Part shown: one piece after another, positions 1 through 46,162 of the stretch
Layout of the letters: every line of letters begins with the position of its first letter
How positions within the stretch are numbered: position 1 is the first letter of the stretch
Source of the DNA: Phreatobacter sp.
Lineage (GTDB): Bacteria; Pseudomonadota; Alphaproteobacteria; Rhizobiales; Phreatobacteraceae
Assembly (NCBI RefSeq): GCF_022843985.1
Contig: NZ_JALHMP010000034.1
Coordinates: forward strand, 1-46,162
Reading direction: 5' to 3'
DNA length: 46,162 nucleotides
Position numbers and translations under genes: made by a program
The notes under the pieces: generated by a model
What the model was told of the DNA's origin: nothing
What the model saw: the letters and a program-made list of their open reading frames with translations, nothing else
Databases searched by the model: none

Positions 1-55
1 CGTGCTCCTTCAGGATCCCGATGATCTGCTCTTCCGTGAAGCGGCTGCGCCTCAT
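1..55 (-). CDS. IS3-family transposase OrfA, N-terminus (partial)
   Basis: Eighteen codons on the minus strand read MRRSRFTEEQIIGILKEH, the characteristic opening of IS3-family OrfA proteins, which carry a helix-turn-helix that binds the element ends. The start codon is at 55-53. The rest lies beyond the window, so it cannot be told whether the gene is intact. No distinctive ribosome binding site is seen directly upstream. Confidence 0.75.
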   Translation of the reverse strand, partial: MRRSRFTEEQIIGILKEH

Positions 56-119
56 GTTCTGGTCCTCTCTATAGGCCAGAACGAACTTCAAGCTGGATTA
101 TCCCAGAGGGGCAACGTCA
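1..119 (-). mobile_element. IS3-family element, 5' end only
   Basis: The end of an IS3-type insertion sequence that runs off the left window edge. It comprises the start of orfA on the minus strand plus about 64 bp of upstream end. The outer edge is placed at 119 because, read on the minus strand, it begins TGACGTTGCCCC (IS3 ends typically begin with TG), and because position 120 starts a different sequence matching an IS630 transposase. The partner end is outside the window, so the inverted repeat cannot be verified. Confidence 0.6.
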
Positions 120-142
120 ATCGGCACACGCGAATGGGCACT
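120..142 (+). repeat. 23-bp remnant of an IS630 transposase 3' end
   Basis: This 23-bp stretch is the exact reverse complement of part of the 3' end of the IS630-type transposase at 2304-3267; read on the plus strand it encodes IGTREWAL. It is wedged between the IS3 end (119) and the IS481 end (146). The simplest reading is a scrap of a second IS630 copy broken by both insertions. The three bases 143-145 are target sequence. Confidence 0.6.
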
Positions 143-145
143 AGA

Positions 146-1189
146 TGTTTGATCTCAGGGTTTGATGGTGCATTTTCATCGCAGGACGAAAGGGATGCGC
201 TATGGGCCAGGTTCTTCACGGGAGCGCCACCACGACAAAGGCAGTCCGTCGAGCGATACAGCATAGTCAAGAGAGCCTGAGGACGCTGGCAAAACGCCAC
301 GGGATCAACCCAAAGACGGTGGCGAAGTGGAGGAAACGAAGCTCGGTTGCCGACGAGCGGACCGGTCCGAAAGATCCGCGATCAACGGTGCTCACGGTCG
401 AGGAAGAGGCTGTGATCGTCACCTTCCGACGGCACACGCTTCTGTCGCTCGACGACTGTCTCTATGCTCTGCAGGCGACAATCCCGCATCTGACGCGCTC
501 GTCCCTGCACCGGTGCCTTCAGCGCCATGGCATTGGCCGGTTGCCTGACGTCGACGGTGAGAAGGGCGCCAGGAAGAAGTTCAAGGCCTATCCGATCGGC
601 TTCTTCCATATCGACATCGCCGAAGTGCAGACGGCCGAGGGGCGGCTCTATTTGCTGGTGGCCATCGACAGGACGTCCAAGTTTGCCTTCGTCGAGCTGC
701 ACAAGAAGGCGACCCGTCGCGTCGCCGGCGACTTCCTCCGCCACCTGGCCGAGGCGGTTCCCTACAAGATCAACATCGTGCTGACGGACAACGGCACCCA
801 CTTCACCGACCCGACGGGTGACGGCTGGACCCCCGAAGACATCAAAGCAATGCGGGCTGAGGGCGTACTCTTCCGCTGTCATTCCTTTGAAGCGGCCTGC
901 GCCGATCTCGACATCGAGCATCGACTGACCAAGCCCGCCCATCCCTGGACGAACGGGCAGGTGGAGAGGATGAACCGGACAATAAAGGACGCGACCGTCC
1001 GGCGCTACCACTATGACGATCATGCCCAACTCAAGCGGCACCTCACCGACTTCATTGCCGCCTACAACTTCGGCCGCCGGCTCAAGACGCTCAAGGGCCT
1101 CACACCATACGAGTTCATCTGCAAACGCTGGGCTGCCGAACCTCAACGGTTCACAGCCAATCCGCTCCATCAGATACCGGGACTAAACA
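146..1189 (+). mobile_element. IS481-family insertion sequence
   Basis: A 1044-bp element with one DDE transposase gene. The left end begins TGTTTGATCTCAGGG and the right end, read inward, begins TGTTTAGTCCCGG; the two 23-bp ends agree at about 16 positions, including the outer TGTTT and inner TGATGG. Size fits the family. The left flank contains CTAG (141-144), resembling the CTAG-containing target described for Bordetella IS481. The right flank is a broken IS91-type unit, and no target duplication is visible, so the original right neighbour has been lost. Confidence 0.75.
202..1189 (+). CDS. IS481-family DDE transposase
   Basis: Catalyses cut-and-paste movement of the surrounding element. 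The N-terminal ~60 residues form a helix-turn-helix (SLRTLAKRHGINPKTVAKW). The rve integrase core follows, with the catalytic acids visible as HIDIAEV, LTDNGTHF and QVERMNRTIK. The last recognisable family residues are HQIPGLNT at the right element end. There is no stop there: the frame reads on into the adjacent IS91-type fragment in a wrong frame and stops at 1995, giving a 597-codon chimera whose last ~270 residues are meaningless. The start gives a complete N-terminus. The catalytic domain looks intact, so the protein may still be active despite its tail. Confidence 0.85.
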
Positions 1190-1897
1190 CGCTCGTTTCA
1201 AGTTCATCTCGTGGCGCAAGGCATCTCGTGGCCTGCCTTGAACCAGACGGTCTGCGCGCTTCGGTTCTTCTACGGCGTGACGCTGGATCGGGCCGAGTTT
1301 CCGGAGCGCATCGTCTACGCCCGCACACCGCGCAAGCTGCCCGCGATCCTGGGTGCCGACGAGGTCGTACGTTTCCTGGAGGCCGTGCCATCCCTGAAGA
1401 CGCGGGTGGCGCTGACCACGGCCTATGCGGCTGGCCTGCGAGCCTCGGAGGCCGTGAGCCTCAAGGTTGCGGACATCGACAGCGCGCGGATGGTGCTGCA
1501 GGTTCGGCACGGCAAAGGCGCCAAGGACAGAACCGTTATGCTGTCGGCAGCGCTTCTGGCGATCCTGCGCAGCTATTGGCGGCTCACGCGCCCAAACGAC
1601 TGGCTCTTCCCCGGACGCGGACCCGACAAGCCGATCGATGTTCAGGTCCTGCATTCGGCCTGCCGCTCCGCAACGAAGGCCGCAGGGCTGACGAAGAAGG
1701 TGAGCGTGCATACGCTTCGGCACAGCTTCGCAACCCATCTTCTGGAGAGCGGAACGGATATCCGCATCATCCAGGTGCTTCTGGGCCATGCCAACCTGTC
1801 AACGACGGCGCGCTACACGCATGTGGCGACGAGCACCATCGCCCGGACACCGAGCCCACTCGATCGGCTCGACATCGTGGTGACGCCGCTCGCCTGA
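1189..1897 (+). pseudogene. Tyrosine recombinase (XerC-like), 5'-truncated
   Basis: A broken copy of the intact recombinase at 5828-6700. The first ~55 codons, which encode most of the SAM-like DNA-binding domain, are missing because the IS481 end abuts at 1189. The catalytic domain is complete: AAGLRASEA (Arg), HGKGAKDR (Lys), HTLRHSFATH (His-x-x-Arg), LGH and the nucleophile in ARYTHV. An internal ATG at 1211 could start a shorter protein (MAQGISWPALNQ), but without the arm-binding domain it is unlikely to work as a recombinase. Confidence 0.85.
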
Positions 1898-1906
1898 GCA
1901 GCGGCC

Positions 1907-2291
1907 ATGCGTGGAGATCTGGAGGTGGCGGATGTGTTCCGCCGTCACGGTCCTGCCTATCGCCACGACCGGGCGAAGCCGCTCGGCCGGGTTGAGACGC
2001 GCGTGATGAGCGCCATCACGCTGTGCCGCACGGCGGCGCTGGGCGGGCATGTCGAAGCTTGTGGCGACTGCACGCACAGCCGCATCGCCTACAACAGCTG
2101 CCGCAACCGGCACTGTCCGAAGTGCCAAGGTGCCGCACGGGAGACGTGGTTGGCCGCGCGCGAGAAGGATCTCCTGCCCACCCACTACTTCCATGTCGTC
2201 TTCACCGTTCCGGCCGAGATTGCGGCGATGGCCTTCCAGAACAAGGCGGTCGTCTACGCCATCCTGTTCGAGGCAGCGGCCTTCGCGCTAA
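1907..2291 (+). pseudogene. IS91-family transposase, 3'-truncated
   Basis: Holds the first ~128 codons of the transposase seen complete at 4625-5818, including the N-terminal zinc-binding cluster (CGDCTHSRIAY then CRNRHCPKC). The gene is cut at a TA dinucleotide (2289-2290), where an IS630-type element begins; the frame runs into that element and stops at 2320. The HUH motif and catalytic tyrosines are absent, so no activity is expected. It starts 9 bases after the truncated recombinase, as in the intact unit. Confidence 0.85.
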
Positions 2292-3267
2292 TATCAACGG
2301 TTGTCATCGTTGACCGATGAGTGCCCATTCGCGTGTGCCGATCGATCTGATGGTGTCGGGCAAATCCATCAGCCTGTTCCAGGCGTCGCATGCGGCATCA
2401 ATGATCTCCTCATAGGTCTCGAACACCCGGTTGGATAACCAGTTGGCACGCAGGTACTGCCAGACGTTCTCGACCGGGTTCAGTTCCGGTGCCCGCGAGG
2501 GAAGCAGGATCATGGTGATGTTGCGGGGAACCTTCAGCCGCGCGGTCGTGTGCCATCCTGCCCTGTCAAGCAATAGGACGGCATGAGCGCCGGGAGCGAC
2601 GGCCTTGCTGATCACGTCCAGGTGGGCCTGCATCGCCTCGGTCTCGACGTATGGCATGGCAAGGCCGGCTCCCACGCCACGGGCCGGGCAAATCGCCCCG
2701 AAGAGGTAGGCGCTCTCATATCGCTGATCAGCGGGCTGTCGCGGTCTTGTCCCGCGTCTTGCCCATTGACGCACCAGGCCTTTCTTCTGACCAATCCGGG
2801 CCTCGTCCTGGAACCAGATCTCGATCGGCCAACGGCGCGCTACACCGGACAGGTGCGCCTTCAGGGTTTCGGCGAAGTTTTTTTATATGCTGCCATCACT
2901 TCGGGCTTCTGGCCAGGATGCCGGCACCGGGCACTGATGTGGGAGAAGCCGAGATCCTTCAGCAGCCTGCCAACGGTCCGCTCGTGGTAGGCGACGCCGA
3001 AGCGCTCCGCGATGAGCTTCTGCAGGTCGATGCGTCGCCAGCGGACCACGCCATGAACCGCATGATCGGGCCCCGCCTCCACAATCGCTACCAGTTCGGC
3101 CTCCTGGGCCGCCGTCAGCCGGCGCGGCTTCGGCCGAGCCCAGTCGTCCTTCAGACCCTCGGGCCCGAGGTCGTTCAGACGATGAACCCAATCGCGCAGC
3201 GTCTGCCGGTCCATGCCGCCGATCTTGGCCGCCTCCGTGCGGTTCATCCCATCGAGTACCGCGGCTA
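2291..3267 (-). mobile_element. IS630-type element A, 5'-truncated
   Basis: An IS630-type element lying leftward. Its distal end abuts the IS91 transposase fragment at a TA, the usual IS630 target. Its proximal end is interrupted at TA 3266-3267 by a second IS630-type element (B), so the first codons of its transposase and its 5' terminus are lost. The 23-bp scrap at 120-142 comes from another copy of the same kind. Confidence 0.7.
2304..3267 (-). pseudogene. IS630-family transposase A (slippage site; 5' end lost)
   Basis: Two reading frames make one DDE transposase. The proximal part (3247 downwards) has helix-turn-helix residues GGMDRQTLRDWVHR and the winged part to MAAYKKTSPKP. The distal part carries the catalytic residues in WFQDEARIG, LLLDRAGWHT and LNPVENVWQYLR and ends SIGTREWALIGQR. 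They are joined at a run of seven A residues on the coding strand (plus-strand T run 2878-2884), where a minus-one shift restores the frame, consistent with transcriptional slippage. Upstream of MNRTEAAK the frame continues LAAVLDG and is then cut by element B, so the natural start is missing. Probably non-functional. Confidence 0.8.
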
Positions 3268-3280
3268 GAGCATTTTCCCA

Positions 3281-4230
3281 TCATGTTGGATCATAGCCTG
3301 CGGCGGCAAAGTAGTTTCGGCACTCTTCGGGCTTGAAGAGATCAATCAACCGTCCGATGGCTGACCAGAGGCCATCGACTGTCCGCTCGGCGGCCTTGCG
3401 GAGCAGGGCCTTGAGCTTGGCAAAGGCGTTTTCGATGGGATTGAAGTCGGGGCTGTATGGCGGCAGGTAGCGCAGCTCTGCGCCAACAGCGGCGATCATC
3501 TCGCCGACCCGCGGACCCTTGTGGCTGGAGAGGTTGTCCATCACCACGACGTCGCCGGGACGCAGTTCGGGCACGAGCACCTTGGCGACATAGGTCTCGA
3601 AGGCAACACGGTTGATCGGGCCATCCAGAACCCAGGGGGCAATGAAGCCACGGAGCGTGAGCGCGCCGACGAAGGTCGTGGTTTTCCAGTGCCCATGGGG
3701 AACACCGACACGGAGCCGTTCACCCCGCAGGCACCAGCCATGGCGGCGCGCCATGTTGGTCGAGGCCCAGGTCTCGTCGATGAAGACGAGCCGTTCGGGA
3801 TCAAGATCGGGCTGGGCGTCGAACCAAGCCTGCCGCCGCTTCAGGATGTCCGGCCGAGCCTGCTCACTCGCGTGCGCCGACTTTTTTTGAGCGTGATCCG
3901 GTGGCGACGGAAGAAGCGCCATAGGGCGCCGATGCTGGTGCGAATGCCCTTCTCCGCCAGAGAAGCCTGGATCTCCGCAAGTGTGATGTCCCGGTCGTTC
4001 GCCGCCGCGATGCTCAAGATCGTCTCGGCATGCCGTTCGGTGGCCTGTGAGCGCCGATCGCCGCCAAGAGCGCCCGGCCGCACATCACCCAGCTCTCTTT
4101 CCCGCTGGCGCCAGCGGCTGACACTGGCCGCGCTGACCCCGAACCGTTCGCCGGCCTGGCGATGCGACAGGCCCGACGCAACCGCCGCCAGAACACGCAC
4201 CCGAAGATCCACCGACAGAGCTTTCGACAT
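3281..4230 (-). CDS. IS630-family transposase B (two frames joined by slippage)
   Basis: The first frame (4230 to about 3893) starts MSKALSVDLRVRVLAA and carries the helix-turn-helix (GLSHRQAGERFGVSAASVSRW) and a second winged region ending ITLKKS. The second frame (about 3890 to 3281) holds the DDE catalytic core: LVFIDETW, VVVMDNLSSHKG and YSPDFNPIENAFAKLK, ending YFAAAGYDPT. They overlap at seven consecutive A residues on the coding strand (plus-strand 3882-3888), followed by G; a minus-one shift gives KKSAHASEQ, the normal family continuation. Full-length products probably arise by slippage at this run. Both halves look intact, so the enzyme may be active. Confidence 0.8.
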
Positions 4231-4257
4231 GACTGCCGGCCTCCCACCCGGCAGTCA
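4230..4257. promoter_or_regulatory. Hairpin covering the transposase B start codon
   Basis: A perfect 10-bp inverted repeat (TGACTGCCGG / CCGGCAGTCA) with an 8-base loop. On the minus strand the stem reaches the A of the transposase B start codon at 4230. In an mRNA that starts upstream, it would bury the initiation region, a design used by several IS elements to avoid activation by read-through transcription. It could instead be part of the element terminus. Confidence 0.45.
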
Positions 4258-4624
4258 GTCTGAATCTGGAGGGTTCTGTGAGGTCGGGCGGCGCCGGGCG
4301 TGGTGCGAGGCGCAGGTCCGCGACCTCATTGAAGCCGTATTGAACGAACCCGCTGACAGTGGGAGCCTTATGGGTATTGTTGCCGACGGGCGCTGTCGTG
4401 TGGGTGGCGTACGGCCATTGGTCTTCCCCAATCTTGGTCCGCTGGGCCGACGCCATCTTCGGTCTTGGCGCCGTTCTCGAGGGGAGCGGGCGGCTCGCCC
4501 CCGTATCGCTTGGCCTGGAGCCGTGGATTTGCCAGCACGCCACGCGGCCCTAGGCATGACGCCGCGTTCCGTGCCGCTTGGACGCGTGGATCGGACAGGC
4601 CCGGCGGCAAGCGGCGGTTTGGCG
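4258..4624. other. Non-coding tail of the IS91-type unit and short spacer
   Basis: There is no convincing gene here. 4340-4624 is the region between the IS91 transposase stop and the left inverted repeat, where family members keep the replication terminus/origin sequences. 4258-4339 is an unassigned spacer beside element B. Open frames exist on both strands, as expected in GC-rich DNA, but none has a plausible start signal or recognisable family. Confidence 0.5.
4340..4365 (+). repeat. Left terminal inverted repeat of the IS91-type unit
   Basis: Begins TTGAACGAACCCGCTGAC and continues AGTGGGAG. It is the inverse of 6779-6803 apart from one inserted base and one substitution near the inner side. 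GTTC, one of the tetranucleotide target motifs described for IS91 (GTTC or CTTG), occurs twice within it when read on the minus strand. Confidence 0.65.
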
Positions 4625-5818
4625 TCATGACGTATCCGGCCAGGGCTTTCGGCGCGGCATGACAAGGATGACGCGCATCGTTCCGCCGCAGCACGGACAG
4701 GCCGTCGGTTCGAGGGCCCCGCGCTTGGGCTTCGGACCGCCATCGGCGGCGTCTTGCTCGCCGGCGTGGAGACTGTCGGCGCCGTTCTCCCGAGCGGCGG
4801 CGATGGCACCGCGGATGACCGCGAGCTTGGCGCGCCGGCAGCCATTGGCGAGGAAGCCGAAGTGGCGGATGCGGTGGAAGCCGTCGGGCAGCGCGTGGAG
4901 CAGGAAGCGGCGGATGAACTCGTTTGCGTCGAGCGTCATGACGCGCGCCGCGCCGCCATGGCGATAGTCCCGCCAGCGGAAGGAGACGGTGGCGTCGTCC
5001 ATGGCGACGAGGCGGCTGTTGGCGATGGCGACGCGGTGGGTGTAGCGGCCGAGATAGGCCAGCACATGCCGCGGTGAGCCGAAGGGTGGCTTTGCGTAAA
5101 CAACCCAGTTGGCGTGCCGCTGTCTGGTGATGCTCGCGGCGAAGGCCTCAGCGTCGTTCATGACGGCGAGTTCGCCGAAGAAGGAGAGACTGCCTGCAAT
5201 CCTTGCCTCCTCAAGCCGCTCGACGAAGCGGCGGCGGAACAGGCGGGAGAGGACATGGACGGGCAGCAGGAAGTTCGGCTTGCAGGCGATCCAGCGGCCG
5301 TCGGACGCCAGAGCGCCTCCCGGGACGAGGCAGTGCACATGGGGGTGATGGGTTAGCGCCTGGCCCCAGGTGTGGAGGATGGCCACGGCGCCGGTCTCTC
5401 CACCGAGATGGCGCTGATCGCGGCTGGCGGCCCTTAGCGCGAAGGCCGCTGCCTCGAACAGGATGGCGTAGACGACCGCCTTGTTCTGGAAGGCCATCGC
5501 CGCAATCTCGGCCGGAACGGTGAAGACGACATGGAAGTAGTGGGTGGGCAGGAGATCCTTCTCGCGCGCGGCCAACCACGTCTCCCGTGCGGCACCTTGG
5601 CACTTCGGACAGTGCCGGTTGCGGCAGCTGTTGTAGGCGATGCGGCTGTGCGTGCAGTCGCCACAAGCTTCGACATGCCCGCCCAGCGCCGCCGTGCGGC
5701 ACAGCGTGATGGCGCTCATCACGCGCGTCTCAACCCGGCCGAGCGGCTTCGCCCGGTCGTGGCGATAGGCAGGACCGTGACGGCGGAACACATCCGCCAC
5801 CTCCAGATCTCCACGCAT
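4625..5818 (-). CDS. IS91-family (HUH/Y2) transposase
   Basis: A 397-residue rolling-circle transposase that nicks one strand at the element origin through a tyrosine. The N-terminal zinc cluster is visible (CGDCTHSRIAYNSCRNRHCPKC, within residues ~50-75). The metal-binding HUH motif appears as HHPHVHCLVPGG, with the downstream conserved block YLGRYTHRVAIAN containing candidate catalytic tyrosines. A C-terminal CPCC cluster (TACPCCGGTM) is also present. The start ATG lies 9 bases after the recombinase stop, suggesting translational coupling. Length and motifs are complete; nothing suggests inactivation. The first third is duplicated inverted at 1907-2291. Confidence 0.9.
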   Translation of the reverse strand: MRGDLEVADVFRRHGPAYRHDRAKPLGRVETRVMSAITLCRTAALGGHVEACGDCTHSRIAYNSCRNRHCPKCQGAARETWLAAREKDLLPTHYFHVVFTVPAEIAAMAFQNKAVVYAILFEAAAFALRAASRDQRHLGGETGAVAILHTWGQALTHHPHVHCLVPGGALASDGRWIACKPNFLLPVHVLSRLFRRRFVERLEEARIAGSLSFFGELAVMNDAEAFAASITRQRHANWVVYAKPPFGSPRHVLAYLGRYTHRVAIANSRLVAMDDATVSFRWRDYRHGGAARVMTLDANEFIRRFLLHALPDGFHRIRHFGFLANGCRRAKLAVIRGAIAAARENGADSLHAGEQDAADGGPKPKRGALEPTACPCCGGTMRVILVMPRRKPWPDTS

Positions 5819-6536
5819 GGCCGCTGCTCAGGCGAGCGGCGTCACCACGATGTCGAGCCGATCGAGTGGGCTCGGTGTCCGGGCGATGGTGCTCGTCGCC
5901 ACATGCGTGTAGCGCGCCGTCGTTGACAGGTTGGCATGGCCCAGAAGCACCTGGATGATGCGGATATCCGTTCCGCTCTCCAGAAGATGGGTTGCGAAGC
6001 TGTGCCGAAGCGTATGCACGCTCACCTTCTTCGTCAGCCCTGCGGCCTTCGTTGCGGAGCGGCAGGCCGAATGCAGGACCTGAACATCGATCGGCTTGTC
6101 GGGTCCGCGTCCGGGGAAGAGCCAGTCGTTTGGGCGCGTGAGCCGCCAATAGCTGCGCAGGATCGCCAGAAGCGCTGCCGACAGCATAACGGTTCTGTCC
6201 TTGGCGCCTTTGCCGTGCCGAACCTGCAGCACCATCCGCGCGCTGTCGATGTCCGCAACCTTGAGGCTCACGGCCTCCGAGGCTCGCAGGCCAGCCGCAT
6301 AGGCCGTGGTCAGCGCCACCCGCGTCTTCAGGGATGGCACGGCCTCCAGGAAACGTACGACCTCGTCGGCACCCAGGATCGCGGGCAGCTTGCGCGGTGT
6401 GCGGGCGTAGACGATGCGCTCCGGAAACTCGGCCCGATCCAGCGTCACGCCGTAGAAGAACCGAAGCGCGCAGACCGTCTGGTTCAAGGCAGGCCACGAG
6501 ATGCCTTGCGCCACGAGATGAACTTGAAACGAGCGT
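5434..6536 (-). repeat. 1.1-kb inverted duplicate of 1189-2291
   Basis: The member of the inverted pair inside the intact IS91-type unit. The two copies bracket about 3.1 kb carrying both IS630-type elements and the distal IS91 transposase. Homologous recombination between them would invert that segment. Confidence 0.85.
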
Positions 6537-6700
6537 ACGTCCTCCAGCCCGAGCCGGTCCGGCGAGCAGCCGAAATGACGGCTGAACTTCGTCACCGCGT
6601 GGAGATAAGATCGCTGCGTGGCGGGAGAAAGGTTGCGCAGCGTCATGTCGTCGATCATGCGTCGACGCAGGGCGCTCATCGCGGGCTTCGCTTCGGTCAT
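5828..6700 (-). CDS. Tyrosine recombinase/integrase (XerC/D-like) of the IS91-type unit
   Basis: A 290-residue tyrosine recombinase. Residues ~15-100 form the N-terminal SAM-like core-binding domain (LSPATQRSYLHAVTKFSRHFG). The catalytic domain shows the full set: Arg in AAGLRASEA, Lys in HGKGAKDR, His-x-x-Arg in HTLRHSFATH, His in LLGHANL and the tyrosine nucleophile in ARYTHV. The start is supported by CAGGAG eight bases before ATG. It is followed after 9 bases by the IS91 transposase. In such units it may resolve transposition intermediates, which is inference. It is not the housekeeping XerC. Confidence 0.88.
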   Translation of the reverse strand: MTEAKPAMSALRRRMIDDMTLRNLSPATQRSYLHAVTKFSRHFGCSPDRLGLEDVRSFQVHLVAQGISWPALNQTVCALRFFYGVTLDRAEFPERIVYARTPRKLPAILGADEVVRFLEAVPSLKTRVALTTAYAAGLRASEAVSLKVADIDSARMVLQVRHGKGAKDRTVMLSAALLAILRSYWRLTRPNDWLFPGRGPDKPIDVQVLHSACRSATKAAGLTKKVSVHTLRHSFATHLLESGTDIRIIQVLLGHANLSTTARYTHVATSTIARTPSPLDRLDIVVTPLA

Positions 6701-6778
6701 CGGGTGCTCCTGGTGGCGAGGGTGGCTTCAACAACCAAACCTTCCCATCAGGAGCTTCCCGTCACAAAAGGCGCACTT

Positions 6779-6803
6779 CTCCCGCGTCAGCGGGTTCGTT
6801 CAA
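6779..6803 (-). repeat. Right terminal inverted repeat of the IS91-type unit
   Basis: Reads CTCCCGCGTCAGCGGGTTCG then TTCAA on the plus strand, the inverse of 4340-4365. It marks the boundary with the polysaccharide genes to the right; the manC-like reading frame ends 19 bases further on. Confidence 0.65.
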
Positions 6804-6822
6804 CTACTTTTCAATCGGGCTC

Positions 6823-8304
6823 TCAGACGCGCTTGTAGTCGTCCTCGCTGCGGACGATGTCGTCCTCGCCGAGATAGCTGCCCGACTGGACCTCGATGAG
6901 CTCAAGGGGAATCTTCCCGTCATTCGAAAGGCGGTGCCAGGCACCGAGTGGGATATAGACGTTCTCGTTCTCGCACACGATCTTCGAGACCGCGTCGACC
7001 TCGACCGTCGCGGTGCCCTTGACGACGATCCAGTGCTCGGCGCGGTGGAAATGCTTCTGCAGCGACAGGCGTGCGCCGGGCTTCACCACGATACGCTTCA
7101 CCTGGAAGCGCTCGCCGCGGTCGACGCTCTCATAGGAGCCCCATGGGCGCAGCACCTTGCGATGTTCCTCGGCAAGCCGGCGGCGCTGCACATCCCCCTC
7201 GCGCAGGTCGGCCACGAGGGTCTTGAGCTCACCGGCAACCTTCCGGCCGGCCACCAGGACCGCATCCTTGGTGGCCACCACGACGACGTCGTCGAGGCCG
7301 ATCACCGCCGTATGGACGTCGTCGCTGGAGACATAGGAATTGCGAGTCCCCACCAGCGAGACAGCACCGCGGACGGCATTGCCGTCGCCATCCTTCGTCG
7401 ACGCATCCCACAGGGCGTCCCACGAGCCGAGATCCGACCAGGCATAATCCGCTTCGACGACGGCGGCGCGATCGGTGCGCTCCATGACGGCATAGTCGAC
7501 GGATTTCGCGGGGGAGGCGGCGAAGGCCTCGCGATCGATCCGCTCGAACGTGACATTACCGGCCTGATCGACGCTCATCGACCCGGCGACGGCCTTGGCC
7601 GCGGCGGCGATCTCCGGCTCGAAACGCGCGAGTTCGGCGAGGAAAACATCGGCGCGAAACAGGAAGTTTCCAGAATTCCAGAGGTAGTTCTCAGCGAGGA
7701 AGGTCTTGGCCTTGTCCGCGTCGGGCTTTTCGACGAAGGCAGCGACCATCCGCACCCGGCCGTCCATGACGTCGCCGGGGCGGATATAGCCGTAGCCGGT
7801 GGCCGGATGGGTCGGACGGATGCCGAAGGTGACCAGCGCTCCGGCCTCGGCGACCGCAAGGCCCGCTTCGGCCGTCGCGGCGAAGGCCGCGGCGTCGGTG
7901 ACGAGGTGGTCTGCCGCCAGGACCAGCATGACGGCATCGGGATCGGCCGCGGCAACGAGTTCGGCGGCCACTGCGATGGCAGGACCGGAATCACGGCGCA
8001 TGGGTTCGAGCACAATACGGCCGGGCGTCCTGGCACGGGCCAGCTGGTCGGCAACGAGGAAGCGGAAATCCTCGCCGGTGACGATCACCGGATCGGTGAA
8101 GATGGCGCGGTCTCCGACGCGGGCCAGCGTCTCCTCGAAGGTTGAACGATCGCCAAGGAGCGGCAGGAACTGTTTCGGATAGGCTTCGCGGGAGGCGGGC
8201 CAGAGGCGCGTTCCCGCCCCACCGGAGAGGATGACCGGAACGATCCGCGTCTGCTTCGGCATTGAAGGCATGTCCTTCACTGTTGGATCATCATGTTGGT
8301 TCAT
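6823..8304 (-). CDS. Mannose-1-phosphate guanylyltransferase / mannose-6-phosphate isomerase
   Basis: A 493-residue bifunctional enzyme of the ManC/AlgA/CpsB type that makes GDP-mannose for surface polysaccharides. The N-terminal nucleotidyltransferase domain has the signature SGGAGTRLWPASREAYPKQF and FVEKPD. The C-terminal type II phosphomannose isomerase cupin has GSYESVDRGERFQVKRI and the metal-ligand cluster QKHFHRAEHW. The first ATG has AAGGG seven bases upstream; the ATG at residue 15 (MPKQTRIVPV) is an alternative that better fits the family N-terminus. The stop lies 19 bases from the end of the IS91-type unit, so whatever once followed may have been displaced. Confidence 0.9.
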   Translation of the reverse strand: MNQHDDPTVKDMPSMPKQTRIVPVILSGGAGTRLWPASREAYPKQFLPLLGDRSTFEETLARVGDRAIFTDPVIVTGEDFRFLVADQLARARTPGRIVLEPMRRDSGPAIAVAAELVAAADPDAVMLVLAADHLVTDAAAFAATAEAGLAVAEAGALVTFGIRPTHPATGYGYIRPGDVMDGRVRMVAAFVEKPDADKAKTFLAENYLWNSGNFLFRADVFLAELARFEPEIAAAAKAVAGSMSVDQAGNVTFERIDREAFAASPAKSVDYAVMERTDRAAVVEADYAWSDLGSWDALWDASTKDGDGNAVRGAVSLVGTRNSYVSSDDVHTAVIGLDDVVVVATKDAVLVAGRKVAGELKTLVADLREGDVQRRRLAEEHRKVLRPWGSYESVDRGERFQVKRIVVKPGARLSLQKHFHRAEHWIVVKGTATVEVDAVSKIVCENENVYIPLGAWHRLSNDGKIPLELIEVQSGSYLGEDDIVRSEDDYKRV

Positions 8305-8367
8305 TGCCTAGCCCTTGGCCGGCCGATTGGCCACACCGATCTGCCGGAATGGTCAACGTCGCGGCTT

Positions 8368-9702
8368 TCAGGGCCTGGCGGGAACACCGAGGAACGGCCG
8401 ACGAAATACCGAGATACCGACGCGGGCCTGATGTGCTGCAACGACAAGGACGAGGTAGCCCGTCGCGAAAACCGTATTGGTCTGATCGTGGCTGAACAGG
8501 AGGTTGGTCAGGCCGAAGATCGCATAACTCCCTGACAGCAGGGCTGCGCAGGCCCAGCGCTCGCGCTGCCGATCGTCCCGCGGCGCCCGTGCGACGACGA
8601 CCAGCGGCGCGACGAGCAGCAGCACAAGCGCGCTGAGGCCAACAAGGCCGCGACCGACCGCCACCGAGATGTACTCGTTGTGGAGATGGTGATAGGGCGG
8701 AATGGCGGTGCCATCCCGCGCGGCTCGCGCCCGCACCTCAGCCACCGCGTTCTGGCTGCCGTAGCCCAGGACGGGGCGATCGAAGAAGGCATCCAGCCCA
8801 TGGCTCCAGAGCATCAACCGGTGGGCCGTCGAGGGATCGCGGTCGAGACCCAGGGTCTGGCTCTGCAGAGCATGGCGCACCTCGTCGACACGTTCCGGCA
8901 CCTTCAGGACAATGGCGAAGACAGCGAGCCCGGCAGCGAGCGCCGAAGCCACCAGCACAGCCTGCCCCATCCGCAGCCGGATCATCGGCCAGACATGCAC
9001 GCCAACCACGGCGGCGACCAGCGGCAGGGCCAGCAGCGCCCCGCGTGACTGCGAAAGGAGGGTGCCGCCGATGCCGCAGATGAGCGCGGCAACAGCGACC
9101 ATCTTCATCTGCCGGGAAAGCCGGGCGAACCCGACCATCGACAGTCCGGCTGCAAGCATGGCCGTGCCGCCGAAGGGGATGGCGTTGATCATCCCGGCGG
9201 TGGCGCGCGGCTGGCCGAAGACAAAGACCTGCACCAGCGCCTGGACGAAGGAAACGATGGCCGCGGCGCGGACCCCGTTCAGGAAGAGATCGAAGACATC
9301 GACCTTCGGCGTCTGCACCAGGATGCCGACCAGGACGGTCAACGCCAGGAAATGCATCGCCGTTCCGACATCGAGCCAGCCCGCGGCCTGATTGGCGAAG
9401 GCGAGCGGCGAAATCATCGTCACGAGGACATAGCCGAGGGAGACGAGGCAACCGAATGCGGTCGTCGGAGGCCAGACCCAGGAGATGCGCCGGCCGAGAA
9501 AGATCAGACCGACATAGATGCACGCCCCGAAATAAAAGAACGTGGCAACACTGCCGAGGGTCAGCGGCAGAAAGGCGAGCACCGGAATGTAGAGATAGGC
9601 AATGCGGTTGGGATCGTCGATCGTCGCCCAGATCCAGGCCCAGGCTGCAGAGAGAGGTCCCCGTTGCGACGGGGTTTTCGGCGGTCCATCCATCGAACTC
9701 AT
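8368..9702 (-). CDS. O-antigen ligase / polymerase (Wzy_C-type) membrane protein
   Basis: An integral inner-membrane protein of about 444 residues with 10-12 predicted membrane segments. The long periplasmic loop after the middle of the protein contains PPYHHLHNEYISVAVGRG, the His/Asn-rich motif of the Wzy_C domain shared by O-antigen ligases (WaaL) and polysaccharide polymerases. Which of the two it is cannot be decided from sequence. The frame is open upstream to 9756, but MSSMDGPPKT at 9702 is the preferred start, 16 bases after the fabG stop, so it may be cotranscribed with the lipid A acyl genes. Lipid A, polysaccharide and ligase genes side by side suggest an LPS locus. Confidence 0.8.
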   Translation of the reverse strand: MSSMDGPPKTPSQRGPLSAAWAWIWATIDDPNRIAYLYIPVLAFLPLTLGSVATFFYFGACIYVGLIFLGRRISWVWPPTTAFGCLVSLGYVLVTMISPLAFANQAAGWLDVGTAMHFLALTVLVGILVQTPKVDVFDLFLNGVRAAAIVSFVQALVQVFVFGQPRATAGMINAIPFGGTAMLAAGLSMVGFARLSRQMKMVAVAALICGIGGTLLSQSRGALLALPLVAAVVGVHVWPMIRLRMGQAVLVASALAAGLAVFAIVLKVPERVDEVRHALQSQTLGLDRDPSTAHRLMLWSHGLDAFFDRPVLGYGSQNAVAEVRARAARDGTAIPPYHHLHNEYISVAVGRGLVGLSALVLLLVAPLVVVARAPRDDRQRERWACAALLSGSYAIFGLTNLLFSHDQTNTVFATGYLVLVVAAHQARVGISVFRRPFLGVPARP

Positions 9703-9718
9703 GACGCCTGGGACTGCC

Positions 9719-10468
9719 CTATCGCTGCAGCCCCATGGAAGCTGCCAGCCCACCATCGATGGAAAGGGTAGCGCCTGTCAGGTAACTTGCAAGCGGTGAC
9801 AGCAGATAGGCGACGAGACCGCCGATTTCCTCGGGCCGCGCGAAGCGTCCGGCCGGGATCTGCTTCTCCATGGTCTCACGATAGTCGGCATATTTCGCCA
9901 TCATGTCGGTATCAACGAAACCCGGCGCGACGACATTGACCGAAACCCCGCGCTTGGCGCTCTCGATCGCCAGGGTCCGGCAATAGGCGGCGAGCGCCGC
10001 CTTGGAGGCCCCATAGGCGGCATTGCCCTGGTTCGAGCGTTCCGCTGTCACCGAGCCGATCGCGACGATCCGGCCGTTCCGGGCCCGCATCATCGGGCGC
10101 ACCACGGCATTCACGAGGCGCGTGAAGGCAAAGAAGTTGATCTGCATCACCACTTCGGCCTTGGCCTGGTCCATGACCGCGGCGAGCTGGTCGTAGGGCT
10201 GCCCGGCATTGTGGACGAGGCCGAAGAGCGGCTCGCCTTTTTCGAGCTCGGCGCAGAAGGCTTCGACCGCCGCCTTGTCGGCTAGGTCGAGCGATGCGAT
10301 GGCGACATTGCGGTCGGGGTGGGAGGCCTTCAGCTCGGCCACCAGCGCCTCGCCCGCCTCGCCCGACGACCGGACCGTGAAGGTCACGTCATGGCCGCTC
10401 GCGACCACGGCGCGGACGATGGCGGCGCCCATGCCCTTGGCGCCGCCGGTGACGAGGACGCGCCCCAT
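9719..10468 (-). CDS. 3-oxoacyl-ACP reductase (FabG-like SDR) of the VLCFA cluster
   Basis: A 249-residue short-chain dehydrogenase/reductase, expected to reduce 3-oxoacyl-ACP with NADPH during elongation of the very-long-chain acyl group. The cofactor motif is TGGAKGMG (residues 7-14); NAG is at 87-89 (VHNAGQ); the catalytic triad is Ser139, Tyr152 and Lys156 (AYGASKAA); the C-terminus SYLTGATLSIDGG is typical. ATG overlaps the TGA of the upstream ketosynthase by one base (TGATG). It sits within the acpXL operon, which supports a dedicated role rather than the housekeeping FabG function. Confidence 0.88.
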   Translation of the reverse strand: MGRVLVTGGAKGMGAAIVRAVVASGHDVTFTVRSSGEAGEALVAELKASHPDRNVAIASLDLADKAAVEAFCAELEKGEPLFGLVHNAGQPYDQLAAVMDQAKAEVVMQINFFAFTRLVNAVVRPMMRARNGRIVAIGSVTAERSNQGNAAYGASKAALAAYCRTLAIESAKRGVSVNVVAPGFVDTDMMAKYADYRETMEKQIPAGRFARPEEIGGLVAYLLSPLASYLTGATLSIDGGLAASMGLQR

Positions 10469-11742
10469 CACGCCGGCTCCGCGGCGAGCACGAGGCAGAC
10501 GTTCTGCCCGCCGAAGCCGAAGGAATTGGAGATGGCGCGGGTGACGTTTGCCTTGCGGGCGACATTGGGCACGAGATCCAACTTGATCGCCGGGTCTGCC
10601 TCGGTGTGGTTGATCGTCGGCGGAACGATGCCGCTGCGGATGGTCATCAGCGTGAACACCGCCTCGATGGCGCCGGCTGCCGACAGCGTATGGCCGATCA
10701 TCGACTTGTTGGACGACACGGCGATGGCCGGGAGGTGATCGCCGAAGACCGCGGCGAGCCCGACATATTCCATCTTGTCGTTCTCGGGCGTCGAGGTGCC
10801 GTGGGCATTGACATACTGGACGTCGGCCGGCGTGACGCCCGCATCGTCGAGCGCGTTCCGGATGCAGCCGATGATCGGCGCGCCGTCCGGGCTCGAGCGG
10901 GTGCGGTGGAAGCTGTCGGCCATCTCGCCGCAGCCCTCGACGACGCCGAGGATGGTCGCGCCTCGCGCCTTGGCGTGCTCGAAGGATTCCAGCACCAGGG
11001 CCCCTGCCCCCTCGGCCATGACGAATCCGTCGCGGTCCTTGGAGAAGGGCCGGGCCGCTGCCTTCGGATCGCCGTTGCGGGTCGACAGCGCCGACAGGAG
11101 CGAGAAGCGCACCAGGGATTCCTGATTGGCGGAACCATCGGCGCCGATGACGAGGGCCGCCTCCGTCTCGCCGCGGCGGATCGCCTCCACCGCGAGCTGG
11201 ATGGCGGTCGCCCCGGTGGCGCAGGCGGTGGAGATGGAGATTGGCGCGCCCTTGGTGCCGAAGCGGTCGGCGAGCGCGTCGCCAACCGAGCCGAAGAGGA
11301 AGCGCGTCTGCATGGCGGAGAAGTCCTTCGCCGCGGCGCCCTTGAGAATGTCCGTATAGGTGATGTCCGCGCTCTTGGCCGACGCGCGGGCGAGATCCTG
11401 CCGCTGCGGCCATTCCAGTTCCACCGGCGGCATGCCGAGGAAAAGCGGACCGGGGAACGCTCCCTCACCGCCGATCCTCGCCTCCTGAACCGCCTCGTCG
11501 CCAGCCAGCGCCGCCATCTTGGTGGTGAGGTCGGGGGCGTTCTCGAAGGGCACGAAATCAACGGTGCCGGCGATGGTGGTGCGCAGGCCCTCGATCGGGA
11601 AGCGGGTGATGGTGTGGATGCCGGACTGGCCAGCCGTCAGCTTCGCCCAGTTCTCGTCCTTGCCCTGGCCGAGCGAGGTGACGACGCCCATGCCGGTGAC
11701 GACGACCACCGGCCGGCCGTGCTTGTCCTTCATGTGAGCCAT
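10468..11742 (-). CDS. fabF1XL: Beta-ketoacyl-ACP synthase II, VLCFA-specific (FabF1XL-type)
   Basis: A 424-residue condensing enzyme. All catalytic residues are present: Cys in STACATG, His in NAHGTSTPENDKME and His in SNKSMIGHTLSAAG, with the C-terminal NSFGFGGQN. Preceded by AGGAGG six bases before ATG. It follows the second ketosynthase by 10 bases, in the gene order of the rhizobial acpXL cluster, whose products build the 27-hydroxyoctacosanoic acid later attached to lipid A. It probably supplies the condensing activity that its neighbour lacks. The symbol is assigned by cluster synteny. Confidence 0.88.
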   Translation of the reverse strand: MAHMKDKHGRPVVVVTGMGVVTSLGQGKDENWAKLTAGQSGIHTITRFPIEGLRTTIAGTVDFVPFENAPDLTTKMAALAGDEAVQEARIGGEGAFPGPLFLGMPPVELEWPQRQDLARASAKSADITYTDILKGAAAKDFSAMQTRFLFGSVGDALADRFGTKGAPISISTACATGATAIQLAVEAIRRGETEAALVIGADGSANQESLVRFSLLSALSTRNGDPKAAARPFSKDRDGFVMAEGAGALVLESFEHAKARGATILGVVEGCGEMADSFHRTRSSPDGAPIIGCIRNALDDAGVTPADVQYVNAHGTSTPENDKMEYVGLAAVFGDHLPAIAVSSNKSMIGHTLSAAGAIEAVFTLMTIRSGIVPPTINHTEADPAIKLDLVPNVARKANVTRAISNSFGFGGQNVCLVLAAEPA

Positions 11743-11752
11743 GGTGCCCTCC

Positions 11753-12955
11753 TCAGATCGCCTCGACGAGGGCCATGCCCTCGCCGCGCCAGTGCCCGAC
11801 CGAAGTGACGACCGCCTGTTTGACCTTGCGGGTCATGCGCGCCTCGTCCTTCGAGTCGCCGATGGGCGGCACGGCCTCGCCGCGCGCCACCATCATCGCC
11901 GCAAGGGCGACATTGGCCGGGAAGGTCGCCTCGACGCTGTGGCCGATGACCGACCCCGTCGCCCGCGTCGGCACCCGGCGCTGGTCCAGAAGGTCGCGCT
12001 CGATGGCGACCCCCTCTCTGACTCCCGTCGCACCGGAGACGACGACCGTCGCCCCGGGAATGAGACCCGGTGAAATCTCGTTCCACTGCACCGCCATGGA
12101 GTGCTCGGCATCACCGTCCTTGCGGCGGGTGCGGTCGGAGGAGACCTTCGCCAGTTTCGCGATGGGCGTCGCGCCGCGCCGTTCGGCATGTTCGCGCGCC
12201 TCGATCACAAGAAAGGCGCCGACCGAGCCGAGGATGGTACCGCCGCCGTCCTTCGGCCGCTCCCAGACCGGCACCCAGGGCCTGGTCCAGTTCATGTGGC
12301 CGAGTTCGAAGTGCAGGATCGTGTCCGGACGTTCGGCTGAATAGGCCCCGCCCACCAGGAAGATATCGCCCTGCGCTGCATGGCAGCGGCCGAGCGCAAC
12401 GCGCACCGCATCGACGCCTGCCATCTCCTCGCCCATGAACGTGCGGGAGGAGCCGACGACGCCATGGACGATGGAAATATTGCCCGCCAGCAGGTTGGAG
12501 AGCTGGGCGAGGAAAAGCGTCGGCCTGAGGTCGTTCATCAGCCGCTCGTTGAGGAACTTGGCGGGTTCGTTGGAGGCCTCAAGCCCGGAGAGGATCTGGC
12601 CATCGACGGCATAGTCGCGCTCGCCGCCGCCGGCGGCGACGATCATGTGCATGCTTTTGAGCAGGTCGTCCTGGCCCTTGACCCCGGCATTTTCCAGCGC
12701 CAGCCCGGCAGCATAGGTGCCAAGGCGCTGCCAGCCCTCCATCTGCCGGCGGTCGCCGCGATCGGGAATCTGCCTGGCAAGATCCAGTGTGACGGCGGGA
12801 TGGACCTGGTAGGGCGCATGGGTGGTCGAATCGAGTTTCAGCCAGGCCTCGCGGTCGCCGTTCAGGGCATGCCAATGGGCGTCTAGCCCTTCGCCAAGCG
12901 CGGAGACGAGGCCGATGCCGGTGATCCAGGCCTCACGTTCCGGGGCAATCGCCAT
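11753..12955 (-). CDS. fabF2XL: Ketosynthase-like protein without the catalytic cysteine (FabF2XL position)
   Basis: A 400-residue thiolase-fold protein in the fabF2XL position. The fold is recognisable (EAWITGIGLVSALGEGLDAHW; ATGSVIGHSVEATFPANV), but the nucleophile region reads ISIVHGVVGSSRTFMGEE, with Val where the neighbouring FabF1XL has Cys, and the first catalytic histidine motif is replaced by VVSGATGVREG. Only the last His (IGHS) remains. This resembles chain-length-factor (KS-beta) subunits of type II polyketide synthases, so it may pair with FabF1XL to set acyl length; that is inference. The start is the second of two adjacent ATGs, six bases after GGAG; the first is at 12958. Confidence 0.82.
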   Translation of the reverse strand: MAIAPEREAWITGIGLVSALGEGLDAHWHALNGDREAWLKLDSTTHAPYQVHPAVTLDLARQIPDRGDRRQMEGWQRLGTYAAGLALENAGVKGQDDLLKSMHMIVAAGGGERDYAVDGQILSGLEASNEPAKFLNERLMNDLRPTLFLAQLSNLLAGNISIVHGVVGSSRTFMGEEMAGVDAVRVALGRCHAAQGDIFLVGGAYSAERPDTILHFELGHMNWTRPWVPVWERPKDGGGTILGSVGAFLVIEAREHAERRGATPIAKLAKVSSDRTRRKDGDAEHSMAVQWNEISPGLIPGATVVVSGATGVREGVAIERDLLDQRRVPTRATGSVIGHSVEATFPANVALAAMMVARGEAVPPIGDSKDEARMTRKVKQAVVTSVGHWRGEGMALVEAI

Positions 12956-12967
12956 CATGCACTCCCT

Positions 12968-13441
12968 TCAGGCCGTTTCCAGCTTCTCGAACGGGAACTG
13001 GAGACGTTCCCCCCACTCGCGGATCATCAAGGCGAATTTCGGATCGGGGAAGGTTTTCACCGCGAACTTGATCTCCGCCTCGGCGACCTTCTTGCCCTCG
13101 CGGGTGATGAAGGCTTTGGTGACAGCATAGCCCGATCCGTCGCCGACCATTTCCGCATGGACGACGAGGGGTGTCGAAGGCTGCACGAAGTCACGCATCT
13201 TGGTGATGTTGGTACCGACCAGAAAGGGCATGGCAGTGAGGCGATTCAGGCCGAGGATCAGCCAGCCCGAGGTCTGCGCCATCGCCTCGATCATCAGCAC
13301 GCCAGGCAGCAGCGGATAGCCGGGAAAATGGCCTTCGAAGACGGGGCTTTCGGCGGGAACATCCGCCGCCGCCGTCAGGGTCTTCGCCTGCGCGTCGAAC
13401 GACACGACGCGCGTGATCATCTGGAAATATTCGAGTCGCAT
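12968..13441 (-). CDS. fabZXL: 3-hydroxyacyl-ACP dehydratase, VLCFA-specific (FabZXL-type)
   Basis: A 157-residue hot-dog fold dehydratase that removes water from 3-hydroxyacyl-ACP. The FabZ/FabA active site is clear: HFPGYPLLPGVLMIEAMAQ, with the catalytic His and Glu. The length fits. The start MRLEYFQM is preceded by a GGGAG-containing stretch. It is the second gene of the leftward arm, 116 bases after acpXL, a spacer that carries a strong hairpin. It gives 2-enoyl-ACP for the next reduction; a dedicated enoyl reductase may be the alcohol-dehydrogenase-like protein on the other arm. Confidence 0.88.
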   Translation of the reverse strand: MRLEYFQMITRVVSFDAQAKTLTAAADVPAESPVFEGHFPGYPLLPGVLMIEAMAQTSGWLILGLNRLTAMPFLVGTNITKMRDFVQPSTPLVVHAEMVGDGSGYAVTKAFITREGKKVAEAEIKFAVKTFPDPKFALMIREWGERLQFPFEKLETA

Positions 13442-13494
13442 GGGAGGATTGATCTCCCGTGCCGGGAGGCTTTCGACAGGGTTTGGATGACGAA

Positions 13495-13517
13495 ACCGGC
13501 CGGGGGATCCGGCCGGT
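13495..13517 (-). terminator. Hairpin between acpXL and fabZXL (attenuator-like)
   Basis: A perfect 9-bp stem, ACCGGCCGG / CCGGCCGGT, with a five-base loop. Read in the transcription direction it is followed only by TTTCGTC, so it is a weak intrinsic terminator or an RNA-stabilising hairpin rather than a full stop. Its location suggests a device to make more acyl carrier protein than downstream enzymes. Confidence 0.4.
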
Positions 13518-13557
13518 CATGCAGAAAAAGCTGTCGCGGCCCTGTGGCCGGAAAGGA

Positions 13558-13839
13558 TCAGGCGCCCTTGGCGGCGACCAGTTCGTCGATCTTCCCGCAC
13601 AAGGCGCCGAGGACGAAATAGTCTTCCGTCTTCGCCTTGCCCTCGTTCACCTCCTGCGTCCACTTCTCGAGCGGCAGCTTGATGCCGAACGCCTTGTCGA
13701 TGGCGAAGGCGATGTCGAGGAAGTCGAGCGAATCGATACCGAGATCGTCGATCGCATGGCTCTCGGGCGTGATCTTCTCAAGCGGGATGTCACAGGTTTC
13801 CGAGATGATCTTCGAGACGGTTTCGAAGGTGGACGACAT
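13558..13839 (-). CDS. acpXL: Acyl carrier protein AcpXL
   Basis: A 93-residue specialised acyl carrier protein that carries the growing very-long-chain hydroxy acyl group and hands it to LpxXL for lipid A. The phosphopantetheine serine lies in [18 protein letters not shown] (Ser37). The C-terminal extension with [28 protein letters not shown] is typical of AcpXL and absent from the ~78-residue housekeeping AcpP. ATG is preceded by GGAG at eight bases. First gene of the leftward arm; the following genes match the rhizobial VLCFA cluster. Confidence 0.93.
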
Positions 13840-14154
13840 GGTGGCGCAATCTCCGTGGCGGCCGTCAGATGGTGATCAAAGCGGCACGAAACAAGGCAAT
13901 CGCCCGTACAGGGCGCCCCGAACAGGAAGCTGCTGCTATAGATGAGGCCGCAAGCCGCATCAACCCTTCGTCTGGAGGCCGCGGCCGGGGCGGCGAGCAG
14001 AGACAAGGCACCGCGGCCGGGGGCGCAGGCGGCCGGGCCTTTGGTTGACGCGCCCGCCGCGGGCCTTTAGGCAGCGGCGCCTTGCATTCTTTGCTGGCGC
14101 GACGGCCCGGTCTGCCGCCCAGCGGGCTATTCCGCCCTGAAGAGGATCCTCCCC
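13840..14154. promoter_or_regulatory. Divergent intergenic region between acpXL and the dehydrogenase
   Basis: A 315-bp region that must hold the promoters of both arms of the VLCFA locus. It is GC-rich, particularly 13975-14140. No strong -35/-10 pair stands out on either strand; TTGCCT followed by weak -10 candidates before acpXL is the best I can see. It contains a repeated GGCGCCTT-like motif near 14065-14090. No gene is supported in it. Confidence 0.5.
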
Positions 14155-15177
14155 ATGCGCGCCCTGCGCCTTCACGGTGACCGCGACCTCCGCATCGAGG
14201 AGATCGCAGACGCCCCCGCCCCGGCTTCCGGCGAAGTCCGCATCAAGGTCGCCGCCGTGGCTCTCAACCACATCGACGTCTGGGGCTTCCGCGGCATGGC
14301 CTTCGCCAAGCGCCAGATGCCGCTGGTGGTGGGCGCCGAGGCCTCCGGCACGATCGAAAGCGTCGGCGACGGCGTCACCGCGTTCAAGACCGGAGACAAG
14401 GTTGTCATGTTCGGCGCCAAGACCTGCGGGACCTGCCAGTTCTGTCGGGCCGGCCAGGACAATCTGTGCACTGACGTGCAGGGCATCATGGGCTTCCACA
14501 TCGACGGCTTCGCGTGTGAATTCGTAACGCTGGAGGCCCGCCACGTCGTTCCGGTGCCAGCCGCCGTATCGTTGCGCGATGCCGCCACCGCTCCGATCAC
14601 CTTCTCCACCGTCGAGCACATGCTCTTCGACAATTGCCGCCTCCAGCCGGGTGAGACCGTCCTCGTCCAGGCCGGTGGCTCGGGCATCGGTACGGTCGCG
14701 ATCAAGGTGGCCAAGGCCCTCGGCTGCACGGTCATCACCACGGTCGGCGACGACGAGAAGGTCGCGAAGGCCCTCGCCATCGGCGCGGACCACGCCATCA
14801 ACTACCGCACCGAGCGGTTCGAGGGGGTGGTGAGGAAGATCACGAAAAAGAAGGGCGTCGACGTCGCCTTCGAACATACCGGCGCCGACACCTTCAATCA
14901 GTCGCTGTTCTGCCTGAGGCGTGGCGGCAGGCTCGCCACCTGCGGCGCCACGTCAGGCGCCACCATCACCTTCAACCTGATGCAGCTCTTCCAGCAGCAG
15001 TACAAGATCTTCGGGTCCTTCGGAGCCCCCATCCGCGCCATCGCTGACGGCCTGAAGCGTATCGAGGCGGGCGTTACGCCGGTCATCGACACGGAACTGC
15101 CGATGGACCGGTTCTCCGAGGCCCTCGATCGGCTCGAGGGCCGCAAGGTCTTCGGCAAGATCCTCGTCCAGATCTGA
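14155..15177 (+). CDS. Zinc-type alcohol dehydrogenase/reductase of the VLCFA cluster
   Basis: A 340-residue medium-chain dehydrogenase/reductase. The N-terminal GroES-like domain includes a structural-zinc-type cysteine cluster CGTCQFCRAGQDNLC; the Rossmann domain has VLVQAGGSGIGTVAIKVAKALG. It corresponds in position to adh2XL of the rhizobial acpXL-lpxXL cluster, whose exact reaction is not settled; a reductase step in VLCFA synthesis is plausible. It is followed after 12 bases by lpxXL, so they form an operon divergent from acpXL. AGAGGATCC precedes the ATG as a Shine-Dalgarno-like sequence. Confidence 0.8.
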   Translation: MRALRLHGDRDLRIEEIADAPAPASGEVRIKVAAVALNHIDVWGFRGMAFAKRQMPLVVGAEASGTIESVGDGVTAFKTGDKVVMFGAKTCGTCQFCRAGQDNLCTDVQGIMGFHIDGFACEFVTLEARHVVPVPAAVSLRDAATAPITFSTVEHMLFDNCRLQPGETVLVQAGGSGIGTVAIKVAKALGCTVITTVGDDEKVAKALAIGADHAINYRTERFEGVVRKITKKKGVDVAFEHTGADTFNQSLFCLRRGGRLATCGATSGATITFNLMQLFQQQYKIFGSFGAPIRAIADGLKRIEAGVTPVIDTELPMDRFSEALDRLEGRKVFGKILVQI

Positions 15178-15189
15178 CGGCGGCCAGCC

Positions 15190-16104
15190 TTGGTCCGCTG
15201 GATCCGCCACAACTATCCCGCCGCCATGCTGCCGTTCGACTGGGTCGTCGGCGTGCTGGCGCTCGGCGCGCTGCGGGTCATCAGCGCGCTCGGTCCCGAC
15301 CGGGCAAGCGATATCGGTGCCTGGATCCTGCCGCGGATCGGCCGTCTGCTTCCTGTAAACCGCATCGGCCATGCCAATCTCAAGGCCGCCTTTCCCGAGA
15401 AGCCCGAAGCCGAGATCCAGGCGATCCTCGACGGTTGCTGGCAGAATCTCGGCCGCACCGCCTTCGAATATGCCTGCATGGACGAACTTTGGGACTATGA
15501 CCCCGCAAGACCCAATCAGGGCCGCATCGTCACTGACGACGTCGCCCTCTACGAGCGACTGCGCGACGACGGCAAACCGGCCATTTTCTTCGCCGCCCAT
15601 CTCGCCAACTGGGAGATGCCGGCAGTGGCCGCCGCCGCCCACGGCCTCGACACGACCGCGCTCTACCGCATGCCGAACAACCGCTTCGTCGCCCGCGCCA
15701 TCCACAGGATTCGCGGCAAGACCATGGGCAAGCTGGTCGCCTCCGGCGGCAGCGGCGTGCTGCAACTCGCCCGCGAACTTGAGGCGAACAACCATGTGGG
15801 CATGCTGATCGACCAGCATCTCCAGCGCGGCGTCGACGTCACCTTCTTCGGCCGGCCCGCCAAGGCGAACCCGACCGCGGCCCGGCTCGCCCGCGAGTTC
15901 GATTGCCCGGTCCATGGCGTGCGCGTCATCCGCCTTCCCGGGAACCGCTTCCGGCTTGAGGCGACAGAGGAGCTCGTCCTGCCGCGCGACGGCGAAGGCC
16001 GCGTCGACGTGAAGGCGACGATGCAGATGCTGACCGACATCGTCGAGGGCTGGGTGCGCGAACATCCCGACCAATGGCTCTGGCTGCACCGCCGCTGGCG
16101 CTGA
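15190..16104 (+). CDS. lpxXL: Lipid A very-long-chain acyltransferase (LpxXL)
   Basis: An LpxL/HtrB-family acyltransferase of about 304 residues that transfers the long hydroxyacyl chain from AcpXL to a hydroxyl of lipid A. The catalytic HX4E-type motif is visible as AAHLANWEMPA, with downstream GMLIDQHLQRGVDVTFFGRPA typical of the family and an N-terminal hydrophobic segment (MLPFDWVVGVLALGALRVI) anchoring it to the inner membrane. The annotated start is TTG at 15190, 12 bases after the dehydrogenase; ATG at 15226 is an alternative, and neither has a strong ribosome binding site. Family membership and position near acpXL make the role likely. Confidence 0.85.
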   Translation: MVRWIRHNYPAAMLPFDWVVGVLALGALRVISALGPDRASDIGAWILPRIGRLLPVNRIGHANLKAAFPEKPEAEIQAILDGCWQNLGRTAFEYACMDELWDYDPARPNQGRIVTDDVALYERLRDDGKPAIFFAAHLANWEMPAVAAAAHGLDTTALYRMPNNRFVARAIHRIRGKTMGKLVASGGSGVLQLARELEANNHVGMLIDQHLQRGVDVTFFGRPAKANPTAARLAREFDCPVHGVRVIRLPGNRFRLEATEELVLPRDGEGRVDVKATMQMLTDIVEGWVREHPDQWLWLHRRWR

Positions 16105-16280
16105 CGGCACCGCCGCTCAGCAAGCTGCGACACATCAAACGGGCGGCCACCCGCCATCGACACCCCTGATCCGGGCGGTTTGGTTAATGGCCGTTTCCGA
16201 TTGACCGCATTTTATGAAACCTGATGGCAATCTGTCGTCTCGTAGGGTCGTGGTTCGCCAACGGGCCCCAGGAGGCTGGC

Positions 16281-17354
16281 ATGACCATCATGGACCAGGA
16301 TCGTCTGAAGACGTTCGCCAAGGACCGGCGCGGCAATGTGGCCATGACACTGGCCCTCGCCGCGGTGCCGCTGTTCGCCACTGTCGGCGGCGCCGTCGAT
16401 TTCCACCGTGCATCGCGTGACGCAGCCGAACTGCAGGGCGTCTTCGATGCCGCGGCGCTTGCCGGCGTGCGCCAGGCTGCCCTCGGCGAGGCCGCTGTGA
16501 AGCAGACAGCCCAGAGACATATCGACGGACACCTCACCGGCCATCTGAAGAGCTATCCGGTGGCGATCGAGACCTCCGACGGCGGCAAGACGCTGCGCAT
16601 CCGGACCGACGGCGCGACAATGCCGACGTCGATCCTCGGCGTGATCGGCATGCCGACCCTCAATGTCGTCGCGAAGTCGGCGGCGACCTCGACCACCTTT
16701 CACACCGTGACCAGCGCCAAGCCGGTCACGGCCGAACTCGATCCGGAGGCCGGCGACTACAACCGCATGTATGTCTATTGCTTCGACAAGAACCGGCAGA
16801 ACCATGCCGATTTCGGCCGTTCGCAGATGACCGCCATCGCCGACAATGCCGGCACGAAGTACAATTTCAACATGCCCACCTGCAAGGCGGGCGAGACGAT
16901 CTCCTATCGGCTCTACAACGTCCGCAATGCACGGACCAAGCCGCATCTGTGGGACAACGCCACCCCCGGCACCCTGATCCCCAACAACCCGGCCGACTGG
17001 GCCTCGCCCTGGTCCAACAACCTCTCCTACAACTACTATTCCGACACGACCCTGACCGCCGGCGTCCCGACGCACAATTTCACCAATGCCGTTCCGATCC
17101 TCGAGACGGTCATCTGCGACAATCTCGGCCAGTGCAAGGCCAAGGGGAAGGGCGGCATCATCCCCGAGGGCAAGAACCGCACGCCGCAGCAGGCCACGAA
17201 GGCCTGCGAGCCCGGCAAGTTCATGTATTTCGGTTGGGAAGACCGCCCGCCGGGCTATGGCTGGACGGACGGCGACTATGACGACATCCGCGTCATCGTC
17301 GAATGTCCGAAGATCAGCAGCACGGCGACCACCATCGTCCGCCTCATCGAGTGA
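16281..17354 (+). CDS. TadE/TadG-like pilus assembly / secreted protein
   Basis: A 357-residue protein with the TadG-type N-terminus: RRGNVAMTLALAAVPLFATVGGAVDFHRA, a short charged lead followed by one membrane anchor, and then the typical AELQGVFDAAALAGVRQA. The rest (residues ~150-350) is a Tyr/Asn-rich extracytoplasmic domain with cysteines in CFDKN, CKAGE, CDNLGQC, CEPGK and VECPK, suggesting disulphides. Start chosen at ATG 16281 with AGGAGG five bases upstream; the frame is open further left to 16224. No other tad/flp genes are in the window, so it is an orphan. Its function beyond the Flp/Tad family is unknown. Confidence 0.72.
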   Translation: MTIMDQDRLKTFAKDRRGNVAMTLALAAVPLFATVGGAVDFHRASRDAAELQGVFDAAALAGVRQAALGEAAVKQTAQRHIDGHLTGHLKSYPVAIETSDGGKTLRIRTDGATMPTSILGVIGMPTLNVVAKSAATSTTFHTVTSAKPVTAELDPEAGDYNRMYVYCFDKNRQNHADFGRSQMTAIADNAGTKYNFNMPTCKAGETISYRLYNVRNARTKPHLWDNATPGTLIPNNPADWASPWSNNLSYNYYSDTTLTAGVPTHNFTNAVPILETVICDNLGQCKAKGKGGIIPEGKNRTPQQATKACEPGKFMYFGWEDRPPGYGWTDGDYDDIRVIVECPKISSTATTIVRLIE

Positions 17355-17478
17355 TGGCGGGGTCGGCCGGTCGTCGGCCGCTGGTGATCAGCCGCGCGGG
17401 GCGGGCGCTTTCCTCGGGGGCGTGCCCGCCCTAAGAAGGGGGCATGCGTCTCCCCTTCACATCCCCTGCCCCCGCCCC

Positions 17479-18612
17479 ATGACAGACTGGTCCATTGATG
17501 CCGTCGTGATCGGCGCCGGGGTCGTCGGCCTCGCCGCCGCCCGCCGCCTGGCGCTTGCCGGGCTCGAGACCCTGGTTCTGGAGGCAGCCGATGCCATCGG
17601 CACCGGGACCTCGTCGCGCAACAGCGAGGTCATCCACGCCTCGCTCTACTATCCCACCGGTTCGATCAAGGCCGCGGCGTGCCTGCGCGGCAAACACCTC
17701 CTCTACCGCTACTGCGCCGACCGCGGCGTCAAGGCGAAGGCCTGCGGCAAGCTGATGGTGGCGACGTCGGAGGACCAGTTGCCGAAGCTTCAGGCGATCT
17801 GGGACCAGGCCCATGTCAACGGTGTCGAGGGCCTCTCCTGGAAGACCCCGGACGAGGTGCGCGCCCTCGAGCCGGAGGTCGCCTGTATCCGCGCCTTCTT
17901 CTCTGCCTCCACCGGCATCGTCGACAGCCATGGCTTCATGCTGGCGCTGCAGGGCGACCTTGAGAATGCCGGCGGCATGGTCGCTTTCGAGACCCCGATC
18001 CTTGGAGCAAGCGTGACGCCGGACGGCATCGTGTTGCGGACAGGCGGCGCCGAAGCGGCCGAGATAACGGCGCGCATCGTCGTCAATGCGGCCGGCCATT
18101 ACGCGCCGAAATTCCTGGCAGCGCTCGACGGGTTCCCACAGGACCATGCGCCGCGGCAATGGTACGCCAAGGGGAACTACTTCTCCCTCGTCGGCCGGCA
18201 GCCCTTCTCCCGCCTCGTCTATCCCATGCCCGACGGCGCCGGGCTCGGCGTCCACGCCACCATCGACTTGCAGGGCCGCTGCCGCTTCGGCCCGGACGTC
18301 GAATGGGTCGAGAGCGAAACCGATCTTGTCGTCGATCCGCGCCGCGCAGACGGCTTTTATGCCGCAATCCGGGCCTATTGGCCGAACCTGCCCGACGGCG
18401 CCCTGCAGCCGGACTATTCCGGTATCCGCCCGAAGCTGCACGGACCGGGCATGCCCATGCCGGATTTCCGGGTCGATGGCCCCGAGGTCCACGGCATTCC
18501 CCGCCTTGTCAACCTGCTCGGCATCGAGAGCCCGGGCCTGACCGCCTCCCTGGCTCTCGCCGACCTCGTGGCAGCCCGCCTGGACCTGCCCGCCCTGGAG
18601 ACTGTGCCATGA
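17479..18612 (+). CDS. FAD-dependent oxidoreductase (DAO / L-2-hydroxyglutarate oxidase-like)
   Basis: A 377-residue flavoprotein. The N-terminal FAD-binding motif is VVIGAGVVGLAAARRLALAG with LEAADAIGTGTSSRNSEVIH following, a pattern of the D-amino-acid oxidase superfamily and close to L-2-hydroxyglutarate oxidase (LhgO)-type proteins (HASLYYPTGSIKA; C-terminal GIESPGLTASLALAD). The substrate cannot be read from sequence; given the amidase that overlaps its stop (ATGA) and the later racemase, an alpha-hydroxy or amino acid released from an amide is plausible. ATG is preceded by a C-rich stretch with no clear ribosome binding site. Confidence 0.8.
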   Translation: MTDWSIDAVVIGAGVVGLAAARRLALAGLETLVLEAADAIGTGTSSRNSEVIHASLYYPTGSIKAAACLRGKHLLYRYCADRGVKAKACGKLMVATSEDQLPKLQAIWDQAHVNGVEGLSWKTPDEVRALEPEVACIRAFFSASTGIVDSHGFMLALQGDLENAGGMVAFETPILGASVTPDGIVLRTGGAEAAEITARIVVNAAGHYAPKFLAALDGFPQDHAPRQWYAKGNYFSLVGRQPFSRLVYPMPDGAGLGVHATIDLQGRCRFGPDVEWVESETDLVVDPRRADGFYAAIRAYWPNLPDGALQPDYSGIRPKLHGPGMPMPDFRVDGPEVHGIPRLVNLLGIESPGLTASLALADLVAARLDLPALETVP

Positions 18613-20012
18613 CCGAAGCTGCCACCGTCCTCGCCGCCGGCGCCGTCGCCACCGCCGAGGCCATCGCCGACGGTCGCACCAGCGCCCGGGCCGTGGTCGA
18701 GACGACCCTGGCGCGCATCGCCGCCGGCAACGACCGCCTCCACGCCTTCATCACGGTTCTCGCCGAGGAGGCGCGCGCCGAGGCCGACATGCTCGACGCC
18801 CTCCAGGCCCGCGGCCAGCACCGGGGCCCCCTGCATGGCGTTCCCGTCGCGGTGAAGGACATCATCGACGTCTCCGGCCAGCGCACGCGCGCCGGGTCCA
18901 TCACCCGTGACCACCTGCCGGCGGCCGCGGCCGACGCCTGGTGCGTGTCGCGCCTGCGGGCCGCCGGCGCCATCGTCGTCGGCAAAACCCACACGGTCGA
19001 ATATGCCTTCGGCGGCTGGGGCACCAACCCGATCGCCGGCACGCCGGTGAACCCCCATGACGGCGCGACCCACCGCGTCCCCGGCGGTTCCTCCTCCGGA
19101 ACCGGCGTCGCGGTCGGTGCCGGCCTCGTTCCCATCGGCTTCGGCACCGATACCGGCGGCTCGGTCCGCCTGCCCGCCGCCTGGTGCGGCACGGTCGGCC
19201 ACAAGACCTCGATGGGCCTGGTCAGCCGGGCCGGAGTCGTGCCCCTGGCGCTGCATTTCGACACGATCGGCCCTTTGGCGCGCAGCGTGCGCGACGCCGC
19301 GGTGATGAGCCAGGTCATGCTCGGCTCCGACCCGGCCGATACTTCGACCGAGGGGGCCCCGGGCCTTGACCTCGTCGCCGGACTGGAGATGGGCGTACGC
19401 GGCCTGACGCTCGGTGTCCTCGCCCTCGATCCGGGCATCGCCGTCGATCCAGCCGTCGCCGCCAGCTTCAACGCCGCCGCCGCGGCCCTCGAGAAGGCCG
19501 GCGCCCGCCTCGTTTCGGTCTCGCTGCCTGAAAGCCTGCAGGCCTATACCCAGTCCTGCGGCGACTTGATGATGGTCGAGGGAGCCCACCACCATGGCGA
19601 CCTGGCGCGCGAGGCCCCCTCGCGGCTCGGCGAGTGGGCGGCGCGGCGCATCGGCGGCGGCTTCGACATCGCCGCCACGCGCTATTTCGCCGGGGTCGAG
19701 ACGCGCCGGCTCCGCATGGCCGCGGCGAACGCCTTGCTTGTGGACAACGGCATTGACGCACTGATCCTGCCGACGACGCCGGCGCCCGCCGTGGCGCTGT
19801 CGCAGGTGGACGAGACGGCGGCGCCGGGCATCTTTACCCGTTTCGCCAATTATCTCGAATGGTGCGGCGTCTCGGTGCCCGTCGCGCCCACCCCTACCGG
19901 TCTGCCCATCGGCTTCCAGATCGTCGCGCCGCAGTTCCGCGACGCCATGGCCCTGCGCATCGCCCGCAGCGTCGAGCGGGCTGTCGGCGGTCCGCTGCCG
20001 CTGCCGGCCTGA
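18609..20012 (+). CDS. Amidase (amidase-signature family)
   Basis: A 467-residue hydrolase of the Ser-cisSer-Lys amidase family. Catalytic Lys is in VAVKDIID, the glycine/serine loop is PGGSSSGTGVAVGAG and the nucleophile region is GTDTGGSVRLPAAWCG. It cleaves an amide to acid plus ammonia; the actual substrate is unknown. Start ATG overlaps the oxidoreductase stop by four bases, so translation is coupled. The transporter genes downstream suggest that the substrate is imported as a peptide- or amide-like compound. A gap of 249 bases separates it from the first binding protein. Confidence 0.88.
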   Translation: MTEAATVLAAGAVATAEAIADGRTSARAVVETTLARIAAGNDRLHAFITVLAEEARAEADMLDALQARGQHRGPLHGVPVAVKDIIDVSGQRTRAGSITRDHLPAAAADAWCVSRLRAAGAIVVGKTHTVEYAFGGWGTNPIAGTPVNPHDGATHRVPGGSSSGTGVAVGAGLVPIGFGTDTGGSVRLPAAWCGTVGHKTSMGLVSRAGVVPLALHFDTIGPLARSVRDAAVMSQVMLGSDPADTSTEGAPGLDLVAGLEMGVRGLTLGVLALDPGIAVDPAVAASFNAAAAALEKAGARLVSVSLPESLQAYTQSCGDLMMVEGAHHHGDLAREAPSRLGEWAARRIGGGFDIAATRYFAGVETRRLRMAAANALLVDNGIDALILPTTPAPAVALSQVDETAAPGIFTRFANYLEWCGVSVPVAPTPTGLPIGFQIVAPQFRDAMALRIARSVERAVGGPLPLPA

Positions 20013-20092
20013 TCGCGGCCCTCACCCCGCCTCGGCACCGGCGGGATCACGCGGCGGATTGATCATTTCCGCGGCGGCTTCCCTCGCGCACC

Positions 20093-20121
20093 TTGATCTC
20101 CCGGATAAACTGCCTTCAAAT
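20093..20121 (+). promoter_or_regulatory. Possible promoter of the ABC transporter genes
   Basis: TTGATC (20093-20098) and TCAAAT (20116-20121) are separated by 17 bases, inside the 249-bp gap before the first binding protein. The match to a vegetative promoter is only fair. It would let the transporter be expressed separately from the oxidoreductase-amidase pair. Confidence 0.25.
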
Positions 20122-20261
20122 CAGGCATTCTGCACTTCTGTTAGGCAGCCTCAGGCCGATGACGGAAGGGCAGGCGTCGAGAAGCCGGATCAACCGGCTC
20201 TTTGGAATGGCTGGCATGTGCCTTGCCAGTCCGGTCGAGGGAAGTATCAGGGAGACTCCGT

Positions 20262-21929
20262 ATGCGATCCACATTCCGTCCGGCATTGATCGCCGGCGCC
20301 TTTGCCCTTGCGGGTGCGTTGCTGACCTCGGCTTCCGTCATGGCCCAGGAAAAGGTCCTGCGCATCGGCATGACGGCCGCTGACATTCCGCGCACCCACG
20401 GCCAGCCCGACCAGGGCTTCGAGGGCAACCGCTTCACTGGCATCCCGATGTATGACGCGCTGGTCCATTGGGACCTGTCGAAGGCCGATGCCGCCTCCGT
20501 CATCATCCCGGGCCTCGCCCTGTCATGGGCGGTGGATGCGACCGACAAGACCAAGTGGACGTTCCGCCTGCGCCCTGGTGTGAAGTTCCATGACGGTTCG
20601 CCGTTCAATGCGGCGGCCGTTGTCTGGAACGTCCAGAAGGTGCTGGACCAGAATGCCGCCCATTTCGACCAGAGCCAGGTCGGCGTCACGGTCTCGCGCA
20701 TGCCGAACCTCGCCTCGGCCCGGGCCATCGACGACATGACCGTCGAACTGACGACCCGCAACCCCGACTCCTTCCTGCCGATCAACCTCACCAACCTGTT
20801 CATGGCCTCGCCGACCCATTGGCAGAAGCTGCTGGGCGAGGTTCCGGCCTCGGTTACCGATCCGAAGGCGCGGGCTGCCGCCGCCTGGACCGCGTTCGCG
20901 GCCAATCCTTCGGGGACGGGCCCGTTCCGCGGCGTGCGCCTCGTGCCGCGCGAGCGTTTCGAGATGGTCGCCAACAAGGACTACTGGGACGCCGCCCGCC
21001 GCCCGAAGGTGGACCGCGTCGTCCTGCTGCCGCTGCCCGAGCCAAATGCCCGTACCGCGGCTCTCCTGTCCGGTCAGGTCGACTGGATCGAGGCGCCGGC
21101 CCCGGATTCGGTGCCGCAGATCCGCCAGCGCGGCTTCACCATGTACACCAACGCCCAGCCGCATGTCTGGCCCTGGCAGTTCTCGTTCCGCGAGGGCTCG
21201 CCATGGCTCGACCGCCGGGTGCGCCACGCTGCCAATCTCTGCATCAACCGCGCTGAGCTGAAGGAACTGCTGGGCGGCCTGATGGAGATCCCGCAGGGCA
21301 CTGTTCCGCCGGGTCATCCCTGGTGGGGCAACCCCTCCTTCCAGATCAAGTACGACCTGCCGGCGGCCCGCCGTCTGATGCAGGAGGCCGGCTTCTCCGC
21401 CGCCCGCCCGCTGAGCGTCAAGGTACTGACCTCGGCCTCGGGCTCCGGCCAGATGCAGCCTATCGTCATGAACGAGTGGCTGCAGCAGGCGCTGAAGGAA
21501 TGTTTCTTCAACGTCGAGCTGGAAGTCGCGGAATGGAACGCCGTCTTCACCAACTGGCGTGAGGGCGCGGGCCATGCCAATGCCCGCGGCGCCAATGCCA
21601 CCAACGTCACCTTCGCGGCCATGGACCCCTTCTTCGCCATGATCCGCTTCGTGACGCGGCAGACCAACCCGCCCGCCTCCAACAACTGGGGCTTCTTCAA
21701 CTCCGACGAGTTCGACCAGCTCGCCGCGACCGCCCGCTCGACCTTCGACGATGCCGGCCGCGACAGCGCTCTTGCCGCCCTCCACAAGCGGATCGTCGAG
21801 GAAGCCCCGTTCCTCTGGGTCGCCCATGACGTCGGCCCCCGCGCCATGTCACCGCGGGTGACCGGCGTCGTCCAGCCGCGCTCGTGGTTCATCGACATCG
21901 CGCCGATGGACATCCGCCCCGGTTCGTAA
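20262..21929 (+). CDS. ABC transporter solute-binding protein, family 5 (first copy)
   Basis: A 555-residue periplasmic binding protein of the peptide/nickel family (SBP_bac_5). A Sec-type signal peptide is visible (RPALIAGAFALAGALLTSASVMAQ, cleavage probably after VMA). The mature part has the family landmarks: ALSWAVDATDKTKWTFRLRPGVKFHDGSPFN and GTGPFRGVRLVPRERFEM. Start at ATG 20262, preceded by GGGAG. It is clearly paralogous to the next gene, with shared stretches such as RTAALLSGQVDWIEAPA, GSGQMQP and APRAMSPRV. It captures an oligopeptide- or amide-like ligand for the permeases downstream; the ligand is not predictable. Confidence 0.88.
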   Translation: MRSTFRPALIAGAFALAGALLTSASVMAQEKVLRIGMTAADIPRTHGQPDQGFEGNRFTGIPMYDALVHWDLSKADAASVIIPGLALSWAVDATDKTKWTFRLRPGVKFHDGSPFNAAAVVWNVQKVLDQNAAHFDQSQVGVTVSRMPNLASARAIDDMTVELTTRNPDSFLPINLTNLFMASPTHWQKLLGEVPASVTDPKARAAAAWTAFAANPSGTGPFRGVRLVPRERFEMVANKDYWDAARRPKVDRVVLLPLPEPNARTAALLSGQVDWIEAPAPDSVPQIRQRGFTMYTNAQPHVWPWQFSFREGSPWLDRRVRHAANLCINRAELKELLGGLMEIPQGTVPPGHPWWGNPSFQIKYDLPAARRLMQEAGFSAARPLSVKVLTSASGSGQMQPIVMNEWLQQALKECFFNVELEVAEWNAVFTNWREGAGHANARGANATNVTFAAMDPFFAMIRFVTRQTNPPASNNWGFFNSDEFDQLAATARSTFDDAGRDSALAALHKRIVEEAPFLWVAHDVGPRAMSPRVTGVVQPRSWFIDIAPMDIRPGS

Positions 21930-21949
21930 CTCCGGTCGATCACGCAAGG

Positions 21950-21977
21950 CCGGGCGGCCCCTGTGCGGGTCGCCCGG
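21950..21977 (+). terminator. Hairpin between the two binding-protein genes
   Basis: CCGGGCG and CGCCCGG form a seven-bp stem, with a further inner CCC/GGG pairing, followed by TTCCTCCC. No long T-run follows, so termination would be partial at best. Such hairpins after binding-protein genes commonly stabilise or boost the upstream message. Confidence 0.35.
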
Positions 21978-22005
21978 TTCCTCCCCCGAATTCCATGAGG
22001 CTGAG

Positions 22006-23625
22006 ATGCGTTCTTTCGACAGGCGGCAGGTGCTCGCCGGTGGTCTTGCTGCAACCACGGTGTCCTTCCTCGACCTGTCGCAGGTCAGCGCCCAGGGCTC
22101 GGGCGTCCTGCGCATCGCCATGACGGCTTCGGACATTCCGCTGCCGAACGGCCAGACCGACCAGGGCGCCGAGGGCATGCGCTTCGTCGGCTTCAACGTC
22201 TTCGATTCCCTCATCCTGTGGGACCTCACCAGGGCCGACACGCCCGGCGGCCTCATTCCAGGCCTTGCGACGTCATGGCGCGTCGATCCGGCAGATCCGA
22301 CGCGCTGGACCTTCGTGCTGCGCCCCGGCGTCACCTTCCATGACGGCTCCGCCTTCGACGCCGCCGCCGTCCTCTGGAACTTCGACAAGATCCTGAAGGC
22401 CGATTCACCCCAGCACGACCCACGCCAGGCGGGCCAGGGCCGCACCCGCATCCCCTCGGTGAAGAGCTATCGCGCGCTCGACCCGATGACCGTCGAATTC
22501 GTATCGAACACGCCGAACGCGCTGTTCCCCTACGAGATCTCCTGGATCCTGATGTCGTCGCCGGCCCAATGGGAAAAGGTCGGGCGCAACTGGGACAGCT
22601 TCATCCGCAGCCCGTCGGGAACCGGCCCCTGGAAAGTCGATCGCTACACGCCCCGCGAGCGGCTCGAACTGGTCCCGAACGCTTCCTACTGGAACCCCGC
22701 CCGTCGGCCGAAGCTCGATCGTGTGGTTCTGGTGCCGATGCCGGAGCCCAATGCCCGCACCGCCGCGCTCCTGTCCGGTCAGGTCGACTGGATCGAGGCA
22801 CCCGCCACCGACGCCCTGCAGCAGTTGCGGGCCCGCGGGATGCAGATCACCTCCAACGTCTATCCGCACAACTGGACCTGGCATTTCTCGCGGGTCGAGG
22901 GTTCGCCCTGGAACGACATCCGCATCCGCAAGGCGGCCAACCTGGCAGTCGACCGTGCCGGCATGGTGGAACTGCTCGGCGGCATGATGCTGCCCGCGAA
23001 GGGCATGGTGCCACCCTCCAGTCCGTGGTTCGGCAAGCCCTCGTTCGACGTCAAGACCGACGTTCCCGCCGCCCTCAGGCTGATGGCGGAAGCGGGCTAC
23101 AGCCCGGCGCGCCCCCTGACCGTCAAGGCGATCATCTCGCCCTCCGGGTCGGGGCAGATGCAGCCGCTGGTGATGAACGAGCTCATCCAGCAGAATCTCG
23201 GCGAGATCGGCATCAAGGTCGAGTTCGAGGTGATGGACTGGAATGCGCTCGTCAGTTCCTGGCGGGCGGGGGCAAAGCACCCCTCCTCCCGCGGCGCCCA
23301 TTCGACCAATTCGTCCTATTTCAGCCAGGACCCCTTCACGGCCCTCATCCGCCACCTCGACGGCGGGCTCCTGCCTCCCGCCGGCACCAACTGGGGCTAC
23401 TATATCGATCCGGACATGGATGCCCGTCTCGCCAGGATCCGCTCATCCTTCGATGCGGCGGAACAGCTCGCCGCGATCCAGCGCGCCCATGAGAAATTTG
23501 TCGACGAGGCGCTGTTCCTGTTCGTTGCCCACGACGTCGCGCCGCGCGCCATGTCGCCGCGGGTGAGGGGCTTCATCCAGGCACAGAACTGGTACCAGGA
23601 CATCAGCCCGGTCACCGTCGGATGA
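22006..23625 (+). CDS. ABC transporter solute-binding protein, family 5 (second copy, Tat-like signal)
   Basis: A 539-residue paralogue of the preceding binding protein, sharing domain plan and many exact motifs (GVTFHDGSAFDAAAVLWNF; RTAALLSGQVDWIEAPA). Its N-terminus differs: MRSFDRRQVLAGGLAATTVS has adjacent arginines before a moderately hydrophobic segment, the form of a Tat export signal, where the first copy has a plain Sec signal. It lies 76 bases after the first and 22 bases before the permease. Two binding proteins feeding one permease pair would widen substrate range; that is inference. Confidence 0.88.
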   Translation: MRSFDRRQVLAGGLAATTVSFLDLSQVSAQGSGVLRIAMTASDIPLPNGQTDQGAEGMRFVGFNVFDSLILWDLTRADTPGGLIPGLATSWRVDPADPTRWTFVLRPGVTFHDGSAFDAAAVLWNFDKILKADSPQHDPRQAGQGRTRIPSVKSYRALDPMTVEFVSNTPNALFPYEISWILMSSPAQWEKVGRNWDSFIRSPSGTGPWKVDRYTPRERLELVPNASYWNPARRPKLDRVVLVPMPEPNARTAALLSGQVDWIEAPATDALQQLRARGMQITSNVYPHNWTWHFSRVEGSPWNDIRIRKAANLAVDRAGMVELLGGMMLPAKGMVPPSSPWFGKPSFDVKTDVPAALRLMAEAGYSPARPLTVKAIISPSGSGQMQPLVMNELIQQNLGEIGIKVEFEVMDWNALVSSWRAGAKHPSSRGAHSTNSSYFSQDPFTALIRHLDGGLLPPAGTNWGYYIDPDMDARLARIRSSFDAAEQLAAIQRAHEKFVDEALFLFVAHDVAPRAMSPRVRGFIQAQNWYQDISPVTVG

Positions 23626-23647
23626 CGCGGCTCTCAGGACGCCCCGC

Positions 23648-24601
23648 ATGCTAGTCTATCTCGGCAAACGCCTCGTCTACACGATCCCGATCGTCATCGG
23701 CGTGTCGGTCGTCTGCTTCGGCCTTGTCCACATCGCCCCGGGCGACCCGCTGGTCTCGGTCCTGCCACCGGACGCATCGGAAGAGCTGAAGATGCAGATG
23801 ATGCGGGCCTACGGCTTCGACCGGCCCTATTACGAGCAGTTCCTGCTCTGGTGCTGGCGCGCTTTGCAAGGTGACCTCGGCGTCTCCATCGCCACTGGCC
23901 GATCCGTCGCCAGCGAGGTGTTCCGGGCGGTGAAGAACACGCTGCTCCTGTCCTTTGTCGCCACCTTCATCGGCTTCTTCTTCGGCCTGCTCTTCGGTTT
24001 CGTCGCCGGCTATTTCCGCAACAGCCCCATCGACAAGATCGCCTCCATCCTCTCGGTGATCGGCGTCTCCGTGCCGCATTACTGGCTCGGCATGGTGCTG
24101 GTCATCATCTTCTCCGTGCAGCTCAACTGGCTGCCGCCGACCGGCGCGGGTCCCGGCGGCTCGGCCGACTGGCAGCCGGACTGGGCGCATCTGCGCCATC
24201 TCATCCTGCCGGCCATCACCATGAGCGTCATTCCCATGGGCATCGTGGCGCGCACCATCCGCGCCCTCGTCGCCGACATCCTCAGCCAGGACTTCGTGCC
24301 GGCACTGCGGGCCAAGGGCCTCTCGGAACTCGGCATCTTCGGCCATGTCGTGAAGAACGCCGCCCCCACGGCCCTCGCTGTCATGGGCCTGCAACTCGGC
24401 TATCTGCTGGGCGGGTCCATCCTTATCGAGACGGTCTTCTCCTGGCCGGGCACCGGCTTCCTGCTCAATGCGGCGATCTTCCAGCGCGACCTGCCCCTGC
24501 TCCAGGGGACGATCCTCGTCCTGGCGCTCTTTTTCGTCCTCCTCAACCTCATCGTGGACGTCATCCAGACGGCCATCGATCCGCGCATCCAGAGGAGCTG
24601 A
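23648..24601 (+). CDS. Peptide-type ABC transporter permease (DppB/OppB-like)
   Basis: A 317-residue inner-membrane permease. The N-terminal LVYLGKRLVYTIPIVIGVSV and the following APGDPLV box are typical of the OppB/DppB group, and the cytoplasmic EAA-type loop reads DFVPALRAKGLSELGIFGHVVKNA, which docks the ATPase. About six membrane segments. It pairs with the next gene, four bases downstream, as the heterodimeric channel of the transporter. Confidence 0.9.
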   Translation: MLVYLGKRLVYTIPIVIGVSVVCFGLVHIAPGDPLVSVLPPDASEELKMQMMRAYGFDRPYYEQFLLWCWRALQGDLGVSIATGRSVASEVFRAVKNTLLLSFVATFIGFFFGLLFGFVAGYFRNSPIDKIASILSVIGVSVPHYWLGMVLVIIFSVQLNWLPPTGAGPGGSADWQPDWAHLRHLILPAITMSVIPMGIVARTIRALVADILSQDFVPALRAKGLSELGIFGHVVKNAAPTALAVMGLQLGYLLGGSILIETVFSWPGTGFLLNAAIFQRDLPLLQGTILVLALFFVLLNLIVDVIQTAIDPRIQRS

Positions 24602-24605
24602 CCCG

Positions 24606-25508
24606 ATGACCTCCGTCGCCTCGCTCCTGCCCCAGGACCCGGCCAAGACCGTCGCGCCCATCGAAAGGTCGCCCGGCTACTGGTCCGGCGTCGGCAAGCG
24701 CTTCCGCAAGGACAAGCTCGCCATCGCCGCCGGCATCCTCGTCCTGCTGCTGATCCTGATGGCGATCTTCGCCCCGCTCATCGCCCCGATGGACCCCTAT
24801 GCGGGACGCACCATCCGCCGGCTGAGGCCGGTGGGGACGGACGGTTTCCCACTCGGCACCGACGAACTCGGCCGCGACATGCTTTCGCGCCTGATCTATG
24901 GCGCCCGCTATTCCCTGATGATGGGGGTCACCCCCGTGCTGATGGCCTTCGGCGTCGGCAGCCTCATCGGCATCATCGCCGGCTATGTCGGCGGCAAGAC
25001 CAACACCGTGATGATGCGCACCATCGACGTGTTCTACGCCTTCCCCTCGGTGCTGCTGGCGGTGGCGCTGTCCGGCGCGCTCGGCGCCGGCATCCAGAAC
25101 GCGCTCGTCTCGCTCACCGTCGTTTTCATCCCGCCGATCGCCCGCGTCGCCGAGGCCGTGACGACCCAGGTGCGCAACCGCGACTATGTCGAGGCCGCCC
25201 GCGCTTCCGGCGCCAATGCGCTCACGATCATCCGCGTGCATGTGCTCGGCAACGTGCTCGGGCCGATCTTCGTCTATGCGACGGGCCTCATCTCGGTCTC
25301 AATGATCCTCGCGTCGGGCCTGTCCTTCCTTGGCCTCGGCGTCCGACCGCCCGAGCCTGAATGGGGCCTGATGCTGAATACGCTGCGCACCGCGATCTAC
25401 AACCAGCCCCTGGTCGCAGCCCTTCCCGGCGTGATGATCTTCATCACCTCGATTTCGTTCAACGTGCTCGCCGACGGGCTGCGCAACGCCATGGACGTCA
25501 AGGTATGA
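24606..25508 (+). CDS. Peptide-type ABC transporter permease (DppC/OppC-like)
   Basis: A 300-residue permease, partner of the preceding one. It starts with a long cytoplasmic N-terminus before the first membrane segment ([20 protein letters not shown]), then the OppC landmark [21 protein letters not shown] and the EAA loop [23 protein letters not shown]. The stop overlaps the start of the ATPase (ATGA). ATG at 24606 is chosen because the longer frame upstream overlaps the preceding gene out of frame. Confidence 0.9.
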
Positions 25509-26506
25509 GCCTGCCCCTCCTCACCGTCCGCGGTCTGGTCAAGCACTTCCCCATTGCCGGCGGCCTGTTCGGCCCCAAAAAGGTGGTGCGCGCCGTCGAC
25601 GGCATCGACTTCGACGTCATCGATGGCGAGACGCTTGGCATCGTCGGCGAATCCGGCTGCGGCAAGTCGACCACCGCCCGCCTGCTGATGCACCTGATGG
25701 ACCCGACCCGCGGCGAGATCCTCTTCGACGGTGCCAAGGTCGGCTCACCGGACCTGTCGCTGACCGAATACCGCCGCCAGGTCCAGATGGTCTTCCAGGA
25801 CAGCTATGCCTCCCTCAATCCGCGCCTGACCATCGAAAGCTCGATCGCCTTCGGACCGCAGGTCCACGGCGTGCCGCAGCGCGAAGCCATCGAGCGCGCC
25901 CGCGACCTGCTCGCCAAGGTCGGCCTCGAACCATCGCGTTTTGCCGGCCGCTATCCCCACGAGCTCTCGGGTGGCCAGCGCCAGCGCATCAACATCGCCC
26001 GCGCGCTGGCACTGCAGCCCAAGGTCGTCATCCTCGACGAGGCCGTCTCGGCCCTCGACAAGTCGGTGGAGGCGCAGGTCCTCAACCTCCTCCTCGACCT
26101 CAAGGAGGAGTTCAAGCTCACCTATGTCTTCATCTCACACGACCTTCATGTCGTCCGCTACATGTCGGACCGCGTCATGGTCATGTATCTCGGCAAGGTC
26201 GCCGAGATCGGCCCGTCGGAAGCGATCTTCGAGGACCCGTTCCACCCCTATTCCGGTGCCCTCACCCGCTCCATGCCAACCATGGACCCGGACAACCGCA
26301 CCGAGAAGGCGCCGCTCTTCGGCGATCCGCCGAACCCGATCGACCCGCCCCCCGGCTGCCGCTTCCACACCCGCTGCACCTTCGCCGAGGGCGTCTGTTC
26401 CCAGCGCGAGCCGGTGTTGACCCGCGCGGCGGCGCTGCACGACGTTGCCTGCCTGCGCTCCGAGCCGGGCTCCGGCCATACGATGGCTCCGGCGGCCGCG
26501 GCGTGA
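25505..26506 (+). CDS. ABC transporter ATPase (OppF/DppF-like)
   Basis: A 333-residue ATP-binding subunit. Walker A is GESGCGKST, the signature [15 protein letters not shown], Walker [13 protein letters not shown] and the switch His in FISHDLHVV. The C-terminus carries the oligopeptide-type extension with [17 protein letters not shown], where cysteines resemble those that bind an iron-sulphur cluster in some DppD/OppD proteins. Translationally coupled to the upstream permease. It powers import together with the next gene product. Confidence 0.92.
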
Positions 26507-26516
26507 GGGACAAGAG

Positions 26517-27512
26517 ATGCTGACCACCCCGCCCCTCGTCGATATCCGCAACCTCAAGGTCACCTTCACCGGCGGCCCCAAGCCGATCTGCGCCATCAAC
26601 GGCGTCGATCTCGCCCTCGACCGCGGCGAGACCCTCGCCATCCTCGGCGAATCCGGTTCCGGCAAGTCGGTGACACTGCGCGCCATGCTCCGCCTCAACC
26701 CGGAAAAGCGCACCAAGGTCGAAGGCTCCATCACCGTCGGCGGCAAGGACGTTCTCACCCTCGGCCCGAAGGAACTGCAGGCCTTCCGCGGCCGCGACGT
26801 CTCGATGATCTTCCAGGAGCCTGCGCTCGCTCTCGACCCCGTCTATACGCTCGGCCACCAGATCGCCGAGACCATCGTCAAGCACGACGGCGGGTCCTGG
26901 GCTGACGCGAGGAAGCGGGCGCTCGACCTCTTCGAGCGGGTGCGCATTCCCTCGCCCGAGCGCCGCCTCGACAACTACCCCCATGAGATGTCCGGCGGCA
27001 TGCGCCAGCGTGCGATGATCGCCCTGGCGCTGGCCTGCAACCCGAAGGTGCTGCTCGCCGACGAGCCGACGACTGCCCTCGACGCCACAGTTCAGATCCA
27101 GATCCTGCTGCTGATCCGCGAATTGCAGCGCGAGTTCGGCATCGCCGTCATCTTCGTCACCCACGATATCGGCGTGGCTGTCGAGGTCGCCGACCGTGTC
27201 GCGGTCATGTATGGCGGCCGGATCGTCGAGACCGGACCGATCCGCGACATTCTGCGCAGCCCCCGCCATCCCTATACGATCGGCCTCCTGAAGAGCCGCG
27301 CCCACGACGCCATGACCAAGGGCACCCGGCTCGACGCCATTCCCGGTTCGCCGCCCGACCTGGCCAACCTGCCGCCCGGCTGCTCCTTCGCCCCGCGCTG
27401 CAAGCTCGCGGCGCCCGCCTGCTCGGAGGCGACGCCCGAGCCCGTCGCCGTCGGCGCAGGCCACGAGGCCCGCTGTTTCCGCACCGATGCGACCGCGCCA
27501 GTGGCCGCATGA
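26517..27512 (+). CDS. ABC transporter ATPase (OppD/DppD-like)
   Basis: A 331-residue second ATP-binding subunit. Walker A is GESGSGKSV, the signature [15 protein letters not shown], Walker [13 protein letters not shown] and the switch His in FVTHDIGVA. The C-terminal oligopeptide extension is [17 protein letters not shown]. It follows the first ATPase by ten bases with GACAAGAG before the ATG. Heterodimeric ATPases are usual for this transporter class. Confidence 0.92.
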
Positions 27513-27559
27513 TCGGCTAGGCTGGACGAATCCTCGCCGAACCGGACGCCGTCGCCGCC

Positions 27560-28297
27560 ATGCACCTGACCATCGTCAATCCGAACACCACCGTCTCCAT
27601 GACCCGCGCCATCGGCGAAGCGGCGCGCGCTGTCGCAGCACCCGGCACGACCATCGAGGCCGTCAACCCCGACAGCGGCCCGGCCTCCATCGAGGGCTAT
27701 TACGACGAGGTCTATTCCATTCCGGGCATGCTGGCGGAAATGCGCGCCCGCCCCGGTTCGGACGGCTTCGTCATCGCCTGTTTCGACGATACTGGCCTCG
27801 ACGCCGCCCGCTCCCTGATGGACGTGCCCGTGGTGGGCATCGGCGAGGCGGCGATGCATGTGGCGACGTTGCTGGCGACCAAGTTCACCGTGGTGACGAC
27901 CCTGGCCGTCTCGGTGCCGGCCCTTGAGCACAATGTCCACAAATATGGCTTCGCCCATCGCTGCGCCCGGGTGCGCTCCTGCGAAGTGCCGGTGCTGGAA
28001 CTCGAAAACCCCGCCTCTGACGCCCGCGCCCGGATCTCTGAGGAGATCGCACGCGCGAAGAGCGAGGACCGCGCCGAGGCGATTGTGCTCGGCTGCGCCG
28101 GCATGGCGGACCTTGCGGCAGCGCTGTCGGCGGAGCACGGGCTGCCGGTCATCGACGGCGTCGCGGCCGCCGTGAAGCTCGCCGAGAGCCTGCACACCCT
28201 CGGCCTGCGGACCTCCAAGGCCGGCGGCTATGCGCCGCCGCGTCCCAAAGTCTATCGCGGGCAGTTCGCGTCCGCGGCCGTCGCAACGGACGGTTAA
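27560..28297 (+). CDS. Aspartate/glutamate/hydantoin racemase family protein
   Basis: A 245-residue cofactor-independent racemase of the Asp/Glu/hydantoin family. The two catalytic cysteines are visible in FVIACFDDTGLD and IVLGCAGMADL, and the N-terminus IVNPNTTVSMT is characteristic of hydantoin racemases (HyuE-like). Such enzymes interconvert D- and L-forms of hydantoins or amino acids. Forty-seven bases after the ATPase, so part of the same unit. With the amidase and FAD oxidase upstream, it fits a pathway for importing and degrading an amide or hydantoin-type nitrogen source; the substrate remains unknown. Confidence 0.85.
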   Translation: MHLTIVNPNTTVSMTRAIGEAARAVAAPGTTIEAVNPDSGPASIEGYYDEVYSIPGMLAEMRARPGSDGFVIACFDDTGLDAARSLMDVPVVGIGEAAMHVATLLATKFTVVTTLAVSVPALEHNVHKYGFAHRCARVRSCEVPVLELENPASDARARISEEIARAKSEDRAEAIVLGCAGMADLAAALSAEHGLPVIDGVAAAVKLAESLHTLGLRTSKAGGYAPPRPKVYRGQFASAAVATDG

Positions 28298-28350
28298 GGG
28301 CTGGCGCCTAGACTGTTGAAGACACTTTTGTCAGAGACAGGTTGCCCGCC

Positions 28351-28713
28351 GTGCCAACCAACGCAGCCATCGAGCGCCGCACGATCCAGCGGTCGCGCAC
28401 GTTCTGGAAGGGAACCATCCTGTTCCCCGGCGGCCTGCGCTCGACCGAATGCACGGTGCGCAACTTCACGCAACGCGGCGCAAGGCTCGATTGCGGTGGC
28501 GTCGGCGACGTGCCGGATCACTTCCAGTTGAAGATTCCCCAGAAGGGCGAAACCTTCGAATGTTCCGTCACCTGGCGCCGCCCGCCTGAAATTGGCGTGG
28601 CCTTCCTGGTCGCGAAGGACTTGGGCACCGATTCGCTGGCGGAAAAGCTCAAGACCCTTGAAATGCAGAACCGGAAGCTGATGCAGCGCCTCAACGCGCG
28701 CGATTCCGACTGA
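28351..28713 (+). CDS. PilZ-domain protein
   Basis: A 120-residue protein made almost entirely of one PilZ-type beta barrel. The first c-di-GMP motif (RxxxR) appears as ERRTIQR near the N-terminus; the second, usually D/N-x-S-x-x-G, is NFTQRGA, with Thr for Ser. A C-terminal heptad-like stretch (LAEKLKTLEMQNRKLMQRL) may form a coiled coil. Start: GTG at 28351 with GACAGG upstream; TTG at 28342 would add three residues. c-di-GMP binding is plausible but the variant motif leaves doubt. Confidence 0.75.
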   Translation: MPTNAAIERRTIQRSRTFWKGTILFPGGLRSTECTVRNFTQRGARLDCGGVGDVPDHFQLKIPQKGETFECSVTWRRPPEIGVAFLVAKDLGTDSLAEKLKTLEMQNRKLMQRLNARDSD

Positions 28714-28801
28714 TCGAGCGCCGCATCGCGGCGTTATCCCATGACGCTTGCCACGCCGCGCGACAGTCGGCAGTGATCCGGTCCCAGTTCCGGAGACTGC
28801 C

Positions 28802-29038
28802 ATGCCGCCGAAAGCCGCCATCATCCAGCCGATCCTCATGGCCGCCGTCATGGCCTTCCTCATGACCGCGCTCATCACCTGGCTCAATCTCGGCTTCCCG
28901 CCTGACTATCTGACCCGCTGGCTGACCGCCTTCATCATCGCCTGGCCGGCAGCCGCCGTATCGGCCTATATCGCCATTCCGATCGCGCGGAAAATGACCG
29001 GGCGGATCGTCACCTGGATGGAGGCGAAGGGCCTGTGA
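28802..29038 (+). CDS. Small membrane protein, DUF2798-like
   Basis: A 78-residue protein with two membrane segments (ILMAAVMAFLMTALITWLNLGF and WLTAFIIAWPAAAVSAYIAIPIA), matching the layout of DUF2798 proteins. Start ATG 28802 is preceded by CCGGAGACTGCC (GGAG). Its stop overlaps the GTG start of the next membrane protein, so the two are probably cotranslated. Function unknown. Confidence 0.72.
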   Translation: MPPKAAIIQPILMAAVMAFLMTALITWLNLGFPPDYLTRWLTAFIIAWPAAAVSAYIAIPIARKMTGRIVTWMEAKGL

Positions 29039-29592
29039 CGCTGCTCGGTGCCGCAGAGGCTGTCGCCGCCCGCGCCAGCCCGGCCCGCCTCGCCCTGGCG
29101 CTGGCGGCCGTCCTCGCCTGCTACCTCGCCGGTGCCCTCCTCCATGCGCCCATCGAGGCGGCCCTGCGCGCCGCGCCCTGCGACGGGCTCGCCTGCCTGC
29201 GGCCGCTTCGGCCGGACACGCAGCACGGCGGCTACAGCGCCGCCGCCTTCCGCGACTATCTCGACGCCATCTGGTCGCTGCGCGGGCGGGGTCTGGCCGG
29301 CCTCGTCGTCGACCTGCCGCTCATCGCCGCCGTCACTGCCAGCCTCCTGTTCGCCGTCGGACTGGTGACCCGCGGCGTGCCTGTCAACGAGCGCACCCAC
29401 CGCCTCCTCCTCGCCCTTCCCATCGCCTATGCAGCGATGGACCTGACCGAGAACATGCTGCTCGCCATCGCCTATTCGGGCCTCGGTGACGTCGCCGCGA
29501 TCCTGCCCTGGGCATCGGCGCTGAAGTTCGGCACCGGCGTCGCCAGCGGCGCCGTCAGCCTGATGGCCGGGCTCATGCGGGCGCTCGCCTGA
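29035..29592 (+). CDS. Hypothetical membrane protein with four predicted membrane segments
   Basis: A 185-residue protein I do not recognise. Hydrophobic segments are visible around residues 18-40, 85-110, 120-140 and 155-180. An extracytoplasmic loop between the first and second segments holds CDGLACLRP, a possible disulphide, and GYSAAAFRDYLDAIW. The start is GTG overlapping the preceding TGA (GTGA), indicating coupling with the DUF2798-like protein. It ends eight bases from the convergent TetR gene. Confidence 0.65.
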   Translation: MTLLGAAEAVAARASPARLALALAAVLACYLAGALLHAPIEAALRAAPCDGLACLRPLRPDTQHGGYSAAAFRDYLDAIWSLRGRGLAGLVVDLPLIAAVTASLLFAVGLVTRGVPVNERTHRLLLALPIAYAAMDLTENMLLAIAYSGLGDVAAILPWASALKFGTGVASGAVSLMAGLMRALA

Positions 29593-29599
29593 GCCGCGG

Positions 29600-30208
29600 T
29601 CACGGCATTCGGGCAAACCCGGCCAGCAGGGCATGGACCCCGATGTCGAGCATCCGCTCGGGATCATCCAGCCCGCCTGGCATGGCGATCGATCCCGGCG
29701 CCGACAGGGACGCCAGACCGTGGGTCAGGGCGAAGACCAGCGTCGCCGCGACCTTGACCCGCCGGGGATCGTCGCTGCCGATGCTCCGCCCAACCGCCTG
29801 CTGGAGCGCCGCGAAGCCCGGATCGTCTCCCGACCCGCCGCCGCCGGGATGGCCGGTGTTGAACATGGCGGCGTAATAGGCCGGTTCCTCGCGCGCGAAG
29901 GCGAGATAGGCCCGCCCCATGGCGACGAAACCGTCGGGGCCGCCGGCCTCGGCGGCGGCGCGGAGCCGCCGGCCCAGGGCCTCGAAGCCGGCTACGGCTA
30001 TCTCCTTCAGCAGGGCCTCGCGGTCCTTGAAATGGCGGTAGGGCGCCGCGGGCGACACCCCCGCCAGTTTCGCCGCATCCGACAGGGTGAAACCCGCGGG
30101 CCCACGCGCTGCGATGAGCCGGCGGGCTGCCTCCAGCAACGCCTCGCGCAGATTGCCATGGTGATAGCCACGGCGCTCGGACAGTTCTGAATCGGGGAGG
30201 CTTGCCAT
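29600..30208 (-). CDS. TetR/AcrR-family transcriptional regulator
   Basis: A 202-residue repressor-type protein. The N-terminal helix-turn-helix is YHHGNLREALLEAARRLIAA..GFTLSDAAKLAGVSPAAPYRHFKDREAL (residues ~12-60), followed by a C-terminal ligand-binding domain of the WHG/TetR_C type (AREEPAYYAAMFNTG). ATG at 30208 is preferred; a longer frame from TTG at 30247 is open but would overrun the operator-like sequence directly upstream. Target genes are not evident; the convergent membrane genes are candidates only by proximity. Confidence 0.82.
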   Translation of the reverse strand: MASLPDSELSERRGYHHGNLREALLEAARRLIAARGPAGFTLSDAAKLAGVSPAAPYRHFKDREALLKEIAVAGFEALGRRLRAAAEAGGPDGFVAMGRAYLAFAREEPAYYAAMFNTGHPGGGGSGDDPGFAALQQAVGRSIGSDDPRRVKVAATLVFALTHGLASLSAPGSIAMPGGLDDPERMLDIGVHALLAGFARMP

Positions 30209-30505
30209 GATGTAAAATGGCGTGACATCTGCGCCCGAGCCCGTCAAGGGGGCTCGCGGCGGCCGTCCGCGCGCCGGGGCGGCGAACGCAGCCCTCCCCG
30301 CCGCAACTCCCCGGAGGTGAAGGGTCAGGAACCCTCACCCAATGCGCCGCGTTGATCGCCGGAATTTCCGCAATCGTGTCAATCGGGAGCCCGGGCGTGC
30401 GGCGCGCAGCAGGCCCAAATCTCGGGATATCGCCAGATTTCACTTGGCGCCTCGCGCTGAGCCGGCATAGTTTGAGGCACCCGGTTTCTTCATGGGAGAT
30501 CAGCC
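30209..30505. other. Intergenic region upstream of the TetR gene
   Basis: No gene supported. It holds the operator-like sequence at 30211-30227 and, on the plus strand, the leader of the small membrane-peptide gene. A moderately lower GC patch lies around 30460-30500. Confidence 0.5.
30211..30227. promoter_or_regulatory. Candidate TetR operator
   Basis: TGTAAAATGGCGTGACA ends in matching outer arms (TGTAA against TGTCA on the other strand), two bases upstream of the regulator start. The position fits autoregulation; the symmetry is weak. Confidence 0.3.
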
Positions 30506-30589
30506 GTGGAACTCGTGCGTCACGTCAACATTGTTTATGCGTGCGCCGCCTTTGCCTTTGTTGGGGCGATTCTCTTCGGCGCTTTCTGA
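30506..30589 (+). CDS. 27-residue single-pass membrane peptide
   Basis: A short frame that encodes a charged head and one membrane span: start, ELVRHVNIVYACAAF, then AFVGAILFGAF and stop. The start is GTG, with GGGAG eight bases upstream. The composition, one uninterrupted hydrophobic helix right after a basic stretch, and the good ribosome binding site suggest a real small membrane protein rather than chance. No family recognised. It lies 220 bases before the DUF2865 gene. Confidence 0.5.
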   Translation: MELVRHVNIVYACAAFAFVGAILFGAF

Positions 30590-30809
30590 CGACACTGACG
30601 CGGACTGGCGCGGCCTGGCACGTTGCCCATCGCTGCGCCGGTCCGCTCCGCCCCATGTTTCAGACGGGCACCGCAGCCACGACATGGTGGCGCAACATCC
30701 GCTCTCTAGGGTCCGCCTCTGCTGATCGTCCGCTCGGGCTCCGCGCCGGCGCGACGAGACAGAGCCGCATGCCCCTGCCTGTTCTGCGTCGCTCATCGAG
30801 GGTGGACCG

Positions 30810-31763
30810 ATGACCTTTCACGCGCCGCGTCTCCACGCCGCCCTGTTGGCTGCCGGGATCACCTGCCTCGCCATTCTGGTCTCCACCGCCTTGTCCCTCG
30901 CCCAGGACCGGGACGAGTTCTATGCCATTGCCCGCGGCGAAGCCGGCCAGCGTGCGGGGGCACCGCCGACCTCCGGCCGCGGCCTCGGATTCCTGTCGCT
31001 GTTCGGCGGGGGCCGCAGCCGCGACGTGCCGGAAATCACCGTCCGCCCCGGCGGCGACATCCGCGGAACGCCGCGCGGCCATGGCGAGCAGAGCCGGTCG
31101 GCCACCGGCGAGAATGTCGGCGGACCGCGCGCCTATTGCGTGCGCACCTGCGACGGGTTCTTCTTCCCTATGGGGCCGGCCACGGTTGGCGCCGCACAGC
31201 AGGCGCAGCAGCACAGTTGCGCCTCCATGTGTCCCGGTGCCGACGTGGCGCTCTATTCGGTGAGGCACCAGGGCAGCATCGAGGAGGCGGTCAATGCCCG
31301 CGGCCAGACCTATGCGGCGCTGCGGACCGCCTTCCGCTTCCGCCAGGGACTGGAGCGAAGCTGCTCCTGCCAGGGCGCAGCCGCCAACGGCCTCGCCCGC
31401 CTTCCCATCACCCACGACGTCACCCTGCGCGCCGGCGATGTCGTGGTGACCGAGACCGGTGTCCAGGTCTTCCGCGGTGCCACGCGGTTCCCCTACCAGC
31501 CGCAGGATTTCGTAGCGGCACGGTCCTATGGCCGCCTGCCTGCCGACGTCCGCCGCCGGGTCGACGAGATCCAGGCCGGCATCCAGGCCGGTGATAACGC
31601 CGCCGCGGCCCCCGTCGGCCGCCTGCCGCAGGCAGCGCGGGCCGCCGCGGGCCCGATCCGGGATAGGGCCGGCCCGGTGTCGGTCTCCATCCCGGTGACC
31701 CCCGAGACGCCGGCCATCCGCGTCATCGACATGACCCAGAGCCGCGAGACACTCGTGCGCTGA
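30810..31763 (+). CDS. DUF2865 secreted protein
   Basis: A 317-residue exported protein. The signal peptide is clear (AALLAAGITCLAILVSTALSLAQ). A central domain with six cysteines has the family hallmark AYCVRTCDGFFFPM, then HSCASMCPGADVALYSV and SCSCQG, which are probably disulphide-linked. The C-terminal third is Ala/Pro-rich and low in complexity. DUF2865 proteins are common in Hyphomicrobiales and have no known function; a cell-envelope role is likely from the signal and cysteines. Confidence 0.8.
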   Translation: MTFHAPRLHAALLAAGITCLAILVSTALSLAQDRDEFYAIARGEAGQRAGAPPTSGRGLGFLSLFGGGRSRDVPEITVRPGGDIRGTPRGHGEQSRSATGENVGGPRAYCVRTCDGFFFPMGPATVGAAQQAQQHSCASMCPGADVALYSVRHQGSIEEAVNARGQTYAALRTAFRFRQGLERSCSCQGAAANGLARLPITHDVTLRAGDVVVTETGVQVFRGATRFPYQPQDFVAARSYGRLPADVRRRVDEIQAGIQAGDNAAAAPVGRLPQAARAAAGPIRDRAGPVSVSIPVTPETPAIRVIDMTQSRETLVR

Positions 31764-31995
31764 GCCCCTGCCGGGTCCCCATTGATCCGGCCATGGGGGA
31801 GGAGTAAAAGCTGCCCTTGGACGTCATCCTTTTCCGCGGCATCGACGAGATTGTCTGCGGTGATCGGTCGCTTCCAACCCAAGACAAGGCCGGTGTTCCG
31901 TCCTGAATGATGCCGGCAGAGAGAAGGCGCAGCCGCGGTTGCACGTCGCGTGCCCTCAGGAACTCCCCCAGAACCGTCCCAAAGGTTTCGATCCG

Positions 31996-33987
31996 ATGGC
32001 AGAAGATACGGCGGCCGGTTCCCCGCATCCGGCCGCGGCCGATGATGGCCCGGGCCAGGACAACCGCACGGAAACGCGTGGGGCCGGCGGGAACGGCGAA
32101 CATGGTCATGGCCACGGCAATTCCCAGGCGAGCTTCTGGGGGCTGGTCGTCGGCTCCGTCGGTGTTGTCTACGGCGATATCGGCACCAGTCCGCTCTATG
32201 CGTTCCGTGAGGCCGTCGTTGCAGCGACAGGCCATGGCGCAACAGGCACCCCGAGCCGCGACATCGTCCTCGGCGTGCTGTCGCTGATTCTCTGGTCGCT
32301 GATCCTCATCATCACCGGCAAATATGTCCTGCTGCTGCTGCGCGCGGACGATAAGGGCGAAGGCGGCATCCTGACGCTGGTCGCCCTCGCCCAGCGCGCC
32401 ATGGGCAAGCCCTCCTATATGATCGCCCTTCTCGGCATGGCCGGCGCCGCCATGTTCTACGGCGACGCGGCGATCACCCCGGCCATCTCAGTTCTGTCGG
32501 CACTCGAGGGCCTCAAGCTGGTAACGCCGGTCTTCGAGCCCTACATCCTGCCGCTGACGGTCGTGGTGATCATCGGGCTCTTCGCCGTCCAGAGCCACGG
32601 TACGGCCAGGGTTGCGCGCTATTTCGGACCGATCTGCGTCGTCTGGTTTCTCGCCATGGCGGTGACCGGCGCCATCCACATCGCCGATGATCTCGGCGTC
32701 TTTCATGCCTTCAACCCCTATTACGGTCTCGTCTTCATCGCCAATAACGGCACGATCGGCCTCCTCGCACTCGGCGCGGTCTTCCTGGCGGTCACCGGCG
32801 GCGAAGCACTCTACACCGATCTTGGCCATTTCGGTCGCAAGCCTATTCAGTGGGCCTGGTTCGGCCTGGTTTTCCCGGCGCTGACGTTGAACTATCTCGG
32901 CCAGGGCGCCATGGTGCTCGCCGACCCCTCCAAGCTCACCAATCCCTTCTATCTGCTGGCGCCCTCCTGGGCCCTGTTGCCGATGGTGATCCTGGCGACT
33001 CTCGCCACCATCATCGCGAGCCAGGCGGTGATCACCGGCGCCTTCTCCCTGTCGCGTCAGGCCATCCAGCTCGGCCTCCTGCCGCGCATGGCCATCCGCC
33101 ACACGTCCGAGGAACAGGCCGGCCAGATCTACATGCCGGCCATCAACTGGGGCCTGCTGATCGGCGTCCTGACCCTGGTGCTACTGTTCAAGTCCTCGTC
33201 GAGCCTGGCCTCCGCCTATGGTATCGCCGTCACCGCCACCATGTTCATCACCGCCGTGCTCGCCTGGTTCGTCGTCCGTCGGCTGTGGAAATGGAACATC
33301 CTGCTGGCGCTCGTCGTGATGGTGCCCCTGATCGTCATCCACTTCATCTTCTTCGGCGCCAACATGTTGAAGCTCGTGGATGGCGGCTGGGTGCCGCTCG
33401 TTATCGGCGCGGTGATCATGTTCCTCATGCTGACCTGGCGGAAGGGCACGGCGATCCTCGCCGACAAGACCCGCCGCATCGAGGTGCCGCTGGTCGACCT
33501 GCTGAAGAGCTTCGACAAACGGCCGCCGCACGAGGTGGCCGGCACGGCGGTGTTCCTGACCTCCGACCAGTCCTATGCACCCGCATCGCTGCTGCACAAC
33601 CTCAAGCACAACAAGGTGCTGCACGAGCACAATGTCTTCCTCGCCGTGAAGACGGTCGACGTGCCGCGCCTGCCGGACGGCGACCGCATCTCCTACGAGA
33701 AGATCAATGAGCGGTTCTCGCGGCTCACGGTCCGCTTCGGCTACATGGAAACGCCGCACGTCCCCAAAGCCCTCATCGCCTGCAAGAAATACGGGCTGAA
33801 GTTCGACATGATGTCGACCTCGTTCTTCCTGTCGCGGCGACACCTGAAGGCGTCCGGCAAGCTCGGCATGCCGCTGTGGCAGGACTACATCTTCATCGGC
33901 CTGGCGGTGAACGCCAATTCGGCGTCGGACTATTTCCACCTCCCGACCGGACGGGTGGTCGAGGTCGGCACGCAGGTCACGATCTGA
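31996..33987 (+). CDS. kup: Kup-type potassium transporter
   Basis: A 663-residue potassium-proton symporter. It starts with a ~45-residue cytoplasmic tail that is His/Gly-rich ([11 protein letters not shown]), then [25 protein letters not shown], the Kup/HAK/KT signature. About twelve membrane segments follow up to residue ~470, then a soluble C-terminal domain. ATG at 31996 was chosen because the longer frame upstream lacks a Shine-Dalgarno. It stands alone, with 232 bases of non-coding DNA before it. Alphaproteobacteria often carry several kup paralogues, so this need not be the only one. Confidence 0.92.
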
Positions 33988-34081
33988 CCTCGCACCATGG
34001 CGCCTCGGCCGTTCGGGGCGTCGCGCCACGGCGCGCCGCGCCCGGTGGGGACGCGGCGGTCATGGCCCCGGGGCAGCCCCG

Positions 34082-36778
<2,697 letters not shown>

Positions 36779-36815
36779 CGGGCACTCACGAAAAGAGAAG
36801 GACGGACGCGGCGCG

Positions 36816-37901
36816 TCACGCCGCGAACTCGAAGGCTTCGAGGCCGGAGAGACGCAGCTTCGTCTCGATGGCCGGGATGGCGCGGGGCTTCACGCCCTTT
36901 ACCGCTTTCGCGATGGCAGCGATATGGTCGGGCGTCGAGCCGCAGCAGCCGCCGACGATATTGACGAGGCCGGCGGTCGCGAATTCACCGACCATGGTCG
37001 CCATGGCTTCCGGGCTCTCGTCGTAGAGGCCGAATTCATTGGGCAGGCCGGCATTGGGATAGGCGCAGACCAGCGTGTCGGCGACCTTGGCGAGCGCCTG
37101 GATATGGCCGCGCATCTCCTTGGCACCGAGCGCGCAGTTGAGCCCGATGGAGAAGGGCTTGGCGTGGCGCAGCGAGTACCAGAAGGCTTCCGGCGTCTGG
37201 CCCGACAGGGTGCGGCCCGACAGGTCGGTAATCGTGCCGGAGATCATCACCGGCAGCCGCAGGCCCTTCTCCTCGAAGACCTCCTCGATCGCCATCAGCG
37301 CCGCCTTGGCGTTCAGCGTATCGAAGATCGTCTCCACCAGCATGATGTCGGAACCACCGTCGATCAGGCCGCGCGCCTCGTCCGCATAGGCCTCGCGCAA
37401 CTGGTCGAAGGTGGTGGCGCGGTAGCCGGGATTGTTGACGTCCGGCGAGATCGAGGCGGTGCGGTTGGTCGGACCGAAGGCGCCGGCGACGAACCGGCGA
37501 CGGCCATCCTTGGCCTCGGCGCGCTTCGCCGCGTTCTTGGCAAGCCGGGCGCCCTCGTAATTGAGCTCGTAGGCGAGCTCTTCCATGCCGTAATCGGCCT
37601 GGGCGATGGAGGTGGAGGAGAAGGTATTGGTCTCGACCATGTCCGACCCCGCCTCGAAATATTCGAGATGGATCGCCTCGACCACGTCGGGACGGGTCAG
37701 GATCAGGAGATCGTTGTTGCCCTTCAGGTCATGGGTCCAGTGGGCGAAGCGCTCGCCGCGGAAATCCGCTTCCGAGAACTTGTAGCGCTGGATCATGGTG
37801 CCCATGGCGCCGTCGAGGATGAGGATTCGCTCGGCCGCAGCCTTGGTCAGGGCAGCAAGAATCTCGGCGCCGTCGGCATGGCGGTGGGGAAACTGGGTCA
37901 T
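36816..37901 (-). CDS. metH: Methionine synthase, homocysteine-binding subunit
   Basis: A 361-residue S-methyltransferase domain, the N-terminal quarter of a typical MetH. It shows [12 protein letters not shown], the zinc ligands in SIGLNCALG and [11 protein letters not shown], and the (beta-alpha)8 barrel features [10 protein letters not shown]. Start at ATG 37901 by comparison with the family; the frame is open to 38000. It lies 34 bases after metF and before the cobalamin-binding subunit. A MetH broken into two polypeptides at this linker is known from some alphaproteobacteria, so this is a natural split rather than a mutation. Confidence 0.92.
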
Positions 37902-37935
37902 AGGGAGAGCTCCCTCCGGAGAGAATCTGACTGGA

Positions 37936-38850
37936 TCACGCCGCCACCGCGCTCGGCGTGGCTTCCTTGGGCCGCATGCCCAGCAGGTGGCAGACCGCAT
38001 AGACGAGATCGGCGCGGTTCATCGTGTAGAAGTGGAATTCGGTGACACCACGGTCGACGAGGTCCAGCGCCTGTTCGGCGGCGACCGCAGCGGCGATCAG
38101 CTTGCGCGTCGCCGGGTCGTTTTCCAATCCCTCGAAGCGCCGGGCGAGCCAGTCGGGCACACTTGCCCCGGTCCGCGCGGCGAAGCCCGCCGTCTGCTTG
38201 AAATTCTGCACCGGCACGATGCCTGGCACGATCGGGATGGTGATCCCGGAGGCGCGGACACGGTCGAGGTAGCGCAGGTAGACGTCATTGTCGAAGAAGA
38301 ACTGGGTGATGGCCCGTGTCGCGCCGGCATCGACCTTGCGCTTCAGCATCTCGATGTCGGTGTCGAGCGAGGGGCTCTCGGGATGCCGCTCGGGATAGGC
38401 CGAGACCGAGACCTCGAAATCACCGATCGCCTTGATGCCGGCGACGAGCTCGGGCGAGCCCTCGTAACCGCCGGGATGGCTTTCGTATTTCGTGCCGACG
38501 CCGCCGACGGGGTCACCGCGCAGCGCCACGATATGGCGCACGCCGGCCGACCAGTAGTCGCGGATCACCTCGTCCACCTCGGACTTGGTCGCAGCGACGC
38601 AGGTCAGGTGCGCCGCCGGCTTGAGCACCGTGTCCCTGATGATGCGCGAGACGGTGGCGTGGGTCCGCTCGCGGGTCGAGCCGCCGGCACCATAGGTGAC
38701 CGAGACGAAGGAAGGCTCCAGCGGCGCGAGCCGCTCGACCGATTCCCACAGGGTGGTTTCCATCTCTTCCGTCTTCGGCGGGAAGAACTCGAAGGAGACC
38801 TTCAGGCGGGAGCGCGAGACATAGCGGCTGGGTTTGTAGGCGGAGGACAT
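37936..38850 (-). CDS. metF: 5,10-methylenetetrahydrofolate reductase
   Basis: A 304-residue FAD-dependent enzyme that makes 5-methyl-THF, the methyl donor for MetH. Key stretches: [39 protein letters not shown] and [10 protein letters not shown], all typical of MetF. ATG overlaps the stop of the upstream regulator (ATGA). Placement between regulator and MetH subunits links folate methyl supply to methionine regeneration. Confidence 0.95.
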
Positions 38851-39908
38851 CAGGCGACCTCGATGGCAGGTGCCGCCGGCAGGACCGGGGCGTCGTTGAC
38901 GATGCGTGGGTCGCGGCCGACCCAGATGGAGACGGTGAGCGTGTCACCGCCGGAATTGTCGGGCGCGAGGGTGGTGAAGCGGACCGGCGTCAGGCCGGCC
39001 GCAGCCATCCAGCCTTCGATCACGTCGCGGGCGAAACCGAGGCGGCGGTGCGCCTGGACCTCACGCAGGAATTCCTGTTCGTGCGGGGCGAAGTCCACCA
39101 CGACGAGGCGTCCGCCGGGGCGCAGCACACGTGCCGCCTCGCGGATGGCACGGGCACCGTCGTCGAGGAAATGCAGCACCTGGTGGATGATGACGCCGTC
39201 ATAGGCGTCGCGCGGCAGGGCGAGAGAATAGATGTCGCCGGTGCGCACGGAACAATGGCGGATCCCGGCGCGGTCGAGCGCCGCGCGCGCCAGGGTCAGC
39301 ATTTCCGGGCTGGCATCGATGCCGAGGCCGCGATCGATGTCGGGGGCGAAAAGCTCCAGCATCCGACCGGTGCCGGTGCCGAGGTCAAGCAACGAGCGCA
39401 GTTTCGTGCCGGACAGCGCGTCGCGCACGGCCTTCTCGACCCGCTCCTCGGGAACATGGAGGGCCCGAAGCCGCCCCCAGTCCGCGGCATGACGGCTGAA
39501 GAAGGCCTGCGCCTCGGCTGACCGCTTTGCGCGCACCGCGGCGAGTCGCTCGCGGTCGCTGGCAAGGATGGGATCACCCGGATCGACCAGTGCCGCTAGC
39601 GCAGCGACGGTGCGGGCGCCTGCCCCCTCGCCCGCGGCGCGAAAGAAGGCCCAGGAGCCTTCCTTGACCCGCTCGACAAGTGCTGCTTCCAGGAGGAGCT
39701 TGAGATGGCGTGAGATGCGCGGCTGCGACTGGCCGAGAATATCGACCATGTCAGTCACCGTCAGTTCGGCCTCCGCCAGCAGCGCGAGCAGTCGCAGCCG
39801 GGTCGGCTCGCCAACGGCACGCAGGACCGCCACGGCGCCGTCGAACGCATAGGCGGCCGCAGCGGCCCGAAGGGGTTTACCGAAGGACAGGGTCACAGGC
39901 TCACTCAC
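38850..39908 (-). CDS. ArsR-family regulator fused to a SAM-dependent methyltransferase domain (SahR-like)
   Basis: A 352-residue two-domain protein. Residues ~20-95 are an ArsR winged helix-turn-helix (GEPTRLRLLALLAEAELTVTDMVDILGQSQPRISRHLKLL). Residues ~140-340 are a class I methyltransferase fold with SAM-binding LLDLGTGTGRMLELFAP and later VLRPGGRLVVVDF. Such fusions occur upstream of methionine-cycle genes in alphaproteobacteria, and the SahR regulator, which responds to S-adenosylhomocysteine, is of this type. Start: GTG at 39908 (MSEPVTLSFGK), close to the predicted transcription start; GTG at 39896 is an alternative. It likely represses its own operon through the palindrome at 39911-39926. 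Confidence 0.82.
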   Translation of the reverse strand: MSEPVTLSFGKPLRAAAAAYAFDGAVAVLRAVGEPTRLRLLALLAEAELTVTDMVDILGQSQPRISRHLKLLLEAALVERVKEGSWAFFRAAGEGAGARTVAALAALVDPGDPILASDRERLAAVRAKRSAEAQAFFSRHAADWGRLRALHVPEERVEKAVRDALSGTKLRSLLDLGTGTGRMLELFAPDIDRGLGIDASPEMLTLARAALDRAGIRHCSVRTGDIYSLALPRDAYDGVIIHQVLHFLDDGARAIREAARVLRPGGRLVVVDFAPHEQEFLREVQAHRRLGFARDVIEGWMAAAGLTPVRFTTLAPDNSGGDTLTVSIWVGRDPRIVNDAPVLPAAPAIEVA

Positions 39909-39910
39909 AT

Positions 39911-39926
39911 ATAAAGATATCTTTAT
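39911..39926. promoter_or_regulatory. SahR-like operator over the methionine-operon promoter
   Basis: A perfect 16-bp palindrome, ATAAAGATATCTTTAT, starting two bases upstream of the regulator start codon. On the minus strand it overlaps a -10 candidate (TAAAGA, plus-strand 39920-39925) set 17 bases from a -35 candidate (TTGCCA, plus-strand 39943-39948). AAGATATCTT-type palindromes are the reported binding motif class of SahR regulators. Repression by blocking the -10 region is the likely mode. Confidence 0.72.
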
Positions 39927-39989
39927 GCCCGTTTGCCAGCCGTGGCAAGGGGCATTCGACGCGGCAAAATCGGCGACCACAAGCACCAT

Positions 39990-40004
39990 GTTCCTTTTTT
40001 GTTC
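39990..40004 (+). promoter_or_regulatory. Alphaproteobacterial LexA box (SOS operator)
   Basis: GTTC-CTTTTTT-GTTC is a perfect match to the GTTC-N7-GTTC operator of alphaproteobacterial LexA. It abuts a promoter candidate, TTGAGC (40005-40010), 17 bases, TAGCTC (40028-40033), whose start site would fall on the A of the radical-SAM ATG at 40040. LexA bound here would block the polymerase. Confidence 0.6.
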
Positions 40005-40039
40005 TTGAGCGACTACCGGCTCTCTGCTAGCTCTGAGCC

Positions 40040-41251
40040 ATGGCCCGTCCCCGCCCCTCACCGGTTCAAGACGATCTCGCCGCCCGCCTGAACGGCGGTG
40101 GAATGGAGGCTGCGGCGGCTCGCATCTTCGGCCTCGAAACCGCCAGCGCCCTCGATCTGTCGTCGGGCCCGGCGGTCGGCGAGGCCCGGCGGCGCGGGCG
40201 CGGCACGCTGACCAACGCCTCCGGGCGTTTCGAAAGGGAGCGCCGGGAGGCCATCGACGACGGGTGGGGATCTCTTGAGGAACTGCCCGCGCTCGCCACG
40301 ACGGTGACCGAGGAGAAGGCCAAGCGGATCATCACCCGCAACGATTCGCCCGATCTGTCCTTCGACCGGTCAATCAATCCCTACAGGGGCTGCGAGCACG
40401 GCTGCACCTACTGTTTCGCCCGCCCCACCCATGCCTATATGGGCCTCTCCCCCGGCCTCGATTTCGAGACGCGGCTGTTCGCCAAGCCCAACGCAGCGGA
40501 CCTCCTGGAAAAGGAACTGGCGGTGCCAGGCTACCAGCCGCGAACCATCGCGCTTGGCACCAATACCGACCCCTACCAGCCGATCGAGAAACAGTGGATG
40601 CTGACCCGGCGCATCCTCGATGTGCTGGAGGCGGCGAACCACCCGGTGGGGATCGTCACGAAGAGCCATCTCGTCACCCGCGACATCGACATTCTCGCCC
40701 GCATGGCGGCCAAGGGCCTCGCCAAGGTGGCGCTGTCGGTGACGACGCTCGACGGCAAGCTCGCCCGCTCGCTGGAGCCGCGCGCCGCGACCCCGGCGAA
40801 ACGGCTGGAGGCCATCCGCCTGCTGTCGGAAGCGGGGGTCCCGACGGCGGTTCTCGTCGCGCCGATCATCCCTGCCGTCAACGACGCCGAGATCGAGCGC
40901 ATCCTCGATGCGGCCTGGCACATGGGCGCCCGCGAGGCCGGCTATGTCCTCCTGCGCCTGCCGCACGAGATCCGCGACCTGTTCCGCGAATGGCTGGTGG
41001 CGAACCGGCCGGACGCGGCACGCCACGTCCTCTCCCTCGTCCAGCAGACCCGTGGCGGCAAGGATTACGACGCGACCTTCCACCTGCGGCAGAAGGGCAC
41101 GGGCCCTTTCGCCTGGATGATCGGCCGCCGGTTCGAGGTGGCGCGCGAACGCATCGGCTTCAACAAGCGGACACTGCGGCTGGACAGCGGGCATTTTACG
41201 CCCCCTGCCCGCAAGGGAGCGGCCGCTGCCGAGCAATTGTCGCTGTTGTGA
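40040..41251 (+). CDS. PA0069/Rv2578c-family radical SAM protein (SplB-like)
   Basis: A 403-residue radical-SAM enzyme. The [4Fe-4S] motif CEHGCTYC (CxxxCxxC) sits near residue ~118, preceded by SFDRSINPYRG and followed by YCFARPTHAYMGL, typical of the family. Related proteins (COG1533) are annotated as spore-photoproduct-lyase-like DNA repair proteins, though no activity is proven for this branch. ATG at 40040 has no Shine-Dalgarno and coincides with the predicted transcription start, suggesting a leaderless mRNA. The LexA box in front suggests induction by DNA damage. Followed after 11 bases by a VOC protein. Confidence 0.85.
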   Translation: MARPRPSPVQDDLAARLNGGGMEAAAARIFGLETASALDLSSGPAVGEARRRGRGTLTNASGRFERERREAIDDGWGSLEELPALATTVTEEKAKRIITRNDSPDLSFDRSINPYRGCEHGCTYCFARPTHAYMGLSPGLDFETRLFAKPNAADLLEKELAVPGYQPRTIALGTNTDPYQPIEKQWMLTRRILDVLEAANHPVGIVTKSHLVTRDIDILARMAAKGLAKVALSVTTLDGKLARSLEPRAATPAKRLEAIRLLSEAGVPTAVLVAPIIPAVNDAEIERILDAAWHMGAREAGYVLLRLPHEIRDLFREWLVANRPDAARHVLSLVQQTRGGKDYDATFHLRQKGTGPFAWMIGRRFEVARERIGFNKRTLRLDSGHFTPPARKGAAAAEQLSLL

Positions 41252-41262
41252 AGGGATACCGC

Positions 41263-41703
41263 ATGAAACCCGCCCCCGCCGCTATCGCCCTGGTCACGCT
41301 CGGTGTCGACGACCTGCCCCGCGCCACGCGCTTCTACAGCGATCTCGGCTTCGACAAATCCGCCTCGCAGAGCCAGACATCGGTCAGTTTCTTCAGGGCC
41401 GGCGGCGTCGTCCTGTCCCTCTTCGACCGCCGCGCCCTCGCCAAGGATGCGGGGCTACCGGTCGCGCCGCGCGGCCCCTTCGGCGGGATCACCATCGCCC
41501 GGACCCTGCCCTCGCGCGAAGCAGTCGACGACGCCTATGCCCATGCCCTGGCGCATGGAGCCACGGCGCTGAAGCCGCCGCAGGAGGTTTTCTGGGGCGG
41601 CTATTCCGGTTACGTCGCCGATCCCGATGGCCACCCGATCGAACTCGCCTTGAACCCGTTCTTCCCGCTGCGCGAGGACGGCTCGGCCGACCTGCCGATG
41701 TGA
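41263..41703 (+). CDS. VOC-superfamily (glyoxalase/dioxygenase fold) protein
   Basis: A 146-residue protein with the paired beta-alpha-beta-beta-beta fold of the VOC superfamily: LVTLGVDDLPRATRFYSDLGF at the start and GYSGYVADPDGHPIELALNPFF at the end, where Glu of IELA is the usual metal ligand. The expected N-terminal histidine ligand is not obvious (VTLGV), so it may not be a metal enzyme. AAGGGATACCGC precedes the ATG. Substrate unknown. It ends 13 bases from the convergent porin gene. Confidence 0.82.
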   Translation: MKPAPAAIALVTLGVDDLPRATRFYSDLGFDKSASQSQTSVSFFRAGGVVLSLFDRRALAKDAGLPVAPRGPFGGITIARTLPSREAVDDAYAHALAHGATALKPPQEVFWGGYSGYVADPDGHPIELALNPFFPLREDGSADLPM

Positions 41704-41716
41704 AGGGCACCGCCGG

Positions 41717-42565
41717 TCAGTTTCCGGCGCCCAGCCCGTCGCCGAACATGTAGCGAAGACCGATGCGGAACTCGTGCGCCGCCACTGTCGTGCGGTAGGC
41801 ACCCCCGGCGGTATCGGCAAAGCGCAGCGCGCCCATATGCATGTAGCGATAGCCGAGATCGATCTTGGTCTGCGGCGTCAGATCGATGGTCACGCCGGCC
41901 ATTGCGGCCCAGGCGAGGGTCCACTTGACCGTGGAGACGAGGGTCGGCGTGCGTATCGTCTCGCCGAGCAGCGCAGCGGCAGGCACCGGCGTCGAGACAT
42001 AGCCGGAGGCGGCGAGACGGGCGGTGCCGATGCCGACACCAAGATAGGGCGTCACGCCGCCCCAGCCGCCGAGATCGACATAGGCGTTGACGAGCAGCGC
42101 ATGGGCGGTGACGCCGAAACGGTCCGTGCGGGCGGGTACCGGCAGCGGCCCGGCATAGGCCCAGTTGCCCTCGGGCGGTGCAAAACCCGAGAGCCGCGCG
42201 GTCGAGCGGATGTCGAGCGTCGTGTCGAGGCGCAGCCACTTGTATTTGAAGCCGGCGCCCAGGCCGGCGCCGAAACCCGTGCCGGCGCGTGTGTCGCGCA
42301 GGTCCACCCAGGCCCCGGGGGCCAGATTGACGGCGTCGAAATAGCGCGCGGCAGGGCGACGGAAGAAGCTGGCAGTCAGGTCGCCGCGCATGTACCAGCC
42401 CGACGAGAAGTCCTCCGCCAGGACCGGGGGCAGCAGCGGCGCAGACGGCGGGGCGCCACGCGTGTCGGCAGCGAGAGCCGGCGGAGCAGCGGCGAGTACC
42501 AGACAGGTTATGACGGCGGCCGAAAGGCGGTTTCCGATACGCAGCCACATGGTCGGACCTGTCAT
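41717..42565 (-). CDS. Outer-membrane beta-barrel protein (Omp25-like), first copy
   Basis: A 282-residue exported outer-membrane protein. Signal peptide: RLSAAVITCLVLAAAPPALAA. The mature part alternates polar and hydrophobic residues in short beta strands and ends with the outer-membrane assembly pattern HEFRIGLRYMFGDGLGAGN (aromatic residue close to, but not at, the C-terminus). FSSGWYMRGDL is a usual opening of this Omp25/Omp31-like family in Hyphomicrobiales. Start ATG 42565 or the next at 42550. A CtrA box lies about 80-95 bases upstream. It resembles the next gene in plan but not closely in sequence. Confidence 0.8.
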   Translation of the reverse strand: MTGPTMWLRIGNRLSAAVITCLVLAAAPPALAADTRGAPPSAPLLPPVLAEDFSSGWYMRGDLTASFFRRPAARYFDAVNLAPGAWVDLRDTRAGTGFGAGLGAGFKYKWLRLDTTLDIRSTARLSGFAPPEGNWAYAGPLPVPARTDRFGVTAHALLVNAYVDLGGWGGVTPYLGVGIGTARLAASGYVSTPVPAAALLGETIRTPTLVSTVKWTLAWAAMAGVTIDLTPQTKIDLGYRYMHMGALRFADTAGGAYRTTVAAHEFRIGLRYMFGDGLGAGN

Positions 42566-42644
42566 CGACTCGTTTCCTGCAAAGCGCGGGGGAAGCCCGG
42601 CCGTCAGACGCGGGGAGAAGCCGGACCAGTGTCGGAAATGCGGG

Positions 42645-42659
42645 TTAAGGTCGCCTTAA
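42645..42659 (-). promoter_or_regulatory. CtrA box upstream of the first outer-membrane protein
   Basis: On the minus strand it reads TTAA-GGCGACC-TTAAC, a perfect match to the CtrA consensus TTAA-N7-TTAAC. It lies 80-94 bases upstream of the start codon, in the coding orientation. The element is itself a 6-bp-arm palindrome (TTAAGG/CCTTAA). Confidence 0.6.
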
Positions 42660-42674
42660 GGTTAAAAATTAACC
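42660..42674. promoter_or_regulatory. Perfect 15-bp palindrome next to the CtrA box
   Basis: GGTTAAAAATTAACC adjoins the CtrA box. It contains two further TTAA(C) half-sites in inverted orientation with three-base spacing. It could be an additional site for CtrA or for another dimeric regulator, or an UP-like AT-rich element. Confidence 0.4.
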
Positions 42675-42700
42675 GTGCCGCCACCCTCCCCGCCCAATCG

Positions 42701-42728
42701 GAAACGGCGCGGGCCAGGCCCGCGCCGT
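42701..42728 (-). terminator. Intrinsic terminator of the second outer-membrane protein gene
   Basis: ACGGCGCGGGCC and GGCCCGCGCCGT (42704-42728) form a near-continuous GC-rich hairpin about 25 bases beyond the stop of the second porin; in the leftward direction it is followed by TTTCCGATT. It separates that gene from the regulatory region of the first porin. Confidence 0.55.
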
Positions 42729-42752
42729 CTTGTCCGCGCGGTGGCGGTCGGA

Positions 42753-43640
42753 TCAGTAGCGGGCGACGATCGGCTCGGCCGGCACGGCGCAGGCGCAATT
42801 GAGCGACCAGCGCATGCCGATCTTGATCTCGTGGGCGGTCAGGCGGCTGGCCTGGATGGTCTCACGGCCCGGCCGCGGCTGGCCGGTGGCGGGGTCACGC
42901 AGCAACAGAGCCGGCATGTCGCCGAGCGAGAGATAGCGGTAGCCAGCTTCCAGCGTGAGCCGCTCATTGACCTTGTAGCCGACGCCGGCCATCAGCGCCC
43001 AGGCGAAGCTGGTGCGCGACACGGAACTGGCATAGCCGCCGAGCGAGCCGGTCGCCCCGGTGACCGTGTTGAAGCCGGTGGAGGTGTCGGTGAAGCCGCT
43101 CACTGTCGTATGGGCGAAACCGAAGCCGGCGCCGAGATAGGGCGTCAGGCAGCCGATCTGGCAGAAGGTGCCGAGATCGACATAGAAATTGGCGAGGCCG
43201 ACCATCGAACGGGTGTTGCCGTGATAGAGATTGGTCTGCGCGGTGGTGCCGCCGCCAGCGTCGAAATTGACGTAGTCGAGGCCGCGCAGCTGACCGCCGG
43301 CGCGGAACTCGCCGGTCAGATCGGCGCGGAACCAGGAGTTGAACTGGTAGCCGACGCCGATACCGATCGACACCGTTTCCGAATGAGACTTCATGCGCAG
43401 CGCATAGTCGTTGACGCCGCCGGTGCCGGCGCGCACCTGCGTGCCGTTCTGCATCACGGCGAAATTGCCAATCGCATGGGCGGCCACACCGATGTCGCCG
43501 CGCAGGTACCAGCCGCCGCTCTCGGCGGGCTGCACCACGGGAACAGACTGGCGTAGAACCGGCGCGACGTCTGCCGCGGTGGCGGCGGTGGAAACGAGCG
43601 CCGCCGCGGCGGCGAGGACGGCTGAAGAGTGGCGGCGCAT
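42753..43640 (-). CDS. Outer-membrane beta-barrel protein (Omp25-like), second copy
   Basis: A 295-residue exported beta-barrel protein. Signal peptide: SSAVLAAAAALVSTAATAADV. Then the family opening ESGGWYLRGDIGVA and regularly spaced barrel strands (VSIGIGVGYQFNSWFRADLTGEF; LTPYLGAGFGFAHTTV; FAWALMAGVGYKVNERLTLEAGYRYLSLGD), with HEIKIGMRWSLN towards the end. Two cysteine pairs (FCQIGC and NCACA) are unusual for this family. Start ATG 43640 chosen because the signal peptide begins there; the frame is open to 43697. A CtrA box lies 76-90 bases upstream, as for the first copy. Confidence 0.82.
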   Translation of the reverse strand: MRRHSSAVLAAAAALVSTAATAADVAPVLRQSVPVVQPAESGGWYLRGDIGVAAHAIGNFAVMQNGTQVRAGTGGVNDYALRMKSHSETVSIGIGVGYQFNSWFRADLTGEFRAGGQLRGLDYVNFDAGGGTTAQTNLYHGNTRSMVGLANFYVDLGTFCQIGCLTPYLGAGFGFAHTTVSGFTDTSTGFNTVTGATGSLGGYASSVSRTSFAWALMAGVGYKVNERLTLEAGYRYLSLGDMPALLLRDPATGQPRPGRETIQASRLTAHEIKIGMRWSLNCACAVPAEPIVARY

Positions 43641-43715
43641 GGCGATGTCCTGGCGGGGGCCGCACCCTTCACGGGGCAGCCGGAGGTTCAACGCCAAAAA
43701 AATCGCAGAGATTGC

Positions 43716-43730
43716 TTAAGGGCGGCTTAA
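43716..43730 (+). promoter_or_regulatory. CtrA box upstream of the second outer-membrane protein
   Basis: TTAA-GGGCGGC-TTAAC on the plus strand matches the CtrA consensus exactly; on the coding (minus) strand it reads TTAA-N7-TTAAG. It lies 76-90 bases upstream of the preferred start codon. The distance is within four bases of that for the other porin gene. Confidence 0.6.
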
Positions 43731-43787
43731 CCCTAACGAACATGGTCAACGCCGGGTGAAGCGACCCGCCCCCTGCCGGCACGAGGT

Positions 43788-45134
43788 TCAGGCGGCGGCC
43801 TTGGCCACGGCCGCGACGATCTGGTCGACAACGGTCTCGACGAGTTCCCGGTCGTCCCCTTCCGCCATGACGCGGATGACGGGCTCGGTCCCCGAGGGGC
43901 GGATGACGAGGCGACCATGGCTGCCGAGCTTCAGCTTGGCGTCGTCGATGGCGGTGACGACGCTCGTCGCCTCCAGCGGCTTGCCACCCTTGAACCGCAC
44001 GTTCTTGAGGATCTGCGGCAGCGGCTCGAATCGATGGCAGACCTCAGACACGGGCCGGCCCATCTTGAGCACGACCGCCAGCACCTGCAGGGCGGCGACG
44101 AGGCCGTCCCCCGTCGTCGAATAGTCCGACAGGATGATGTGGCCCGACTGCTCGCCACCGACATTGAAGCCATGCTCGCGCATATGCTCCAGCACATAGC
44201 GGTCGCCGACCGGAGTGCGGGCGAGTTGAAGGCCGAGACCGCCGAGGAACCGCTCCAGCCCGAGATTGGACATGACGGTCGCGACAATCCCGGGCTGGGC
44301 GAGGCGGCCATCTTCAAGCCACGACTGCGCCACGACCGCCATCAACTGGTCGCCGTCGACCACATGGCCCTTCTCGTCGACGATCAGCACGCGATCGGCG
44401 TCGCCGTCGAGAGCGATGCCGATATCGGCGCGCATCTCGCGCACCTTCTCCACCAGCGTCTCCGGATGGGTGGAGCCACAGGCCTCGTTGATGTTGAAGC
44501 CGTCAGGCTTGTCGCCAATCGTCACGACCTCGGCGCCGAGCTCCCAGAGTGCCGCCGGGGCCACCTTGTAACCGGCGCCGTTGGCGCAATCGATAACGAT
44601 GCGCAGACCCGCAAGGTCGAGGTTGCGCGGCAGCGTGCGCTTGGCAAACTCGATGTAGCGCGCCTGGGCGTCGTCGATGCGCTTGGCGCGCCCCAGGAGC
44701 CGCGAGGCGGCGAGCTTCTTCGAAAGGTCCTGGTCCAGCAGGCTCTCGATCTCGCGCTCGACCTCGTCGGAAAGCTTGTAGCCATCGGGTGCGAAGAGCT
44801 TGATGCCGTTATCGTCGAAGGGGTTGTGGGAAGCCGAGATCATCACGCCGAGATCGGCCCGCATGGAGCGCGTCAGCATGGCGACCGCCGGTGTCGGCAT
44901 CGGGCCGACCAGCAGCACGTCCATGCCCACCGAGGTGAAGCCGGCGACCAGCGCGTTTTCGATCATGTAGCCGGACAGCCGCGTATCCTTGCCGATCATC
45001 ACCCGGTGGCGATGGGTGCCGCGCTGGAACGCGACGCCGGCCGCCTGCCCCACCTTCATCGCGAATTCGGGCGTGACCGGGAAGGCGTTGGCGCGGCCGC
45101 GGATGCCATCTGTACCGAAATACTTGCGGGGCAT
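43788..45134 (-). CDS. glmM: Phosphoglucosamine mutase
   Basis: A 448-residue enzyme converting glucosamine-6-phosphate to glucosamine-1-phosphate, the route to UDP-GlcNAc for peptidoglycan and lipid A. N-terminus [13 protein letters not shown], catalytic phosphoserine loop [15 protein letters not shown], metal-binding DGDADR ([15 protein letters not shown]), sugar-binding GGEQSGH and C-terminal [15 protein letters not shown] are all in place. Full family length. In many relatives it follows ftsH; here the upstream neighbour is a DUF3297 gene in the same direction, 183 bases away. Confidence 0.97.
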
Positions 45135-45317
45135 GGGCGAACTCTCGTGCGGCTTCGGAGGGTCGTGGGTTGCGATTCGATGCGATCAGGCGGTCCGCAC
45201 CTTATAGGCGCAGGCGCCGCCGATGTCCCCGGGCGCGCTTCACATATGGTAAGCAACGATGACAGTGGCCCGGACCGGTCGACAGGGTGGCACCACGCTC
45301 GAGACTCCCGGCGCGCC

Positions 45318-45560
45318 TCAGCGCTTGAAATAGGGCTCGACCGGGCCGGTCAGCTTGATCGTCAAAGGGTTGCCGAAACGGTCCTTGGCGGCGCCGGCAG
45401 TGACGCGGATCCACCCTTCCGACACGCAATATTCCTCGACATTGGTCTTCTCGACACCCTTGAAGCGGATGCCGACCTCACGCGAGAGAACGGCCTCGTC
45501 GTAGAACGGACTGTTGGGATCGGTCGACAGGCGGTCCGGCAGGGTCGGCGCATCGGTCAA
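45318..45560 (-). CDS. DUF3297 family protein
   Basis: An 80-residue protein with the family core DRLSTDPNSPFYDEA, IRFKGVEKTNVEEYCVSEGWIRV and DRFGNPLTIKLTGPVEPYF. The frame extends upstream to 45644, but the family start and the ribosome binding site (GAGGAG six bases upstream) both point to TTG at 45560. No function is established for the family. It is monocistronic as far as can be seen. Confidence 0.82.
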   Translation of the reverse strand: MTDAPTLPDRLSTDPNSPFYDEAVLSREVGIRFKGVEKTNVEEYCVSEGWIRVTAGAAKDRFGNPLTIKLTGPVEPYFKR

Positions 45561-45958
45561 GGCAGGCTCCTCGCGGGCTGGCAGGATCTTTCCCCCGACA
45601 TAGACGTCCACCCGCCCCCTGCCAAGACCGCCGGGACCCGGCACCCGGGCGCGTCAACCGGCGGGACGGCGCAAAATGCCTCGCATCCGGCGGCAGACCG
45701 GCCCGAGCCATGCCGACTTGCTACGCAATCGCGCGCGGCGAGTCCGGTCGACATCCTGCATTCCGTGCCACGGAAATAGAATCTGAATTACCGAGCCATT
45801 GCCATTGGCGAAATGCCCCGCCGACTCAGTATTCATCTGTTGCAATGCAGCAAATGTAGCGGCTTCCGTTTGGTTATGTTGATGAGAATAATTCTGTCCG
45901 GCAGGACCAGACGTGCTAGCCTCGCGGCCGGGCGGCAATTATCGAGGAGATTGACATC
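45561..45958. other. 398-bp region without a supported gene
   Basis: Between divergent genes. The part nearest DUF3297 is GC-rich; 45771-45900 is clearly AT-richer than its surroundings. It contains AGAATAATTCT (45886-45896), an 11-base palindrome that could be a regulator site, about 65 bases before the downstream start. An open frame on the minus strand (45654-45938) lacks any family resemblance and a ribosome binding site. Confidence 0.5.
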
Positions 45959-46162
45959 ATGGATAGGCGGTTTTTTCTGTTGAGCCTTGCCGGCGGCGCC
46001 GTGGCGACGACCGTTGTCGGGTCGGTGGCGGAAGCGGCGCCTGCGGCCGCACCCACGCTTGACGGTGTCCGCGGCGCGCTGGGCGCTGGCGAAACGATAG
46101 AGATGCAGCGCGGTGGCCGCGGGCGTCGCGGCGGCGGCGGCCGTAGTGGCGGGTTCCGCGGC
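45959..46162 (+). CDS. Exported Gly/Arg-rich protein with Tat-like signal (partial)
   Basis: Sixty-eight codons up to the window edge. MDRRFFLLSLAGGAVATTVV is a Tat-type signal (adjacent arginines, Phe, hydrophobic core) with a probable cleavage site near VAEAAPA. The exported part starts with PTLDGVRGALGAGETIEMQ and runs into a Gly/Arg-rich stretch (RGGRGRRGGGGRSGG). ATG is preceded by GAGGAG at about 9-10 bases. The rest lies outside, so no family can be given. Confidence 0.65.
   Translation, partial: MDRRFFLLSLAGGAVATTVVGSVAEAAPAAAPTLDGVRGALGAGETIEMQRGGRGRRGGGGRSGGFRG

Follow-up and report, generated by a model that had tools for sequence, protein, structure and literature searches.

The window analysed here is a stretch of 46,162 nucleotides from Phreatobacter sp., and near its right end a gene for a radical-SAM protein of the PA0069 family is divergent from a gene encoding an ArsR-type helix-turn-helix fused to a methyltransferase domain (Table 1). 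The intergenic region contains an exact GTTC-N7-GTTC sequence, as the first-pass annotation had reported, with half-sites at positions -50 and -39 relative to the start codon of the radical-SAM gene. Next to it we see the promoter-like arrangement that was also described there, in which TTGAGC is followed by 17 bases, TAGCTC, and six further bases to the ATG, with no Shine-Dalgarno sequence ahead of this ATG in the window. TTGAGC matches the consensus -35 at four of six positions and TAGCTC matches TATAAT at two of six, and a consensus scan of positions 39900–40110 finds no sigma-70-type promoter.

Table 1. Features of the radical-SAM gene, its upstream region and the divergent gene in the window
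Feature	Position	Strand	Basis
Predicted LexA operator, GTTCCTTTTTTGTTC (GTTC, spacer CTTTTTT, GTTC)	39990..40004	+	Sequence, orthologue conservation, spacer model
-35-like element TTGAGC	40005..40010	+	Abuts operator; TTG kept in 12/12 genus members including window
-10-like element TAGCTC	40028..40033	+	Weak; TA kept in genus alignment; TAnnnT at same place in other orthologues
Start codon and putative leaderless transcript start	40040..40042	+	ATG in 12/12 genus members; orthologue geometry
PA0069-family radical-SAM protein, 403 aa, CX3CX2C at residues 118–125	40040..41251	+	NF033668, PF04055
Perfect palindrome ATAAAGATATCTTTAT	39911..39926	.	In shared intergenic region, just before start of divergent gene
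Divergent gene, ArsR-type helix-turn-helix fused to methyltransferase domain	about 38850–39908	-	Profile matches

The palindrome ATAAAGATATCTTTAT is present upstream of the radical-SAM gene in all 12 genus members (window included) and in 5 of the 78 named loci, and is found upstream of none of the 59 order and 66 class orthologues; it is probably an operator of the divergent gene, lying outside LexA control. The divergent gene presumably resembles that of the SAH-responsive regulator SahR. The open reading frames downstream of it read, from their translations only, like metF and metH, with methionine synthase apparently split into two (34082–36778 and 36816–38000, both on the minus strand).

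The bare GTTC-N7-GTTC pattern occurs six times in the window against 0.97 expected, and at 109 sites genome-wide against 48 for the reversed pattern (30 against 8 when a T precedes the second half-site). As many of the 109 sites fall within genes, we treat this excess as weak evidence and not as proof. In shuffles of the 128-base stretch 39912–40039 a box arises in 0.35% of trials. A model of the spacer was built from eight boxes near lexA, recA, dnaE, YifB/comM (which we take to be two names for one protein) and ssb-uvrA, with the window's own box excluded, and scored 104 of the 109 genome sites, the other 5 being unlisted. The spacer of the window's box ranks second among the 104, behind only that of recA, and the two boxes differ at one base. 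The probability that a spacer drawn at random at 66% GC would fit the model equally well is 2.4e-5. Some plausible boxes fit it poorly, since one lexA box and one YifB box score below 0 when left out. The first-pass annotation had held the T-rich spacer against the site. Such a spacer is typical of the SOS boxes of this genome and therefore counts in favour of the site.

The genome encodes a LexA protein (TIGR00498, 184 bits where the cut-off is 110.95), whose own gene is closely preceded by two boxes. We surveyed the surroundings of selected boxes (T-ended ones, AT-rich ones and some others; 40 stretches in total) and scanned 20 neighbouring proteins; the SOS-type neighbours are lexA (two boxes), recA, dnaE (two), YifB/comM (two), ssb/uvrA, parC and the gene for a ligase-associated helicase. 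Boxes also adjoin genes that carry no SOS label, namely metK and those for a TonB receptor, a response regulator, an RNase T2-like protein and family-less proteins. Four other high-scoring T-rich boxes in this genome (L138, L143, L145 and L147) have neighbours that carry no obvious SOS annotation. They encode a response regulator, an RNase T2-like protein and proteins that belong to no NCBIfam family, and these neighbours are candidates for further SOS genes.

The strongest test of the site is its conservation in orthologues, on which the first-pass annotation had itself staked its reading. We scanned the 450 bases upstream of codon 58 of each orthologue, the order set consisting of 60 genomes from 60 genera with a match to the family (the first per taxonomic family, then additional genera), and dropped loci whose upstream sequence was missing (1 of 13 in the genus, 1 of 60 in the order, 2 of 68 in the class and 2 of 80 named loci). 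The box is found upstream of the gene in 57 of 59 order genera, 56 of 66 class genomes and 7 of 12 genus members (window included). Control spacers of 4–6 or 8–11 bases give counts of 0–3, and shuffles give 0.76 for the order and 0.68 for the class. Ten of the 12 order and class loci lacking the exact box have a one-mismatch form in the stretch, and two (L219 and L281) have none. We do not count two further sets as main evidence: all 30 of the further top-scoring order loci have the box, three of them being also in the order set, and so do 76 of the 78 named loci, which are mostly near relatives.

Outside the class we took 18 of the 26 genomes over the cut-off, one per genus. CTGT-N8-ACAG, the LexA motif of other Proteobacteria, lies upstream of the orthologue in 12 of these 18 genera against 0.08 expected, and the alphaproteobacterial box GTTC-N7-GTTC in none of them; CTGT-N8-ACAG is in turn found in none of 125 alphaproteobacterial upstream regions. 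Each group has its own predicted LexA-type motif preceding the same gene, and we regard it as highly probable that the PA0069-family gene of the window belongs to the SOS regulon, in line with the 2012 prediction for splB (PMC3323433).

The position of the box relative to the start codon provides further insight into the promoter. The box is on the coding strand in 111 orthologues of the order and class sets. In these, an ATG lies 38–42 bases from the box start in frame in 65 and off frame in 3, and 66 of the 111 have an open in-frame ATG 37–42 bases from the box start. When these 66 are aligned on the ATG, we see TAnnnT at -12 to -7 (T in 40, A in 44 and T in 45 of the 66), and 53 of them have a C at -1, which is the pattern expected if transcription starts at the A of the ATG. 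Shine-Dalgarno-like words occur in 7 of the 66, against a background of 6%. The box spacer frequently reads TTGnTTT, so that the -35 can sit inside the operator. The leaderless geometry is absent in 45 of the 111; 40 of these 45 have open in-frame ATGs, and in 21 of the 40 a Shine-Dalgarno sequence precedes one. This class-wide arrangement of box, -10 and ATG supports the prediction of a leaderless SOS promoter. It shares with leaderless sigma-70 promoters in general a -10 that ends six bases before the ATG and the lack of a Shine-Dalgarno sequence; unlike the plain form of such promoters, the -35 here is overlapped or directly adjoined by the operator of a repressor, and the 66 orthologues retain operator, promoter and start jointly. 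The leaderless promoter proposed in the first-pass annotation is supported by this class-wide geometry, despite the poor -10 of the window itself.

In the window 50 bases separate the ATG from the box start and 39 separate it from the second half-site; the predicted promoter has its usual location, and the operator lies 11 bases, or one half-site, upstream of where it is normally seen. An exact box in this upstream register is present in six complete genus genomes and one fragment, the window's own among them. The six complete genomes group as a single clade (support 98/94), which is nested within the remaining genus members. The five genus members without the exact box have GATC-N7-GTTC-N7-GATC (L035 and L037), GATC-N7-GTTC (L039 and L040) or, in the usual register, GTTC-N7-GATC (L041). 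We considered loss of control in this part of the genus and rejected it, as all five keep one-mismatch half-sites in two registers, which we therefore read as a slide of the operator, the direction of which we infer. A general design with three half-sites was also rejected, three exact half-sites being present in 1 of 56 order loci and in 0 of 55 class loci. In the single order locus (L188) the three exact half-sites (GTTC) are spaced 11 bases apart ahead of the orthologous gene. The series within the genus suggests a way for an operator to shift by one half-site with the promoter fixed.

It could be argued that two GTTC words happen to flank a run of T and have no function, as the pattern is so common in this genome and often intragenic, and as five of the 12 genus members lack it in exact form. 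We reject this reading as extremely improbable, because the box is conserved across order and class, because outside the class another LexA-type motif precedes the same gene, and because of the rank of the spacer. The first-pass annotation described the box and the layout of the promoter correctly and was overcautious on chance, and LexA control of the radical-SAM gene, as predicted from sequence, is close to certain. A different alternative accepts LexA control and supposes a leadered mRNA, or a translation start at Met22 (40103). This start is the choice of the gene finder, and the weak -10, the failure to find a consensus promoter and the orthologues without the leaderless geometry would fit it. 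However, the ATG at 40040 is kept in all 12 genus members (window included) and Met22 is CTG in L041, indels between this ATG and codon 58 within the genus are multiples of three, and 17 of 30 substitutions in codons 1–21 across three relatives fall at third positions (a fourth relative has no substitutions there). Together with the class-wide geometry these observations make a leader or a start at Met22 unlikely, and we consider a putative leaderless start at 40040 to be the likely arrangement in this genome.

The radical-SAM protein is a member of NF033668 (rSAM_PA0069; 542.4 bits against a cut-off of 360) and scores below the cut-off for the Rv2578c family NF038135 (221.9 bits against 430), so that the combined PA0069/Rv2578c assignment of the first-pass annotation stands in its first half but not in its second. 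Rv2578c belongs to the mycobacterial LexA regulon, which we do not use as evidence here. In sequence the window protein is no different from other members of NF033668, whose NCBI model type is 'hypoth_equivalog', and we know of no activity for the PA0069 family. Of 397 genomes sampled in the order to which the window belongs, 350 contain a family member that scores over the cut-off. Among named loci that are complete, the five closest show 84–98% identity, and three of these are MAGs labelled Phreatobacter.

A structure model of the protein (pLDDT 82.7, pTM 0.81) was used for a fold search of the PDB, in which ranks 1–6 are all spore photoproduct lyase (SPL; 4k9r, 4fhg, 4fhc, 4rh0, 4fhe and 4fhf), with E values of 3.8e-8 to 1.1e-6, TM scores of 0.46–0.54 by query and 0.54–0.63 by target, and 13–16% identity, followed by SkfB (2.3e-6) and NifB (5.5e-6). 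A single-protein sequence search found no solved relative, and a profile search for solved relatives gave five weak partial matches. The window protein shares with SPL the CX3CX2C motif and a tyrosine between the second and third cysteine. In an alignment of 51 proteins, from which loci with a match on the other strand or a late-starting match were left out, the cluster cysteines C118, C122 and C125 and also Tyr124 are kept in all 51. There is no conserved fourth cysteine in this alignment: the other columns have Cys in at most 13 of the 51, the window protein has none, and 19 of the 51 proteins have exactly three Cys in total. Immediately behind the third cluster cysteine, 40 of the proteins have Phe and 11 have Tyr. 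The window's residue there is Phe126, which corresponds to Y99 of B. subtilis SPL by motif position and not by superposition. SPL is described as using a fourth cysteine as hydrogen donor (Cys141 in the Bs, Cys140 in the Gt and Cys74 in the Ca enzyme) together with a tyrosine relay (PMC3742179, PMC5368176). As modelled, the protein resembles SPL in fold and fails two of its defining features, and the description 'SplB-like' in the first-pass annotation holds for the fold but not for the catalytic residues. As the hydrogen donor of SPL is missing, a photolyase label is premature, and with Phe at the relay position as well, the lesion or the quenching step should differ.

The most likely reading is that the gene encodes a predicted LexA-repressed DNA-repair enzyme for some lesion. 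We hold the DNA-repair role, which is predicted from regulation and fold, with moderate confidence. The enzyme might instead be SOS-controlled and act on a substrate other than a DNA lesion, such as RNA, a protein or a nucleotide; the missing SPL residues, the lack of a known activity with a 'hypoth_equivalog' model type, and the appearance of SkfB and NifB, radical-SAM enzymes with substrates other than DNA, directly behind SPL in the fold search would all suit this. It is somewhat unlikely, given that SPL entries hold the first six ranks and that SOS regulons consist mostly of DNA repair and tolerance genes. More doubtful still is true repair of the spore-photoproduct type with another hydrogen donor, for which one can cite the closeness of the SPL fold, the invariant Tyr124 and the description of the C. 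acetobutylicum SPL as having its cysteine located elsewhere (PMC5368176). Conserved cysteines are nevertheless confined to those of the cluster, Phe predominates at the relay position, and the spore photoproduct is described as mainly a lesion of spores (PMC3742179).

The operator and its conservation, the promoter and start geometry, the family and the missing residues, all established by computation, are consistent with a mechanism in which LexA would bind GTTC-N7-GTTC beside the -35 and keep RNA polymerase off. Following DNA damage RecA would be activated, LexA would cleave itself and the promoter would open. Transcription would then begin at the A of the ATG to give a leaderless mRNA, and the product would be a radical-SAM enzyme with the SPL fold, most likely acting on damaged DNA. 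LexA control, the leaderless start and the PA0069 assignment are probable when taken jointly.

SOS control of this family is prior knowledge that is repeated here on a larger sample. Control of splB was predicted for alpha- and beta-Proteobacteria in 2012 by Sanchez-Alberola and colleagues (PMC3323433), with the same claim of an SPL homologue gene behind class-specific LexA motifs, and a radical-SAM gene has been placed in the SOS networks of further phyla (PMC8565304, PMC7739468). The parts of PMC3323433 covered here do not discuss promoter geometry, a leaderless start, the subfamily or catalytic residues. A literature search combining 'leaderless' and 'splB' found no paper, the gene is unnamed in the titles among the matches listed for leaderless, LexA and SOS, and neither PMC12700426 nor PMC4211646, consulted for the orthologue among the Caulobacter SOS genes, mentions radical SAM, photolyase or splB in its main text. 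What is added here is the predicted leaderless block of operator, promoter and start, the shift of the operator by one half-site and the absence of the SPL relay.

The occurrence of two unrelated LexA-type motifs before the same gene in different classes is a stronger tie to DNA damage than the gene's annotation, and it raises the question of which lesion is acted on and how the product radical is quenched. The leaderless block predicts the mRNA 5' ends for the gene family to within a few bases. If the prediction is true, a leaderless mRNA would couple a radical-SAM protein to DNA damage, and may be translated when ordinary initiation is impaired. We suggest only tentatively that a compact LexA operator, -35, -10 and start block across the Alphaproteobacteria goes together with lesion reversal that dispenses with the Cys-Tyr relay of SPL; if so, this would be a second kind of radical-SAM DNA repair, one that reverses lesions in growing cells.
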